Part shown: positions 1 to 56,367 of the stretch, in pieces | Layout of the letters: the number at the start of each line of letters is the position of its first letter | How positions within the stretch are numbered: the first letter of the stretch is position 1 | Origin: Elainella sp. Prado103 | GTDB taxonomy: Bacteria; Cyanobacteriota; Cyanobacteriia; Elainellales; Elainellaceae | Length of the DNA: 56,367 nt | Assembly: GCA_025454395.1 (NCBI GenBank) | Contig: JALOOM010000056.1 | Location: 1-56,367, forward strand | Direction of reading: 5' to 3' | Notes under the pieces: model-generated | Database searches by the model: none | Seen by the model: the letters and a program-made list of their open reading frames with translations, nothing else | Told to the model about the DNA's origin: nothing | Translations under genes and position numbers: made by a program

Positions 1-92
1 ATGATTTAGCCCTGGCTGTGATGGATGGCATGAAATCACGAAGTGAACAAGGTGGATATACGCTAGAGCGTTTTAAGTTTAAATCATCCTAG
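1..92 (+). CDS. C-terminal fragment of an unidentified protein
   Basis: An open frame entering from the left edge reads 29 codons (from base 3) to a TAG at 90-92 and is followed at once by a terminator-like hairpin, which suggests the true 3' end of a gene. The visible tail is polar and basic and ends FKFKSS. It is too short to assign to a family. It lies inside the putative transposon end at 261-394, so it is probably a cargo or transposition gene reading outward toward that end. Frame and stop are seen; the gene's identity is unknown. Confidence 0.45.
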   Translation, partial: DLALAVMDGMKSRSEQGGYTLERFKFKSS

Positions 93-114
93 CTACTTAA
101 TTCCCTACCCATTG

Positions 115-151
115 TGCGCTCAAGCCTGTACTTGAGCGTATCTTTGTCTTT
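115..151 (+). terminator. Intrinsic terminator after the partial gene
   Basis: A 10-bp stem (115-124 with 131-140, one G-U pair) closes a 6-base loop and is followed by a T-rich stretch. It begins 23 bases after the stop of the partial gene. Confidence 0.5.
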
Positions 152-260
152 AAAGCGGCAAAGTGCTCAGTTTTCCTGAACGATGTACCTTAAAAGCTCG
201 TACAATCTGGCTTTTATACTCTAGTCATCTTGTATGAGAATGGTTGAGGATAACAAAACA

Positions 261-394
261 GCGACATGATCGTGCGAATCTTGAAAAAATCTGGCTTTAA
301 CGACATGATCGTGCAAATTTGTCATTGGCACTGTTAAAAGGCACCTAGAGCGACATGATCATGCGAATAGCGACATCAATCATGCGAACGTACA
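261..394 (-). mobile_element. Probable end of a Tn7-like (possibly type V-K CAST) transposon
   Basis: Four directly repeated copies of a 18-20 base unit (GCGACATGATCGTGCGAAT and variants) lie at 261-279, 301-318, 350-368 and 370-389. The last two are one base apart. Read from the tRNA side on the minus strand, the block begins TGTACGTTCGCATGAT at base 394. Tn7-like elements start with TGT and carry clustered TnsB-binding repeats at their ends, and cyanobacterial CRISPR-associated ones often insert next to tRNA genes. The end sits 2 bases from the 3' end of tRNA-Cys. No transposase or CRISPR is visible here, so the class is an inference. Confidence 0.5.
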
Positions 395-396
395 AA

Positions 397-468
<72 letters not shown>

Positions 469-828
469 ACTTGTCTTTGCATTCTCCCTAGTATAGCAGC
501 CCGGATCGATCGAGCGCAAAGGGCAGGTTAGAGAATTCTCCATTTCTTGATGTGATGAAAATCACCGAATTAATTGAGCTAGCTTTTTGGTGGTTCGCTA
601 ACAGGATCGGTATTCTAGGTAAGAGCGCATAACGTTGTTTTAGATCGCTACGTTAAATCTGCTGAATACGCAGTTTTGGGCTGAAAGAATTTCCGTATTT
701 TCTCTCTCCCCCAATTTAGTTAACGCAGCCCAAGGCAACGTTAGCCATTTCGACGCGATGGGTTGATAGAGGTGCATATTTCCGCAAGGGCGAATTTTTT
801 CACTTCCAGCCAACGAATTACCTGATTT
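469..828. other. Intergenic region, no gene seen
   Basis: About 360 bases between tRNA-Cys and the phosphodiesterase gene. I see no convincing coding frame, RNA fold or repeat. It should contain the promoters of both flanking units, but no clear -10/-35 pair could be chosen. Confidence 0.4.
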
Positions 829-1623
829 ATGACTGACTTTTCTCCGCTTCGAGTGGTTCAAATTTCCGATACGCATCTGTTTGCTGATGATCAGCGAGAG
901 TTATTGGGAATCGCGACAACAGAGTCGCTGGATGCCGTTTTACAATCGATTGATCAACTTCAGCCGCCGCCCGATGTTTTACTCTTAACAGGTGACCTCT
1001 CCCAGGATGAAACTCCCCACTCCTATGAACGGTTACGGGACATGGTGTCAGCATTGCAGATTCCAACCTATTGGTTGCCTGGTAATCATGATCAGCCCTG
1101 GTTGATGGTAGAAACCTTGGGGAATCAACTGATCTCTCCGACTAAAGCGTTTCAGAGGGGTGGTTGGAATTTTATCTTGCTGAACTCCATGGCTGTCGGC
1201 AAAGTGTATGGTGAGTTGGTGCAAACGGAACTCAACTGGTTGGAACAGCAGCTCCAACGATCGAACCAACCCACTTTAGTGGCCATTCACCACCCGCCTT
1301 GTGAAATTGGTTCTGCCTGGATGGATCAAATCGGCTTACATGACCCGCAGCCTTTATTGACCTTATTCGCCCAATATTCCCAGGTGAAGCTAGTGCTATT
1401 TGGCCATATTCACCAGGAGTTTGAGACGCAGCAGGATGGAATGTGGTTGCTCGGTTGCCCTTCGACCTGTGTACAGTTCAAGCCCCGATCGCCGGACTTT
1501 GCCATCGACGAGTGCGGCCCAGGGTTTCGACTGCTCCAGCTTTATCCAGATGGACGATTTGAATCCCAGATCCAGCGGGTGAACTATTGCAAGCGCCCTA
1601 ATTTGGCAGCGACAGGGTATTAG
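829..1623 (+). CDS. cpdA: CpdA/Icc-type metallophosphoesterase
   Basis: A 264-residue cytoplasmic protein of the calcineurin-like phosphoesterase superfamily, class III cyclic nucleotide phosphodiesterase type, expected to hydrolyse 3',5'-cAMP or a related phosphodiester using two metal ions. The metal-binding blocks appear in the usual order: DTHL near residue 14, GDLSQD near 55, GNHD near 85, HHPP near 154 and GHIHQ near 194. Length matches the family (about 260-275). The start ATG at 829 puts the first strand VVQISDTHL directly at the N-terminus. It stands alone on the plus strand and converges with cofG. True substrate is not provable; family assignment is solid. Confidence 0.85.
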   Translation: MTDFSPLRVVQISDTHLFADDQRELLGIATTESLDAVLQSIDQLQPPPDVLLLTGDLSQDETPHSYERLRDMVSALQIPTYWLPGNHDQPWLMVETLGNQLISPTKAFQRGGWNFILLNSMAVGKVYGELVQTELNWLEQQLQRSNQPTLVAIHHPPCEIGSAWMDQIGLHDPQPLLTLFAQYSQVKLVLFGHIHQEFETQQDGMWLLGCPSTCVQFKPRSPDFAIDECGPGFRLLQLYPDGRFESQIQRVNYCKRPNLAATGY

Positions 1624-1638
1624 CCGGTGGTAATCTGT

Positions 1639-2682
1639 CTAAGTCAGGGAGTGAGGGAGTGAGGGCAAGGCAGCCAGTCGATCGCGCCATTGGGTGACCG
1701 CTGCTTGTAGGTGAGGATTGAGCCAGTGATCATACTGGGGATAAATAGGGAGACGGGGCTGAAGTTGCCAGTGAGGAGACAATTGAGCTGCCAGGTTGGC
1801 ATCATGGGGATGGGGATAAGCGGGATTCACTTCGTCTTTGAGGCCAATTCCACCTAGATCGCGAGCCCCAGCCTTCAGGCAATCTAGCAAGCGATCGGCC
1901 GGAATCAAATTGGGGGGAATTTGCAGCGTGATCTCAGGCGGTAAGATCTGTCGTGCCGTGGTGATCAGATCAATTAAGTCATCGATCGGAAAGGCTGCTC
2001 CCAGCCAAACTTGTTGTTGTCCTGGACTGTGGGGTTGCAAAATCACCTCTTGAATATGTCCCCAGCGATCGTGCAAGGCTGCGATGGTTTCCAATGTGGC
2101 GATCCGATCGGCTGCGGTTTCACCAATCCCCAGCAACAAACCTGTGGTGAATGGAATCTGAAGTTGACCTGCCCACTGCAACTGTTCGATCCGGACAGCG
2201 GGTTGTTTGCTAGGGGCCTGCCGATGCACGGTTGCCAATAGGCGCGGGGTAACTTGCTCTAACATTAACCCCATTGAGACATTCACTTGCTGCAATTGGC
2301 TCATTTCGGCGTAACTCAGCGGCCCGGCATTGGTATGGGGCAAAAAACCCATCTGCAAGGCCAGGGCTGCCAAGTCATAAAGACGCTGAAACCAGGCTTC
2401 TCGGTGCGGATGGCGCGGATGCACTTCACCACTGAGAATGAGAATTTCAACCACACCCTGTGGCTGCAATGCGCGCAGGATCTCAGTGGCTTGCTGAAGG
2501 GTCAGCCACTCATCTTGCCCCGGATCCACCCGAAAGTTGCAGTAGGTGCAGCGATTAAAACATTCATAGGTTGGCACCAGCGTGTAAGCCGGACTGTAGG
2601 TGATGGTGCGATCCGAACAACAGGAGGCAGAACCAGCATCCTGGTACAAATTCAATTGCTGCTCAGATCGGGAAGGCACCAT
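1639..2682 (-). CDS. cofG: CofG, FO synthase subunit 1 (radical SAM)
   Basis: A 347-residue radical SAM enzyme, 7,8-didemethyl-8-hydroxy-5-deazariboflavin synthase subunit CofG. With CofH it builds the deazaflavin chromophore FO from tyrosine and a flavin precursor; in cyanobacteria FO serves as an antenna for photolyase rather than for F420. The iron-sulfur/SAM motif CX3CX2C is seen at C41, C45 and C48 (CFNRCTYC). Further family landmarks are GLLLGIGET (SAM-binding region) and NLIPADR near residue 265. It begins only 8 bases after the sir stop, so it is probably co-transcribed with sulfite reductase. No cofH is in the window. Confidence 0.88.
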   Translation of the reverse strand: MVPSRSEQQLNLYQDAGSASCCSDRTITYSPAYTLVPTYECFNRCTYCNFRVDPGQDEWLTLQQATEILRALQPQGVVEILILSGEVHPRHPHREAWFQRLYDLAALALQMGFLPHTNAGPLSYAEMSQLQQVNVSMGLMLEQVTPRLLATVHRQAPSKQPAVRIEQLQWAGQLQIPFTTGLLLGIGETAADRIATLETIAALHDRWGHIQEVILQPHSPGQQQVWLGAAFPIDDLIDLITTARQILPPEITLQIPPNLIPADRLLDCLKAGARDLGGIGLKDEVNPAYPHPHDANLAAQLSPHWQLQPRLPIYPQYDHWLNPHLQAAVTQWRDRLAALPSLPHSLT

Positions 2683-2690
2683 CGTCAGAA

Positions 2691-4586
2691 TTAGCTATTT
2701 TGCAAGTAGGCTGCGATCGCTGCGTTGACCAGTTCGGTCATGGGTTTCCCCTGCTCTAAAGAGGCTGCTTTGAGCTGGGTATAGATTTCATCGTAAACCC
2801 CAACCCGATAGCGAGCTTTCCCTCGAGCAGAAGCAGGCTCATAGGTGGAGGCAAACAACCGCAGCGTATCAAACCCGACCCGATCGCAGAAGTTGCCGAA
2901 GCTTTCGCCGCGCTTGCGATTTTTCTTAAAGCAAACAAACAGCGGCTCCAGGGTGGTTTCCAGATCCTCGATCGCCATGTTATCAACATAGGTCTGCGAT
3001 AAGCGGGTCTGATTCGGTGCAGCCCCTAGCCAAACTTGATAGGCATTGGGAGACTGACCAACAAAACCCAGTTCTGCAAGATAGGGACGAGCGCAACCAT
3101 TGGGGCAGCCGGTCATCCGGACGATGAAATGTTCTTCTTTCAGCCCTACCTTGACCAGCAGGGCACGAATCCGTTCCAGGATGCCAGGTAGGGCCCGCTC
3201 CGATTCGGTGACGGCAAGTCCACAAGTGGGTAAGGCGGGGCAAGCCATAGAGTAGCGCACCAAGGGATCGATCGCCGTTTCTGGTTGAATGCCGCAGCGA
3301 TCGAGGATCGACTGAATTTCGGACTGGTGATCCGGATCGATCTCGTAGAGCACTAAATTCTGGCTGGCGGTGAGCCGCATCGGCAAGCTAAATTTCTGCT
3401 CGATTTCCCGCAAGGCTGTTTTAAGCTGAAAGCTGCCTTCGTCTTTGACCCGACCGTTTTCGATCGAGATCCCCAAAAACAGCTTGCCATCTCCCTGCTC
3501 ATGCCAGCCCAAATAGTCGAGATAGTTGAATTCGGGTAAGGGGCGGAACGGCTCGATCGGTTTACCAAAGTAGGCTTCGACTTGAGTACGGAACTTGTCT
3601 ACGCCCCAGTCGTGGATCAGGTATTTCATGCGGGCATGTCGCCGATTCGCCCGATCGCCATAGTCGCGCTGGGTGGCGACGATCGCCTTCATCAGGTCAT
3701 AGACATCATCCTTGTCTACGTAACCGATCGGATCGGCAATCCGGGCAAAGGTTTCTTCCTTGTTGTGAGTGCGTCCTAACCCGCCCCCAGCGTAGACATT
3801 GAAGCCCTGCAAATTTCCGGATCCATCGGTCAGCACCACCAAGGATACATCCTGGGAGAACAGATCGACGGAGTTATCGCCCGGTACGGTGACGCAGCAC
3901 TTAAACTTGCGCGGCATGTAGTGAGTGCCATAGATCGGCTCTTCGCTGTCATGCTTGATTGTGCCATTGCCATTCGTCTGAAGTGCAGCAGCTACGTCAG
4001 GATTGGGTTCGGCCGTGATTGCCTTCTCGCCATCTAGCCAGATTTCGTAATAGGCACCCGTGCGCGGGGTGAGCAGATCGGCAATTCGATCGGCATATTC
4101 GCGAGCATAGACATAATCCGGCCGATCTTTATAGGGAGCCGGGGGAGCCATGACATTGCGGTTGAGATCGCCGCAGGCCCCAAGGGTAGACCCCATGTGG
4201 CGGACAATTTCTGCGATCACCGTCTTGAGGTTTTTCTTAAGAATGCCGTGGATCTGGAAGCCTTGCCGGGTGGTCACCCGCAGGGTGTGATTGCCATAGG
4301 TTTCCGAAAGCTGATCCAGAACCAAATAGAGCTCTGGCGAAATGAACCCTCCCGGATTGCGGGTGCGCAGCATGAACTGATAATCCTTTTCCTGCCCCTT
4401 GATGCGGTTGTCGCGGTTGTCTTGCTGATAGGAGCCGTGGAACTTCAGGATCTGGACGGCATCTTCACTGAAGTGGGTGGTGTCTTGCAGCAGTTCAGTC
4501 GCGACGGGTTCACGCAAGCCATTGCTGCGTTCTTTCAAACCTTCGACTTTAGAAACTTTGGGAGCGGAGATCGGAGTGGTAACCAT
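2691..4586 (-). CDS. sir: Ferredoxin-sulfite reductase
   Basis: A 631-residue assimilatory sulfite reductase that takes six electrons from ferredoxin to reduce sulfite to sulfide for cysteine synthesis. The siroheme/4Fe-4S ligands are visible as C449 and C455 (CPALPTC) and C494 and C498 (GCPNGC). The two-repeat SiR fold is evident, with [12 protein letters not shown] at the N-terminus and [12 protein letters not shown] near the cluster. SiR-type rather than nitrite-reductase-type residues surround CGLAVTESE. The last 40 residues form a ribbon-helix-helix-like tail, consistent with the length of other cyanobacterial SiR proteins (about 630). First gene of a likely sir-cofG transcript. Confidence 0.93.
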
Positions 4587-4813
4587 TGCGGCTCTAGCAG
4601 TTAATTGAAAATTTCATACAGCGATCGGATGGGCCTAACGAAGGAGCTTCGCAAAACTGGCTTCGCCAAAACCAAGCCAAAAAATATGACCGGTTTCCCG
4701 ATCGGATTAGAGGACATCGATCAACTGTTTGATCTTAGCATTACATTCTTTGGCTGCCCGCAAGCAGTTTGATTAGAAATTGTCATAACTCTAGCGGGAG
4801 ATTAGACGGGAGA

Positions 4814-5539
4814 TTAGCCTGGACTCACCAGGGCTTGTCGTTGCAGTGCCATCAGTTCCTGGATGCCTTTTTCGGCCAGGTCGAGAATTTGGGTGAGTTG
4901 CTGGCGGCTAAAGCTCCCTTCTTCTGCCGTACCCTGAACTTCAATCAGGTTGAGCTGCTGATCCATCACCACGTTACAGTCGATCGCGGCCGCTACATCT
5001 TCGGCATAGTCTAAATCCAGAAAGGCTTGATCATCCAGCAACCCGACTGAAATGGCGGCGACTTGATGGCGGATGGGAGATTCTAGCAGCTCGCCGGAGT
5101 CGATCAGGGTATTGAGCGCATCGCAGAGGGCGACAAATCCACCCGTGATCGAAGTTGTACGGGTTCCAGCATCGGCTTGCAGCACATCCGCATCGACCAT
5201 AATCGTGCGCTCGCCCAATTTTTGCATATCTAAAGCAGCTCGGAGACTGCGCCCGATCAAGCGTTGAATCTCCTGGGTGCGCCCCGACAGCTTCATGAAC
5301 TCGCGCGGCTGACGTTGCAGCGTGGCAGTGGGCAACATGCGATACTCGGCGGTTAACCATCCCTGCCCTTTGCCTTCGAGAAATTTGGGCACCCCAGGTT
5401 GGATCGTTACGGTACAGAGCACTTGCGTGTTGCCGCAATGGGTCAATACTGAGCCAGCCGCAAAATGAGTGAAGTTGCGCTCAAAGTGAACGGGACGCAG
5501 TTGATCGGACTGCCGACCATCGGGACGCTGCCAAGTCAT
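4814..5539 (-). CDS. rph: Ribonuclease PH
   Basis: A 241-residue phosphorolytic 3'-5' exoribonuclease that trims the 3' tails of tRNA precursors using inorganic phosphate. The N-terminus [13 protein letters not shown] is the RNase PH signature, and the family blocks [16 protein letters not shown] and [16 protein letters not shown] are intact, with the phosphate-site Arg/Thr cluster in the latter. Length equals the family norm. It is the gene upstream of sir in the same direction, 227 bases away, so independent promoters are likely. Confidence 0.95.
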
Positions 5540-5803
5540 GAAGAAATTGCCTCAAAATCCTCACTCAGGATACAGCAGGGATGAGGTGGACGGAAGGGTG
5601 GGTTGATTTAAGTTCGCAGAAGCGCGATCCAACTCTGCAACCAGCTCTAGAGCCGAGTGAGTAGTTTTAACTGGCGTGGGCGAGCAAGTATGATCCAGGT
5701 GGCAGCCTGCAACCAGGGAATGATAATCCAAGACTTGGACAAGTTGTGCTGACGGGTCGATCGGTTGTTGCAGCAAACCGCAGCAAGTTATCTCGAATTG
5801 CCT

Positions 5804-5885
5804 TGAGTGACATTGAGTGAGATCGATCGATGGAGGTGAGTGACATTGAGTGACATTGAGTGACATTGAGATCGATCGATGGAGG
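5804..5885. repeat. Compound tandem repeat upstream of rph
   Basis: The unit TGAGTGACAT occurs at 5804-5813 and three times in tandem at 5837-5866. A 16-base unit GATCGATCGATGGAGG occurs at 5821-5836 and again at 5870-5885, so the whole block looks like nested duplications. The rest of the 451-base gap 5540-5990 shows no credible gene; short frames across it owe their openness to the repeat. Confidence 0.85.
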
Positions 5886-5990
5886 ATCGGACTTGCACCG
5901 CAAAGAAACGCTCCGAGGATTTTGTACATATAGCGTTTTGTGACGGGAAAACTTCGGCTCTTGGCGCTATATTTATTTCAGTTCGCTTGA

Positions 5991-6587
5991 ATGGCTCAAC
6001 TTCAGCGCAACTGGTTTCAAGTCATTTTGTCCCTCATCTTGCCGGTATTTATGGTTTCCCAACTCGAAGCCCCAGCTCGTCCTCATACTCCTGCTTTGAC
6101 TTACTCCATTGAAGGATTAGTACAAGTATTTACCTGCCCGCACCGCAGCTTCTTCACGAGTGTTATGTCTCAAGCTCTGAGGATTGCTGGGCAGGGGACA
6201 TCGGTGCTGATTGTTCAGTTCTTGAAAGGTGGGATCGAGCAGGGTTATCAGCATCCAGTGCAGTTAGCTCAACATCTAGATTGGATTCGGTGCAGTGTGC
6301 CGCGCTGCATAGAAGGATCCAATGTGGCCGAGCCAGAGCGTCAGGCTTTGCGCGATCTATGGCAACATACCCAAGCAGTAGTAGCACAAAATCAATATTC
6401 GCTGGTGGTGTTGGACGAGTTGAGTTTGGCGATCAATTTTGGGTTGATCTCAGAAACAGAAGTATTAACCTTTTTGCGGCAGCGTCCCAGTCAGGTAGAC
6501 GTGATTCTGACGGGGCCCGACATGCCCCAGGCTTTACTAGATGTGGCTGATCAGATCACGGAATTGCGTCGCACCCATCGGCCTTAA
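5991..6587 (+). CDS. CobO-like P-loop-family protein lacking Walker A
   Basis: A 198-residue protein (178 if the ATG at 6051 is used) related to cob(I)alamin adenosyltransferase CobO/CobA. The family framework is clear: GLVQVF, then AGQGTSVLIVQFLKGG, the LVVLDELS Walker B block near residue 140 and VILTGPDMP near 168. Where CobO has the P-loop GxGKGKT after VQVFT, this protein reads CPHRSFFTS, so nucleotide binding by Walker A is lost. This divergent paralog seems to be a regular cyanobacterial type. Function unknown; it is unlikely to be the active adenosyltransferase. Upstream of dcd, separated by a tandem repeat. The first 20 residues may not be coding. Confidence 0.75.
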   Translation: MAQLQRNWFQVILSLILPVFMVSQLEAPARPHTPALTYSIEGLVQVFTCPHRSFFTSVMSQALRIAGQGTSVLIVQFLKGGIEQGYQHPVQLAQHLDWIRCSVPRCIEGSNVAEPERQALRDLWQHTQAVVAQNQYSLVVLDELSLAINFGLISETEVLTFLRQRPSQVDVILTGPDMPQALLDVADQITELRRTHRP

Positions 6588-6627
6588 AGCGGTTCATCAA
6601 AAGCGGTTCATCAAAAGCGGTTCATCA
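6586..6627. repeat. Three perfect 14-bp tandem copies
   Basis: AAAGCGGTTCATCA is repeated three times without mismatch, starting inside the stop codon of the CobO-like gene (TAA at 6585-6587). Confidence 0.95.
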
Positions 6628-6718
6628 ATTGAGAAGTTTTGCCGTTACCTGTGCCAAAAAATCAGTCCTCAGTATCATAGGCATGGACAAACAGCGGCTC
6701 AAGCGAGGAGTGAAACCC

Positions 6719-7318
6719 ATGATCAAGAACGATCGCTGGATTATTGAACAGGCGGCTAACGGCATGATTAGCCCGTTTGAGCCAAAGTTGGTGCGCCAAG
6801 TACCGCTGGATGGGACTGGATCGTTGCGGCCGGTTCTAAGCTATGGCTTATCGTCCTATGGGTATGATATTCGGCTATCTCCGGCCGAGTTCCTGGTGTT
6901 TCGCCATATTCCGGGTACCGTCGTCAACCCCAAGCGATTCAATACCAACAATCTAGAACCCGTGTCGCTTCAGTCAGATGAGGATGGAGATTATTTTGTG
7001 ATTCCAGCCCATTCCTATGGTTTGGGTGTGGCGTTAGAGCGGCTACAAGTCCCAGAAAATGTCACGGTGATTTGTATTGGTAAAAGCACTTACGCTCGGA
7101 TCGGGCTGATCGCCAATCTTACTCCGGCTGAAGCGGGCTGGCGCGGTCACCTCACCTTAGAATTTTCCAACTCCTCCAGTGCCGACTGTCGGATTTATGC
7201 GAACGAAGGCGTTGTGCAGCTCCTATTTTTGGAAGGAATCCCCTGTGAAGTCAGCTATGAAACTCGCCGGGGCAAATATCAAGACCAGCATGAACAGGTG
7301 ACCTTGGCTAAAGTCTGA
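6719..7318 (+). CDS. dcd: dCTP deaminase
   Basis: A 199-residue enzyme that deaminates dCTP to dUTP, the precursor route to dTMP. The trimer-forming dCTP deaminase/dUTPase fold is recognised by SYGLSSYGYDIRL near residue 40, GKSTYARIGLIAN near 120 and TPAEAGWRGHLTLEFSN near 133, the last holding the catalytic Glu. The start at 6719 has a good ribosome binding site (GAGGAG at 6705-6710, 8 bases away) and gives the family's length; the frame stays open 90 bases further upstream, but that part is not conserved-looking. Adjacent convergent flavoprotein gene ends 8 bases beyond. Confidence 0.95.
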   Translation: MIKNDRWIIEQAANGMISPFEPKLVRQVPLDGTGSLRPVLSYGLSSYGYDIRLSPAEFLVFRHIPGTVVNPKRFNTNNLEPVSLQSDEDGDYFVIPAHSYGLGVALERLQVPENVTVICIGKSTYARIGLIANLTPAEAGWRGHLTLEFSNSSSADCRIYANEGVVQLLFLEGIPCEVSYETRRGKYQDQHEQVTLAKV

Positions 7319-7326
7319 AGGCTGAA

Positions 7327-8781
7327 TCATCTCGATCGCCCAAAATCGAGCCAGCTCGTGATCAAGTTTTGCTGCCATCGGGGCTGGCTTTGGCGACTCA
7401 GTTGCTGAGCCATGGGGCTAATCAGCTCGGCAAAAGTGGGAGACAAAAAGTGAGATTTTGCCAGTTGGTAGATGGATAGGGATTGCTGCATGGCCAGGGC
7501 GAGTGGGCTGATCCACTCCGAGGTTTGGGCACCGATCGCCTGTGCGCCTAAAATAGTGCCATCGCGGTGGGCAATGAGTTTCAAAAAACCGATCGGTTCA
7601 GCCTGAAGTTGGGCTTTTTCTGACACCTGGAGCGATCGACTCGCCACCTGAATCAAGTCTCCATATTGCCGACGAGCCTGATGTTCGGTAAGACCTATTC
7701 GCACCCAAGCTGGATCGGTGGGCACGGTGACAGGTAAGCCGCGATAGTGAGGTTGGCGAAATGGCCAGAACAGGGCATTAGCGATAGCAATATCTGCCTC
7801 ATGCCGATCGATTGCCGGACTGGGTTCACTGCCCAAGCAAGCTCCACAGGCATAGATGCGGGGCTGGCTGGTTTGAAGATGACGATTCACCGGAATGCGA
7901 TCACTTCGCCATTGCACACCGACCGTTGCCAGGTTGAGGGGATGCAGGTCAAGCTGGAGTGGGGTGGCCAACAAAACCGCATCGACTGCGAAGTGGATCG
8001 GGAAGTCTGCGGTTTGCTCACGAGCTGCTACATCAATCTGATCGGGCTTTTGATAGAATTGTTCTAAGGTGGTGTGGGTTAAAACCGTCACCCCGTCGGC
8101 TTCTAAAACTGCCCGGAGCAACTGCGCCCCATCAGCATCTTCACCAGGCAACAATTGGCTGTGACGGGTCACTAAGGTAATCTGTACGCCCAACCGCTGC
8201 AACGCCTGAGCACAGACTAAGCCACGAGCATCAATTCCGACGATTAATAACCGTTTGGGTAGGGTGCCCCAGGGGGATGGCTGGAACTCGGTCAGGGGCA
8301 CTGTCTGGATAGCTTCGATCCCTGGGATGATTGGCCGACTGGATTGCAGGGGGGGAGTGAGCAGGTAAGCGCGAGCCTGCAAGAGGCGATCGGCGACGGC
8401 AAACCCAAGTGGCAATTGGCGGCAAAACGAGCCACCCGCCCGAATCACTTCAACTCCGGCGACTTCGAGGTGGGGTAAACGGGTGGAAGGCAGGCTGGAA
8501 GCATTGAATCGATCGGTCGAGACTGCGATGTAGCGACAGAGATCAGTCCAAGTTGGCGGCAACACCTGAGCGCCGATCGGCGGCATATTGACGATCGGCG
8601 GCATATTGACAGCGCGCAGGGATGGATTGAGCAAAGCCAGCCCAGCCCACCAATCATCCAGCGGTTGAGCGATCGAGGGTTCGATCAAGGCCACCCTTGC
8701 CCCTAGCTGGTTGGCCTGAGCGGCTGCATAGCGTCCGAGGGGGCTGCCTCCTAAGATAATCAGGTCGTAATCTACCGTCAT
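7327..8781 (-). CDS. Lpd/MerA-like FAD/NAD(P) oxidoreductase without redox cysteines
   Basis: A 484-residue protein of the pyridine nucleotide-disulfide oxidoreductase family. The N-terminal FAD-binding segment IILGGSPLGRYAAAQA, a second Rossmann NAD(P) segment RLLIVGIDARGLVCAQAL, the FAD-contact block RIYACGACLG and the C-terminal dimerisation domain (FLKLIAHRDGTILGAQAIG) are all present in order. The active-site CxxxxC that should follow the first FAD motif is absent; the region reads DWWAGLALLNPS. A perfect 18-bp duplication inside the gene produces VNMPPI twice. Start chosen at 8781, just before VDYDLIILGG. Probably an FAD protein with a function other than disulfide reduction; specific role unknown. 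Confidence 0.75.
   Translation of the reverse strand: MTVDYDLIILGGSPLGRYAAAQANQLGARVALIEPSIAQPLDDWWAGLALLNPSLRAVNMPPIVNMPPIGAQVLPPTWTDLCRYIAVSTDRFNASSLPSTRLPHLEVAGVEVIRAGGSFCRQLPLGFAVADRLLQARAYLLTPPLQSSRPIIPGIEAIQTVPLTEFQPSPWGTLPKRLLIVGIDARGLVCAQALQRLGVQITLVTRHSQLLPGEDADGAQLLRAVLEADGVTVLTHTTLEQFYQKPDQIDVAAREQTADFPIHFAVDAVLLATPLQLDLHPLNLATVGVQWRSDRIPVNRHLQTSQPRIYACGACLGSEPSPAIDRHEADIAIANALFWPFRQPHYRGLPVTVPTDPAWVRIGLTEHQARRQYGDLIQVASRSLQVSEKAQLQAEPIGFLKLIAHRDGTILGAQAIGAQTSEWISPLALAMQQSLSIYQLAKSHFLSPTFAELISPMAQQLSRQSQPRWQQNLITSWLDFGRSR
8575..8610. repeat. Two perfect 18-bp copies inside the flavoprotein gene
   Basis: GATCGGCGGCATATTGAC is duplicated exactly in phase, adding six residues (VNMPPI) to the protein next to the position where the redox cysteines would lie in relatives. 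Confidence 0.95.
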
Positions 8782-8917
8782 GCTGTTTCTCGGATTACAT
8801 CTCGCTGTTCCTGTAACAAAGTATTGCAACCTCTTTAGAAAGGTTTAGATTTCGCCCCTATTCACAACTCTTTGACTTACTGTAAAACGTTAATAAGCAT
8901 ATTGCTGGGGAAACGTT

Positions 8918-9229
8918 ATGGACATGCAAAAATATCGCGTCGTCTGCACACTCACGTTTGGCGACATCTATGGGCAGATCATTGTTTGGCTCGTCGTTTT
9001 ATTTTTGAGCTTGGCTGCTGCTCTGGCGCTGATGGGGGCCAGCCGACCGATTTATGCGCTGGCAACCGTGGGGTTGATTTTGGTGCTGTCGCTGCCGTTT
9101 TTGCTGTTTGCCTTTGTGACAACGCTGCTCAATCATATCGAGTTTTCCTCAGTTGATCCGATCGCTGAAGCAAAATCGAAGTCGCGATCGGCGGTTGCCC
9201 CCCAGAAGCCAGCCCAAGCAGCAGGTTAG
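8918..9229 (+). CDS. Small two-helix membrane protein, unknown function
   Basis: A 103-residue protein with two strong hydrophobic segments (about 22-43 and 48-72), a polar N-terminus and a basic Ala/Lys/Ser-rich tail of about 25 residues that is probably disordered and cytoplasmic. A GGGGAAA sequence 8 bases before the ATG supports this start. It resembles conserved small cyanobacterial membrane proteins but I cannot name a family. It faces away from the flavoprotein gene and likely shares the intergenic promoter region with it. Confidence 0.6.
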   Translation: MDMQKYRVVCTLTFGDIYGQIIVWLVVLFLSLAAALALMGASRPIYALATVGLILVLSLPFLLFAFVTTLLNHIEFSSVDPIAEAKSKSRSAVAPQKPAQAAG

Positions 9230-9324
9230 GTGGATGAAAGGCTGCAAAACCTCGCTCTCACGACAGACAGGTTGATATAACGAACCCTATTCCCCATCTC
9301 TTTCAGCTTGGGGAGTAGGATATT

Positions 9325-9480
9325 TCAGGGCAAGCTAGTGACTTAGAAGGCGCAGACCAACTGTTGCCAGACATCGTTGTTGAGACGGTTCTGGCAGATA
9401 ATGGGTACGATGCTGATGAACGGGTGAATGAACTAACCCGCCGCAAGCAGTGGGATATCAAAATCAACTCTATTCAAGCT
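9325..9480 (+). pseudogene. Remnant of an IS5-family transposase
   Basis: The frame around 9325-9471 reads SGQASDLEGADQLLPDIV followed by a segment with LADNGYDADERV. This is the characteristic stretch around the second catalytic Asp of IS5-type DDE transposases. There is no start, no first Asp region and no Glu-containing C-terminus; similarity ends near 9480. The remaining bases of the 9230-9767 gap hold no recognisable gene and I could not find terminal inverted repeats. Confidence 0.65.
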
Positions 9481-9767
9481 CTTTTGAGTCCAGTAGAACG
9501 AAACAATGGGTCACTACCGAAAGCGGTCTCAAGTGTCAGTCACATAAATACAACTGTAATACTTAGGGACAGAACGATCGCTTTCGATTGCCACCGTAAG
9601 CGGTCGTTGGGATTGATCGATCGGTAGTCTTTTTTAGTCAAGGACAGAGGAATTCAGAACCCTCTCACCCCGTTAAGAGTTCTAAGCGCACCTGTTCGTG
9701 GTGGCGATGGATGAAATTCCAAATCGCTCCAATGTAATTCTCAAATTTCTTTTTTAATTCACAATCC

Positions 9768-10658
9768 TTACCAATCATTGGCTTCAGCCTGTCGTTCAAT
9801 TTGGGCAATGGCTAATTTTGCTAAAACCCGCACAACCTCAGGTTCATCGGTGAGTAACGCCTGTAATGGCTCCAACGCAGCTCGATCGCCCATCTTACCC
9901 AGGGAGTTAATCGCAGCTTTTCGCACATCTAAATCATGATCTTGAATTGCCAGAATCAAATGGGGTAAGGCAGGTGGATAATTTAACTGCCCCAAAGCGG
10001 CAGCGGCTTCAGTGCGAATTAAGGGTTCTGGATCAGTTAAGGCCGAAACGAGCAAATTGCAAGATTTTTCATCGGATTGCTCCTGCGCCACATGTCCTAA
10101 CGCGCCGATGACCGCGCACCGTACATCCAACGAACTCGCATTTAAGGCTTGATAGAGGTAATCTGCGGCTTCCGAGCCAATAAATGCTAACGCCCAAGCA
10201 GCATGACCTTTGATATCTTCTGGTTGATCGGCCGAGGCCAAAATCTCTAGCAATGCCGGAACGGCTGCTTCTCCAGTTCTAGCCAGTGCCCCCGCAGATG
10301 ACCCCTTGACGACCGTATCTTCATCATTCAGGAAGGCATGGAGCAAGGTAGGGACTGCACTGGGATCAGCCAGGATGGTCAGGGTTTTTGCGGCTGCCCG
10401 TCTCACAACAACATCCGGATGATGGGCCAGCGCTTCTAGGAGAAAAGGAGTTGCTACTTCACCAATTTCCCCTAAAGTTTCTGCAAACCGGAGACGCACG
10501 AGCCCCCGTGGATCGCCTAACCCCTCAACCAACCGTTTGAGGAGAGGTTCTGTAGGCTCAAACTGCCCCAGCGTGATCTGCTCATTCACCTGCTCGATTA
10601 GGGCATCATTTTCCGATTGAATTTGCTCTAGTTCAACCGACAGGACTGGCTTATTCAT
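9768..10658 (-). CDS. cpeF: HEAT-repeat bilin lyase, CpeF/MpeV-like
   Basis: A 296-residue all-helical protein built from about seven HEAT/EZ repeats (recurrent DVVVRRAAAKTL, DPEPLIRTEAAAALGQL, DLDVRKAAINSLGKMGD). Such E/F-clan lyases attach or help attach bilins to phycobiliproteins. The length and its place in a pebAB/cpeS block favour CpeF, which in a studied cyanobacterium attaches the doubly linked phycoerythrobilin to the phycoerythrin beta subunit. Start at 10658 (MNKPVLSV) is preferred over a TTG 24 bases upstream. Family (HEAT lyase) is secure; assignment to CpeF rather than another HEAT lyase is inferred from size and context. Confidence 0.7.
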   Translation of the reverse strand: MNKPVLSVELEQIQSENDALIEQVNEQITLGQFEPTEPLLKRLVEGLGDPRGLVRLRFAETLGEIGEVATPFLLEALAHHPDVVVRRAAAKTLTILADPSAVPTLLHAFLNDEDTVVKGSSAGALARTGEAAVPALLEILASADQPEDIKGHAAWALAFIGSEAADYLYQALNASSLDVRCAVIGALGHVAQEQSDEKSCNLLVSALTDPEPLIRTEAAAALGQLNYPPALPHLILAIQDHDLDVRKAAINSLGKMGDRAALEPLQALLTDEPEVVRVLAKLAIAQIERQAEANDW

Positions 10659-10736
10659 AGCTGAAGGTTTGACGTGACACAACGGGTAACTGATCAGAAA
10701 AATCCTGGATATGGTTCCGGTATAAGGTTAACGCTG

Positions 10737-10988
10737 TCAGTGGTTGACGGTCAGAGCGGACTGCTGTTGGCGTAGCTCTTCAAGTTGGGCATCAATTTGA
10801 GCCAGTTGCGGCTCTAAACTAGCCATCGCTTGTCCTTTCATCACCTTGGCTTTTTGGGCCATCGATAGGGTGTCATTCACCAATCTGGCTCGATACTGCT
10901 CTAACTCGGTAATAATTTCGGTCAGTTCTGCCAGCGTCGGTTGCGGGGTGGAGGTGAGTTCTGGAGGATTGGCTGGAGTATTGGTCAT
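10737..10988 (-). CDS. Small coiled-coil protein in the bilin block
   Basis: An 83-residue protein with a Pro/Thr-rich N-terminal 18 residues followed by two amphipathic helices likely to pair as a coiled coil (LAELTEIITELEQYRARL and LEPQLAQIDAQLEELRQQ). It precedes the cpeF-like gene by 78 bases on the same strand, so co-transcription is plausible. No enzyme motif, cysteine or membrane segment. I do not recognise it. Its location suggests a role in bilin handling or phycoerythrin assembly, but nothing in the sequence proves that. Confidence 0.6.
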   Translation of the reverse strand: MTNTPANPPELTSTPQPTLAELTEIITELEQYRARLVNDTLSMAQKAKVMKGQAMASLEPQLAQIDAQLEELRQQQSALTVNH

Positions 10989-11501
10989 CTCTTGCTCTAG
11001 GTTTTAAGGATTGTAAGTTTTAAGGGTCGTAAATTAAACGCAAATTAAACGCATTGATTCAAGCATCTAAGATTGCCAGCATCTAACTGCATGTTCTTTC
11101 CCCAATTTGCCCCAACTGATTGATTTTGAGCAAATGCGAGGAATCAAGGTCAGATTCTACAAGCGGCTTCATCAAAGGCAGACTTATCCTAAGGTGGAAT
11201 CAGAGAAGAACCAATGAGAATCTACTGTTTGATCTTCTCAGATTCTGCCCCAATGGTTAAGTCCCTGAAGTTTCATTTTAACGAGATATTTTAACGAAGA
11301 TAATGATGAAACTCTATCCAGGGCAGGCAAAGAGTCCGGGCAAATCGACCATGATGAAAACTCGGATCTGATGAAAACTCGGATCTGATGAAAACAATGT
11401 GGCAAAACAGCGGCAAATCGGCAGGAATTTTCAACCTGTGGAGGTCAGCGATCGATCGCTCTAATCCTGATCGCTCTAATCCTGATTGCCAGCAACCATC
11501 C
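10989..11501. other. 513-base gap with two tandem duplications
   Basis: No convincing coding frame. Two local duplications are seen: the 17-base unit GATGAAAACTCGGATCT about 2.5 times at 11353-11395, and the 15-base unit TCGCTCTAATCCTGA twice at 11456-11485. The size of the gap between pebB and the small ORF suggests that a separate promoter drives the latter. Confidence 0.7.
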
Positions 11502-12251
11502 TCAACTTTGGGCTACCAACAGTTGGCGTTCCAGGTCAAACAAGAAACCATGGATGTATTCTTCGGTCCATTCAGTGCCATAAAACCGCGTAAACATTCC
11601 TCTAGCAGGATCTTTTTCAGCCCGATAGCGTAAATAACGCAAGTGGGCCTGTTCAATCTCCTGCAAGGTATCAGCATCCGTAATCGGTTCTGCGCGATCG
11701 ACAAAATCGAGATATGCCTGAAGGTAATCTTGAAAAGCTGAAAAGACGCGAGTTTCAACGATCTCCGTTTGGGTGGGACGAGTCCAGAGAAAAGCGGGCG
11801 AAAAGAAAGATTGGGCTTCTTCTGGAAAGTCTCCGCCCCAAGGTAGATGCTGTTGATGGGACTCGAAAATGGGCAAAATCGGTTGAGTATATTTTTTTTG
11901 GTAATCGGGCTGATCGCGAAATAAAGGTTGCATATCCAGAGCGATCAAATGACCACCGGGCAACGTAACCAGATCTGCCCCAAAAAAAGGCAGATCGTAG
12001 TTCAAATGGGGGAAAATAACAAAATTTAAAACCTGAAGTGAGCTGCCTCCCTGGACATGGGCAGCGCGAATTTGCCGCAGCTTAGGAGACTGAGAGGCAT
12101 AACTGGTGGTTAAAACTGATTCCTGATGCTTGCCCTTACCAACGATCGCAGATTTTTGTTCAAACCCGCTCGGAATAGGATATGCAGCCAACTCCAGACG
12201 TTCTTGTAAAACCGCAATCGCATAGTCTAGAAATGGTTGATAAAGCGTCAT
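11502..12251 (-). CDS. pebB: Phycoerythrobilin:ferredoxin oxidoreductase PebB
   Basis: A 249-residue ferredoxin-dependent bilin reductase that converts 15,16-dihydrobiliverdin to phycoerythrobilin. The diagnostic PebB segments are present: [21 protein letters not shown]-type core near residue 80, PILPIFE, the block around [17 protein letters not shown], and [20 protein letters not shown] near the C-terminus. Length fits the family. It starts 13 bases after the pebA stop, so the two are translated from one transcript; the enzymes are known to pass the intermediate directly. Free radical chemistry is carried by conserved Asp/Asn residues rather than a bound metal or flavin. Confidence 0.93.
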
Positions 12252-12264
12252 AGCAAATCCTCAG

Positions 12265-12999
12265 TCATCTCCTGGCGATCCCAGTCTCTAGGGGCACCGC
12301 ATCTTCAAATAGGAAGCCATACAGAAACTTTTCCGCCCATTCATGCCCAAAATAACTACTAAATAAACCAGAGGCCGGATCTCGATCGGCACTGTATTGA
12401 TCGTAGTCTTTTTGCGCTTTGACCACCCGCTGTATATCTGATAGATCGACGAGGGGCTCTGCCTGATCTAGCATCTGCCAATAAAGATTCAAATAGTCTT
12501 TAAATGCTTCAAATACCCGCGTTTTAACCATTTCAGAATTCGTTTTGGCAAACAGTAGATATTTAGAAAAGTATTGATTGGCATCATAAAACTTCATTTC
12601 CAAATCCTGAGCCAGATCAGGATAGCGATCATGTAATCCTTTCAGAGGATTGATATATTTGGTCAGATAGTCCGGATCTTGAAACAACGGCTGAAAATCC
12701 ATGACAATGAGGTTTTTGCCCTGCCCAAACGACAGAAAATCAATTCCGAGTAAGGGTAATTCATAGTGGTGACTTGGGTAGATCACACTATTGAGAATCT
12801 GAGCGCTGACACCTGCATCAATATAGGTGTAACGAATTTTACGAAACTCTGGAGATTGATAACACCAACTTTGAATTTTGGCTGGGTTTCTACCGCGCTC
12901 ACTAATCTGAAATTCTAGCCCTGCTGGGATCGGGCGCTGCCGTAGCTCAAATCGTTGAAACAGCGATCGCTCTAGATGCTCAAGGAAGGGTTTGTACAT
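12265..12999 (-). CDS. pebA: 15,16-dihydrobiliverdin:ferredoxin oxidoreductase PebA
   Basis: A 244-residue bilin reductase performing the first step, two-electron reduction of biliverdin at C15-C16 with ferredoxin. PebA-type features are YIDAG (Asp61), LNSVIYP, GIDFLSFG, VMDFQPLFQD, NQYFSKYLLF near residue 150 and YSADRDPASGLFSSYFG near 215. pebA-before-pebB order and the 13-base spacing are the usual arrangement in phycoerythrin-containing cyanobacteria. Upstream of it lies the CpeS-type lyase gene on the same strand, with a gap of 128 bases. Confidence 0.93.
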   Translation of the reverse strand: MYKPFLEHLERSLFQRFELRQRPIPAGLEFQISERGRNPAKIQSWCYQSPEFRKIRYTYIDAGVSAQILNSVIYPSHHYELPLLGIDFLSFGQGKNLIVMDFQPLFQDPDYLTKYINPLKGLHDRYPDLAQDLEMKFYDANQYFSKYLLFAKTNSEMVKTRVFEAFKDYLNLYWQMLDQAEPLVDLSDIQRVVKAQKDYDQYSADRDPASGLFSSYFGHEWAEKFLYGFLFEDAVPLETGIARR

Positions 13000-13127
13000 A
13001 GATTCACAGACGTAAGCCTTGCTCCCTGAGAATAGGGGATTCGGGAATTTGCCGTCTCAAATGTATGAAACAAAGTAACAATCCTTAATGTGATTTGGTG
13101 AAAATGATCTGTTTTCTGAGAAGCAGG

Positions 13128-13709
13128 CTAGGCTCTAGCCAAATTCTGCTGGATCATGGCTGCTAAGTCTGCATCAGAGACGCAGCGCCGCTCCGAACAA
13201 TAGGTCATGAGGTACACTCCATTCATCATGCGCACCGTACTCACGCGCACACGAAAATCATCTGTAATGAACCAACAGCGTTCTTGTCCTTGATTATTTT
13301 CATAATCTGTATCAATCGTTAAAATACCATCTTGACCAAACCAGTAGCGGCTGACGACTGGAATTTTCTCGACATAGCCCTGATTCCGTAAGAGCTTGCC
13401 CGATCGACCCGTTTCATCATCTGGGATATCGACGAGCACGGCCGCCTGATCCGGATTGGGGGTACGATCTCTCGCATGAGCTTGCCACATAAAGCTTGCT
13501 CCACCACGGGCAAGCCCTGGATCAACATTCTGGGCTTCACAGACCGATTGAATGCGTGGATCGGGGGGTTCAACGACCTGGACATGTAATTGAGACTCTC
13601 CCGATTCATCGGTGACTGCATCAAAATGATGAACGGTACGTTGCGTAAACCAGACTCCTTCGCTTTTGCGAAAAAAGTCCATCATGGTCAGGGGTGGAAT
13701 CAGCAGCAT
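13128..13709 (-). CDS. cpeS: CpeS/CpcS-family phycobiliprotein lyase
   Basis: A 193-residue (184 from the ATG at 13682) lipocalin-like bilin lyase. The family N-terminus FFRKSEGVWFTQRTVHHF is clear, as are the central GYVEKIPVVSRYWFGQDG strand pair and the conserved Trp/Arg-containing region ERCWFITDDFRVRVS. CpeS-type proteins bind phycoerythrobilin and transfer it to the central cysteine (about position 82) of phycoerythrin subunits. First gene of the minus-strand bilin block, directly before pebA, which supports CpeS over a phycocyanin lyase. Exact start is uncertain among ATGs at 13709, 13685 and 13682. Confidence 0.82.
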   Translation of the reverse strand: MLLIPPLTMMDFFRKSEGVWFTQRTVHHFDAVTDESGESQLHVQVVEPPDPRIQSVCEAQNVDPGLARGGASFMWQAHARDRTPNPDQAAVLVDIPDDETGRSGKLLRNQGYVEKIPVVSRYWFGQDGILTIDTDYENNQGQERCWFITDDFRVRVSTVRMMNGVYLMTYCSERRCVSDADLAAMIQQNLARA

Positions 13710-13803
13710 GGGACTTCCGGCAGCTCAATGACAGGACTCATTCCAGAGGATACTCGTCAAAGCGCATTCGAATCAATATATTAAAGGCGATAGAATTCTG
13801 GGC

Positions 13804-13809
13804 ATATAA
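13804..13809 (+). promoter_or_regulatory. Candidate -10 element of the pentapeptide gene
   Basis: A consensus TATAAT lies 10 bases before the first possible GTG start of the pentapeptide gene. No good -35 is visible at 17 bases, so this is tentative. If used, transcription would begin near 13816 and a start codon downstream of the GTG becomes more likely. Confidence 0.35.
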
Positions 13810-13818
13810 TACGATTGA

Positions 13819-14673
13819 GTGAATGATGCAGCGGTATTCTTTTTTATGCTAAGTCCGATGCCAGGTTGGGAGATGCCAAGCGGAGAAATGCCAAAAACCT
13901 CTCAAGATGTTTTGGCTGCGGTGCAAGCAGGACTCAGTTTAAGGCAGGCAGATCTATACCAAATTAAGCTCCGATCGCTTAATTTGCCCAATGCTAATTT
14001 CAAACAAGCCACCCTCATTCGAGCAGATTTGTCCCACAGTGATTTGAGTGGGGCGGATCTAAGTGAAGCAGATTTGCGGGGAGCCGATCTCACGGGTGCC
14101 ATCCTGCGGCACGCCAATCTCCAAGCAGCTTGTCTTTATCGAGTCGATCTGAGTGGAGCCGACCTGAGCGCAGCGAATTTAGAAAATGCCAAATTGCAAG
14201 GAGCCCGCTACAACAGTCAAACTATCTTCCCGGCTGGCTTTGCCTATCGGTCTGCTGGTGCGATCGGCCCAGGCGCAAATCTCAATGGCACCCCCTTAAA
14301 TACGGCCAACTTACGCTATGCCGATCTGCAAGAAGCAAACCTATTGGGGAGTTATCTAGGCGGAGCCGATCTAACTGGGGCTAACCTGCGGGGGGCCAGG
14401 CTGGTGCAGGCGGATCTACGGGGAGCCCTGTTAACAGGAGCTTGTTTGCGTCAGGCTCGCCTGAATGGAGCCAATTTGTCCAGGGTTGATCTTCGAGCGG
14501 CTGACCTCACCGATGCTGAGTTTGAGCAATTTGAAAGCATTGCCGGTGCAGATTTCTCTCAAGTGCAAGGATTGGGGGAGACGATGCGATCACGATTACT
14601 GAGCCACCCAATCCAACAATTGGAAACTGCCCATCCCTTAACCTTGAAAACCACGAGAGAGAGTTTAGAATAG
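13819..14673 (+). CDS. Pentapeptide-repeat protein
   Basis: Up to 284 residues, with most of the length (about 45-110 and 145-235) made of A(D/N)LXX pentapeptide repeats such as ADLSGADLSEADLRGADL. These stack into a right-handed quadrilateral beta helix. A non-repeat insert (about 120-150, YNSQTIFPAGFAYRS) is typical of cyanobacterial members. No transmembrane segment or kinase domain. Start unclear: GTG 13819, or ATG 13846, 13858, 13873 or 13891. Divergent from cpeS. Cellular role is unknown for most of this family. Confidence 0.85.
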   Translation: MNDAAVFFFMLSPMPGWEMPSGEMPKTSQDVLAAVQAGLSLRQADLYQIKLRSLNLPNANFKQATLIRADLSHSDLSGADLSEADLRGADLTGAILRHANLQAACLYRVDLSGADLSAANLENAKLQGARYNSQTIFPAGFAYRSAGAIGPGANLNGTPLNTANLRYADLQEANLLGSYLGGADLTGANLRGARLVQADLRGALLTGACLRQARLNGANLSRVDLRAADLTDAEFEQFESIAGADFSQVQGLGETMRSRLLSHPIQQLETAHPLTLKTTRESLE

Positions 14674-14737
14674 CCCTCTGATCAGCACAGGCAGCACCCT
14701 GGTTACTACGGGCTAACATCTGGCATGGAGAGGCAAA

Positions 14738-14944
14738 TTAGGATTTACTAGCTGTCCAACCTTTCTTCAGCAGCGCCAGAAATGTAGCAATCCCTTTCGA
14801 AAAATCAGCCGGATCCGGCAAGACATATTGGGGAAATTCCTCATAATGTCGCCAAGGTTCTGAGTCATCGTGGCGCAAATGTAACACGCGCTCATCACCC
14901 TCTAGTTTCCAAAGCATTTGACCGTGGGTGGGAATCTCAGACAT
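14738..14944 (-). CDS. Small conserved-looking protein, unknown function
   Basis: A 68-residue acidic, Trp-rich soluble protein (MLWKLEGDERVLHLRH near the N-terminus, then EPWRHYEEFPQYVLP). The ATG at 14944 has an excellent ribosome binding site (GGAGGT, 5 bases upstream), which is the main reason to call it real. No known motif or domain. It is monocistronic and converges with the pentapeptide gene. Confidence 0.6.
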   Translation of the reverse strand: MSEIPTHGQMLWKLEGDERVLHLRHDDSEPWRHYEEFPQYVLPDPADFSKGIATFLALLKKGWTASKS

Positions 14945-15386
14945 GAGTACCTCCAAATGGTGTGATCAGTGTCGCCAAAACGCTCAGTGGCAGCCAAAGT
15001 ATTGATCTCCTTGGCAAGATGGATGCCACCCTAAATCGGTTGCTGCGAATGAGCCGCTGCTGATAAGCCGCCAGTTGAGAGCGTGTTGCCCAAAATAGGG
15101 GCAGCGATTTGCTCCTTCCTATTTTGCCGATCCAAATGTTAAATTCTGTAAATTCTATTACCTTAACCCCTGTAACTTTGAACAAGCAACCCTGGATCCC
15201 ACTTTAAGCAATTCTTTGCGATGCCTCAGCGCAATGTATAAATTGTAGATGGCTCAAAGTTGGGTAACCATGACCCAAAGGAAGAAGTCTGAAACGAGGT
15301 TTCGAGGGTCGAGACTTTGAAGTTCAGGCTCGATTGAATGCGAAGATTGATGCAGCCTGGGACAGGCATGGCATGGGTAATCTGGC
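14945..15386. other. 442-base gap, nothing recognised
   Basis: Lies between the small protein and the HEAT-repeat gene. Short open frames here have no good start signals, family resemblance or repeat structure. I see no RNA fold. Confidence 0.35.
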
Positions 15387-16046
15387 TTATCCCAATAAGT
15401 CTTCCATGGCCGCCCCCACAACCCGATGATCTGAATCTTGCCGTAATTGAGCGAGCGTCTGTTTCGCCTCTGGTGTTTTGAAATGTTTGAGGGCATAAGC
15501 AACCCGAACACGCACATATTCAAACTCGGAGTGGGCTAATTTTAATAACCGTGATAAGGCCGCGACGGACTGACGAGAATTGACCAGTGCTCCCAAACCA
15601 TCAATGGAGGCTTCTTGCACAGCGGCATCCTCACCTGCGATCCCCAAATCACAGACTTCCAGCACTTCTTCAGGACATTCCATTTCCACCAGAGCTGCCA
15701 AGATGCTACGACGGACGAGCCAGTGATCATCTCTGAAAAAAGTCTGTACCAGATGAGACGCTGCGACTCGGCCAAATAAAGAGAGAGAATTTGCTGCTTC
15801 TGCTCGGACATTTGGGGTGTTGTCAAACCTCATGATCCGGAGTAAAGCCCCAAACGATTCGGAGGTTTTTTGTCTGCCTAATTCGCGCGCCACGAAGGTT
15901 CGCACCAGAAACTCTGGATCCTGAATATGTTGAGTCAGAATGGGGACTACAATCTCCGGTGGATAATCCTTTAGGGCTGTGATCGCCTTAATCCGATATT
16001 GAAAGTCCGAATTTTGTAGATCGGTTTCGATTTGACTAAGATCCAT
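15387..16046 (-). CDS. HEAT-repeat protein, NblB/CpcE-like
   Basis: A 219-residue helical repeat protein with six HEAT/EZ units (for example DPEFLVRTFVARELGR, TPNVRAEAANSLSLFG, DHWLVRRSILAALVEM, EYVRVRVAYALKHF). The length and architecture match the NblB/CpcE group, whose members either attach bilins to phycobiliproteins or act in phycobilisome turnover. Its nearness to the bilin block fits either idea. I cannot decide between lyase and NblB-type degradation factor from sequence alone. It is monocistronic; a MITE occupies most of its upstream region. Confidence 0.7.
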   Translation of the reverse strand: MDLSQIETDLQNSDFQYRIKAITALKDYPPEIVVPILTQHIQDPEFLVRTFVARELGRQKTSESFGALLRIMRFDNTPNVRAEAANSLSLFGRVAASHLVQTFFRDDHWLVRRSILAALVEMECPEEVLEVCDLGIAGEDAAVQEASIDGLGALVNSRQSVAALSRLLKLAHSEFEYVRVRVAYALKHFKTPEAKQTLAQLRQDSDHRVVGAAMEDLLG

Positions 16047-16189
16047 GAGTGCGAATCATCAATACTTCTTCTACTTTAAACCCGAAGGTTGACCGCAGAA
16101 CCAGGGAAACCCCAAATTTCGTCGGGCTCACCTGCTCTACAGCCGAATTGTCTGAACATAAAAGCTGTTTGCCAAACTGTCTCATCATC

Positions 16190-16348
16190 CTGATTGACTG
16201 ACAAATCTTTTCCCCTCATCCCTAAATCCCTTCTCCCACTAGGGGCGAAGGGACTTGCAATCAAATCCTGGTTCGAAAGCCCCTCGGGGTTGGGGTGTAG
16301 CTTGCTTCTGCGTAGCAGTGGCTAGTTTGAGTTTTGTCAGTCAATCAG
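16190..16348. mobile_element. 159-bp MITE, complete
   Basis: Perfect 16-base terminal inverted repeats (CTGATTGACTGACAAA at 16190-16205 and its complement at 16333-16348) bound a non-coding element. It is flanked by CTCATCATC (16181-16189) and CTCATCATT (16349-16357), a 9-base target duplication with one mismatch. The right half recurs in inverted orientation at the end of the window. No transposase is encoded, so it would be mobilised in trans. It occupies the gap between the HEAT-repeat gene and the ABC ATPase gene. Confidence 0.85.
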
Positions 16349-16376
16349 CTCATCATTTTCAAATATTCATGTTGGC

Positions 16377-17132
16377 TTAAAGCCGAATGGCTGCCCCTTG
16401 GGCCAAAATCTGGGAGATGTCCCGACAGTAATTGTTGAACAAGGCTGAGGTGCGAAATTCCTCAGAGCGCGGATAGGGGGCTTCGATCGGGAGATCGGCA
16501 ATGACCCGCCCCGGTCGCGCAGCCATCACCACAACCCGATTTGATAAATACACTGCTTCATAGATGTTGTGGGTGACAAACCCGACTGTCCAGTGTTTTT
16601 TCTCCCAAAGATGTAGCAAATCGGTATTGAGCTTACTGCGGGTCATTTCGTCTAATGCCCCAAAGGGCTCATCCATCAGTAACACTTTTGGCTTCGTGAC
16701 GAGCGATCGGGCGATCGAAACTCGCATTTTCATCCCACCTGATAGCTCTCGTGGATAGCAATGTTCAAATCCCTGTAATTCAACCATTTCCAGTGCTTCA
16801 GACACTGCCATGGCCGCTTCACGCTGATTCACCTTGGCTAGCTTCAATGGGAGTCGCACATTATCTTCTACCGTTGCCCAAGGCATTAAGGCAGCTTCCT
16901 GAAACACAAACGCTAACCGCTGTTTGATTCGCTCTTCCCCCCAGTAAAGGTTCCCCTCAGTCATTTGGCCTAAGCCAGCCATAATCCGCAGTACGGTGCT
17001 TTTGCCGCAACCAGAGGGGCCCAGCAAACTGACAAACTGCCCTTCCTCGATCGTCAAATTTAGATCTTGCAAGGCTACGGTGCCGTTGGCATAGATTTTC
17101 GTCACATTGCTCAGCGTAATCGCAGGAGTCAT
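16377..17132 (-). CDS. ABC transporter ATPase, SsuB/TauB/ThiZ type
   Basis: A 251-residue nucleotide-binding subunit of the nitrate/sulfonate/taurine/HMP import family. Walker A is LLGPSGCGKSTVLR near residue 43, the Q-loop VFQEAALMPW, the signature LSGGMKMRVSIARSL, Walker B VLLMDEPFGALDE and the H-loop VTHNIYEA. The ATG at 17132 is preferred because GGAGGT lies 5 bases upstream. Its stop is followed within 30 bases by the MITE. It follows the substrate-binding gene by 41 bases, but no permease gene exists on either side, so its membrane partner must be encoded elsewhere. Confidence 0.88.
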   Translation of the reverse strand: MTPAITLSNVTKIYANGTVALQDLNLTIEEGQFVSLLGPSGCGKSTVLRIMAGLGQMTEGNLYWGEERIKQRLAFVFQEAALMPWATVEDNVRLPLKLAKVNQREAAMAVSEALEMVELQGFEHCYPRELSGGMKMRVSIARSLVTKPKVLLMDEPFGALDEMTRSKLNTDLLHLWEKKHWTVGFVTHNIYEAVYLSNRVVVMAARPGRVIADLPIEAPYPRSEEFRTSALFNNYCRDISQILAQGAAIRL

Positions 17133-17173
17133 GTCCACCTCCAATGGCGGGTAAGGCGTGAAACCAGCATAGA

Positions 17174-18268
17174 TTAGCCTTTGTAGGCATCTGCACCCTG
17201 ATTCACAAATTGCAAAGTATAGGCTTGCTGATAATCAATGCTTTGATCAAAAACACCTTCAGCCACCATCGTATCGAAGAAAGCTTTCCAGCGTTCGTCA
17301 GTCATTGCCCCTATCCCTTTAGTTTCAGCATCCCCTGAGATGACAATGCCATATTCTTTCATTTTCTCGATGCCATATTTTATTTGTTCATCGGTCATTT
17401 CTGGATTGTCTTTCTTGATTAGCTCATTAGCTGGAGCTGGATCGCCATTCAGATAGCTATACCAACCTTTAATAGATGCATCCACAAACCGTTGCACCAA
17501 GTCAGGATTCTGTTCGACCAACTCACGTTTACATTCGATCGTGGTGGCATAAGGGTTATACCCATAGTCTGCCAACAAAAAGACCAACGGCGTAAACCCT
17601 CCCTCTTTTTGGATCGCCAGCGGTTCTGAACTGAGATATCCTTGCTGCACTGAAGTTTTATCAGTCAAGAACGGGCCAGGGTTAAAGTTATAGGGGCGTT
17701 TTTGACTGTCATTAAAGCCAAATTTAGCCTGGAGAAAGGGCCAAAATGTGGTGACAGACGCGGCACTGATAAAGATCGGCTTCCCTTGTAAGTCGGCCAG
17801 CGACTTCGCTCCAGATTCAGGATGGGCTAGCAGAACTTGGGGATCTTTCTGGAAGATGGCCGCAATGGTGACCTTGGGAATCCCTTCCTGAACCGCCTTG
17901 ATCGCATCAGCAGTATAGCCCATGAAAAAATCGATCGCCCCACCCATCAGCAACTGCGTGCCGTTCACTTGAGGTCCGCCCATTTTGACGGTAACATCCA
18001 GCCCATAGTCTCGATAAATGCCGGTGGCCACCGCTTGATAGAAGCCACCATGTTCTGCTTGAGCATACCAATTGGTACCATAGGTGAGCTTGATGAGTTC
18101 GTTACTCGTAGCAGGGCTACTGGAATCGGTTGAGGTGGATTGTGAGGAAGTCGATGAATTAGCGCAGGCCGCAATCACCCCACTACCGGCTGCTAGGGAT
18201 CCATATTGCAAAAAACGACGACGATTCACACCTGAGAAACTCCGGAATAGATCACGCGACTGATTCAT
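17174..18268 (-). CDS. NMT1/THI5-like ABC substrate-binding lipoprotein
   Basis: A 364-residue periplasmic-binding protein with a twin-arginine, lipoprotein-type leader: NRRRFLQYGSLAAGSGVIAAC, lipidation expected at the Cys near residue 35, followed by a Ser/Thr linker. The mature part has the THI5/NMT1 fold (LTYGTNWYAQAEHGGFYQA near residue 63, MGGAIDFFMGYTADA near 107). Relatives bind pyrimidine precursors, riboflavin, sulfonates or nitrate; the ligand here cannot be read. Tat export suggests it folds in the cytoplasm first. No thiamine riboswitch is visible upstream. Confidence 0.82.
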   Translation of the reverse strand: MNQSRDLFRSFSGVNRRRFLQYGSLAAGSGVIAACANSSTSSQSTSTDSSSPATSNELIKLTYGTNWYAQAEHGGFYQAVATGIYRDYGLDVTVKMGGPQVNGTQLLMGGAIDFFMGYTADAIKAVQEGIPKVTIAAIFQKDPQVLLAHPESGAKSLADLQGKPIFISAASVTTFWPFLQAKFGFNDSQKRPYNFNPGPFLTDKTSVQQGYLSSEPLAIQKEGGFTPLVFLLADYGYNPYATTIECKRELVEQNPDLVQRFVDASIKGWYSYLNGDPAPANELIKKDNPEMTDEQIKYGIEKMKEYGIVISGDAETKGIGAMTDERWKAFFDTMVAEGVFDQSIDYQQAYTLQFVNQGADAYKG

Positions 18269-18421
18269 GCCATTTACCTCAATATCCCTTAAAACGTAGT
18301 CAATATGTCAGCGAAATATCTGGTAGCGATCGGTAGAACTCCAACGTTCAACCGAAGTCAAACCGAATCCAGATGGCTCTCAGCTTTATCCAACCTCAAC
18401 TTTCAAACCTGCAACCTTGCC

Positions 18422-18460
18422 TCAAATCAGTGATCAAATCGATGATCAAATCAGTGATTA
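18422..18460. repeat. Short tandem repeat downstream of gshB
   Basis: The unit ATCAAATC(A/G)(A/G)TG is repeated about three times between the binding-protein promoter region and the gshB stop. The 275-base gap 18269-18543 otherwise shows nothing recognisable. Confidence 0.6.
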
Positions 18461-18543
18461 ATTCGGTTGTCAATGCATACTCAGAGGAGCGTTTTAATCG
18501 ATCGATTGAGCCAAGCAAACTGTGTTCAGGCTTAAATTCCCCT

Positions 18544-19509
18544 TCAATCTTGCTTTTGCTCCATCACCCATTGCACAACCTGCTGTCCCAACTGCGTGTT
18601 ATCGAGCCGATCGATTTCACGAATTCCAGTTGGGCTGGTCACATTAACTTCAGTTAAATAGCCCCCGATCACATCAATACCGACGAAATAAAGCCCATCG
18701 CGCTGTAAGGCTGGAGCAACTCGACGGCAAATTTCCCGATCGCGCTCTGTCAATTCAGTTCGATCGGCTCGACCGCCCACCGCCATGTTGCCGCGAAACT
18801 CTCTTCCGGTGGGTACCCGATTAACGGATCCGATCGGTTCACCATTGAGGAGAATAATTCGCTTGTCGCCCTCTTTAGCCGCCGGGAGGTAAGCCTGTAC
18901 CATGATGGGAGTCTGTCCCTGGGTACTCACCTCAATTAACGAATTGAAATTGCGATCGTCTGGGGTGATGAACAGAATGCCCTCTCCGGCCTTGCCACCT
19001 AGGGGTTTGAGCACGCCTGCCCCCCACTGCTCGACGAATTCACGAATCACCTGCTTATCTTGGGTGACGATGGTTTCAGGCATCACCTCTGTGAACTGGA
19101 GCGCATACATTTTTTCGTTAGCCGCTCGTAACCCATTGGGGTTATTGATCACTAGCGTTTTGGTGGGATCGATGTAATCCAAAATATAGGTGGCATACAG
19201 GTAAGGCACGGTGACAGGTGGATCGGTGCGCATAAACACCGCATCCATGCTTTCTAACCAAATTTGCTGCCGATCGCCCACCTGAAACCAGGAATCGGGG
19301 ATAACCCACTGTTGCTCCACCAGTTTGACCGGCTGCAACTGTACCGGCTGAGCCAGCGCAAATGCCTTGCCAGCAATTACCCCTAACCGGGGAGCTTCGG
19401 TGATCCAGACTTCATGCCCTAACAGTTGAGCCGCTTCCATCAGCGCCACACTTGTATCATGTCCAGGATCGAGCTTCTGGATCGGATCGATGATAAATGC
19501 AAATTTCAC
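18544..19509 (-). CDS. gshB: Glutathione synthetase
   Basis: A 321-residue ATP-grasp enzyme that joins gamma-glutamylcysteine and glycine. Prokaryotic GshB hallmarks are FIIDPIQKLDPGHDTS at the N-terminus, FMRTDPPV near residue 90, KPLGGKAGEGILF near 195 (ATP-grasp loop) and GIDVIGGYLTEVNVTSPTGIREI at the end (metal site Glu/Asn). Full length. It is 41 bases downstream of grxC on the same strand; a grxC-gshB pair is a common cyanobacterial arrangement linking glutathione synthesis to its use. Confidence 0.95.
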   Translation of the reverse strand: MKFAFIIDPIQKLDPGHDTSVALMEAAQLLGHEVWITEAPRLGVIAGKAFALAQPVQLQPVKLVEQQWVIPDSWFQVGDRQQIWLESMDAVFMRTDPPVTVPYLYATYILDYIDPTKTLVINNPNGLRAANEKMYALQFTEVMPETIVTQDKQVIREFVEQWGAGVLKPLGGKAGEGILFITPDDRNFNSLIEVSTQGQTPIMVQAYLPAAKEGDKRIILLNGEPIGSVNRVPTGREFRGNMAVGGRADRTELTERDREICRRVAPALQRDGLYFVGIDVIGGYLTEVNVTSPTGIREIDRLDNTQLGQQVVQWVMEQKQD

Positions 19510-19550
19510 GCGGGCATTCTCCAGATCATGCAGAATTGAGTATTTATGGC

Positions 19551-19814
19551 TTAACTGCCAACCAGGAGGGGATCTAACTCGCCCCTGGCATTGAGGGCAT
19601 GGAGATCATCGCAACCCCCAATATGCTGATCATCAATGAAAATTTGCGGCACCGATCGTCTGCCGTTGGATCGCTGAGCCATTTTGGCCCGCCCCGGTTC
19701 GTCCCCATCCAGACAATATTCGGTATAGTTCACCCCTTTTTTGTCGAGCAAGGCTTTGGCGCGAATGCAAAACGGGCAGGTACTCCAGGTATAAATTTCA
19801 ACTTTGGCAGCCAT
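19551..19814 (-). CDS. grxC: Glutaredoxin 3 (dithiol)
   Basis: An 87-residue thioredoxin-fold protein that reduces disulfides and glutathionylated proteins with glutathione. Active site CPFC lies at residues 14-17 (YTWSTCPFCIRAK), the cis-Pro loop is RRSVPQIFID and the glutathione-binding GGCDDLHAL follows. The start at 19814 (MAAKVEIYT) gives the family's length; the longer open frame upstream is not glutaredoxin-like. First gene of the grxC-gshB unit. Confidence 0.93.
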   Translation of the reverse strand: MAAKVEIYTWSTCPFCIRAKALLDKKGVNYTEYCLDGDEPGRAKMAQRSNGRRSVPQIFIDDQHIGGCDDLHALNARGELDPLLVGS

Positions 19815-20008
19815 AAGGAAATTACTCGTAAGCTTTCTTAATCTAGTGTAGTCAGCTTTGGGGATCCGGGATAGGGGAGGAAGGGATTGTCTGTCAATGC
19901 CCAAGCCTGCCCAAACCTAAATTCTTCGCAAGGCAGAGTCGGTCACTCTGGAAGAATGGGGCATAATTGACGAACGGCTTGTTGTTTTTGGCGGAGTTTG
20001 CCAGTTTT

Positions 20009-20464
20009 ATGTGGAATTCATTTGTTGCTAAGCTCAGTTTCTCCTTACTGGCTCCAGTCGCGACGGGGTTGGCGCTTGGGCTAGCGGTTCCCAGCGCGAT
20101 CGCTCAGACTTTATATAACCCCATTCCGATGCCGGACAATAACGAGGTGGCAGACAGCCTCACCGATAAAGATATTCCAACAGGCTTAGGGGGCTTTGCC
20201 CGCGATTATCTGGTGACCTTTGAAGCCGGGGAGCAGGTCGTCATGGATCTCACTTCAGAAGAGTTTGACACAATCATCACCCTGATTGCGCCGGATGGGA
20301 CAACCGTAGCTGAAAATGATGATGCGCCAGATGGTTCCACTAATTCAATGCTGTTTGCTCGCATTACCCGCCCTGGTAGCTATGTGATTCGAGTCAGCCC
20401 CTATGGTGGTCAAGGCATTGGCAAATTTAACCTCAAAGTGACCCGCTTACAGCCTGCGAGCTAG
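20009..20464 (+). CDS. Secreted PPC-domain protein
   Basis: A 151-residue exported protein. The ATG at 20009 begins a classical signal peptide: basic start, hydrophobic core LLAPVATGLALGLAV, cleavage after SAIAQ or so near residue 33. The mature part is one pre-peptidase C-terminal (PPC) beta-sandwich, recognised by GEQVVMDLTSEEFDTIITLIAPDGT, ARITRPGSYVIRV and GKFNLKV. In larger proteins PPC domains accompany secreted proteases; here it stands alone, presumably periplasmic or extracellular. An upstream in-frame TTG at 19967 would spoil the signal peptide. Function unknown. Confidence 0.8.
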   Translation: MWNSFVAKLSFSLLAPVATGLALGLAVPSAIAQTLYNPIPMPDNNEVADSLTDKDIPTGLGGFARDYLVTFEAGEQVVMDLTSEEFDTIITLIAPDGTTVAENDDAPDGSTNSMLFARITRPGSYVIRVSPYGGQGIGKFNLKVTRLQPAS

Positions 20465-20841
20465 GGATCGATCGATCGGGTCATGATCGTGAAGGCGCGG
20501 ATGGGTGCTTCGAGCGCGCGATCCGCGTTTTTGGTGATCTGGCATGAGCTAATTTAGCATGAGCTGGACTGGAATAAGACGAGCTGGCATGAGCGGGGTT
20601 GGTACTACATAATTGGCGCTCATAATTGGCGCTCATAATTGGCGCTCATAACAGGCACTCATAACAGGTTGGCATTAATAAGCATTAATAAATAGATAGA
20701 GCGAAATAAAACTGCATAGGTGCGCCCAAGATCCCGCTAAATCCCTAGGAAGCTTGAGAATGATGAGGCCGGTCATGGATCAAAGGATTGCCTGGATCGT
20801 GAATCAGAGCGCTCCGTGCCTTCAAAGGAGGGGAGCCACCC
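20465..20841. other. 376-base gap with tandem repeats before the sigma-like operon
   Basis: Contains three perfect copies of the 13-base unit CATAATTGGCGCT and two variants (CATAACAGGCACT) at 20608-20668. A duplicated GCATTAATAA lies just after, and loosely repeated GCATGAGCTGG motifs lie before. No gene seen. The promoter of the downstream operon should lie here. Confidence 0.7.
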
Positions 20842-22554
20842 ATGTGTGAAGCCCATAGATATTGGATGCATCTGCGGCTAGAGGGATCGGGACGACTGCG
20901 AACAGTGGAGATCGCCCCAGCAAGGCAGTTTTTCCAAGCCATCTTTCCAGATTGGGATCGCTCCGATCGAGCCGATATCCAAATTCAACGCCAACTGGTG
21001 CAGATCATGCGATCCTCACCCGAATCAGCAGTCGCGGATCCTGCCTTGGGATGGAGGGCCGCGACATTGGCAGAAGCCTGTCTACGTTGTTTCGTTTCCA
21101 GCCAAATTCCTCAAGTTTGCTACAGCTTAGCGCAACAGTTTGGAGCCCGCGGCCACTTTCGGCAGATCCACCTGTTGCCCTACGTGATGGAAGATGCCGA
21201 TCCACTCCAGTCGTTTGATCCACCAGAATTTCCAGCCGATCGATCCCGCCCCCTCGCGGTCACCATCGTCAAAAAATTTGATCCCGATCGCAGTAACCTC
21301 AGTACCTGGACAAAGCTGCTGACGCGCCAGCACAAAGAACTCTCAAGTGCCTTAAAGGATATTTATGGCATTTACATTAGTAGTGATTGGGCAGTGCTAA
21401 ACCAAACTCGTCCTGAACAGGCGCAGCGCTTGTTGGCGCGGGTGTTATCAACCGCCGAACTGACGATCGCAATTCGCGTGTTGAAAAGTTACCATCAGGT
21501 TTACTTACCGGAATATCGCCTCTGGAAAATCCGGAATGTTGGCAAATCCTGCCCCGATCCCACCCCTCAACAATTAGAACAAATGCTGTGCCTCCTGCCC
21601 CCCGATCGGCTGGTAGCTAGCCCAGAGGCCGTGCTGCGCGTGTTGAAGCAGTTGGCTCAGAAGTTGCGCCCCCCTGCTCCTAGTGATCTGGTTTCCATTG
21701 ATGATCCCATCTACCGCCCCGCTAGCCGCATCGATCGCCCGGATCCCGCATCCAGAGATGAGGATGAAGAGCCAGAGCACAATTTTTTAGCAGCCTATCG
21801 CCAAACTGCGGAAGCGGTTTTACAGCAGGTCGTCAATCAGGTGATTGCCAGCCGAGCAGCCAGCTTGAAGCGTCGCAAAAGCAAGGGGACGCTACCCCAA
21901 GATCAGGCTTACTTACAGGCCATGATTTTATTCCATCGCGATCGGCTCTCCATGGCGGAAATTGCCCCCCAAGTGGAGCGACAAGAACAATATCAGATCA
22001 GCCGCTTACTTGCCTTGGGTGATCTAAAAGCAGATGTGCATCGGGAGTGGTTGCTGCAAATGATGCAGGGCTTACCGCAATTGCTGCGATCGACTTTGGA
22101 AGCAGAACAACTCCCCAAACTGTCTTGGCTAGAACAACCCTTGGAGCAGATTTTGGCTGCCATCTGGCCGAAGGGCACGAGTGACCCAATTCTCACCTTC
22201 CAGGCGGGGCTAAAAGAGGTGACTCTGCACTCTAGCCTCCGCTCAGACCCGGCAGCCTTGCCAGAAAAAGGGGTGCAAAAACCCGTGCAAAAACCCGTGC
22301 AAAAACCTGGAAATTCCCTGTCTGTGCCTGCGATTCCCTGCCTCTTGCCGATCGATCGCCAGCTCTATCAATTTTTGGGGGCTTTAGAGGGTTTGATTGC
22401 TCCAGTGATCGCTGAATACACCACCGAAAATTACAACCCAGAGCGCACCAAACCCCCCAAACATCCCCTTGACCCAAATGCCACTCCGCCTCTCTCTAAA
22501 GGCCTGTTGACGACCTGCATTTGCCGATATCTTGAAGACTTAGGAGTTCTGTGA
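20842..22554 (+). CDS. Sigma-70-like protein, first gene of CHAT-CHASE2 operon
   Basis: A 570-residue soluble protein. Residues 146-190 (FDPDRSNLSTWTKLLTRQ through SSDWAVLNQT) and the helix-turn-helix-like segment around 352-400 (AMILFHRDRLSMAEIAPQ) resemble the divergent sigma-70-like proteins that cyanobacteria encode next to DUF1822 and CHASE2 genes; this matches regions 2 and 4 only loosely. The ATG at 20842 has a strong AAAGGAGGGG site. A 12-base unit repeated three times at 22273-22308 gives VQKPVQKPVQKP. The stop overlaps the next gene by 4 bases. Whether it directs transcription is not established. Confidence 0.65.
   Translation: MCEAHRYWMHLRLEGSGRLRTVEIAPARQFFQAIFPDWDRSDRADIQIQRQLVQIMRSSPESAVADPALGWRAATLAEACLRCFVSSQIPQVCYSLAQQFGARGHFRQIHLLPYVMEDADPLQSFDPPEFPADRSRPLAVTIVKKFDPDRSNLSTWTKLLTRQHKELSSALKDIYGIYISSDWAVLNQTRPEQAQRLLARVLSTAELTIAIRVLKSYHQVYLPEYRLWKIRNVGKSCPDPTPQQLEQMLCLLPPDRLVASPEAVLRVLKQLAQKLRPPAPSDLVSIDDPIYRPASRIDRPDPASRDEDEEPEHNFLAAYRQTAEAVLQQVVNQVIASRAASLKRRKSKGTLPQDQAYLQAMILFHRDRLSMAEIAPQVERQEQYQISRLLALGDLKADVHREWLLQMMQGLPQLLRSTLEAEQLPKLSWLEQPLEQILAAIWPKGTSDPILTFQAGLKEVTLHSSLRSDPAALPEKGVQKPVQKPVQKPGNSLSVPAIPCLLPIDRQLYQFLGALEGLIAPVIAEYTTENYNPERTKPPKHPLDPNATPPLSKGLLTTCICRYLEDLGVL
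22273..22308. repeat. Three 12-bp in-frame repeats
   Basis: GTGCAAAAACCC is repeated three times (one end mismatch) inside the sigma-like gene, lengthening a Pro/Lys linker without breaking the frame. Confidence 0.9.
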
Positions 22555-24008
22555 ATATGATGCCCTCAACTGACGATCAACCTACAGCATACTTACTCCC
22601 AGCAGAAAGTATTGCCCTGACCTCAGAGCAAGTGGCTTGGGCCCTGACCCTGAGCCAAGCTGCCCCAGAGCTACAAGAGCAATGGCAATGTTATCTGAGT
22701 GGTCTAGCCCTGTTAGGATTTCAAACCTGGTTGCAAGCCCGATCGCCCGAATTATCTCTGCGCAGTCCCTGGCTACTGCCCCGCTCAACTCAGCCTCAGC
22801 GACTGCGACCCGAACCGGAACCAGCCTCAGGCTTAGTAGAGGACTCGAATCGATCGAAGATGGCTCGACCCACTTCTGCCAGACTGCCCTTGAGTCAACA
22901 GGTGAGCCAGTTGATGATTGGAGACACGAAGCTCTATCTGATTCCGATCGGCTATGTCGATGATCCCCTGGTTAGCTTGCCATCAACGGTACCGACCACT
23001 TGGTCGCCCGATTTGTATGTCTTGGTGGAAGTGTTAGAAGAAATTTCAGAAGTCAGAATAATCTCTTACTTGCCGCAATCTGAAGTGGATTGGGATCATG
23101 CCGACCTACAGCGGTTGGAACCCGTATTAGACCAGCCCATGTTAAACCAACCGGCGTTAGACCAACCATCCCAACAAGAACGACTCACGGATAGTCCGGA
23201 TGAGTCTTTGCTCAGTCATTTTGATCGCTCTCAACCTAATTCTTCCCCATCCCATCCCTCCCAACCTGATGAGCTGCTAATTCCCACCTATCAGTTTGTA
23301 GAACACCCCGATCGATTACTGTTCCAACTGCGATATGCCCAAACCTTTGGACTGACCAGTCAATCCACCGAAGCGGGTGCAGCCACAACCACCGAACCAA
23401 TGCCAGTTCATGCCGATGCCGATGCCGATGCCCACCTAGCTACAATGCCCGCTCCTCTACCGCTCGTGAACCCAGCCACCTCTGCGACAAAACCGATCGT
23501 GGTCAATGTGGCGCGGTGGTTTGAACATCAAGTCGATCGAATCACAGAAGAACTGGCATGGATGCTACTGCCACCCCTGGATTTAAGTGGCTCTCTCCTG
23601 TCGAGCCAAACCGATGGGTTATCAGAAGATTTGGAAGATGTGTTGCAGACCTTACGCTATGAGCAGCAGATTGCAGTCCCTCCAGAAGCCCGATCGGCCT
23701 ATCGAGATCTGACTCTAGAAGCAGCGGAGTTGCGGTTGTATGTGGTGACTTGGCGGTTACCGGCAACCTCAGAATGGTCGTTGCTCGTGGTGTTAGGGGC
23801 GCAGCCGGGTCGCCTGTTATCACCTGGAATTAAGCTGCTGATTGCCGATCAGCACGAACCATTGATTGAATTAGTCCTGAACCAAGAACCTTACCTCTAT
23901 GCCCAAGTCATCGGACAACTCAATGAACAGTTTCAATTGTCGATCGCCCTACCGAATGGAGCCTGCTTGACCTTACCGCCACTGGTGTTAGATGCTGAGT
24001 TGAGTTAA
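22551..24008 (+). CDS. DUF1822 family protein
   Basis: A 485-residue protein of the cyanobacterial DUF1822 family. An N-terminal helical part (about 20-60) is followed by a low-complexity Pro/Ser/Gln/Ala linker (185-320, with micro-repeats such as ADADADA and LDQPMLNQPALDQP). A conserved C-terminal part runs 325-485 (WFEHQVDRITEELAWMLLPP and ELRLYVVTWRL). No catalytic motif or membrane segment is seen. Start is the GTG at 22551 or the ATG at 22557/22560; the former overlaps the previous stop, indicating translational coupling. Its role is unknown; constant linkage to a sigma-like gene and a CHAT-CHASE2 gene points to a shared pathway. Confidence 0.82.
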   Translation: MNMMPSTDDQPTAYLLPAESIALTSEQVAWALTLSQAAPELQEQWQCYLSGLALLGFQTWLQARSPELSLRSPWLLPRSTQPQRLRPEPEPASGLVEDSNRSKMARPTSARLPLSQQVSQLMIGDTKLYLIPIGYVDDPLVSLPSTVPTTWSPDLYVLVEVLEEISEVRIISYLPQSEVDWDHADLQRLEPVLDQPMLNQPALDQPSQQERLTDSPDESLLSHFDRSQPNSSPSHPSQPDELLIPTYQFVEHPDRLLFQLRYAQTFGLTSQSTEAGAATTTEPMPVHADADADAHLATMPAPLPLVNPATSATKPIVVNVARWFEHQVDRITEELAWMLLPPLDLSGSLLSSQTDGLSEDLEDVLQTLRYEQQIAVPPEARSAYRDLTLEAAELRLYVVTWRLPATSEWSLLVVLGAQPGRLLSPGIKLLIADQHEPLIELVLNQEPYLYAQVIGQLNEQFQLSIALPNGACLTLPPLVLDAELS

Positions 24009-24097
24009 ACCGTTCTGTTCCAGTTGTATCGAGTTTTTTATAACAGGGTGAGTGCCATCATGATTGTCCGTCCAGGTATTGGTTTAGGTATTTGTTT

Positions 24098-24130
24098 CAG
24101 ATATTTGTTCAGATATTTGTTCAGATATTC
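24098..24130. repeat. Tandem CAGATATTTGTT units
   Basis: Two perfect 12-base copies (24098-24109, 24110-24121) and a partial third copy in the leader between the DUF1822 and CHAT-CHASE2 genes. Confidence 0.85.
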
Positions 24131-24190
24131 AGACATTCACTCTGCCTGGATTGAGTGAGTTGTTCAGTTGGCTGATCGATCGGTTACTTC

Positions 24191-24292
24191 ATCAACGCTC
24201 AACCAGCTAATCCATCAACGTTCAATTATTCGCTCGATCGGTGATTTAATCAACGTTCAATTATTCGTCGATCAATCATTTAATCAACGCTC
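24191..24292. repeat. Four spaced ATCAACG(C/T)TC motifs upstream of the CHAT gene
   Basis: Copies lie at 24191-24200, 24214-24223, 24249-24258 and 24283-24292. The middle two extend to the perfect 19-mer ATCAACGTTCAATTATTCG. Unlike the other tandem repeats these are separated by 13-25 bases, as protein-binding iterons would be, and lie 25-127 bases before the start codon. The 309-base gap 24009-24317 otherwise holds nothing recognisable. Confidence 0.7.
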
Positions 24293-24317
24293 GATCGATC
24301 GTGTGATCAAATATACC

Positions 24318-26891
24318 ATGACAGTTGCGTTTCGTCTTAAAGTTACCCAATTTGATAGCCTTTGCCAGTTTGAGTTGACCTGGGGACAGTCTCAATCCCT
24401 GACTGCTCGGCTTCAGTATCCGCCTCACTTAGAGGTGCTCTACCAAGAGTGGCAGCGCGCTTATCTCAATTTCTACAAAAGCCGCTCCTTGCTAGCTGAA
24501 CCGATCGAGCCAACATTAGATTCAACGGTTGAGCCCTCCCCCCTGCGAGCCAGAGTAGTCAACAGCGGCGGTCTCACCACTCAAGTAGACTGGAAAGCAC
24601 GGCTGGATGATGCAGAAAAATTGCTCTTACGTAACTTTCAAAACTGGCTTTGGCAAGGAGAACTACGGGACATTAGCCGGGTGATTGCGGCTGCCAGTCA
24701 GGCGTTAGGGGAAACGGTGGATCACAAAATTGATGTGCTGCTTTCCTGCGATCCGATCCATTTAGTGCGTCTTCCCTGGGAAACCTGGGAGATCACTGAT
24801 AATCTGGAAGCCTTTGGCAAGATTCGCATCGTTCGATCGCCCGTGAATATTCGAGCTGCTGCCCCGCCAGTTCATCGTCCGGATTGGAAACGGGCCCGCA
24901 TTCTAGCCATTTGTTGTGATGATGCAGGGCTTCAGTTGCAGCAAGAACGAGCCATTCTCAAATCTTTAGAACCCTTGGTGCAAGTCGAGTTTGTCGGTTG
25001 GTCGATCGGTCAACACCAAAGGGCTGAGCAGGTACAACAATCTATTCTCCAGGCAATTACCGATCCTCAGGGTTGGGATATTTTATTTTTTGCTGGTCAC
25101 AGCGATGAAACGGTCATGACCGGCGGACGATTGGCCATCGCCCCAGGATCTTCAATGACGATCGAGGAGTTGAAAGCTGCCCTCACCCAGGCCAAAGATC
25201 GAGGTCTACAGCTTGCCATGTTTAACTCTTGTCGAGGTCTACGCATTGCTGAAGCCTTGATGGATCTGGGTTTAAATCAGGTGTTGGTGATGCGGGAACG
25301 GATTCATAACCAGGTTGCCCAGGAATTCTTGGTGCAATTTGCCCGCAGTTTAGCCAGCTTTAAAGATACCCAGGATGCCGTGCGAGATGCCACCCAATGG
25401 TTGAAAGAAAACCATAATCAGCGCAAATATCCCTCGGCCTATCTCGTCCCTTCGTTATTTCGTCGGCCAGGATCACCTCCGATCCGACTCTCTCAACCGG
25501 ACTGGCGACAATGGCTAACTCGTTTGCTACCCCAGAGACGCTATGAATTGGTCACTATTTTGCTGTTATCGGCTGTGAGTTTACTGCCGTCCCTCCAATT
25601 GTTTTTGCTGGATCAGCGCATTCTCGTGCAAGCTCGCTATCGAGAACTCACCCAGCAGATCGATCGCTCCCGTCCCGCCTCCATGGCGTTGATCCAAATC
25701 GATGATGCATCAATTCAGCGTGATCGAGTAGAAATTGGACAGATTAACCCGATGTCACAGAAGTATATGGCTCGGTTAATCGATCGGTTAGTTGCCGCTA
25801 AAGTTAAGGTGATTGGCTTAGACTATCTACTCGATCATCCCGATCCTAACCAGAAATTGTTGGCTAATAGTATTCGCCAGGGAACTGATCAAGGTGTGCG
25901 GTTTGTTTTTGGCAAAATTTCCACCAACCAGGGTGGCTGGATCCAAACTCCCCCCCAAGTTGCCGATCCTCGCAATCTTCATGCTCAGGCGATCGGCTCT
26001 ATGGGCACTGACTTTCACATGCCGCAGATCTGGCCATCCGAACCTCTAGTGATTTCCTACTGGTTAGCTCGATTGCATCAGGTTTGTGTTGAACCCCATT
26101 TTGCAACCCCCCAACTCAAAAGTTTGGCACCCGCATTCTGTGCTTCAGGCAGAACGGCTGAGCAAGAACAACTCGCAAAGTCAGAGATGGCTCAGGAAAC
26201 TCCTCAGCTCTACTATTCCGCTGTGAGTTCTCTGGCCTATAGCTTGGCAGGTCAAATTTGGTTTCATCCGATCATTGATTTTTCGATTCCGGCTGAGCAG
26301 GTTTATACTGCCATTCCTGCCTGGAAACTTCTCTATGAACCCAACGCTCCAGACCTGAAACGCCTGTCTCAACAAACTGTTTTGATCGCCGCCGGAGGCT
26401 ATGAAACTGCCGGAATTACGCCTGGCGATCCCTTAGAAAAATTTCCGCCGCCTGCCGCTGTTCGCTATTGGTATGAGCAGGCAGATGATCACTTTGGGAA
26501 TCGAGAGATGACCGGCGGCGAACATCTCAGTTATTTATTTGAGAACATTATGCAGCGGCGCTTTGTCATGCCAGTCCCTGATCTACTGATGGTGTGGCTA
26601 GCTGCAATCGGGGCGAAACTGGTGTTGCTTGGGATGGGGCGATCGAAGTCGTTGGAAACTCATGGGCATCCTTCTGTGCGTGCCAGGCTTCAGACCGTTA
26701 GCTGGTCAGGTTCCCCTATTCAGGGGCATCTACCCCCTCGCAAGTTGCTGATTTTATCCGGTGGTACCGCATTTTATAGTGTGCTGAGCCTCCAACTGTA
26801 TCTTTCTAGTGCCGCGATTCTGTTGCCGATCGGGCTGCCTACCGTCACATTTTGGATCTATCTGATACCCAATCTGCTGAAAAAACAGTGA
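24318..26891 (+). CDS. CHAT protease with CHASE2 sensor and membrane anchor
   Basis: An 857-residue membrane protein. A cytoplasmic caspase-like CHAT domain occupies about 140-380. Its catalytic pair is seen as His261 in LFFAGHSDE and Cys305 in MFNSCRG, so proteolytic activity is plausible. A transmembrane helix (411-431) leads into an extracytoplasmic CHASE2 sensor (about 440-740, starting ALIQIDDASIQ), closed by hydrophobic segments at 756-773 and across 809-857. The ATG at 24318 (MTVAFRLK) is preferred; an open frame upstream is repeat-derived. Third gene of the sigma-like/DUF1822 set. The usual partner of CHASE2, a kinase or cyclase, is replaced by a protease at the N-terminus. Confidence 0.85.
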   Translation: MTVAFRLKVTQFDSLCQFELTWGQSQSLTARLQYPPHLEVLYQEWQRAYLNFYKSRSLLAEPIEPTLDSTVEPSPLRARVVNSGGLTTQVDWKARLDDAEKLLLRNFQNWLWQGELRDISRVIAAASQALGETVDHKIDVLLSCDPIHLVRLPWETWEITDNLEAFGKIRIVRSPVNIRAAAPPVHRPDWKRARILAICCDDAGLQLQQERAILKSLEPLVQVEFVGWSIGQHQRAEQVQQSILQAITDPQGWDILFFAGHSDETVMTGGRLAIAPGSSMTIEELKAALTQAKDRGLQLAMFNSCRGLRIAEALMDLGLNQVLVMRERIHNQVAQEFLVQFARSLASFKDTQDAVRDATQWLKENHNQRKYPSAYLVPSLFRRPGSPPIRLSQPDWRQWLTRLLPQRRYELVTILLLSAVSLLPSLQLFLLDQRILVQARYRELTQQIDRSRPASMALIQIDDASIQRDRVEIGQINPMSQKYMARLIDRLVAAKVKVIGLDYLLDHPDPNQKLLANSIRQGTDQGVRFVFGKISTNQGGWIQTPPQVADPRNLHAQAIGSMGTDFHMPQIWPSEPLVISYWLARLHQVCVEPHFATPQLKSLAPAFCASGRTAEQEQLAKSEMAQETPQLYYSAVSSLAYSLAGQIWFHPIIDFSIPAEQVYTAIPAWKLLYEPNAPDLKRLSQQTVLIAAGGYETAGITPGDPLEKFPPPAAVRYWYEQADDHFGNREMTGGEHLSYLFENIMQRRFVMPVPDLLMVWLAAIGAKLVLLGMGRSKSLETHGHPSVRARLQTVSWSGSPIQGHLPPRKLLILSGGTAFYSVLSLQLYLSSAAILLPIGLPTVTFWIYLIPNLLKKQ

Positions 26892-26940
26892 AAATAGCGC
26901 TAGGGCTTGCATCGTGACTGCTGGATCGATCGATGTGATC

Positions 26941-27019
26941 CTGTTATGGCTGTTATGGCTTATGACTATAGAAGGTAACAAAGGTAACAGAAGGCAATAG
27001 AAGGCAACAGAAGGCACCC
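26941..27019. repeat. Short tandem repeats in operon spacer
   Basis: CTGTTATGGC is duplicated at 26941-26960, then AAGGTAAC and AGAAGGCAA units recur several times up to the ribosome binding site of the next gene. Confidence 0.75.
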
Positions 27020-27032
27020 AGAGGAGGCAACG

Positions 27033-27626
27033 ATGGGCCACCATCTTAAGAAAAAACTCAATCAGCTCATTAGCATCGTCGAGCACCTGGCAATGCAAGC
27101 ACATCAGATCGGTGGCCAGATGCAGCAGATCAATGAACGGCTCGATCGCACTTGCAACACCCTAGAGCAGCTTGCCAGCAGCATACCGGCAAACCCTGCC
27201 GATCCGGATCCTCTCACCTCTAATGCATCGACTCATTGGGATTTGCAACTGAACCAGCTCGCTGCCGCCGTACAGTCCCTCAACTATCGAGTCAGTGAAC
27301 TAGAACAGCAACTTCTCAGCGCTAAAGTTCCTTTGTCTGCGGATTCAATCTCTCAGGGCTCGGCTTCTGAGGAGACAATGGCTGAGGACTCAACTGAGAT
27401 GGCCGAACCGGGAATCACGGCAACGGCAACCCCCGATACTGCCCCAACAGCCACAGCCACAGCCACTCCCACCATTGTGACATCGGAGATATCGGTATCC
27501 GAGATCTCCGTGGCAATTTCCAGCCCTTATTCAGGCGTTGATCCCGATTGGGAAGAAGACGAAATTGAAGACGAACCGGACGAAATTCTCTGGGATTTTT
27601 TGGAACCAGAGCAGCGATTGGGTTGA
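27033..27626 (+). CDS. Coiled-coil protein with acidic tail, unknown function
   Basis: A 197-residue soluble protein with a good GAGGAGG ribosome binding site. Residues 3-55 form a basic then heptad-patterned helix (LKKKLNQLISIVEHLAM, QMQQINERLDRTCNTLEQL). A second heptad helix runs about 70-98 (LNQLAAAVQSLNYRVSELEQQ). A Thr/Ala/Glu-rich disordered region follows, and an acidic end EEDEIEDEPDEILWDFLEPE. It follows the CHAT-CHASE2 gene by 141 bases. It could be a partner or substrate of the protease; this is conjecture from position only. No domain recognised. Confidence 0.65.
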   Translation: MGHHLKKKLNQLISIVEHLAMQAHQIGGQMQQINERLDRTCNTLEQLASSIPANPADPDPLTSNASTHWDLQLNQLAAAVQSLNYRVSELEQQLLSAKVPLSADSISQGSASEETMAEDSTEMAEPGITATATPDTAPTATATATPTIVTSEISVSEISVAISSPYSGVDPDWEEDEIEDEPDEILWDFLEPEQRLG

Positions 27627-27757
27627 TTCCCCTTGGGTTGTAGCTCTTGTTCCCAAGTGCCACCCTCCGGAAGATAGGATCTGATGTCTCCCTTCAGTGG
27701 GTTTAACCGCCAGTTGCAAGTTGCTAGTTTGCAAGAGTGCATTTGGGAGAATTCTTT

Positions 27758-28234
27758 ATGTCTACAATTACGACCAACTCTGCTCCAGAACTGGTTCGTG
27801 CTTTTCAAGCTTTAGAAGTCGATCAACAATTGGCTTTGTTCTATTTCATCTACAAAGAGATGGGTAATTCGGTGACTCCGGCAGCTCCAGCAGCAAGCAC
27901 CGTTTCTCCAGAAATTGCTGAAGGTTTGTTTAATCAAATTAAGGAACTGTCCCATGAAGAGCAACTTCAACTCCAGCGGGAGCTAATCAATCGCCAAGAT
28001 AATCAACTGACCCGGCAGTACGGTGCCCTGAGTGATACCACTAAACTATTAGTCTGGTACTACCTGGCTCAAGGTATGGATAATGGTACGATCATACCGA
28101 TGCCTGCTGACTATCAATTAGTAGAAGCAGCAGAACAACTTATGAGCCAAATCAAATCCCTAGATTTTGAACAACAAATTACCTTATTCCGGGATATTGT
28201 TGCACCTATGGGCGTAGATTCAACGCAAGGCTAA
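27758..28234 (+). CDS. hcp: Helical carotenoid protein (OCP N-terminal domain homolog)
   Basis: A 158-residue all-helical protein equal to the N-terminal half of orange carotenoid protein. HCPs bind a ketocarotenoid and quench singlet oxygen or phycobilisome excitation. Residues that line the carotenoid tunnel or the domain interface in OCP are matched: Tyr32 in FIYKEMG (OCP Tyr44), Trp100 in LLVWYYLAQGMDNG (OCP Trp110) and Arg145 in LFRDIV (OCP Arg155). The ATG at 27758 has GGGAGA 7 bases upstream. No C-terminal-domain homolog or full OCP lies in the window. It is 131 bases after the coiled-coil gene, so it may or may not share its transcript. Confidence 0.88.
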   Translation: MSTITTNSAPELVRAFQALEVDQQLALFYFIYKEMGNSVTPAAPAASTVSPEIAEGLFNQIKELSHEEQLQLQRELINRQDNQLTRQYGALSDTTKLLVWYYLAQGMDNGTIIPMPADYQLVEAAEQLMSQIKSLDFEQQITLFRDIVAPMGVDSTQG

Positions 28235-28393
28235 TTCTGAACAACGGTGGAGTTATGGGAATAGAATGACAAATGTAGAAGGGTGAGTGCAGAATAGTAG
28301 ACGTAGAAAAACAGTACCGCCTCTATCATTTTCCCATCTCTCCACTAAACGATCGCTCTACCGTTCATCATTGCTTCTCTCTTAGGTTGCCGA

Positions 28394-31300
28394 TTAATTC
28401 GCTGTGCGCCGTTGCAATTCGATGATCACCGCAATCAAGTGGCTGGGGTCTACAGGTTTTGACAAATGATGCTGAAAGCCTGCTTCGATCGCTTGTTTGG
28501 CATTATATTCCCCAGCATAGGCAGTGAGCGCAATTGCCGGTAGTTGCTGGGCAGTTATTTGAGCACGAATTTGCTGGAGCAATTGATAGCCGTCAGTTTC
28601 GGGCATGGCAATATCACTGATCAATAGATCGGGTTGCTGGCTCAGTTTCTCCAGCGTTTCTGCCGCGGAGGCGACTGTAATCACCTCTGCACCTGCCTGA
28701 GCCAACACAAATGCCAGATACTCTCTGGAATCAACTTCATCATCGACAATCAAAATTCGATGATTGACCAGCGGATATGCCTCATTGATGGTATCCAGAC
28801 GGCAGAAGGGTGCCTCGATCGAGGTATTGGGTGATCTGAGTAAGGGCAGCCGCAGCCGAAATGTTGCCCCTTGATCCAGACCTGGACTTTCGGCCTGTAC
28901 GGTGCCTCCATGCAGTTCAACCACCTGCCGAACGATCGCCAATCCTAAGCCTAACCCTCCAAACTGGCGAGTGGTTGTACTATCGGCTTGACGAAAATAA
29001 TCAAATACATACGGTAAAAATTCGGGTGGAATACCGCGACCATTATCCTGTACCGTGATTTGAAGCATCTCCTCAACTTGATGCAAACGACTAGAATCCG
29101 ATCGATTAGAAAATCTCCCGCGAGCTAGCAAACTAGGTGGTCGGTAACTGTGTAACTCAACGGGTGAATTCACCTCCAAATTAGAGGGCCGATTGCTCGG
29201 ATGGGGTGCTGGGGGTTGCCAAGGATGATGTTGAATAGGACTACTGGAACGGGAAGGCCATTCGATCGATAGTTTCTCTAAAACCAGCTTGATTTCTCCA
29301 CCTTGATGCGTAAATTTAGCAGCATTGGATAATAAATTCCAGATGGCTTGCTGAAGCCGTGACGCATCCCCCAAGGTGGTAAATTGCAACGATTGATCGA
29401 ACCCCTGAAGCTGCATCAAATCAACCTGAAAGGGATCGATCGTCTGTTTTCCTTGGTGCGGATCGATCAAAATTAACTGGAGCTGAAGGGATTTGGCCTC
29501 AATCGCAAGTCGGACAGTTTCGATCGCGGCTGCCACCACAGAAACGAGATGAACAGGAGCAATTTCTAGACTGAGCTTACCTTGTAAAATCCGCGATACA
29601 TCCAGCAAATCTTCAATCAATTGAGCTTGTAAACGGGCATTCCGCTCGATTGTTGCCAAAGCTTCCTGGGTTTTTTCCGGCGAGAAGGCACGAGTTTGCA
29701 GGAGCCGTGACCACCCTAAGATGGGGTTGAGTGGGGAGCGAAGTTCATGGGAGAGGACAGCCAAAAACTCATCTTTGATCCGGTTAGCCTGCTGAGAAAC
29801 GCGGTAAAGCCGAGCATTGTCAAGGGTCATGGCCGTTTGTTCAGCTAAACTGCTGAGCAGGTCTTGTTCAACCTGGGTATAACACCGTTCTGAAGCTTGA
29901 GTCATACCGAAGGTTAGCAGCCCCAAGCACCGCTCCTGGACGACAAGGGGCGCGATGACGAGCGATCGAAGTTGTAACTCGCGCAGAAATTGTCTATGAC
30001 TGGGATCGATGGCTAAGGTATCTAGCCATGAGTCTAGCTGTTCGGTAATGCGTAGAGGTTCACCTGATCCCCATTGCCGCAGAGGATGATCAGTCCACCA
30101 GTGAGGCGAAAATTGGTGAATTTGGGCGAAAGATTGGGCTTGTTGCGGATCATGATGTTGCCAGGCGACGCATTGCCAACCCCCATCTTGCAGCAAATCA
30201 AAAAAGCAACAATCCGCCAGAATGGGCACTGCTAATTTGGCAATTCCTGCTAGCATTGCCGTTTCGTCATTGGTGGTTGTGAGGATTGAACCGACATCGG
30301 CTAAAAATTGCTGAAGTTGTTCATCTCGTTTGCGTTCCGTAATTTCTTTGACTGTGATGTTGATGCCCAGAACCTGCTCGCTAGCATCTTTCAGCGGGTA
30401 GTAATTAACTAACCAGGTTCGTAAGCGTCCAGGTTGAGCGGGTGTTTTCCCCTGTAACTCCACATTGTGGATTGGTAAGCCAGATTGCAAAACCTCCTCA
30501 AAATAGGGCATTTGAGCATCGGCTAAATCAGGAAAGAGATCGGTGATCTTTTTACCCAGATGCCCAGCAGCAGCAAGACCATTGATTTCGGCTAGATGTT
30601 GATTCACCCGGACAAAACGTAATTCTGGATCGAGAAAGCAGAGCCCGATCGGTGCGGTGGTATAAATGGCTTCAATTTCGGCCAACTGTTGTTTGGCGAT
30701 CGCCTGACTACAATGCAAATCGGCTTCAGCCTGTTTTCGAGCGGTGATATCCGTTGAGTAGCCAATCATCCGAATCGGCTTCTGCTGTTCATCGCGAACC
30801 AGAGACAAGGACAGCAAGGCATCCATCATTTCGCCCGATTTACGCTGCATTTGGATCTCGGTTTCATGCTCGCCCTGAGCCAACATAGGCTCAATTGCCT
30901 GCTGCAATGCTTCTTGCATCGCTGGGGTAGGGTATAGTAGGGTGATAGGCTGACCGATCGCCTCTTCGGTCTGATAGCCAAACAATCGAACTGCACCTTG
31001 ATTCCAGCTCGTGATGCAGCCTTGCAGATCAGTTGCAATGACTGAATCATGAATTTGATCAATAATTTGGGCCTGTTCGCGTAAGGTTGCTTCTGTGCGC
31101 TTGCGATCGGTAATGTCTTGCACCATAACATTGATCCCGATCACCTGTTCGGATAGATCTTTGACAGGATAGTAACTGCCCAACCAATCTCGCTCTTCAG
31201 TACAACCCGGAGACTGGGCCCGAAACTCATAATTTAACAAAGGCTGACCTGATTGGAGAACAGTTTGTAGAATTGTGACGATGTAATCTGCAAAGTCTGG

Positions 31301-31579
31301 AACGACTTCATAAATGGTACGTCCAATATGTTCAGCAACAGACACACCATTAAAGGCGGCCATCTGTTCATTGATACGAATGAAGCGAAATTGCGTATCG
31401 TGAAAACAGAGCCCAATTGGTGCAGTCGCGTAGATCAGTTCTAACTCGGCCAGTTGCTGACGATAAAAATCCCAATTCGGATCGAAAAATGAATAAAGGG
31501 AGTCGGCAGCAGGAGTCACAGGTGCCTCAGCACGAGATAAGGGAAGGAGATCATCTTGCATTAGTGAACCAAGCGACAA
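28394..31579 (-). CDS. PAS/GAF hybrid sensor histidine kinase
   Basis: A 1061-residue cytoplasmic sensor kinase. In order: three PAS-PAC modules (about 45-160, 165-285, 295-415; each ending in an (I)TERKR- or ITDRKR-type boundary), a GAF domain (about 430-580), a HisKA dimerisation helix with phospho-acceptor His611 in LSHELRSP, a split HATPase domain (N box LSNAAKF, G boxes NGRGIP and GLGLGLA) with an unusually long Ser/Pro-rich insert between the N and G boxes, and a C-terminal receiver with phospho-acceptor Asp989 in ISDIAMPE. No membrane segment. It converges with the carotenoid protein gene. Partner output regulator is not apparent. Confidence 0.93.
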   Translation of the reverse strand: MSLGSLMQDDLLPLSRAEAPVTPAADSLYSFFDPNWDFYRQQLAELELIYATAPIGLCFHDTQFRFIRINEQMAAFNGVSVAEHIGRTIYEVVPDFADYIVTILQTVLQSGQPLLNYEFRAQSPGCTEERDWLGSYYPVKDLSEQVIGINVMVQDITDRKRTEATLREQAQIIDQIHDSVIATDLQGCITSWNQGAVRLFGYQTEEAIGQPITLLYPTPAMQEALQQAIEPMLAQGEHETEIQMQRKSGEMMDALLSLSLVRDEQQKPIRMIGYSTDITARKQAEADLHCSQAIAKQQLAEIEAIYTTAPIGLCFLDPELRFVRVNQHLAEINGLAAAGHLGKKITDLFPDLADAQMPYFEEVLQSGLPIHNVELQGKTPAQPGRLRTWLVNYYPLKDASEQVLGINITVKEITERKRDEQLQQFLADVGSILTTTNDETAMLAGIAKLAVPILADCCFFDLLQDGGWQCVAWQHHDPQQAQSFAQIHQFSPHWWTDHPLRQWGSGEPLRITEQLDSWLDTLAIDPSHRQFLRELQLRSLVIAPLVVQERCLGLLTFGMTQASERCYTQVEQDLLSSLAEQTAMTLDNARLYRVSQQANRIKDEFLAVLSHELRSPLNPILGWSRLLQTRAFSPEKTQEALATIERNARLQAQLIEDLLDVSRILQGKLSLEIAPVHLVSVVAAAIETVRLAIEAKSLQLQLILIDPHQGKQTIDPFQVDLMQLQGFDQSLQFTTLGDASRLQQAIWNLLSNAAKFTHQGGEIKLVLEKLSIEWPSRSSSPIQHHPWQPPAPHPSNRPSNLEVNSPVELHSYRPPSLLARGRFSNRSDSSRLHQVEEMLQITVQDNGRGIPPEFLPYVFDYFRQADSTTTRQFGGLGLGLAIVRQVVELHGGTVQAESPGLDQGATFRLRLPLLRSPNTSIEAPFCRLDTINEAYPLVNHRILIVDDEVDSREYLAFVLAQAGAEVITVASAAETLEKLSQQPDLLISDIAMPETDGYQLLQQIRAQITAQQLPAIALTAYAGEYNAKQAIEAGFQHHLSKPVDPSHLIAVIIELQRRTAN

Positions 31580-31962
31580 CGAAGCAAGTGTTCAGGAAGA
31601 TAGGTCGCACAGAAACGAGGGCAGATTAACAGAATTCAAATTATTCTTGAATGAATGCTGATTGATCAAGTTGATCCAGATCTAAAAAATGATGAAAACT
31701 GAAAGGCGATCAAAAGTTGGTTATAGCAGCATAGCGCGATCCATCTCCTCAGACATCTCACCTCAGAGAGATTTTCTACCAATGCGCCAGCCAATCAGCA
31801 GGTGTAATTGATTATTAGATTGATCATTAGATTGATCATTAGGTAGACCATCATGGGAGCATTTCATTTCTGCGGTTGGAGCGCCTAGGGCAACGCAGGC
31901 AAGATACCCACCCGCCGAGCAGGCTCATCAGTTGTTTAAGAATCACATGCCTATCATAGGGT
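31580..31962. other. 383-base gap between kinase and mobA
   Basis: Holds a tandem repeat (TTAGATTGATCA twice plus four bases, 31815-31842). Otherwise no gene or fold recognised. It contains the promoter region of the kinase. Confidence 0.6.
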
Positions 31963-32586
31963 TCAGAAAGTATGCTGTAGACGATCGAAATCGGCTGGTG
32001 TGTTACAGTTAACCAGCATGGTCGGATCGGCTAAGGGCAGCTCTTGAACCATTTGAGTGTCAAGCCAGCGTTGGAAGGATCGGCCGCCTCGTTGGCTAAA
32101 GTCAATCAGGGAAGATAAAGCCTGCTGGCGATAAAAGCCACAGAGCGGTTCCCACCATCCTTGAGGATTGCGAGGTAAAAGAGCAACGGTTTCTGGAGCT
32201 GCTTCAGGAAGGTGAGCAATCCAGTCTTGCAATACTTCTGCTTGGAGTCGAGGCAGATCGCAGGCTAGCAATAAGCTCCAATCACTCTGAATGATCTTTA
32301 AACCTTGAATGAAGCCCATCATTGGGCCTTGGGGTTCGCCTTCCAAGAGAGATTCAGATATCCATTGGATGGGGAATTCTAAATCAGGAAACAACGATCG
32401 ATAAAGCTCACTCCAAGCAGAAACTACACAAACCTGCTCCGTACATCGACTTGCCACCTGACAGACACGCAATAACAAGGGCACGCCTTCAAAGGGTAGC
32501 AAGGCTTTATCTTGCCCCATACGCGAACTGAGACCACCTGCTAAGACAATGGCATGAACGGATGGATGATTTAAGCTCAGGTGCAT
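31963..32586 (-). CDS. mobA: Molybdenum cofactor guanylyltransferase
   Basis: A 207-residue nucleotidyltransferase that transfers GMP to molybdopterin, giving the MGD cofactor used by enzymes such as nitrate reductase. The nucleotide-binding N-terminus IVLAGGLSSRMGQDKALLP is exact for the family, and LLACDLPRL near residue 107 carries the metal-binding Asp. Length is normal. It is divergent from def. No other molybdopterin genes are in the window. Confidence 0.9.
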   Translation of the reverse strand: MHLSLNHPSVHAIVLAGGLSSRMGQDKALLPFEGVPLLLRVCQVASRCTEQVCVVSAWSELYRSLFPDLEFPIQWISESLLEGEPQGPMMGFIQGLKIIQSDWSLLLACDLPRLQAEVLQDWIAHLPEAAPETVALLPRNPQGWWEPLCGFYRQQALSSLIDFSQRGGRSFQRWLDTQMVQELPLADPTMLVNCNTPADFDRLQHTF

Positions 32587-32677
32587 TTTCCTTAATTCCT
32601 CAGAATTAGAACCTCTAAGCTATAATTCAGCGCGGATTCGCAAGTCAGCTTTGGGCGATCGGCGATCGATTTCGGGT

Positions 32678-32713
32678 AACTGACTCTAAGCAACTGACTC
32701 TAAGCAACTGACT
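32678..32713. repeat. Tandem AACTGACTCTAAGC units
   Basis: Two perfect 14-base copies and a partial third in the mobA-def intergenic region. Confidence 0.9.
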
Positions 32714-32823
32714 TTGGGGCATCAACAGGGCAGTAGTGCAAATATTCGCCCTAAGGGATACAGCCTGACAGGAAAAGACAGGCTAAATTAAGCATAGCGG
32801 CTGAATGTGATAGGAGGTTTATC

Positions 32824-33366
32824 ATGTCGGAACAATTAGTGATCGCTCAGCTAGGCGATCCAGTTTTACGGCAAGTGGCTCGACCCATCGATAACATTCA
32901 AGATGACACTATTCAGCGCTTGATTGATGATCTCCTGGAAATATTGATCGCCTCGAATGGGGTTGGCATCGCGGCTCCCCAGGTTGGGGTTGCTTATCAA
33001 TTGTTAATTGTGGCTTCCCGTCCCAATCTGCGCTATCCCCATGCCCCGAAGATGGAGCCGACCGCAATGATTAACCCCCAAATTCTCAGCCACTCTGGAG
33101 AAGTGGTAGAAGATTGGGAAGGGTGTTTGAGTGTTCCGGGCATTCGAGGCTTAGTCCCACGTTATCGCCTGATCGAAATTGCCTACACAAACCGCCAAGG
33201 ACAATTGGTAGAGCAACGACTTGAGGACTTTGTGGCACGCATTTTTCAGCATGAATATGACCACCTGAAAGGAATGGTTTTTCTCGATCGACTCAAAAAT
33301 GTCAGAAACATTATTACCGATCAGGAATATCTGAGCCGGATGGTGCCGACTCAAGTTTTGGCCTAG
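32824..33366 (+). CDS. def: Peptide deformylase
   Basis: A 180-residue metalloenzyme removing the formyl group from new proteins. The three deformylase motifs are intact: GVGIAAPQVG near residue 48, EGCLSVPG near 99 (metal-binding Cys) and QHEYDHLKG near 142 (HEXXH metal site). An AGGAGG site sits 6-7 bases before the ATG. Monocistronic, divergent from mobA and convergent with the TSUP gene. Confidence 0.95.
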   Translation: MSEQLVIAQLGDPVLRQVARPIDNIQDDTIQRLIDDLLEILIASNGVGIAAPQVGVAYQLLIVASRPNLRYPHAPKMEPTAMINPQILSHSGEVVEDWEGCLSVPGIRGLVPRYRLIEIAYTNRQGQLVEQRLEDFVARIFQHEYDHLKGMVFLDRLKNVRNIITDQEYLSRMVPTQVLA

Positions 33367-33478
33367 CCCCAGGACATTGGCTGAGCCTTGGCTGAGCCGC
33401 ATAACCAATCGCAAATTGCAATTGATCAGAGGTGCTTAAAATGGCTACTCTCCTGGCTGTTCGGCCCAGCCATACCAA

Positions 33479-33516
33479 CTAGATCCCAGCTAGATCCCAA
33501 CTACATCCCAACTGCG
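33479..33516. repeat. Imperfect tandem repeat at the TSUP 3' end
   Basis: CTAGATCCCA(A/G) recurs about three times with drift and runs into the stop codon of the TSUP gene. Confidence 0.6.
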
Positions 33517-34355
33517 ATCCCACGTAGGGTCATGTAAACTGCCAGGACGATCAAAAAGCTACGGAATAGTAAGTTGACTGTGCGATCGGGTAAGCGTGGC
33601 AAGAGGCGAGTCCCGAATTGGGCTCCCAGAACGCCTCCCAGTCCTAAACAGCAACCCGGAATCCATAACACGTTGCCATTCCAGGCATGTTGGAGCAAAC
33701 CCGAGATGGCGATCGCCACAATTGCCCCCAGACTGGTGCGTACTGCTACCTTAATCGCTTCACCCAGAAACAGCATCTGGAGCGGCACCATCACAACCCC
33801 TCCTCCAACTCCAAACAGCCCAGATAACAAGCCTGCCAGTAAGCCAATTCCAGCAGTCGGCATGATCTGCAAGGGGGCGGCGGAACGAGCTGGAGGATCT
33901 ACTGATTGCAGAGTTGACTGCTCCCGTGAATTGATCTCAGGAGCTTTTTGGGAATGATCGGACAAACGATCTGACTGATTCTGAAGTTGTTGACGCAGAT
34001 TCATGAGATAAATGGTGAATAGCAGCAGCCCAGCAAAGGCTAGAGATAACCATCCATCCGGTAACCGATCGCCCAACCAGGCTCCAAACTGGGCTGTACC
34101 GATGCCAAATAAAGCCAACAGCAAGGAAACTCGCCAATTGAGTTGCTTGGCCTTCAGATTTCGCAAACTCCCCGATACCGAACTAAGAAAAACCCCCACC
34201 AAACTGGTTGCAGTCGCTTGCACCAAGGGCACCCCAAACAGAGTTAGAGCGGGCACCATCAGCAACCCCCCCCCGATTCCCAGTAGTCCGGACAGCACGC
34301 CTGTAAAAAGTCCTACACCAATGAGCAATATCCAGCCTAATGGGGTCTCTAGCAT
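33501..34355 (-). CDS. TSUP/TauE-SafE family membrane transporter
   Basis: A 284-residue integral membrane protein with two homologous halves, each starting with the family's glycine-rich motif (GVLSGLLGIGGGLLMVPAL near residue 19 and GLLSGLFGVGGGVVMVPLQ near 178). A cytoplasmic polar loop (about 120-160) separates them; eight or so membrane helices. Relatives export sulfite, sulfoacetate or other organosulfur anions. Substrate is not predictable. It starts 21 bases after the EI24 gene stop, so they likely form one transcript. Confidence 0.88.
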   Translation of the reverse strand: MLETPLGWILLIGVGLFTGVLSGLLGIGGGLLMVPALTLFGVPLVQATATSLVGVFLSSVSGSLRNLKAKQLNWRVSLLLALFGIGTAQFGAWLGDRLPDGWLSLAFAGLLLFTIYLMNLRQQLQNQSDRLSDHSQKAPEINSREQSTLQSVDPPARSAAPLQIMPTAGIGLLAGLLSGLFGVGGGVVMVPLQMLFLGEAIKVAVRTSLGAIVAIAISGLLQHAWNGNVLWIPGCCLGLGGVLGAQFGTRLLPRLPDRTVNLLFRSFLIVLAVYMTLRGIAVGM

Positions 34356-34376
34356 CGATCGCTTCCTGTGAGTGGG

Positions 34377-35465
34377 TCAACGAAAATCTGGGGGATTGGC
34401 CGATGGGGCTGATTTAGGCGAGTCCGGAGCGGGCAACTTTAGATTGGGAGCCACCCGATCGCAGAAAAACAGCGTTCCTGCAGCTACACAGATAGGAATC
34501 GCCAGTAAATTCAACAGGGGCAGACTGACTAAACCTAAGCAGACTAACCCAAAACTGGCACTAGCGGGGAAGGTTCGCCAAATTACCCCCAGTTTTTGGC
34601 GAAATCGCAGCCGTCGTCTCTCTAAGGCACTGTCGAGAAAGTCCAGACAAACCAGGGTTGTCGCTAAACTGATTCCACCGATCGTTCCTACGGCTGTTCC
34701 CAATCCTGGGAAAAAATTTGCGATCAAGAGAGATAGACCGATCCCCAGGGTCATCACTAGCTTTTTGAGTTCATAGAGTAAGGCTCGCCCGATTTCTCGC
34801 ACTGGGTTGATCGCAATGGTTTGTACCTGCCCTGTTTGCAGCAACTCTAATTCTTCGGAAAGCCGCCCATACCAGGGAGAGCCCAGCAGAACTCCAAATT
34901 GCAGCAGCACTAAACCAGTGATCAGCAGTAACAGAATAATCAATATCAGCCGTAATAGCCAGCCGATCACTGCCAAGCCCAATGCGGGGATCTGGTTGAG
35001 CCAATTTGGTAGGGGTGGCAAACTGAAGTTTGTCCAGGTCAATTCTGGCCAATCCGGTAGCCAGTCTGGCCAACTCAGCTCAGTAAACCAGGCTTGCGCC
35101 AGCCCCCACCCAGGCACTGACGGTAAGTGCATGGAAGCAGACTCGACCGGAAACGGGAGCGCTACTGCATTGGTAGGAACAAGAGCAGCAACATCGATCG
35201 ATGCTAAACGAATGGTCTGCCCAATCACCCAATCTTGCAACACCCACATCAGTTGATCGATCGCCCGCCAACCGGCTGTGAGTAAGCCAGCATAGAGGGT
35301 GATGCCAATTAGCACATTCAGCAAAATTGGCCACACCACATAGCGACGCAGTTGAGGCAGCACAATGAATAAACCCAGCGCCTGAAATGGGTAGAAAGCG
35401 CCAATAAACAGCCCAGTTGAATTACGCCACCAAGGAGGTTTGGGGAAAGCGGAGTTTTGACTCAT
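34377..35465 (-). CDS. EI24-domain membrane protein
   Basis: A 362-residue integral membrane protein with an EI24/CysZ-like domain. Hydrophobic helices lie near 23-60, about 165-195, 230-255 and 285-330. The conserved C-terminal segment YELKKLVMTLGIGLSLLIAN and FLDSALERRRLRFRQK is typical of the EI24 group in bacteria. A periplasmic or luminal loop rich in Trp and Pro (95-155) is an added feature. CysZ relatives carry sulfate; being paired with a TSUP gene hints at sulfur-anion transport, which is inference. Confidence 0.75.
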   Translation of the reverse strand: MSQNSAFPKPPWWRNSTGLFIGAFYPFQALGLFIVLPQLRRYVVWPILLNVLIGITLYAGLLTAGWRAIDQLMWVLQDWVIGQTIRLASIDVAALVPTNAVALPFPVESASMHLPSVPGWGLAQAWFTELSWPDWLPDWPELTWTNFSLPPLPNWLNQIPALGLAVIGWLLRLILIILLLLITGLVLLQFGVLLGSPWYGRLSEELELLQTGQVQTIAINPVREIGRALLYELKKLVMTLGIGLSLLIANFFPGLGTAVGTIGGISLATTLVCLDFLDSALERRRLRFRQKLGVIWRTFPASASFGLVCLGLVSLPLLNLLAIPICVAAGTLFFCDRVAPNLKLPAPDSPKSAPSANPPDFR

Positions 35466-35483
35466 AAATCAGGCAAAGTAAAG

Positions 35484-35534
35484 CTGAAGACCAAACAGAA
35501 AACTAAACTGAAAACTAAACTGAAGACCAAACAG
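35484..35534. repeat. Tandem AACTGAAAACTA-type units
   Basis: Three to four imperfect copies of a 12-base A-rich unit just upstream of the EI24 gene start. Confidence 0.65.
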
Positions 35535-35607
35535 TGTATGCTGCAAAACCGACTTCCAGGTGCCATCATGCTATCTTGATCAACAAATCAGGTGAAAGAT
35601 TTATCGG

Positions 35608-35634
35608 GCAGCCCATTCTTGTGGCTGCTTTTTT
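35608..35634 (+). terminator. Strong plus-strand terminator without an upstream gene
   Basis: A GCAGCC/GGCTGC stem with a 9-base loop followed by six T residues. The flanking genes are both on the minus strand, so this terminator would end an unannotated plus-strand transcript, perhaps a small RNA starting upstream near the EI24 promoter. On the minus strand it would lack a T tract. Confidence 0.5.
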
Positions 35635-35662
35635 GTAGTGAGGGCTGGCTTTCCCACACTTA

Positions 35663-35716
35663 AACCCTTGTAGTTTTAGTAACCCTTGTAGTTTTAGTAA
35701 CCCTTGTAGTTTTAGT
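35663..35716. repeat. Three perfect 18-bp tandem copies
   Basis: AACCCTTGTAGTTTTAGT is repeated three times without mismatch in the spacer before the DUF4349 gene's 3' end. Confidence 0.97.
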
Positions 35717-35761
35717 CTGGTGCTAAGGTCATCTTGCATCAGCCGCTGCCCGATCGATCCA

Positions 35762-36694
35762 TCAGTTTGAAGGAGGAAGTTCGGGATTTGACACCTGGGA
35801 ACGGTGGATCGATCGCCATCGATGCACCAATAGCACTGATAACATCAGCACGAATCCATACGGACTGTAAGCCAATAACCATAGCCCCAGCTTCATCAGG
35901 CTTACTGTAAACTGACCCACTGAATGAGTTGCCTGCTGCCACGCTTCTTGCGCCTGAGTCAACATCTCCGGTTGCATCGGCACTGTTGTTGTCGCCTGTT
36001 GTAAATGAATCGTCACTACCGAATAGGCAACTCGATTTTGTAGATCCTTCAACTGAGCATCCACTTGTTCGATCGCCTGGCGTATATTGCTGAGTTCCTG
36101 TGCTACCTTCAGCACATCAGTCATATTACCCGATCGCTCCATAATCTCTAACAAGGTTGTCTCTGTCTTTCGCAAATTCCGCAGCCGAGCCTGATAATCA
36201 ACCAACTGATTGGCCACATCCTCCGCCCGGATCGTTTGTTGCTGCATGATGCCGATCTGTTTGAGCCCCTTCAGCATAGTTTCTAGATTCTGCTGGGGGA
36301 CACGAATGGATAAAACTGCCGTATGGCGAGATCCAGAATTACCCGGCAACTGATCTTGTAATTCGAGCAAATCACCTTGCTGCTGCTGTACCGTCACCCG
36401 AATTTTCTCGATCGTCTGCTCTACCGAATCAACCATCAAGGTCAATGTTCCGGTTTTAACAAGCTGCGGCTGAGTGGGCAGCAGCGCTGAGGCAGGAGAG
36501 GGAGCCACAGCCTGCTCCGGGGTAGCGCGATCACCGTCTACGCCTGCACCCGTAGAGTCGATCGATTCAGCAACTGAGCGCTGGGGCGCATGGGTTGAGG
36601 ATGAGGGCACAGTACGACAAGCGCTGACCATCACACTGAGTAAAGTGATGAGTAGGAATAGCCGCAAGGGAAATCGAAGCAACGAAGCAGCCAT
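35762..36694 (-). CDS. DUF4349 lipoprotein
   Basis: A 310-residue envelope protein. The N-terminus is a lipoprotein signal (hydrophobic LFLLITLLSVM then lipobox VSAC, lipidated Cys near residue 26). A Ser/Pro/Ala-rich linker follows. The DUF4349 core (about 75-285) has the family's opening KTGTLTLMVDSVEQTIEKI, the RIPQ-like SIRVPQQNLETML, a coiled-coil stretch (DYQARLRNLRKTETTLLEIM) and ends in one transmembrane helix (YSPYGFVLMLSVLLVH). Function of this widespread family is not settled; it is thought to act at the membrane. Confidence 0.85.
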   Translation of the reverse strand: MAASLLRFPLRLFLLITLLSVMVSACRTVPSSSTHAPQRSVAESIDSTGAGVDGDRATPEQAVAPSPASALLPTQPQLVKTGTLTLMVDSVEQTIEKIRVTVQQQQGDLLELQDQLPGNSGSRHTAVLSIRVPQQNLETMLKGLKQIGIMQQQTIRAEDVANQLVDYQARLRNLRKTETTLLEIMERSGNMTDVLKVAQELSNIRQAIEQVDAQLKDLQNRVAYSVVTIHLQQATTTVPMQPEMLTQAQEAWQQATHSVGQFTVSLMKLGLWLLAYSPYGFVLMLSVLLVHRWRSIHRSQVSNPELPPSN

Positions 36695-37210
36695 AGAGAT
36701 GAGGAATAATTAGACGATCATACTGAGTATGGCAAATTGGATGGCTCTGTATAGGTCATATTTCAAATTGCGTAACGGCTCTGTCTCGCGATTAGCTTGG
36801 CGCTAGAATGGCGAGTGGAGTTTTGGCTGGAAGTTTTGGCTGGAAGTTTTGGCTGGAACAGCACGATTGCTAACTCTCTCCCTTGACCAATTGCTTGCCG
36901 GATTGGATCAATCAAGCCTATGATTGACTCTTGAAGAAATTGCTTTGATGTAGAAAACTACACTGCACGGATGCTAATTCTCAAATCTTCATCAGATGGC
37001 TCCTGATACCGATCGCTCTGATACCGATCGCTCTGATACCGATCGCTCTGATACCGATCGCTTGTTTCGCGCTGCTCAGGTTGGGTGAGCCATTATTTAA
37101 ACCATTATTTGAGCCACTTGTAGTCACACTCGTAAATGAGTTATAATCCTTATCCATACTGGAGAAGCCTTGAATTCGTGTCATGAAGCCACTCCAGGGG
37201 TAAATCTCAT
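36695..37210. other. 516-base gap with two perfect tandem repeats
   Basis: AGTTTTGGCTGGA occurs three times at 36819-36857, and CTGATACCGATCGCT four times at 37003-37062, all perfect. No gene seen apart from repeat-driven open frames. The promoter of tRNA-Thr should lie at the right end. Confidence 0.75.
37003..37062. repeat. Four perfect 15-bp tandem copies
   Basis: CTGATACCGATCGCT x4 without spacers. The unit contains GATCG, part of the HIP1-type palindrome that is frequent throughout the window. Confidence 0.97.
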
Positions 37211-37282
37211 GCTGGTGTAGCTCAGTTGGTAGAGCAGCTGATTTGTAATCAGCCGGTCGCAAGTTCGAGTCTTGTCACCAGC
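37211..37282 (+). tRNA. trnT: tRNA-Thr (TGT)
   Basis: A 72-base cloverleaf: acceptor stem GCTGGTG with CACCAGC, D arm with AGTTGGTAGAGC, anticodon stem GCTGA/TCAGC with loop TTTGTAA (anticodon TGT, Thr), T arm with GTTCGAGTC. CCA not encoded. Confidence 0.95.
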
Positions 37283-37284
37283 TT

Positions 37285-37741
37285 CGGTTTCAGCCCCGCA
37301 AGAAACCGACTTCTCTAATACCTTCCCTAAAACGGAAGGAAAACGGGAAAAACTGAATATGCTACCTAGAGGGTGAGTAAGTCCCGATCGAATCTTATAA
37401 GGTCAATCTCTTCACCCTTTGACTGCTATGGAGATGTGTGTAACCCGTGCTATATGAAGGTTCCGGATTTAGGATCCTTATATGCCAAGGGTTATGCATC
37501 CGTTTTAGCCTAATTCCTTTATCTTTAGTTCTCACTTAAATTAGGTTTTGAAACTAATTGCTTAAACCCTCGCTATAGAAGGCTTTCAGCTACTCATTCT
37601 AAGTCCAATACAGAAATTGTCATTCTAATCGCGATTTTTGTAGAAAATTGTCAACTTAAAGCGATAAAATTGTCAGCCTTAGGAACAAAATCACTGTCAC
37701 TGAGCAACTGAGCGGCTATTTTAATCAAATAGCTGCTTTTT
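37285..37741 (+). ncRNA. Candidate structured non-coding RNA after tRNA-Thr
   Basis: About 450 bases without a coding frame but with a row of hairpins: CGGTTTC/GAAACCG (37285-37308), CCTTCC/GGAAGG (37321-37339), GGGTGA/TCACCC (37371-37417) and a long imperfect 19-20 bp stem (37441-37460 with 37476-37494). It ends in a strong intrinsic terminator (37712-37741). AAATTGTCA is repeated three times between 37614 and 37680. It does not match tmRNA, RNase P, SRP or 6S RNA that I can recall. Could be a processed extension of the tRNA-Thr transcript, a lone RNA gene or decayed mobile DNA. Confidence 0.4.
37712..37741 (+). terminator. Intrinsic terminator
   Basis: A 10-bp stem (37712-37721 with 37727-37736, one G-U) with a 5-base loop, then five T residues. 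No plus-strand gene ends nearby; it is the best evidence that the preceding region is transcribed. Confidence 0.75.
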
Positions 37742-37768
37742 GAATTGGGGTTTCGAGCGATTCACAAC

Positions 37769-37811
37769 AAAAAGCCCGCCCATAATACTCATAACGAGAT
37801 CAGGAGCGGGA
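37769..37811 (-). terminator. Possible minus-strand terminator downstream of desB
   Basis: On the minus strand a CCCGC/GCGGG pairing encloses a loop that itself contains a small CTC/GAG hairpin and is followed by CTTTTTG. It lies about 260 bases beyond the desB stop. The stem is short, so confidence is modest. Confidence 0.4.
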
Positions 37812-38070
37812 ACACAGTTCTGACTTGGTTCTGTCTGATTAGGCTTCCTCGATATTCAAGATATAAGAACTCTCTCGCTCAAACATCCGCCATGGCAGTG
37901 AACTCATTGAATGGGATAATTAATCCTCTCTCATTAAAATTCAGCCATTCTGCGGATAAAAATCAGTAATTTTTATCTTGACAATCTAAGGTGGATGAGC
38001 AAATAACTCTTTTGAGTCACAAATCGACCGTTATCGACCGCCGTATACTGCACAAAAGCCGATCATTTGA

Positions 38071-39129
38071 CTAGCGATCCCCAGCCTGATAATAAACTTT
38101 GCTGCCATGATCGGCTACAAAGTGACAATGGCGATAACCCTCCCACAGTGCCCGCCAGATCGGCTGCTGCGATTTTCGGTAGTACTTCCCTAGCACTGGT
38201 TTGACTGCTTCAGTGGCTTCTAGCAAGTGGTAGTGAGGAATGCTCAGGAAGATATGATGGACAACATGAGTGCCAATATTGTGGTGAATCGGATTAATCA
38301 AGCCATAATCCCGATCGACGGTTGAAAGGGCACCTTTAAGAAAATACCAGTCCTCATCCCGGTACCAGGGCACTTCCGGATCCGTATGATGGAGGAAGGT
38401 GACCAAATCCAACCAGATCACAAATCCCAGATAAGGCATCAGATAAAACTTGGTCAGGAAGCCAACCCCGTAGACCAACCCAATCACGATGAGCAACCCT
38501 ACCATGGCTGCACAACAGAGGGTGCTCGTCAGGACTTGCCATTTTTCGTGAGGGCGGAACAGGGGGCTATCCGGTAAAAAGTGAGAGCCCTGCTTACCAG
38601 GAGACCGGCGAAATAAATAGAGTGGATAGAGAAATAAAATCAGGTGAAATCGTACTAACCGCTCATACCACGGCATTTGGTTGTAATAGGTCTCAGTGAC
38701 TGGATACCAGCTTTCATCGGTGTCAATATTGCCCGTATTGGCATGATGGGTGCGGTGACTAATCCGCCAACCGTGAAATGGTACCAAAATGGGAGCATGG
38801 CTGAGATGACCGACTAAATGATTCACCCAGCGATATTGGGAAAAAGAACCATGGCCACAGTCATGGCCAACCACAAATAGAGCCCAGAAAAGAGTCCCTT
38901 GGATCACCCAAAAAATCGGATAAAACCAGGCTTGATCAATGCGGGCTGCAAGCCCATAAAATAGCGCGATCAAACCAATATCCAAGAAAAAGTAAGAGAG
39001 GGAGCGCCATAGACTAGCTTGAAAGCAATGGGCCGGAATTGCGCTCCGAACATCTTGCAGAGTAAAAGGCAAGTGTTCACGAACAGGGGAATCAGAAATC
39101 AGATTAGAGATCACGCTGTCAAGGTTCAA
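38071..39129 (-). CDS. desB: Acyl-lipid omega-3 (delta-15) desaturase
   Basis: A 352-residue membrane di-iron desaturase that introduces the omega-3 double bond into membrane glycerolipid acyl chains, with ferredoxin as electron donor. Histidine boxes are at H89-H93 (HDCGH), H125-H129 (HRTHH) and HVVHH near 291. The segment STVDRDYGLINPIHHNIG and EATEAVKPVLGKYYR are DesB-type rather than DesA (delta-12) or DesC. Length matches. In other cyanobacteria desB is cold-induced; no thermosensor element was identified here. Confidence 0.9.
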   Translation of the reverse strand: MNLDSVISNLISDSPVREHLPFTLQDVRSAIPAHCFQASLWRSLSYFFLDIGLIALFYGLAARIDQAWFYPIFWVIQGTLFWALFVVGHDCGHGSFSQYRWVNHLVGHLSHAPILVPFHGWRISHRTHHANTGNIDTDESWYPVTETYYNQMPWYERLVRFHLILFLYPLYLFRRSPGKQGSHFLPDSPLFRPHEKWQVLTSTLCCAAMVGLLIVIGLVYGVGFLTKFYLMPYLGFVIWLDLVTFLHHTDPEVPWYRDEDWYFLKGALSTVDRDYGLINPIHHNIGTHVVHHIFLSIPHYHLLEATEAVKPVLGKYYRKSQQPIWRALWEGYRHCHFVADHGSKVYYQAGDR

Positions 39130-39364
39130 AAGGTAAAAAATGAAGCAGCGGAGACTGAAGCCAGCACCTAAACTGCTGAAGCATCAGCATCCCGTCGATA
39201 CTGATTGTAGGGCTTAACGCTACTTTATAAATAATTGTGAAGACTTAATGAGGGACAAGATTTGCTCCACTCTGAGACTGGATTGAATGCCAATGCGCCC
39301 CTTCCTCTAGATGCTGGAGGTGGCGTTTCATCATCCTGCACCTTTCATTCCTCGCCACAGTTCT

Positions 39365-39370
39365 TATAAT
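39365..39370 (+). promoter_or_regulatory. Candidate -10 element of prfC
   Basis: Consensus TATAAT 30 bases before the chosen prfC start, with no recognisable -35. Transcription from it would start near 39377 and give a short leader, which argues against longer upstream starts. Confidence 0.35.
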
Positions 39371-39400
39371 GAGAACACTGCACTGAAGTCGATCGCCGGA

Positions 39401-41062
39401 ATGTCCACTGAAATCCAGACCGAAACCCAAACCGAAATTCAAGAAATTCAAACTGTCATTGAGGCCGCCGTCGAGAAACGGCGCAACTTCGCCATCATCT
39501 CCCACCCCGATGCTGGGAAAACTACTTTAACAGAAAAGCTCTTGCTCTATGGAGGCGCGATCCACGAAGCTGGAGCAGTTAAAGCCCGCCGGGCCCAACG
39601 TCATGCCACCTCAGACTGGATGGCGATGGAGCAGCAGCGCGGCATTTCGATTACCTCAACGGTGCTGCAATTTCAGTACAGCGGCTACTGGATTAACCTG
39701 CTGGATACCCCTGGACACCAAGACTTCAGTGAGGACACCTATCGAACCTTGGCGGCGGCGGACAATGCTGTGATGTTGGAAGATGCGGCCAAAGGTCTGG
39801 AGCCGCAAACCCGGAAGCTGTTCGAAGTGTGCCGGATGCGAGGGATTCCCATCTTTACTTTCTTCAACAAGCTCGATCGACCGGGACGCGATCCGTTCGA
39901 GTTAATGGATGAAATTGAGCAAGAGCTAGGACTACAGACCTATGCGGTCAATTGGCCAATCGGCATGGGAGATCGATTCAAAGGAGTCTTCGATCGCCGT
40001 AAACGCCAGATTCACTTATTTGAACGCACGGCTCACGGTAGCCGAGAAGCCACCGATACGGTGATTGAGTTGGGCGATCCTCGGATCGAAGCCCTATTGG
40101 AGCAGGATCTGTACTACAAACTGAAAGAGGATCTCGAACTTCTTGAGGGTGTTGGCTCCGAATTTGATCTAGAAGCGATTCATGCAGGACAAATGACTCC
40201 TGTCTTTTTCGGTAGTGCGATGACCAACTTTGGGGTTGAGCTATTCCTGGAATCCTTTTTAGATTACGCCCTTAAGCCGTCCTCCCGCCGCAGTACGATC
40301 GGAGAAATTCAGCCTACTCACACCGATTTCTCCGGGTTTGTCTTCAAGCTTCAGGCCAACATGGATCCCCGACACCGCGATCGAATTGCTTTCATTCGCG
40401 TCTGCTCTGGCAAATTCGAGAAAGATATGGTGGTTAGTCATGCTCGGTCGGGCAAAACCGTGCGGCTTTCTCACCCCCAAAAGCTGTTTGGGCAGGATCG
40501 AGAGTCTTTAGCCGAGGCTTATCCAGGCGATGTGATTGGTCTTAATAATCCAGGAGTTTTCGCGATCGGCGACACGATTTATAGTGGTAAACGGCTGGAA
40601 TATGACGGTATTCCAATGTTCTCGCCGGAGTTATTTGCTTATCTCAAAAACCCTAACCCATCCAAATTCAAGCAGTTTCGCAAAGGCGTGAGTGAACTGC
40701 GAGAAGAGGGAGCTGTACAGATTATGTACTCGGTCGATGAGGCTCGACGCGATCCCATCCTGGCGGCAGTCGGTCAACTCCAATTCGAGGTCGTCCAGTT
40801 CCGTCTGTTGAACGAATATGGCGTGGAAACCCTGCTAGAAGCTCTACCCTACAGTGTGGCTCGCTGGGTCGAGGGAGGATGGGATGCGTTGAAAAAGGTG
40901 GGTCGTCTGTTTAACACCGTCACCGTTAAAGATAGTTGGGGTCGTCCGGTATTGCTTTTCCGCAATGAATGGAACTGTCAACAGGTAGAAGGCGAACATT
41001 CAGAGCTTGGGCTCAAGAAGGTCGCACCTGTGGTTTCTGGTCAAGAGCCCGAAGCCGTCTAA
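39401..41062 (+). CDS. prfC: Peptide chain release factor 3
   Basis: A 553-residue translational GTPase that removes RF1/RF2 from the ribosome after termination. G1 SHPDAGKT at residues 34-41, G3 DTPGHQDF and G4 NKLDR are intact. RF3-specific blocks include [14 protein letters not shown] (switch I) and [17 protein letters not shown] near 470. Start ATG 39401 (MSTEIQTE) is chosen because it fits the family length; an in-frame region 90 bases upstream would lie before the likely promoter. The N-terminus carries a Glu/Thr/Gln micro-repeat. Confidence 0.95.
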
Positions 41063-41172
41063 ACGAGCCCTTATCCATCAACGACGACGTAGTTTTGAGG
41101 GTGGCAAGCTTCTGAGAGGGTATAAACTTGCTGAGTCCTTGGTCAGAGGTTGCTCAGCAGCCTGCCAGAGGC

Positions 41173-41844
41173 TTAAGTAAACTGCTGGCTCAATGTTACT
41201 GGATTATGCACTGTAATCTTCTTTTTATGAATCGAGATCATATTATCTTGCCGTAGATCCCCTAATAGACGAGTAACTGTGACGCGGGTGGAGCCGATCG
41301 CCTCAGCAATTGCTTGGTGAGACAGTTTGAGATCAATGGTGATCCCATCTTGGGCTGGCATCCCAAAATCCCGGCAGAGGATCAACAAAAAGCTGACGAG
41401 GCGCGATCCCATGTCACGATGGGCCAGGGTTTCAATCATCATCTCGGTTTGTAAAATCCGGGAGGATAGCCCTTGCAGCATAATCATGGACAGCTCAGGA
41501 TTATCCTTTAATGCCTTCTCAACCTGCTCGATCGGCACTGACAATAACTCAACAGGTGTAAATGCTACCGCGTGGTAAAAACGATCGGCCCGCTGCCCTG
41601 TAATCAGCGAAAGCACACCAAAGACGCTATTTTCTCGTAGCAGCGCAACGGTGATTTCTTCTCCAGCCTCATAGACCCGGGATAACTTGACGGCACCTTT
41701 CATCAAAAAGTAGACCCGCTCGGCTGGATCACCGGGGAAGAAAATGGTTTTACCGCGCTCGTAGGTCTCTACAACAGGCGGGAAAGCGCCACCACCGAGT
41801 TGACGGAATACATTTGCCAACGGCTTATCTTGTAACGCAACCAT
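41173..41844 (-). CDS. ntcA: Global nitrogen regulator NtcA
   Basis: A 223-residue CRP/FNR-family activator that senses 2-oxoglutarate and switches on nitrogen assimilation genes. The cAMP-like effector fold ([20 protein letters not shown]) is followed by the long dimer helix and the HTH near 170-195 ([20 protein letters not shown]). These sequences are highly conserved in NtcA. Full length. A perfect NtcA box lies 95 bases upstream (41939-41952), consistent with the known autoregulation of ntcA. Confidence 0.97.
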
Positions 41845-41938
41845 GCTTTTGTCCCTAGCCTGTGGTGGTTAAATTTCCCAAGAAGATGTAGTAAGCAGAC
41901 AGTTGTAACCCATGTAACCCAGATTTTGCTCAAAAAAT

Positions 41939-41952
41939 GTATTCCTTCATAC
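41939..41952 (-). promoter_or_regulatory. NtcA-binding site upstream of ntcA
   Basis: GTATTCCTTCATAC matches the NtcA consensus GTA-N8-TAC exactly. On the minus strand the hexamer TACATG lies 22 bases beyond it, the spacing used by class II NtcA-activated promoters, although it departs from TAN3T in the last base. The 330-base ntcA-fabI gap shows no other feature. Confidence 0.8.
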
Positions 41953-42174
41953 AATTATAACTGTGATGGAATGCTGACTTTAAAACACTAAACTTAAGAT
42001 CGGGATTGTTTTTTGTAGTCAAAATCACATAAACCCCATTGCTTGGGCGCAATTTTGATTTTGTTGGCATTTTTGCCGCTCGAATTCCGATCGTCCATCT
42101 GGGTTGCCCCTATCTTTACGTCCCCATTTTTCAGTATTCTTGATACACCAAAAGACAATCTTGAGTGAAGGGTC

Positions 42175-42966
42175 ATGTTAAATCTGTCTGGGAAAAATGC
42201 CCTTGTTACAGGAATTGCCAATAACCGATCGATCGCATGGGGAATTGCTCAACAGCTCCATGCAGCCGGGGCAAATATTGGCGTGACCTATCTACCGGAT
42301 GACAAAGGCCGATCTGAAAAAAAAGTAGCAGAACTGGTTGAACCGCTTCAGCCCAGTCTGTTTTTGCCTTGCAATGTCCAAGATGAGGATCAAGTCACTG
42401 ATCTGTTTGAGACGATCCAAGCCAAATGGGGGCAATTGGATATTCTGATCCACTGTCTCGCTTTCGCCAGTAAAGACTCGCTAGTCGGCGATTTTTCAAC
42501 GGTTTCTCGCCAAGATTTTGCCGTTGCGATGGAGGTCAGCGCCTACTCGTTGATTAGTCTGAGCCGAGCAGCTAAGCCTTTGATGACGCAAGGGGGCAGT
42601 ATTCTAACCTTGACCTATCTCGGTGGTGTGCGAGTCGTGCCGAATTACAACACGATGGGAATCGCCAAAGCTGCTCTAGAGATGAATGTACGCTACTTGG
42701 CTGCTGAAATGGGCCCGCACAATATTCGGGTTAATGCCATCTCAGCCGGCCCTATCCGAACACTAGCCTCTTCTGCGATCGGTGGTATTTTAGACATGAT
42801 CCACCATGTAGAAAAATTCGCTCCCCTCCGGCGAACCGTAACGCAATTGGAGGTTGGCAATACGGCCGCCTTCCTATGCAGTGATCTCGCGAGTGGTATG
42901 ACTGGGCAAATCCTCTATGTCGATGCGGGCTACGAAACAATTGGAGCCACCATTGCCGCAGAGTAG
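42175..42966 (+). CDS. fabI: Enoyl-ACP reductase (NADH)
   Basis: A 263-residue short-chain dehydrogenase relative that reduces enoyl-ACP in the last step of each fatty-acid elongation cycle. FabI hallmarks: GIANNRSIAWGIAQ (variant NAD motif) near residue 13, the catalytic Tyr-X6-Lys in YNTMGIAKA, and AISAGPIRTLA. Length is standard. Divergent from ntcA, which it faces across a 330-base spacer. Confidence 0.95.
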   Translation: MLNLSGKNALVTGIANNRSIAWGIAQQLHAAGANIGVTYLPDDKGRSEKKVAELVEPLQPSLFLPCNVQDEDQVTDLFETIQAKWGQLDILIHCLAFASKDSLVGDFSTVSRQDFAVAMEVSAYSLISLSRAAKPLMTQGGSILTLTYLGGVRVVPNYNTMGIAKAALEMNVRYLAAEMGPHNIRVNAISAGPIRTLASSAIGGILDMIHHVEKFAPLRRTVTQLEVGNTAAFLCSDLASGMTGQILYVDAGYETIGATIAAE

Positions 42967-43207
42967 GCTGGGATAACTCTCATGGCATAGCTCAGACAAG
43001 CAGGTGCTGAGGAGATTACTGAAGGGGAAAGCAAAACTTGATTAAAAAGTTGTAAAGCTACAGAGAAATTCGTCTGATTTTCTTCAGTATCTTACTGGCA
43101 ATTCACCAGGGAAGCGAGTTGTAAATTCGGTGGTTTCAACCTTATCGGAGTAGGGGTGCAGATGGTTTGATGAATCTATCAGGCAAATACGGTAAGGACT
43201 TTTAACC

Positions 43208-43417
43208 ATGATGATTCTTTACGGAACTGGTGCTCTTTTGGTTGGTGGCATTCTCGTCCATGCATTCCTCAAAGACAGTACGACCCCTAAAACCGATCGA
43301 CTCTCATGGCTGGTCATTCTGTTAGCCAGTGCCTTTTGGCCACTTGTTTTGCCTTCAATTCTGCGTAAGAAGTTGGGTCAGTCTCCCTCTCCACTGAAAG
43401 CCCAATGGTCTGCATAA
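43208..43417 (+). CDS. Small conserved cyanobacterial membrane protein
   Basis: A 69-residue protein with two hydrophobic helices (about 2-20 and 33-50), a short polar loop (DSTTPKTDRLS) and a basic tail. It resembles short conserved cyanobacterial proteins of unknown function with a WPLVLP-like second helix. It lies between fabI and hisB on the same strand but with gaps of 241 and 95 bases. No ribosome binding site of note. Function unknown. Confidence 0.6.
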   Translation: MMILYGTGALLVGGILVHAFLKDSTTPKTDRLSWLVILLASAFWPLVLPSILRKKLGQSPSPLKAQWSA

Positions 43418-43512
43418 CCAAAACTTGAGTGCTGTGACTTTGGGAGAGAAAAGGTGATAATAGAATTCACAATTCATGAATTTTGACTAGCCTACTCTCA
43501 CCCATCAATTCC

Positions 43513-44163
43513 ATGCAAACCCGCGAACCGCGCCTCAATCTCGAATCAATTTCCAGTCTCCCTTCTGAGTTGCAAAGTCGGCTGGCAACTGTTCACCGTA
43601 AAACTGGCGAGACGGATGTGCAGGTCAGCTTAAATCTAGATGGGCAGGGTACTTGCAGCGCTAAAACTGGCATTCCTTTTCTAGACCACATGCTGCACCA
43701 GATTTCGTCCCATGGGCTCATCGATCTGGATGTGCAAGCAACGGGAGATATCGAGATTGACGATCACCACACGAATGAGGACGTAGGGATTACCTTAGGG
43801 CAAGCACTGACCCAATCACTGGGTGATCGTAAAGGCATCGTTCGTTTTGGACATTTTGTTGCGCCCCTAGATGAAGCCCTTGTGCAAGTTTCGTTAGACT
43901 TTTCGGGTCGCCCTCACCTCAGCTATGGATTACAGATCCCGACCCAGCGCGTCGGCACCTACGACACCCAATTGGTGCGCGAGTTTTTCGTGGCAGTTGT
44001 GAATCATGCTCAAATGACGTTGCACATCCGCCAATTGGATGGAATTAACTCTCACCACATCATTGAAGCAACCTTCAAGGCATTTGCGCGAGCCCTGCGG
44101 ATGGCGGTTGAGATTGATCCGCGGCGGGCTCAATCGATTCCCAGTTCAAAGGGAGTGCTCTAA
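43513..44163 (+). CDS. hisB: Imidazoleglycerol-phosphate dehydratase
   Basis: A 216-residue manganese enzyme of histidine synthesis. Both family signatures are seen: [13 protein letters not shown] with [11 protein letters not shown] (metal ligands) near 55-100, and [20 protein letters not shown] near 180. The ATG at 43513 gives the family's size. It is monofunctional, without a phosphatase domain. hisIE lies in the same window but 3.5 kb away; histidine genes are scattered, as is usual in cyanobacteria. Confidence 0.95.
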
Positions 44164-44175
44164 GGTCTGCTAGGT

Positions 44176-44201
44176 CTAGGAGCTTTGTCCTTAACTCCTA
44201 G
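44176..44201. terminator. Hairpin between convergent genes
   Basis: A perfect 7-bp CTAGGAG/CTCCTAG stem with a 12-base loop sits between the hisB stop and the stop of the opposing small gene. No T tract on either side, so bidirectional termination is only suggested. Confidence 0.3.
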
Positions 44202-44220
44202 GAGCCGCAAGCTTTGCAGG

Positions 44221-44442
44221 CTAACAGAGGCGATTTAATTCAAATGGGTCGTTCGTGATCCATAAAGTCGAGCAAACGGAAACTCGATTGGCTATGAAAG
44301 CCCCAGTGTTAGCAGGTGCCGATCGAATTTGAGCATGGGTGTAAATCATCAATCCGCCACCGATGGTAGTGGCAACTAGCGCTAATTTCGTCAGCCAACG
44401 TTGAGTCAATCGAGAAGGTTGAACGATCGATCGCAGCAGCAT
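44221..44442 (-). CDS. Small single-helix membrane protein
   Basis: A 73-codon frame with one transmembrane segment (LALVATTIGGGLMIYTHA) after a basic N-terminus. The ATG at 44442 has GGAAG 5 bases upstream and lies 21 bases after the previous gene's stop, suggesting a two-gene unit. The C-terminal half looks unstructured. No family recognised; reality as a gene is moderately likely. Confidence 0.45.
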   Translation of the reverse strand: MLLRSIVQPSRLTQRWLTKLALVATTIGGGLMIYTHAQIRSAPANTGAFIANRVSVCSTLWITNDPFELNRLC

Positions 44443-44463
44443 AAAGACTTCCCAGTGCAAGGG

Positions 44464-44751
44464 TCAATGGCGAAAAACTTGCTCTAACCACTGACGCACT
44501 TCAGTATCGGAATTGAGATGATAAGTTTGACCTGTGATGGGATCATATAAATGCCAACAGGTCTGCCCGGTCTGAGAATCGACACTCTGCCATGCTTGGG
44601 GCTCTAAATCGCGAAATAGTGCCAGATCGACGATTCGCCAAAGCCGACGCAGCCAGGATAGATGCTGAATGGGTTGCCTGGGAGCGATCAAGCCAGTAGA
44701 GTCATCAGAAATCAGCTCTAACTCGCGATAGCGTTGCCATTGTTGCTTCAT
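44464..44751 (-). CDS. Conserved cyanobacterial hypothetical protein
   Basis: A 95-residue soluble protein (start MKQQWQRYRELEL) with a Trp-rich centre (QHLSWLRRLWRIVDLALF) and a C-terminal strand pattern GQTCWHLYDPITGQTYHLNS that resembles a WW-like or small beta domain found in cyanobacterial proteins. The ending SDTEVRQWLEQVF is conserved-looking. Function unknown. Likely co-transcribed with the small membrane protein downstream. Confidence 0.65.
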   Translation of the reverse strand: MKQQWQRYRELELISDDSTGLIAPRQPIQHLSWLRRLWRIVDLALFRDLEPQAWQSVDSQTGQTCWHLYDPITGQTYHLNSDTEVRQWLEQVFRH

Positions 44752-44899
44752 AGGAAACACAAACATCAGTCAGGTTGCATTGCTCTATACGGATCTACTC
44801 CTGAGATAGAGAGTTGCCCGGATAGGTTATGCACCGCTCAATTCGAGCACATGCTTTGAATCAGGCACAGATTTAGTTCGAAGCAGATTGCTCTGAGGG

Positions 44900-45487
44900 T
44901 CAATCTGGTGGTAACCCGGACTGTAACCCTGACTGCAAATAGGCAGACACCATTTTGGCGAGCAGTTTGCCCTGTCGAGAAATTGACGGTGTATTGCTGT
45001 AGATTTTTCCCAAAATCAGACCATCGATCAGGCTTGAAATCAAGACCAGTAGATCCGGATCTTTGATTCCTAAAGCCTCACCTAACATGGAATACACCTT
45101 ATCTTCGAGCCGCTTCTCTAACTCCCTACATTCCTTACCTTCGCGATTTTGATGCTGGCTGTAATCCATCCAGAGCAGCATTTGTTTAAAGCATCGATCC
45201 TGATTCTTCTCGATAAACCAGAAGACCATTTCGATGCGTTCTACCAAATTTGCTGCCAGTTTGAGTTCATCTGTTACCCGCAAAATATCTTGAGTAACAA
45301 CTTCCAGCACAAGCTGTTCAAAGAGCGACTCCTTACTAGGGAAGTAGTGGTAAAGCGTACCCGTTGAAACTCCTAACCCTTGGGCAATCTGCCGCATCGT
45401 AATGGCATATCCTTTCTCAGCAAACAGATCGAAGGATTGATGCAGCAATTCTTTCCGATACTGATCGTGGTCAACAATTTTGGGCAT
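44900..45487 (-). CDS. TetR/AcrR-family transcriptional regulator
   Basis: A 195-residue repressor. The N-terminal TetR HTH occupies about 9-55 (FDLFAEKGYAITMRQIAQ then GTLYHYFPSKESLFEQLV). The rest is the helical ligand-binding and dimer domain. Ligand and targets are unknown; no transporter or enzyme gene flanks it. It is divergent from the metallothionein gene and shares its 320-base upstream region, a place occupied by smtB in some other cyanobacteria. Confidence 0.9.
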   Translation of the reverse strand: MPKIVDHDQYRKELLHQSFDLFAEKGYAITMRQIAQGLGVSTGTLYHYFPSKESLFEQLVLEVVTQDILRVTDELKLAANLVERIEMVFWFIEKNQDRCFKQMLLWMDYSQHQNREGKECRELEKRLEDKVYSMLGEALGIKDPDLLVLISSLIDGLILGKIYSNTPSISRQGKLLAKMVSAYLQSGLQSGLPPD

Positions 45488-45744
45488 TAATGTGAGCAGA
45501 TGAATTGATTAATCGATTGGGAGCACCTCCTTAATCATGCCGGTTTCGCAGCAGCTCAGCGCATTTCTGTAGACAGATTGGGTTTGTGAAGACAGAGATT
45601 GGGGTTTTGCAAGCCCTATTATTTTATATCGAACAATCGTTATTTTATCTTCTTTTCTAAGCTGAAGCAAGACCGTCTTAAGTCTGGAAATGCAAATTAA
45701 ATCATCAGCGAATTTCGATCTAGCTCCTTAAAGATTTTCCAGGG

Positions 45745-45765
45745 GAATACCTGAATAGCTGTTCA
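45745..45765 (+). promoter_or_regulatory. SmtB-type metal-responsive operator
   Basis: The imperfect palindrome CTGAATA-GC-TGTTCAT (45751-45766) with the adjoining GAATAC, read on the other strand, matches the SmtB operator of the Synechococcus smt locus as I remember it in all but two of about 21 positions. It is 42 bases before the metallothionein start, where an ArsR/SmtB repressor would block transcription in the absence of zinc. Confidence 0.65.
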
Positions 45766-45806
45766 TATGTTAAGCTAATTACAGTAGCGAGTTTGGAGTA
45801 AATGTT

Positions 45807-45971
45807 ATGACTACTGTGACCCAAATGAAATGTGCTTGTGAGTCCTGTCTGTGCATCGTTTCCACCGCAGATGCTGTGTCCAAGGATGGAAAATATTATT
45901 GCAGTCAAGCCTGTGCTGATGGACATAAAGATGGTCAACGGGGTTGTGCCCACAGTGGCTGTAATTGCTAG
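45807..45971 (+). CDS. smtA: Bacterial metallothionein SmtA
   Basis: A 54-residue cytoplasmic metal-storage protein. Nine cysteines (9, 11, 14, 16, 32, 36, 47, 52, 54) and two His residues (40, 49) follow the SmtA pattern CACESCLC, YYCSQACADGH and GCAHSGCNC, which builds a Zn4-Cys9-His2 cluster with a zinc-finger-like fold. A GGAG site is 8 bases before the ATG. It confers tolerance to zinc and cadmium in relatives. An SmtB-type operator lies just upstream, yet the divergent neighbour is a TetR gene rather than smtB. Confidence 0.95.
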   Translation: MTTVTQMKCACESCLCIVSTADAVSKDGKYYCSQACADGHKDGQRGCAHSGCNC

Positions 45972-46028
45972 CTGCTTTGCATTGCGGGTATAGGCAGGTA
46001 GACCTGATCAAGACATCGTCAACCTGAC

Positions 46029-46079
46029 CGATGCATAACTGATGCATGACTGATGCATGATTGATGCATGATTGATGCG
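46029..46079. repeat. Tandem TGATGCATGA(C/T) units
   Basis: Four to five 11-base copies containing the palindrome ATGCAT, with slight drift at the ends, downstream of smtA. Confidence 0.85.
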
Positions 46080-46092
46080 TAAAAGTACATAA

Positions 46093-46127
46093 AAGGGCAA
46101 ACCAGCTCAATCGGCAGGTCTGCCCTT
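46093..46127 (-). terminator. Terminator of hemL
   Basis: AAGGGCA (46093-46099) pairs with TGCCCTT (46121-46127). On the minus strand the stem is followed by TTTTAT. It lies about 50 bases beyond the hemL stop and could also end the smtA transcript from the other side. Confidence 0.6.
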
Positions 46128-46178
46128 CAGTGTGTAGATTAAATTAAATTGAAGCTTGAATGGTGGATACGAGCTCCA

Positions 46179-47414
46179 TTACAGATTTTGCATGACTTGG
46201 CGAGCCGCCGCGATCGTTCGATCGATATCCGCATCTGTGTGAGCCAGTGAGGTAAAACCCGCTTCAAATTGAGACGGAGCCAGGTAGACTCCATGTTCTA
46301 ACATGCCACGATGGAAACGACCAAATTTTGCAGTATCTGACAATTTCGCATCTTCATAGTTGTGCACTGGGCCAGCCGTAAAGAAGAAGCCAAACATGCC
46401 GCTAATCTGTCCACCACAAGCTGCATGACCCGTTTCTTGAGCGACTTGCAGCAAACCATCAGACAGCTTTTTAGTGATGCGATCGAGCTGTTCGTAAGTG
46501 CCTGGACGTTTCAGCAGTTCCAGCGTTTTAATGCCTGCTGTCATAGCGAGTGGATTACCGGACAAGGTACCTGCCTGATACATCGGGCCGGCTGGAGCCA
46601 CCATTTGCATAATGTCACGGCGGCCTCCGTAGGCACCTACGGGCAACCCACCCCCAATCACCTTACCCATGGTCGTGAGATCGGGAGTCACTCCGAACTT
46701 CTCTTGTGCCCCGCCATAGGCAATTCGAAACCCCGTCATTACTTCATCAAATACTAGCAGCGCCCCGTTTTCTTGGGTGAGCACTCGCAGTCCTTCCAAA
46801 AAACCAGCATCGGGAGGAATGAAACCGGCATTGCCTACCACTGGCTCTAGGATGATCCCAGCAATTTGATCAGGATTTTCAGCAAACAGTTTCTTGACTG
46901 CTTCCAAATCATTGTAGGGTGCCGTTAGCGTATTAGCTGTGGTGGATTTAGGCACACCAGGAGAATCGGGTAATCCTAGCGTAGCTACACCTGAGCCAGC
47001 CTTGACCAGAAACATATCGGCATGGCCGTGATAGCATCCTTCAAATTTGATGATTTTGTCTCGCCCAGTAAAAGCGCGAATCAGCCGTAGCACAGCCATA
47101 CAAGCTTCTGTACCAGAGTTGACGAAGCGCACCATTTCAACGCTGGGCACCGCATCAATCACCATTTCGGCTAAAACGTTTTCGAGATAGCAAGGGGCTC
47201 CAAAACTGGTGCCTTTGTCTAGCGCATCATGCAGGGCTGCCAACACTTCAGGGTGAGCATGACCACAGATTGCCGGTCCCCAAGTGCCCACATAGTCAAT
47301 ATATTGGTTGCCATCTACGTCCCAAATATAAGCCCCTTTGACTCGATCGAATACGATCGGCTGACCGCCCACAGATTTGAACGCCCGTACTGGCGAGTTG
47401 ACTCCTCCTGGCAT
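46179..47414 (-). CDS. hemL: Glutamate-1-semialdehyde 2,1-aminomutase, short N-terminus
   Basis: A 411-residue PLP enzyme that makes 5-aminolevulinate for chlorophyll, heme and bilins. The catalytic Lys is K251 in [10 protein letters not shown], and the family blocks [37 protein letters not shown] and AGTLSGNP are intact. The protein begins at [12 protein letters not shown], whereas relatives have about 20 further residues (typically ..KSE..FAAAQ.LMPGG). A TGA lies 5 codons upstream in frame. The frame that ends at this ATG codes RKSEFLH, so one extra T in the T5 run would link it to VNSP. Either a true short form, a recent frameshift or a base error. Confidence 0.9.
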
Positions 47415-47526
47415 CAGTGCAAAAACTCACTTTTTCTATCGTAAATCGCGAACGGTTCCACGGCGAACCTGTCCTTAATTTGATTCCCCTTTCCTGAAAC
47501 AGGTAACCCTGAAGGAGGCAAGATTG

Positions 47527-47592
47527 CCAGTTGGGTTAAAATTACCAGTTGGGTCAAGGCCGAGGTCAAGATTACCAATTGGGTCAAGATCG
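47527..47592. repeat. Direct repeats upstream of hemL
   Basis: CCAGTTGGGT(T/C)AA and related CCAATTGGGTCAAGAT units recur three times with AAATTAC or AGATTAC between them. The block is in the hemL-hisIE divergent spacer. Confidence 0.75.
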
Positions 47593-47650
47593 TCAATAAT
47601 GATCATGGTGCGTCTGATCGGCGCTCCTCCTCTCTTAATTTTTCTCAATT

Positions 47651-48292
47651 ATGTCAGCGACCGAACTGCATTTGCCTATCCCGATCGACCAAATTCGCTA
47701 CAACGAACAAGGCTTAGTCCCTGCTATTGTGCAAGATTATCTGGACGGCACAGTGCTGATGATGGCCTGGATGAATCAAGAATCGTTACAGAAAACCCTA
47801 GAAACGCATGAAACCTGGTTTTGGAGTCGATCGCGTCAAGAGTTTTGGCATAAAGGGGCTACTTCAGGACATTTGCAACAGGTGAAGTCAATTCGGTATG
47901 ACTGTGATAGTGATGCCATTCTGGTGACGGTGGAACAGATCGGTGACATTGCTTGCCACACTGGAGAACGCAGTTGTTTTCACCAAATTGACGGCACCAT
48001 TCAGGCTCCTCCAGCAGATACTCTATCTCAGGTTTTTGAGGTAATCTGCGATCGACGCGACCATCCTAATCCTGAATCCTATACTTGCAAACTGTTAGCA
48101 GGTGGAGACAACAAAATTCTCAAGAAGATTGGTGAAGAAACGGCTGAGGTGGTGATGGCATTTAAAGATAATGAAAAAGATGCGATCACGGGTGAAGTGG
48201 CTGATTTGTTTTATCATACGTTAGTTGCACTGGCTCATCATCAAGTTGACCTCAGAGATGTTTACCGTAAGCTGCAAGAACGAAGACGCTAG
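47651..48292 (+). CDS. hisI: Bifunctional HisIE
   Basis: A 213-residue bifunctional enzyme for histidine steps 2 and 3. The N-terminal phosphoribosyl-AMP cyclohydrolase (about 1-115) shows [18 protein letters not shown] and the Zn/Mg-binding DCDSDAILV and ERSCFH. The C-terminal phosphoribosyl-ATP pyrophosphatase (about 120-213) shows [16 protein letters not shown] and [13 protein letters not shown]. Length and domain order are those of HisIE. Divergent from hemL; followed by a tandem repeat block starting at its stop codon. Confidence 0.95.
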
Positions 48293-48293
48293 G

Positions 48294-48381
48294 CATTCAC
48301 TGTCAGGGCATTTACTGTCAGGGTATTCACTGTCAAGTATTCACTGTCAGGCATTTACTATCAGGCATTTACTATCAGGCA
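48294..48381. repeat. Tandem GGCATTTACTGTCA-type repeats
   Basis: Five to six copies of a 14-16 base unit (variants GGTATTCACTGTCA, GGCATTTACTATCA) in direct tandem from the hisIE stop codon onward. The drift between copies indicates several duplication events. Confidence 0.85.
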
Positions 48382-48621
48382 TTCTTGATTTGAGTTCTTG
48401 GTTTTAATTGCGCGACTAATCTAGTCTCTGTCTAGCTTCATGACTCTAGCCTCATGACTATTGTCTTGTAATCTAGTCGATCGATGCGCTTGAACGAATG
48501 AGGGGGCGATCGGATGTGCCACCCAGGTTTTAGCGTGAGTTGTGTGGTTAAGTTAGCCACTCTGCAATATCTGCAATAATTGATCATATTCCGCGTGACT
48601 CTCCCAGTCAGGAGGGATAAG

Positions 48622-50472
48622 TTGAGTCAGCCAGAGTCAGAGCAATCTCGATCGGAGCCTACCCCATCCGCAGTTCCATCAGAAGCCTCATCGGAGCAGT
48701 CGGATCGCTCCAAATTGGCCCAGCCTTGGCCAGTTCAGGAAAACCTCACAGGTGGGCATAACGCAGCAGTGAATCCTGATCAGAAGCAAGTAGCCGATCA
48801 ATCTGATCATGCACTTCAGAATCTAGCTCGGAACGTTAATCATTCTGATTTAGATTGGGTCGGCATTGATGTGTCGCAACTGGCTGAGGCTGAATTCGAG
48901 TCTGGGTCGCCTGTTGAGTTCAATCCGGAAGCTGTCATAGAACTTGAATTAGAGCCGGAGGTAAACCCTGGCTTCGAGTCCAAAGCCCAGTCTGGTTCTG
49001 CCTCGGAGCAATCCGATCGCATCAGCCTTGATCCGACCCAGCTATCTTCTTCCCCGGCCCTCTCGTCAATTTTGACGGAGTTGAACGAAATCCAGGCTGA
49101 ACTCAACTACCGCCAAGCTCAAGATGTGCTCCATGAACTGGTCGATCGTTTGGATCTAACCGCCAGAGAACGGACAGGTTTAGAAACCGAATTGCTGAGT
49201 CTGGAGTTGATGCTCGATAAGCTCGATCGGCAAGTGATTCACATTGCTGTGTTTGGCATGGTCGGGCGAGGCAAATCGTCGTTGCTGAATGCATTGCTGG
49301 GGCAAGCAGTGTTTGCCACGGGACCGATCCATGGAGTTACTCAAGCCGTCCAAAGTGCCGCGTGGCAAGTGACGGAAGAAGCCGTGGCAGGTAGTTCTGA
49401 ATCCTTGGTGCGAGTGCAGTTACCAGGAGTGGGAGATTCGCGCATTGAACTCATCGATACCCCAGGCATTGACGAAGTGGATGGAGAAATGCGGGAGGCG
49501 ATGGCTCGGCAGTTAGCCAAACAGGCTGACCTGATTTTGTTTGTGGTTGCTGGGGATATCACTCAAGTTGAATTTGCTGCTTTGTCTGAACTACGGCGAG
49601 CGAGCAAGCCGATCCTACTGGTCTTTAATAAGATCGATCAATATCCTCCCAACGATCGTCAAACCGTCTACGAAACCATTCGAGACCAGCGAGTGCGAGA
49701 GTTACTTTCTCCCGATGAAATTGTCATGGCTGCTGCTTCTCCTTTGGTTTATCAGGTAACTCATCAAGCAGATGGGCAAATCACCCGGCAGTTGAGTCGA
49801 GGTGCGGCGCAAGTAGAAGATCTGAAGCTGAAAATTTTGGAAATCTTGCAACGGGAAGGCAAAGCTTTGGTAGCGCTCAACACCATGTTGTTTGCGGATG
49901 ATGTGAATGAACAAGTGGTTCAACGCAAGCTGATGATCCGGGATCGCAGTGCGGATCAGGCGATCTGGAGCGCAGTGATGACGAAAGCCGTCGCGATTGC
50001 CCTCAATCCGATTGTGGTCTTGGATATTTTTAGCAGTTTATTGATCGATAGTGCGCTCATTCTCACCCTATCTCGCCTCTATGGCATTTCGCTGAGTCAG
50101 CAAGGCGCGATCGAACTGCTGCAAAAAATCTTGATTAACATGGGCACCGTTACAGCAACCGAACTGTTGGGCATTTTGGGTTTAGGTTCCCTCAAAGGAT
50201 TGTTGGGAGTTACAGCGCCTGCCACAGGTGGAGTTTCTCTTACGCCTTATGTACCGATCGCCCTGACCCAAGCCAGCATTGGTGGAATCGCCTCCTATCG
50301 GATCGGGCAAATTAGCAAAGTTTACCTGGCCAATGGAGCAACTTGGGGGCCAGATGGGCCAAAAGCCGTGGTGGATCGCATTTTGACCTCTCTGGATGAG
50401 GATTCAATTCTGAGTCGAATTAAAGCCGAACTGCAAGCCAAACTGGAGGCGCAACGATGGAATGCGCGTTAA
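48622..50472 (+). CDS. GTPase with DUF697 membrane-associated C-terminus
   Basis: A 616-residue Era/dynamin-like GTP-binding protein. The first 150 residues are acidic and Ser/Gln/Glu-rich, probably disordered. The G domain follows: G1 GMVGRGKSSLLN near 212, G3 DTPGIDE near 280 and G4 NKIDQYP near 337. A DUF697 region (about 445-600) with hydrophobic helices (AIALNPIVVLDIFSSLLID and others) would associate with membrane. The TTG at 48622, 5 bases after GGAGGG, is the best start. Such proteins are widespread in cyanobacteria; their cellular role, perhaps membrane remodelling or envelope stress, is unsettled. Confidence 0.8.
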   Translation: MSQPESEQSRSEPTPSAVPSEASSEQSDRSKLAQPWPVQENLTGGHNAAVNPDQKQVADQSDHALQNLARNVNHSDLDWVGIDVSQLAEAEFESGSPVEFNPEAVIELELEPEVNPGFESKAQSGSASEQSDRISLDPTQLSSSPALSSILTELNEIQAELNYRQAQDVLHELVDRLDLTARERTGLETELLSLELMLDKLDRQVIHIAVFGMVGRGKSSLLNALLGQAVFATGPIHGVTQAVQSAAWQVTEEAVAGSSESLVRVQLPGVGDSRIELIDTPGIDEVDGEMREAMARQLAKQADLILFVVAGDITQVEFAALSELRRASKPILLVFNKIDQYPPNDRQTVYETIRDQRVRELLSPDEIVMAAASPLVYQVTHQADGQITRQLSRGAAQVEDLKLKILEILQREGKALVALNTMLFADDVNEQVVQRKLMIRDRSADQAIWSAVMTKAVAIALNPIVVLDIFSSLLIDSALILTLSRLYGISLSQQGAIELLQKILINMGTVTATELLGILGLGSLKGLLGVTAPATGGVSLTPYVPIALTQASIGGIASYRIGQISKVYLANGATWGPDGPKAVVDRILTSLDEDSILSRIKAELQAKLEAQRWNAR

Positions 50473-50516
50473 CGAGTCACTAAAATTAACGAGTCACTAA
50501 AATTAACGAGTCACTA
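50469..50516. repeat. 17-bp tandem repeat bridging two stop codons
   Basis: TTAACGAGTCACTAAAA is present twice perfectly and a third time partially. The block starts in the stop codon of the GTPase gene and ends in the stop codon of the opposing nuclease gene, filling the entire 41-base spacer. Confidence 0.95.
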
Positions 50517-52133
50517 GACGAGTCCGCAAAATTGGGTCAACCAGTCCTTAACCCGATAAGTTGCCCGACAATCATCTTCGTTGTAGCGCAAGATAGCTTC
50601 CAAGTAGCGAGAATCCCGGGTTTCCATCCATTGGGCAAACCAGTAGATCGATTGAGCCCCATTCGCCTCTGGATCACGCCAATTGAAGCCCAGCCATTTG
50701 GCGATCGGTTTCAGAGCATAGCTTTCTACAGGTAGCACCGCAATACGAGTTACCCGCTCATGCAAATCGACAAACCGGCTCAGCAACGGCGTAATCTGCT
50801 CGATCGGAGTCTGGTAGTATTCCCCTAACCGCTTGACCGTCTGAACTTCATAGGGGCAAAAGTGGAAGATGGGAGCATTGGGATATTGCCCAACCAGATC
50901 CAGAAACTGCTGCCAAATCTGTGCTTCATCTTCGATTGAGTCAGCCAACAGTGGATAGAAAGTATCGGTTTGAGCCAGCCGATCCACTACTAATACTCCA
51001 TGTAAATAAATCAGATTCTGTTCGGGTGCCGCTTCAATGTCGAAATAGAGTTCGATCGGAGCGGTGGGTAATTCCACTGGAGCAACTAGATCAGCGGCGG
51101 TCAAGGGTTCATCGCAATCGGGAAGTGCTTGGTTGTAAAGCACCGATCGGGCCTGGCGCACGAGGCGATGGGCGACGGGTACACCAAAACCGGGCAACGA
51201 TTCAAGCTGCTTGGGATTCGCAAACGCTAAGGCTTCAACGGTGGTCAACCCCAGTGCCTTGAGGTGAGTGTAGCGGCTGGGCGTGACACCAGGTAATAAC
51301 GACAGATGGCGATCGGTTTGAGCCAGCCCATAGCAATGGCTGAACCACTGACAGAGATCGCAGCGATTATGGGCAATAAATACCTCTGGGGCTACCGACT
51401 GCACCAGCGTTTGCACACAGTCATGCAACACTTCTTGCATCCGAGGCACCATCTCCGCCAAGTTGACTGCATAGGATCCCCGTTGTCGCAGCATCAGCCA
51501 GCCAGTTTCTGACCAAGCCCCCTGCACTGCGGCCAAAACATAGGCATGGAAGGCCACTACGATCTGATAATCCATTTTGGGGCGCTTCCCCAGTCGGATG
51601 TCAGCCGGGGTATAGATCCAGTCTCCAAAAATGGATGCTCCCGGTTGTTTAATCAGCAAATTGGGACAGCTAACGAGTCGAAGCCCGTTATCCAGCTCGA
51701 CTAATAACACCCCCTCGGCAATCCGATCGACCCCTCGTTCCATCAGTACTCGCGTCTCTGCGGCTCCCTTCACCCAATCACGACGGGTATACCCAGGCTG
51801 ATGCACTGGTTGATCAGCCAGTACTAAGCGCTGATGGGCAATGCTATCCTGCCGCAGTTTTGCCAAATAATCACTGGGAGGATCCCGTAAAACTGGATCG
51901 CCATAGGTTTCTAGAAATGCTCGACGCTGGCAGCGCTGATGTTGAAATAGGAGGTCATCGGTTAGCCAAATCCCGTCAGTCGGCGATTGGAGCGGTACAG
52001 AGGGCAGGGGTAAAAGCTGAGACGCGGTGGGTGCAGCGATCGGATTCAGGGTGACATTAGACGCAAAAATTGAGAAGGCTGGTGATACTCCCTCAGCCTC
52101 CGGCCAATTGGGGCGGTGAGGGCTAACAGACAA
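50514..52133 (-). CDS. TM0106-family RecB-like nuclease
   Basis: A 539-residue two-part nuclease. The N-terminal half resembles a PD-(D/E)XK RecB-like domain ending in a cysteine cluster (HNRCDLCQWFSHCYG near residue 258, possible Fe-S or Zn site), followed by a helix-hairpin-helix-like LESLPGFGVPVAHRL. The C-terminal half is an RNase H-like exonuclease with DIE (ELYFDIEAAP near 364) and NEDDCRAT near the end as acidic ligands. This architecture is the TM0106 family. Probably in DNA or RNA processing; substrate unknown. Convergent with the GTPase gene. Confidence 0.85.
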   Translation of the reverse strand: MSVSPHRPNWPEAEGVSPAFSIFASNVTLNPIAAPTASQLLPLPSVPLQSPTDGIWLTDDLLFQHQRCQRRAFLETYGDPVLRDPPSDYLAKLRQDSIAHQRLVLADQPVHQPGYTRRDWVKGAAETRVLMERGVDRIAEGVLLVELDNGLRLVSCPNLLIKQPGASIFGDWIYTPADIRLGKRPKMDYQIVVAFHAYVLAAVQGAWSETGWLMLRQRGSYAVNLAEMVPRMQEVLHDCVQTLVQSVAPEVFIAHNRCDLCQWFSHCYGLAQTDRHLSLLPGVTPSRYTHLKALGLTTVEALAFANPKQLESLPGFGVPVAHRLVRQARSVLYNQALPDCDEPLTAADLVAPVELPTAPIELYFDIEAAPEQNLIYLHGVLVVDRLAQTDTFYPLLADSIEDEAQIWQQFLDLVGQYPNAPIFHFCPYEVQTVKRLGEYYQTPIEQITPLLSRFVDLHERVTRIAVLPVESYALKPIAKWLGFNWRDPEANGAQSIYWFAQWMETRDSRYLEAILRYNEDDCRATYRVKDWLTQFCGLV

Positions 52134-52504
52134 GGAAACCCTGCCTGTGCCAGACAGGACGACGGAAGCGCATTAACCCCCCCCTCTCGAGCTGTTCTTG
52201 CTGATCAACGCTCATTGCAACTGAACACACCGATCGATCATCCATAGCAACAAAGCCGCTTATAGCAGCTCATGATGGCACAGTGAACTGAAGGTTATAT
52301 CGTTAAACTGTATCGTTTTATATCGAATTATATCGACTGCTATTACTGAATTTAATAGTTTATGCAATGAATGGCAACCCAAAAGAGGGATTGTGACCGA
52401 TTTGCCTGCTGCATCATCTTAAAACTGTATTGTCATCTCAGTCATCTTAAATTAGTAATCTTAAACTGAAGTTCAATCACTGTCGTTCATTGCCCTTTGC
52501 TACC
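52134..52504. other. 371-base divergent promoter region
   Basis: AT-rich spacer between two divergent genes. TATATCG/TGTATCG heptamers recur four times within 52296-52335, and ATCTTAAA-type repeats follow. No gene seen. Confidence 0.5.
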
Positions 52505-53695
52505 ATGACCTCCTCCCTTTCTGCTATTGAACAGCACCGTCAACAATTTCCTGCCCTGACTCACCAGTCCTATTTCAACTACGGCGGTCAAGGAACAATG
52601 CCGATCGGAGCGTTAGAAGCGATTCAGCACGCCAATCTTTTCATGCAGCAAACGGGGCCCTTCTCCACCACTGTGAACCAGTGGATTACGCGACAGGCCG
52701 ATGAGTTGCGATCGACCTTGGCAGCGGCGGTTGGTGTGCCGACCGAAACCATGACCTTGACGGAAGATGTCTCGGTGGGCTGCAATATTGCCATGTGGGG
52801 GCATGACTGGCAGGCAGGCGATCATCTGCTGTTGAGTGATTGTGAGCATCCCGGTATTGTGGCGGCAGCCTATGAAATTGGACGGCGATTTGGCGTGGAG
52901 ATCAGCTTTTGTGGCTTGATGGACACCCTCAATCAGGGGGATCCCGTGGCAAACATTGAGGCGGCGTTGCGGCCCAACACTCGCTTGGTTGTTCTGAGCC
53001 ACGTTCTGTGGAATACGGGGCAGGTCTTACCCTTAGCAGAGATTATCCGGCTCTGTCACAGTCGATCGCAGCCCGTGCGGGTGATGGTGGATGCAGCTCA
53101 GACGGTGGGAATGCTGCCGTTGGATCTGGATGCTTGGGAGGTTGATTTCTATGCCTTCACAGGGCACAAATGGATGTGTGGCCCGGCTGGCGTGGGTGGG
53201 CTTTATGTTTCGGCTGAAGCGCGATCGAGCCTACACCCGACTTTTATCGGTTGGCGGAGTGTCACCAAAAATGCAGCAGGGCATCCCACCGGCTGGCAAC
53301 CCGACGGTAGCCGCTACGAGATCGCCACATCTGCTTTTGTGCTCTATCCGGCTTTGCAAGCAACGATCGCTACCCATCAACAGTGGGGCACACCCGAAGC
53401 CCGCTATCAACGACTGCGCCAGCTCAGCCAAGTGCTATGGCAACGGTTAAACGAACTGGGGTGGATTACCTGCTTAAAAACCACACCGCCCGAAGCGGGG
53501 CTGGTCTCCTTTCAGATTAATGGCTGCACCGGCAATCAACATGATCGGCTGGTGCGGTTTCTAGAACAGCGGGGCTTGCTGCTACGCACCATTCTGGATC
53601 CGGATTGTGTGCGGGCCTGCGTGCATTATTTGACAACCGAGGCAGAAATCGATCGACTGATTGAGGCGATCGGACAATTTCAGTCTCAGGGCTGA
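52505..53695 (+). CDS. L-cysteine/cystine lyase (C-DES type, class V aminotransferase fold)
   Basis: A 396-residue PLP enzyme of the NifS-like class V group. The opening QQFPALTHQSYFNYGGQGTM and DHLLLSDCEHPGIVAAAYEI match the cyanobacterial cystine C-S lyase C-DES, which liberates persulfide or sulfur for Fe-S cluster assembly, more closely than SufS or IscS. The Schiff-base lysine is K222 in FTGHKWMCGPAG, and VDAAQTVG supplies the PLP Asp. No C-terminal active-site Cys loop of NifS type is obvious, as expected for a lyase. ATG 52505 is preferred over an upstream TTG. Confidence 0.8.
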   Translation: MTSSLSAIEQHRQQFPALTHQSYFNYGGQGTMPIGALEAIQHANLFMQQTGPFSTTVNQWITRQADELRSTLAAAVGVPTETMTLTEDVSVGCNIAMWGHDWQAGDHLLLSDCEHPGIVAAAYEIGRRFGVEISFCGLMDTLNQGDPVANIEAALRPNTRLVVLSHVLWNTGQVLPLAEIIRLCHSRSQPVRVMVDAAQTVGMLPLDLDAWEVDFYAFTGHKWMCGPAGVGGLYVSAEARSSLHPTFIGWRSVTKNAAGHPTGWQPDGSRYEIATSAFVLYPALQATIATHQQWGTPEARYQRLRQLSQVLWQRLNELGWITCLKTTPPEAGLVSFQINGCTGNQHDRLVRFLEQRGLLLRTILDPDCVRACVHYLTTEAEIDRLIEAIGQFQSQG

Positions 53696-53885
53696 GCTGG
53701 GGGTTGAGCTAGGGGCAGCAAGCTTGTAACTAGCCTGATGTCCGTAACCGGGGGCTTAAGCCTCTGGACTGCTCAAGTTATGTCTGCAAGACTCCTCAAC
53801 TAATCCAAGACTGTCAGCCAATCTCCTCCGAAAAACCACCAGTTGAGGTATAAAGGTTTCTATAACCTGCTGTGGAGTTTACGCT

Positions 53886-54326
53886 GTGCAACTTCCTCCT
53901 CGCGCTGTAACCACCTCTTCAACTGCTACCCCTACCCTGGGTCAACAGCGATCCACTCTGATCGTCGAACTTGCTGATTTGCGGAACGAGGACGGGGTAG
54001 TTTGTGTGGCCCTCTTCAGTAGCTCGCTTGGCTTTCCCAATGATCCCGATCAGGCCATCCGATCGGGCTGCTTTGCCATCACCGAACAGCCGTTGACCCT
54101 TACCTTCCCCAACCTGCCCCATGGCTTCTACGCGATTGCGGTTCATCATGATGAAAATATGGATGGCAAACTCAACTGCAACACGTTAGGAATTCCCAAA
54201 GAAGGGATCGGCTTTTCGGGTAATCCTCGCATTTGGAAAGGGGCTCCTTCGTTTGAAAAGGCAGCGTTTGAGTTTTCACCCGATGTTGCGAGTGTTTCAG
54301 TTACCATGAAATATCTCTTGCGGTAG
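53886..54326 (+). CDS. DUF2141 family protein
   Basis: A 146-residue protein with a DUF2141 beta-sandwich. After a Thr/Ser/Pro-rich first 20 residues come LIVELADLRNEDGVVCVALF, then LTFPNLPHGFYAIAVHHDENMDGKLN (the conserved Asp-rich DENxDGK loop) and GIPKEGIGFSGNP. Members are usually secreted, but no clear signal peptide is present with the GTG start at 53886, so either the start is elsewhere or the protein is cytoplasmic. Its 3' end overlaps the opposing acyltransferase gene by 26 bases. Function unknown. Confidence 0.8.
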   Translation: MQLPPRAVTTSSTATPTLGQQRSTLIVELADLRNEDGVVCVALFSSSLGFPNDPDQAIRSGCFAITEQPLTLTFPNLPHGFYAIAVHHDENMDGKLNCNTLGIPKEGIGFSGNPRIWKGAPSFEKAAFEFSPDVASVSVTMKYLLR

Positions 54327-55605
54327 CCTCTGACAGCGTGTTTAAATTCCGCTGTACAGTCTGCTGAAGTTGATGGGTCAGATCCTGAACAGTGGCAGTG
54401 CGATCGTGCTGATAGACTTGCCGATATTGCCTCAGATTTACAGGCTGCCCAATCCGCAGAAATGCTTGCCGATACCCTTTGGCCGACGGTTGGTCAATTT
54501 CAAACACGGCTCTTTCTAGACGAGTCAGGGTGTCCAAAAACCGTTCTGGCGTGGGACGTTCAGCCACATAGCCGTCATAGATCGCATCAAAGTTTAAGAC
54601 CCGGGAGAGGGATCGCCGCATCATCTCCCAATCTTCCCCACCCGCTAATAGATTCTCTCCTGGATGATTGCCAGAATGATTAGGAGAATTGTAATCAGAT
54701 TTATTGTTCACTTGATGACCTGTTGCATTCACTGCAATCTCTCCCTTCTCCCCAGCTAAACTCCGAGTTTCGATCGCTCGTTGAATTCGATATACCCGTT
54801 CACGGTTGGGTTCATTTGGGTTTGCACTTAACTGAAGCCGCTGTTCACATTGGCTCAGCACTTGGGACTTCAGACGGATAATCCGCTGATTCCAGTCAGT
54901 GAGTTCCGGATGAGTGGCAGAATAATCTAAACCATACTCCTGTTCAAATCGTTGCATTACAGCCGCGGCAACGCGACGCAATCGATCGTAGTAACCACCT
55001 TGGGGCAGCACTTGGAGGGCTTGTTCTAACTTTCGGAGAGTTTTTTCAATAATCGGGGTCATTTGCCCGGTATATCGATATTTGAGGCTGATCGGCACCA
55101 CATAAAAATCCCGATCTTCAATTTTAGAGAGCGCTTGCAAGGCCATCTGGATCGCACCCGGTCGAAATGGCATCACTGTATCATTTTGAAAAGAGCAGCC
55201 GCCCTCTGGAAAAATTACCAGCTTGCAATCGGTTTGGGTCAGTAGCTTTAAGGTATAGGCAATACTGTCGCGATCGGCTTGTCCCCGGCGAATTGAGTAG
55301 GCCCCGATCCGTTGAAATAGCCAACCCTCTAATCCACCGAACCGCTCATGGGCAGCCAGATAGTAGAACGATCGTTGCACCACCCCAGATAACAAAAACA
55401 TCACCATGGGATCAACAAAGGTCGGGTGGTTACAGAGCAGCAGACAGGGGTGATCCTGGAGAATTGCCAGCGGTACGCTGGGTTCAGTGCTCAGCACCAG
55501 TTCGACCTGATAAAACCATCGCAATAGCCAGGGGGTAAGACGTTGGAGGCTACCGACCAGGCGGGGATCTCGCTTTGCTGGATAGAATTTGGCCAATTGA
55601 CTCAA
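54301..55605 (-). CDS. 1-acyl-sn-glycerol-3-phosphate acyltransferase-like (PlsC family)
   Basis: A 434-residue glycerolipid acyltransferase-like protein. PlsC motifs: NHPTFVDP (H-X4-D catalytic block near residue 60), then FGGLEGWLFQRIGAYSIRRG and VIFPEGGCSFQND (motif III) near 135, and VPISLKY near 178. An extension of about 230 residues beyond the usual core contains a Gly/Asn-rich spacer (about 285-320) and a conserved-looking end, so it belongs to a longer cyanobacterial class rather than to canonical PlsC. Acyl acceptor unknown. Overlaps DUF2141 gene convergently. Confidence 0.85.
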   Translation of the reverse strand: MSQLAKFYPAKRDPRLVGSLQRLTPWLLRWFYQVELVLSTEPSVPLAILQDHPCLLLCNHPTFVDPMVMFLLSGVVQRSFYYLAAHERFGGLEGWLFQRIGAYSIRRGQADRDSIAYTLKLLTQTDCKLVIFPEGGCSFQNDTVMPFRPGAIQMALQALSKIEDRDFYVVPISLKYRYTGQMTPIIEKTLRKLEQALQVLPQGGYYDRLRRVAAAVMQRFEQEYGLDYSATHPELTDWNQRIIRLKSQVLSQCEQRLQLSANPNEPNRERVYRIQRAIETRSLAGEKGEIAVNATGHQVNNKSDYNSPNHSGNHPGENLLAGGEDWEMMRRSLSRVLNFDAIYDGYVAERPTPERFLDTLTRLERAVFEIDQPSAKGYRQAFLRIGQPVNLRQYRQVYQHDRTATVQDLTHQLQQTVQRNLNTLSEATARDISW

Positions 55606-55963
55606 GCTGTGTTAATGAATGGTTCTTTGAGCATACTAGGATCCCACTAGGATCATCATCCTACTCAGATCATACCGCTCATACCGCTTTGATCCACTCG
55701 TCCTTGCTTTGGTTCTCCTTACCCTACCGATTGGGGAGAATCAATATTTCAGTATCCGATCCACTCCTAAAGATTGTCGTTATGCATCATATTAAATACG
55801 TTGTGACCTATTGCTGCGGATATACTGCCACAGGGATAGTATATAGGAATATATGAAAAAGATCATCACATGGTAGATGTCAGTAAATATAAGCTCTGTC
55901 ATCACATATGTAGACACCAGTATTATTATCTATCAGATTGGGAGATCCTTTGGGGAGACCCTC
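55606..55963. other. 358-base AT-rich gap
   Basis: Contains a duplicated CATACCGCT and a perfect 7-bp inverted repeat ATATACT/AGTATAT (55820-55844, 11-base loop). No gene seen. Confidence 0.5.
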
Positions 55964-56134
55964 CTAGGAGCCAAATTTTTGCTTAGCCTGTGCATAAACC
56001 TCAGCCGTGATCTGACCGATCCCCTGTTCTTGGGCAAATTTTTCGATTTTCTTACGAGCAGCAGGACGAACAAAAAAAGGGATTTCTTTTAGACAAGCTT
56101 CTGCCTCAGCAGTCCATTCGATCGAATTACTCAT
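55964..56134 (-). CDS. PCP-reductase-like small protein
   Basis: A 56-residue helical protein matching the PF08369 domain named for the C-terminus of the light-independent protochlorophyllide reductase B subunit (EWTAEAEACLKEIPFFVRP, VRPAARKKIEKFAQE, ITAEVYAQAKQKFG). The same domain occurs alone as a short protein in many cyanobacteria. GGAG 5 bases before the ATG at 56134 fixes the start. No catalytic residue is visible; a regulatory or binding role is possible. Confidence 0.8.
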   Translation of the reverse strand: MSNSIEWTAEAEACLKEIPFFVRPAARKKIEKFAQEQGIGQITAEVYAQAKQKFGS

Positions 56135-56270
56135 GGTGGCTCCAGTAGACGGAAAGATAAATACTGATCCCAATTCTCTGTGAAGCTGAGTAGAACCAAA
56201 GGCTTCAGCCCCTTGCCCAGCAAGAATTGATTCTACGCAAGCTCATATTAATTTGATCTGAGTTATTTAC

Positions 56271-56367
56271 CTGATTGACTGACAAAACTCAAACTACCCA
56301 CTGCTACGCAGAAGCAAGCTACACCCCAACCCCTCTCCCAGAGCGGGCGAGGGGCTTTCGAACCAGG
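56271..56367. mobile_element. Second copy of the MITE, truncated by the window edge
   Basis: Starts with the same terminal repeat CTGATTGACTGACAAA and continues as the reverse complement of 16268-16348, including the segment corresponding to CTGCTACGCAGAAGCAAGCT. It carries about 15 bases absent from the first copy. The far end is outside the window. Confidence 0.85.

Follow-up and report, generated by a model that had tools for sequence, protein, structure and literature searches.

The locus examined here raises the question of whether a caspase-like protease in the membrane can control a sigma factor that is encoded beside it. The window, that is, the whole stretch of DNA that was analysed, comprises the 56,367 nucleotides from position 1 to 56,367 of contig JALOOM010000056.1 of Elainella sp. 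Prado103 (GCA_025454395.1). It contains four plus-strand ORFs (20842-22554, 22551-24008, 24168-26891 and 27033-27626), and their positions confirm the four consecutive genes of the original prediction and the coupling of the DUF1822 gene to the sigma-like gene by a 4-base overlap, which reads GTGA. The prediction also treated all four genes as one operon. The first three are conserved together in relatives, and the core operon (20842-26891) consists of a divergent sigma-70-like gene, a DUF1822 gene and a gene for a CHAT-CHASE2 membrane protein, whereas the fourth gene lies outside this core. There are seven DUF1822 loci in the window's genome. The features of the locus are listed in Table 1.

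Table 1. Features of the locus, in positions of the window
Feature	Position	Strand	Basis or remark
Promoter-like element TGCATAGG-N16-CTAA, genus variant of TGCAT-N15/16-AGAnnTA	20713..20740	+	Same spacing in G146 and G148
Divergent sigma-70-like factor, 570 aa	20842..22554	+	Profile and fold evidence (fold matches, residues 14-409); no Pfam match
DUF1822 protein, 485 aa, GTG start	22551..24008	+	Pfam DUF1822, E 4e-20
DUF1822 residue 350, centre of the hydrophobic-Arg-Ser linker motif, candidate CHAT cut site	23598..23600	+	Alignment
CHAT-CHASE2 membrane protein, 857 aa from the likely ATG	24318..26891	+	ORF opens at 24168
Catalytic His261 codon	25098..25100	+	Dyad alignment; counted from ATG 24318
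Catalytic Cys305 codon	25230..25232	+	Dyad alignment; counted from ATG 24318
CHASE2 domain	25557..26615	+	Pfam match, residues 464-816 of the 907-aa ORF
Coiled-coil protein with acidic tail EDEPDEILWDFLEP	27033..27626	+	Adjoins the operon, outside the conserved core

This gene set is of a kind already known. Neighbourhoods of caspase/CHASE2, ECF-sigma and DUF1822 were predicted in 2021 by Kaur et al. (PMC8195603), whose computational study treats them in a single passage; we found the system in print only there, and that passage calls the DUF1822 protein a TPR protein. The window shares with these EACC2-caspase systems, as outlined there, a CHAT domain with the His/Cys dyad, a CHASE2 sensor and a DUF1822 neighbour. 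The C-terminal sensor varies in those systems (CHASE2 and others), and the relatives studied here carry CHASE2 or Peripla_BP_6. The main text of that paper mentions neither "promoter" nor "DUF928". Searches by domain name rather than by the letters of the element, mostly excluding subscription papers, found no published account of the promoter-like element, the linker motif or the DUF928 link. What is added here is the sigma descent of the first gene, the promoter-like element, the DUF1822 linker motif, and CHAT-less relatives with membrane-anchored DUF1822.

We examined the linkage of the three families in two samples. The first consisted of the best 80 of 157 loci, picked by similarity to the window's sigma gene; the second was picked by DUF1822 and comprised 84 DUF1822 ORFs, which are part of a larger set of matches. 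In the 80 related cyanobacterial loci, DUF1822 directly followed the sigma gene in 71 of the 76 that could be tested, and CHAT lay no more than three ORFs downstream of the sigma gene in 49 of 66. Since the other 17 had no CHAT there (nine had one elsewhere on the stretch, eight none), a CHAT gene in cis is not a requirement. In the second sample, the genes downstream of DUF1822 (60 of 73 scanned) matched CHAT in 44 cases, CHASE2 in 26 and Peripla_BP_6 in 7. Two of the upstream picks, L079 (968 aa) and L088 (922 aa), are not sigma genes, and we take them to be the two CHAT matches among the upstream genes. When partners were swapped within genomes, none of 2000 swaps reached the observed correlation for DUF1822 with CHAT (r 0.755 vs 0.317 +/- 0.092) or for the upstream gene with DUF1822 (r 0.837 vs 0.302 +/- 0.073). 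This larger test supersedes an earlier one with 21 loci and 24 distinct swaps, in which 87, 76 and 45 of 1000 reached the observed value. The linkage of the three families is thus far above chance, although duplication of the whole operon could by itself produce the co-divergence. TPR-CHAT genes are also present near some relatives.

The fourth gene matched no Pfam family above the cut-off and has no paralogue in the window's genome. It stands behind CHAT in one (G146) of the four other genomes of the genus; in G148 the contig ends just 3' of CHAT and the tail-bearing protein is on a different contig, and tail-sharing proteins sit elsewhere in other genomes. On the grounds of the missing paralogue and this single occurrence, it was rejected as a core component, and because it is not conserved with the operon, its proposed role as a CHAT substrate is unsupported. 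In relatives, the usual gene behind CHAT is DUF928-like. In the 80 loci, 43 ORFs that lie 3' of the sigma gene had as their best match a profile that we built from four genes of the window's genome, and Pfam DUF928 was matched at the place behind CHAT in 17 of 46 genes (second sample; 46 of 58 scanned). The C42 member of this profile resembles the others weakly (E 0.011 at best), and Pfam failed to recognise the three DUF928-like genes tested (L020, L059 and L138).

We consider the best explanation of the core operon to be a transmembrane unit that frees a dedicated sigma factor by proteolysis, at a probability of about one half. That is, CHASE2 outside the membrane would sense a signal and activate the cytoplasmic CHAT protease, which would cut the flexible linker that joins the N-terminal part of DUF1822 to the C-terminal Ig-like domain, in most relatives at a hydrophobic-Arg-Ser motif. 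DUF1822 would hold or inactivate the sigma factor until this cleavage released it. The freed sigma factor would then transcribe its own operon from the TGCAT/AGAnnTA promoter, and also neighbouring genes for TPR, TPR-CHAT, subtilase and TPS-domain surface proteins. For the window's own system we infer cleavage, sigma inhibition and promoter use. The chain from CHASE2 through CHAT to a cut DUF1822 and a free sigma factor stood in the original prediction; it has been strengthened by the Arg-Ser motif and by the Csx29/Csx30/CASP-sigma precedent, and has lost the coiled-coil protein as a substrate.

In that precedent, Csx29, a TPR-CHAT protease, cleaves Csx30, an inhibitor of CASP-sigma, in experiments (PMC10028731). 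Both systems have a CHAT protease, a partner with a flexible loop (cleaved in Csx30) and a sigma factor. The Csx29 protease is activated by Cas7-11-crRNA and target RNA, whereas the window's CHAT is membrane-bound and fused to CHASE2, and a PDB sequence search revealed no relation between Csx30 and DUF1822. We think that a proteolytically gated sigma switch, analogous to the CASP system and operating without CRISPR, is the most likely arrangement.

In FecR-type membrane anti-sigma systems, a transmembrane signal is passed to the sigma factor via a regulator. The same is stated for RseA/RpoE, by regulated proteolysis, in a passage of the CASP report (PMC10028731). The window's DUF1822, by contrast, has no clear membrane segment, and the protease itself bears the sensor. 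A closer likeness to these systems is found in another class of relatives, which lack CHAT and in which membrane-anchored, TM-bearing DUF1822 proteins are encoded beside sigma-like genes. All 13 complete loci of CHAT-less relatives among the matches listed have DUF1822 next to a sigma-like gene.

The ORF of the CHAT-CHASE2 protein opens at a TTG and is 907 aa as listed. Because the paralogue C42 aligns from residue 51, the ATG is the likely start. Pfam matched CHAT (1.8e-11) and CHASE2 (4e-16), and hydrophobic segments lie at residues 412-430, 756-774 and 832-850. The predicted dyad is intact, its numbering fits the ATG start, and 103 of 105 long CHATs have it, with gaps at that place in the remaining two. 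Peptidase_C14, the orthocaspase/metacaspase family, was absent from the Pfam matches at E up to 1, where CHAT appeared instead; Pfam showed no TPR in this protein, and its profile had no relevant match among PDB sequences. HetF, which we take to be a CHAT-type protease that is not encoded with a sigma factor, reportedly cleaves PatU3. Compared with the HetF/PatU3 pair of Anabaena, as described in part of PMC12288457, the window's CHAT reached 12.1 bits with the HetF model (NF045509), of which the cut-off is 1200. The EACC2 systems possess an EACC2 alpha+beta domain before the caspase, according to the passage of Kaur et al. 2021; the window's CHAT is preceded by a region that is conserved, for example at W95, W160, P203 and W204 (907-aa numbering).

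The predicted fold of DUF1822 has an N-terminal alpha+beta part, flexible linkers and a C-terminal Ig-like beta sandwich (about 380-485), and Pfam at E up to 1 detected no TPR, in contrast to the TPR protein of Kaur et al. 2021. The best Foldseek row was a SoxYZ chain (E 3.2e-3) and the best VIA Z, 7.7, was with a CBM56; the sandwich is a common one, and these matches were set aside as a guide to function. The DUF1822 profile found no relevant match among PDB sequences and no Csx30 at E up to 10. In the linker, R[SG] occurred near the site in 128 of 152 DUF1822 sequences, compared with 12.3 (maximum 23) in control windows. Residue 350 is Leu in the window and Arg in the other 45 of the 46 sequences that were used, out of those available, for the fold and motif alignments; the Arg is also missing in two genus members (L275 and L276). 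We infer from this conservation that the near-invariant hydrophobic-Arg-Ser motif is a candidate cut site. The Arg could instead have a structural role; it is retained in DUF1822 genes that have no CHAT neighbour, such as L140 and L164. Csx30 cleavage required no particular residue and was affected by the size of the loop, so there is no need to expect conservation at P1.

The motif bears on the auto-processing model of Kaur et al. 2021 (PMC8195603), in which, according to the passage concerned, the caspase autopeptidase would activate the system on a signal. The sigma factor would then be a later output and DUF1822 a scaffold rather than a substrate, the scaffold being our own reading of what that model means. 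It has been proposed in print for such systems, and the conserved region before CHAT would suit it. On the other hand, it leaves the Arg-Ser motif in the linker unexplained, and the protease in the experimental CHAT-sigma case, as reported in the portion cited above, cleaves a separate inhibitor. We regard it as unlikely, though the auto-processing and sigma-release models are compatible with each other.

A second alternative is that DUF1822 would be a positive partner of the sigma factor, either a co-activator or a scaffold, and that CHAT cleavage would switch the response off or tune it. Linkage and co-divergence carry no sign of regulation, and Pfam and NCBIfam scans matched DUF1822 to no known anti-sigma family. 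But the membrane-anchored DUF1822 proteins beside sigma-like genes resemble membrane anti-sigma regulators, and the CASP-sigma precedent, in the part considered, is one of inhibition. We think this alternative quite improbable.

Release of a sigma factor presupposes that the first gene encodes one. Neither Pfam nor NCBIfam matched it at E up to 1, the Pfam models of Sigma70 region 2 and region 4 included, so the label "sigma-like" needed other evidence. In a profile-profile comparison (hhalign) it matched its relatives at 98.4% (E 1e-14), and the relatives match PDB sigma factors at 5.7e-8; a profile search of PDB sequences with the sigma profile found no relevant match. Among genes upstream of DUF1822 in the second sample, 8 of 79 had a region 2 Pfam match and 28 of 79 matched Sigma70_r4_2. 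Foldseek rows 1-11 for the predicted fold were all RNA polymerase entries, of which the matched chains F and G are presumably the sigma subunit. The predicted likeness to sigma factors was thus found, with modest scores: the best match had Z 8.5 with an rmsd of 18.9 over 191 residues, residues 15-175 gave Z 8.0 with an rmsd of 4.2 over 115, and all Foldseek rows stayed above E 0.001. Taken together, the profile and the modelled fold support descent of the gene from sigma factors. Primary sigma chains can be aligned with the model from sigma2 through to sigma4, and because the alignment also covers the part between these regions, the ECF type named in the passage of Kaur et al. 2021 appears doubtful here.

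The element upstream of this gene recurs with unchanged spacing before the sigma orthologues of G146, where the CTAA box is CTTA, and of G148, where it occurs twice, whereas G147 has box 1 only and none was seen in G149. With the two-box profile the window's element scored 5.1, the null 95th percentile being 4.9. The pattern TGCAT-N15/16-AGAnnTA was present upstream of 45 of 78 sigma genes, against a mean of 0.10 in shuffles, and absent from 33; when the sigma factors are clustered at 60% identity, it occurs in 19 of the 34 clusters, with spacer and flanks at 25-30% identity. Of 102 further profile matches, 59 sit 20-200 bp 5' of a gene, a zone that makes up 5.5% of positions, and reversing the profile left no match. 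In the second sample, 5 of 10 window-type genes scored high; the window, L020, L059, L060 and L131 did not. Since the window has Leu at the cut site and its -10-like box is a genus variant, its specificity seems to have drifted. Elements of other sigma subfamilies were weak, with TTTTGTAA in 8 of 27 short-sigma upstreams compared with 5 for the shuffled top.

We doubt strongly that the first gene is an adaptor without sigma function and that another regulator binds the element: it has no Pfam match and is the most deviant of 46 aligned sequences at conserved columns (13 of 66, the next 5), though as the outlying query by construction, but the structures closest to its predicted fold are sigma chains, matched over residues 14-409, and in the second sample the five upstreams above 24 bits are all those of window-type sigma genes, with 9.3 as the next value for any gene and 6.9 as the highest outside the sigma family.

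The element also lies upstream of nearby TPR, CHAT, subtilase and TPS-domain genes. We compared 50 such targets with 100 control ORFs of the same loci, excluding matches to our own sigma, DUF1822, CHAT and DUF928 profiles from both. TPR_2 was found in 19 of 50 targets and 8 of 100 controls, Peptidase_S8 in 7 of 50 and at most 3 of 100 (absent among the 25 control families shown), and an N-terminal hydrophobic segment, by a simple rule, in 24 of 50 and 23 of 100. CHAT was nearly as common in controls (7 of 100) as in targets (10 of 50). Two control ORFs (L138:19646-21329 and L188:265-2433) matched a looser pattern. Over whole genomes the pattern is background and no commoner with DUF1822 than in some genomes without it (G042 16, G091 14; G103 11, G127 11). 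A genome-wide regulon was therefore rejected, and only clusters near sigma loci are meaningful; the read-backwards control was given no weight as proof, since it also fell below the pattern in most genomes that lack DUF1822. The window's genome has 12 loose-pattern matches, two of them in the window, one of these inside the sigma gene, and two further matches of the genus variant; the profile matched twice in the window, once at 10.2 bits, where no gene follows, and once at 8.4.

The predicted targets resemble surface proteins and exported proteases. A defence or death pathway was also part of the original prediction. No PADLOC model matched the first three genes at E up to 0.01, with two weak matches to the coiled coil of the fourth, and the locus was rejected as a defence system. 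For this reason, and because of the kind of targets predicted, defence or death is no likelier than an envelope or social programme.

More broadly, we suggest tentatively, with the odds somewhat against it, that insulated, membrane-triggered sigma switches are widespread in cyanobacteria. In these, CHASE2-CHAT would cut DUF1822 after Arg, and the sigma factor would read a private TGCAT/AGAnnTA promoter, with a regulon of exported TPR-CHAT proteases, subtilases and surface proteins; the DUF1822-sigma pair would be the older core, with other membrane inputs in a sister class of the phylum. With such a regulon, one caspase-like membrane protease would induce a second wave of exported proteases. 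If this is true, control of a sigma factor by a receptor-coupled caspase-like protease would be a mode apart from two-component and RseA-type intramembrane cascades, and a putative CRISPR-free counterpart of CASP. The predicted promoter, targets and cut site make it possible to test the mechanism at the bench, and the role of many cyanobacterial CHAT proteases would become an addressable question.

ORF calls placed the four genes of the operon where the original prediction had put them, and the 4-base overlap claimed for the sigma-like and DUF1822 genes was found as the bases GTGA. The positions of all features are listed in the table below. Pfam searches with the operon proteins identified DUF1822 (E 4e-20), CHAT (1.8e-11) and CHASE2 (4e-16). 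The CHAT ORF begins with TTG, and its alignment to C42, a paralogous locus of the same genome, starts at residue 51, a Met. Counted from this Met, the CHAT-CHASE2 protein has 857 amino acids, and the catalytic dyad is correctly numbered as His261 and Cys305. The dyad, predicted to be intact, is kept in 103 of 105 CHAT proteins of at least 600 amino acids, and the remaining two have gaps at the site. A simple hydropathy scan gave hydrophobic segments at residues 412-430, past the CHAT domain, and at 756-774 and 832-850, near the C-terminus; these segments are consistent with a topology in which CHAT would be cytoplasmic and CHASE2 extracytoplasmic.

Positions of the features described in the text (window coordinates unless a locus, L-number, in a relative or elsewhere in the genome is named)
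Feature	Position	Strand	Remark
Genus variant of the element, TGCATAGG-N16-CTAA	20713-20740	+	upstream of sigma gene
Gene 1, sigma-like	20842-22554		
DUF1822 gene	22551-24008		
CHAT-CHASE2 gene	24318-26891		from ATG
Gene 4, coiled-coil	27033-27626		acidic tail
Orange carotenoid protein N-terminal domain gene	27737-28234		next after gene 4
Loose two-box match	32582-32608	+	about 215 bases ahead of next ORF
ORF behind loose match	32824-33366		
DUF1822-linked CHAT protein	L024:736-3375		window's genome
Big genes near sigma operon	L153:16546-20217, L150:17127-20939, L173:16624-21248		element about 80 bases upstream
Small proteins with gene 4-type tail	L316:1225-1599, L317:1378-1944, L318:1228-1668, L319:1291-1851		related genomes, remote from sigma operon
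CHAT-less DUF1822 proteins	L061, L063, L064, L217-L226		long linker after N-terminal DUF1822 part

Pfam gave no match for the gene 1 protein at E values up to 1. A profile built from this protein and four relatives recruited 48 of 79 genes that lie upstream of DUF1822, and among these 79 Pfam found Sigma70_r4_2 in 28 and Sigma70_r2 in 8. When the window-type family was compared with 19 more canonical genes, the profiles matched over 347 columns with 98.4% probability (E 1e-14), and the canonical group in turn matches sigma factors in the PDB (1l0o_C, 5.7e-8). The AlphaFold2 model of gene 1 has a mean pLDDT of 75. In Foldseek the top 11 rows were all RNA polymerase entries, with weak E values (best 0.013, none below 0.001), and in VIA the best 50 rows were likewise RNA polymerase entries (best Z 8.5, rmsd 18.9, 191 residues). 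Residues 15-175 matched 6k4y_F with Z 8.0 and an rmsd of 4.2 across 115 residues. These matches are to chains F, G, L, X and similar, presumably the sigma subunits. Such Z values can be common among helical proteins. Gene 1 is of sigma-factor descent, as had been predicted, a case carried by the profile comparison with modest support from the predicted fold. The aligned span, 14-409, covers the entire primary sigma core, and the published name "ECF" may therefore not suit the window-type subfamily.

The linkage of the gene set was examined in loci found by searching genome contigs with the window-type sigma profile (the best 80 of 157 loci, all labelled as cyanobacterial). DUF1822 stood next to the sigma gene in 71 of 76 loci with sufficient DNA, as the prediction required, and the two genes overlapped by exactly 4 bases in 16 of 72. 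CHAT lay within three ORFs downstream in 49 of 66 sigma loci; among the other 17, two have CHAT about 700 bases beyond and seven elsewhere on the available stretch, and in eight of the 66 no CHAT was found on the whole available stretch. A TPR-CHAT gene sits between DUF1822 and CHAT-CHASE2 in some loci (L154, L169, L198, L209). Seven DUF1822 loci were counted in the genome of the window itself, of which two are truncated at the end of a contig. Four loci besides the window show the complete order of sigma, DUF1822 and CHAT-CHASE2. In three of these four a DUF928-type gene follows CHAT-CHASE2 (Pfam 4e-50 in the paralogous locus C41; BLAST 9e-22 and 8e-17 in the other two). The gene behind C42 gave no Pfam match and is weakly similar to the DUF928-type genes (E 0.011). 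In the CHAT protein of L024 the similarity spans the CHAT part, and its C-terminal half is apparently a periplasmic-binding-protein-like sensor instead of CHASE2; Peripla_BP_6 was found in 7 of 60 scanned relatives among genes downstream of DUF1822.

We then compared protein distances between the genes of each set, exchanging partners only inside genomes so that species relatedness was preserved (2000 swaps). The correlation between DUF1822 and CHAT (48 loci) was 0.755, against 0.317 +/- 0.092 after swapping, and that between the upstream gene and DUF1822 (73 loci) was 0.837, against 0.302 +/- 0.073; in both cases 0 of 2000 swaps reached the observed value. The operon sets thus diverge as units. 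This does not prove protein contact, because operon duplication by itself would give the same pattern.

The DUF1822-sigma pair also occurs apart from CHAT. In roughly 2-Mb genomes that belong to a different class of the phylum, to judge by their size gut Vampirovibrionia, the DUF1822 match lies within the N-terminal portion of proteins that are 929-1294 amino acids long and have one hydrophobic segment. Of three such proteins scanned whole with Pfam, two had DUF1822 plus a TonB C-terminal domain (one match just over the cut-off, one just under), and the third had a very weak TonB match only. Behind DUF1822 comes a small sigma-like gene, in all 13 of the complete loci that were examined, and then a large gene, which in both cases scanned matched a zinc ribbon and an AAA NTPase. 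It looks as if DUF1822 and sigma are the older pair and the input is exchangeable, and for this reason we favor DUF1822 as the partner that would hold the sigma factor.

Upstream of window-type sigma genes, 25 of 67 regions contained the paired motif TGCA-N15-CAGA; the commonest pair in control regions reached 8. The fuller element, TGCAT-N15/16-AGAnnTA, was found at no more than 400 bases from 45 of 78 sigma genes, against a mean of 0.10 for shuffled regions. When the sigma genes are grouped at 60% identity, 19 of 34 groups have the element, and its spacer and flanks are 25-30% identical, which is background; at 50% identity it occurs in 4 of 11 groups, a count that is uninformative as the sigma genes merge. 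Since the pattern was derived from these same sequences, tests outside the sigma upstreams weigh more. In a second sample, picked by DUF1822, five upstreams scored above 24 bits, and each of the five belongs to a window-type sigma gene. Two, L135 and L136, are almost the same as sites used for training. Below these five the highest score of any gene was 9.3; genes outside the family reached 6.9 and shuffled sequences 10.1. Five other window-type genes of this sample scored low (the window, L020, L059, L060 and L131). Away from sigma genes, 59 of 102 profile matches in 1.35 Mb, contributed by 43 loci, stand 20-200 bases before a gene, a region that makes up 5.5% of positions; the backwards profile gave 0 matches and permuted profiles 2 to 10. 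The spacing and the location at the sigma operon suggest that the element is a promoter read by the window-type sigma factor. Short-sigma upstreams (L069, L070, L080, L112, L129 and others) carry a distinct TAAAGTTTTGTAA-like element, perhaps the promoter of that subfamily; 8 of 27 contain TTTTGTAA, against a top count of 5 after shuffling.

Among 58 genes behind element matches away from sigma, eight encode DUF1822. The other 50 predicted targets included TPR_2 (19), CHAT (10), subtilases (7) and TPS-domain proteins (4), compared with TPR_2 in 8 and CHAT in 7 of 100 control ORFs; an N-terminal hydrophobic segment was found in 24 of the 50 and 23 of the 100. In genome G042 four sites, three scoring about 30 bits and one 28.6, lie 12-22 kb downstream of the sigma operon. 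Behind three of these sites are ORFs with export-like N-termini, two seemingly TPR-like and one caspase-resembling as read from the protein starts, and the remaining site has no ORF in range. The big gene of L153 contains a TPS secretion domain.

The window DUF1822 protein was modelled with a mean pLDDT of 71 as an alpha+beta part at the N-terminus and a beta sandwich at the C-terminus, the latter aligning with assorted Ig-like domains in structure searches; low-confidence stretches of the model include 191-231, 271-318 and 330-356. No sign of TPR repeats was seen in this model, contrary to the description in the accessible text of Kaur et al. 2021 (PMC8195603). In the linker ahead of the sandwich, 45 of 46 aligned window-type sequences, among them an incomplete reading (L149), have Arg, mostly with Leu, Met or Phe before it and Ser after it, and then a loop of varying length; the sole exception is the window itself, with Leu350. 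Arg-Ser or Arg-Gly occurs within 10 residues of this column in 128 of 152 DUF1822 proteins, whereas random windows of the same proteins gave 12.3 on average and 23 at most. Among four same-genus proteins, two have Gly-Arg-Ser close by and two have no Arg there. The Arg may alternatively be a structural residue. As a candidate CHAT cut site, the motif would fit a caspase-type enzyme, since orthocaspases, another caspase-type family in cyanobacteria, are reported to cleave after positively charged residues (PMC6426788, as far as its accessible text goes), and simulation is reported to support Arg at P1 (PMC8283722, likewise). Cleavage of Csx30, the inhibitor of a CRISPR-linked sigma factor, is described as falling in a flexible loop with no single residue essential (PMC10028731, accessible part).

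The window operon is intact yet appears drifted. Out of 66 conserved columns its sigma protein departs from the relatives at 13, where the next sequence does so at 5; CHAT-CHASE2 departs at 8 of 120 (next 7) and DUF1822 at 6 of 40, a figure that rises to 14 in a different sequence. Part of this count is expected because the window served as query. The element profile gave no convincing site across the window. The spacing of the genus variant is kept in two same-genus genomes, G148 (two copies) and G146 (as CTTA); G147 has only the first box, none was seen in G149, and the background of this pattern is up to six matches per genome. The window's genome has 12 loose-pattern and two further variant-pattern matches, and at the background rate the loose match at 32582-32608 may be due to chance. 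Small proteins whose N-terminal parts differ carry a C-terminal motif, EPDEIL-aromatic-DFL, that corresponds to the acidic tail of gene 4, EDEPDEILWDFLEP, possibly a conserved docking or stability tail. The gene next after gene 4 (PF09150, E 4e-62) presumably encodes a protein of the helical-carotenoid-protein type.

This kind of gene set is already described in print: the nearest account, in the part available to us, is a single passage of Kaur et al. 2021 (PMC8195603), which proposes auto-processing and a sigma output. We found no experiments on the window-type set in print. In literature mostly without subscription papers, we found no earlier description of the element, its target set, the linker motif or the CHAT-less variant, which we regard as additions. 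The closest experimental precedent is the release of CASP-sigma when the protease Csx29 cleaves Csx30 (PMC10028731, accessible part). By the mechanism we propose, a signal would reach CHASE2, which would pass it on to CHAT; CHAT would cleave DUF1822, this cleavage would set the sigma factor free, and the free sigma factor may then act on its own operon and on exported-protease genes.
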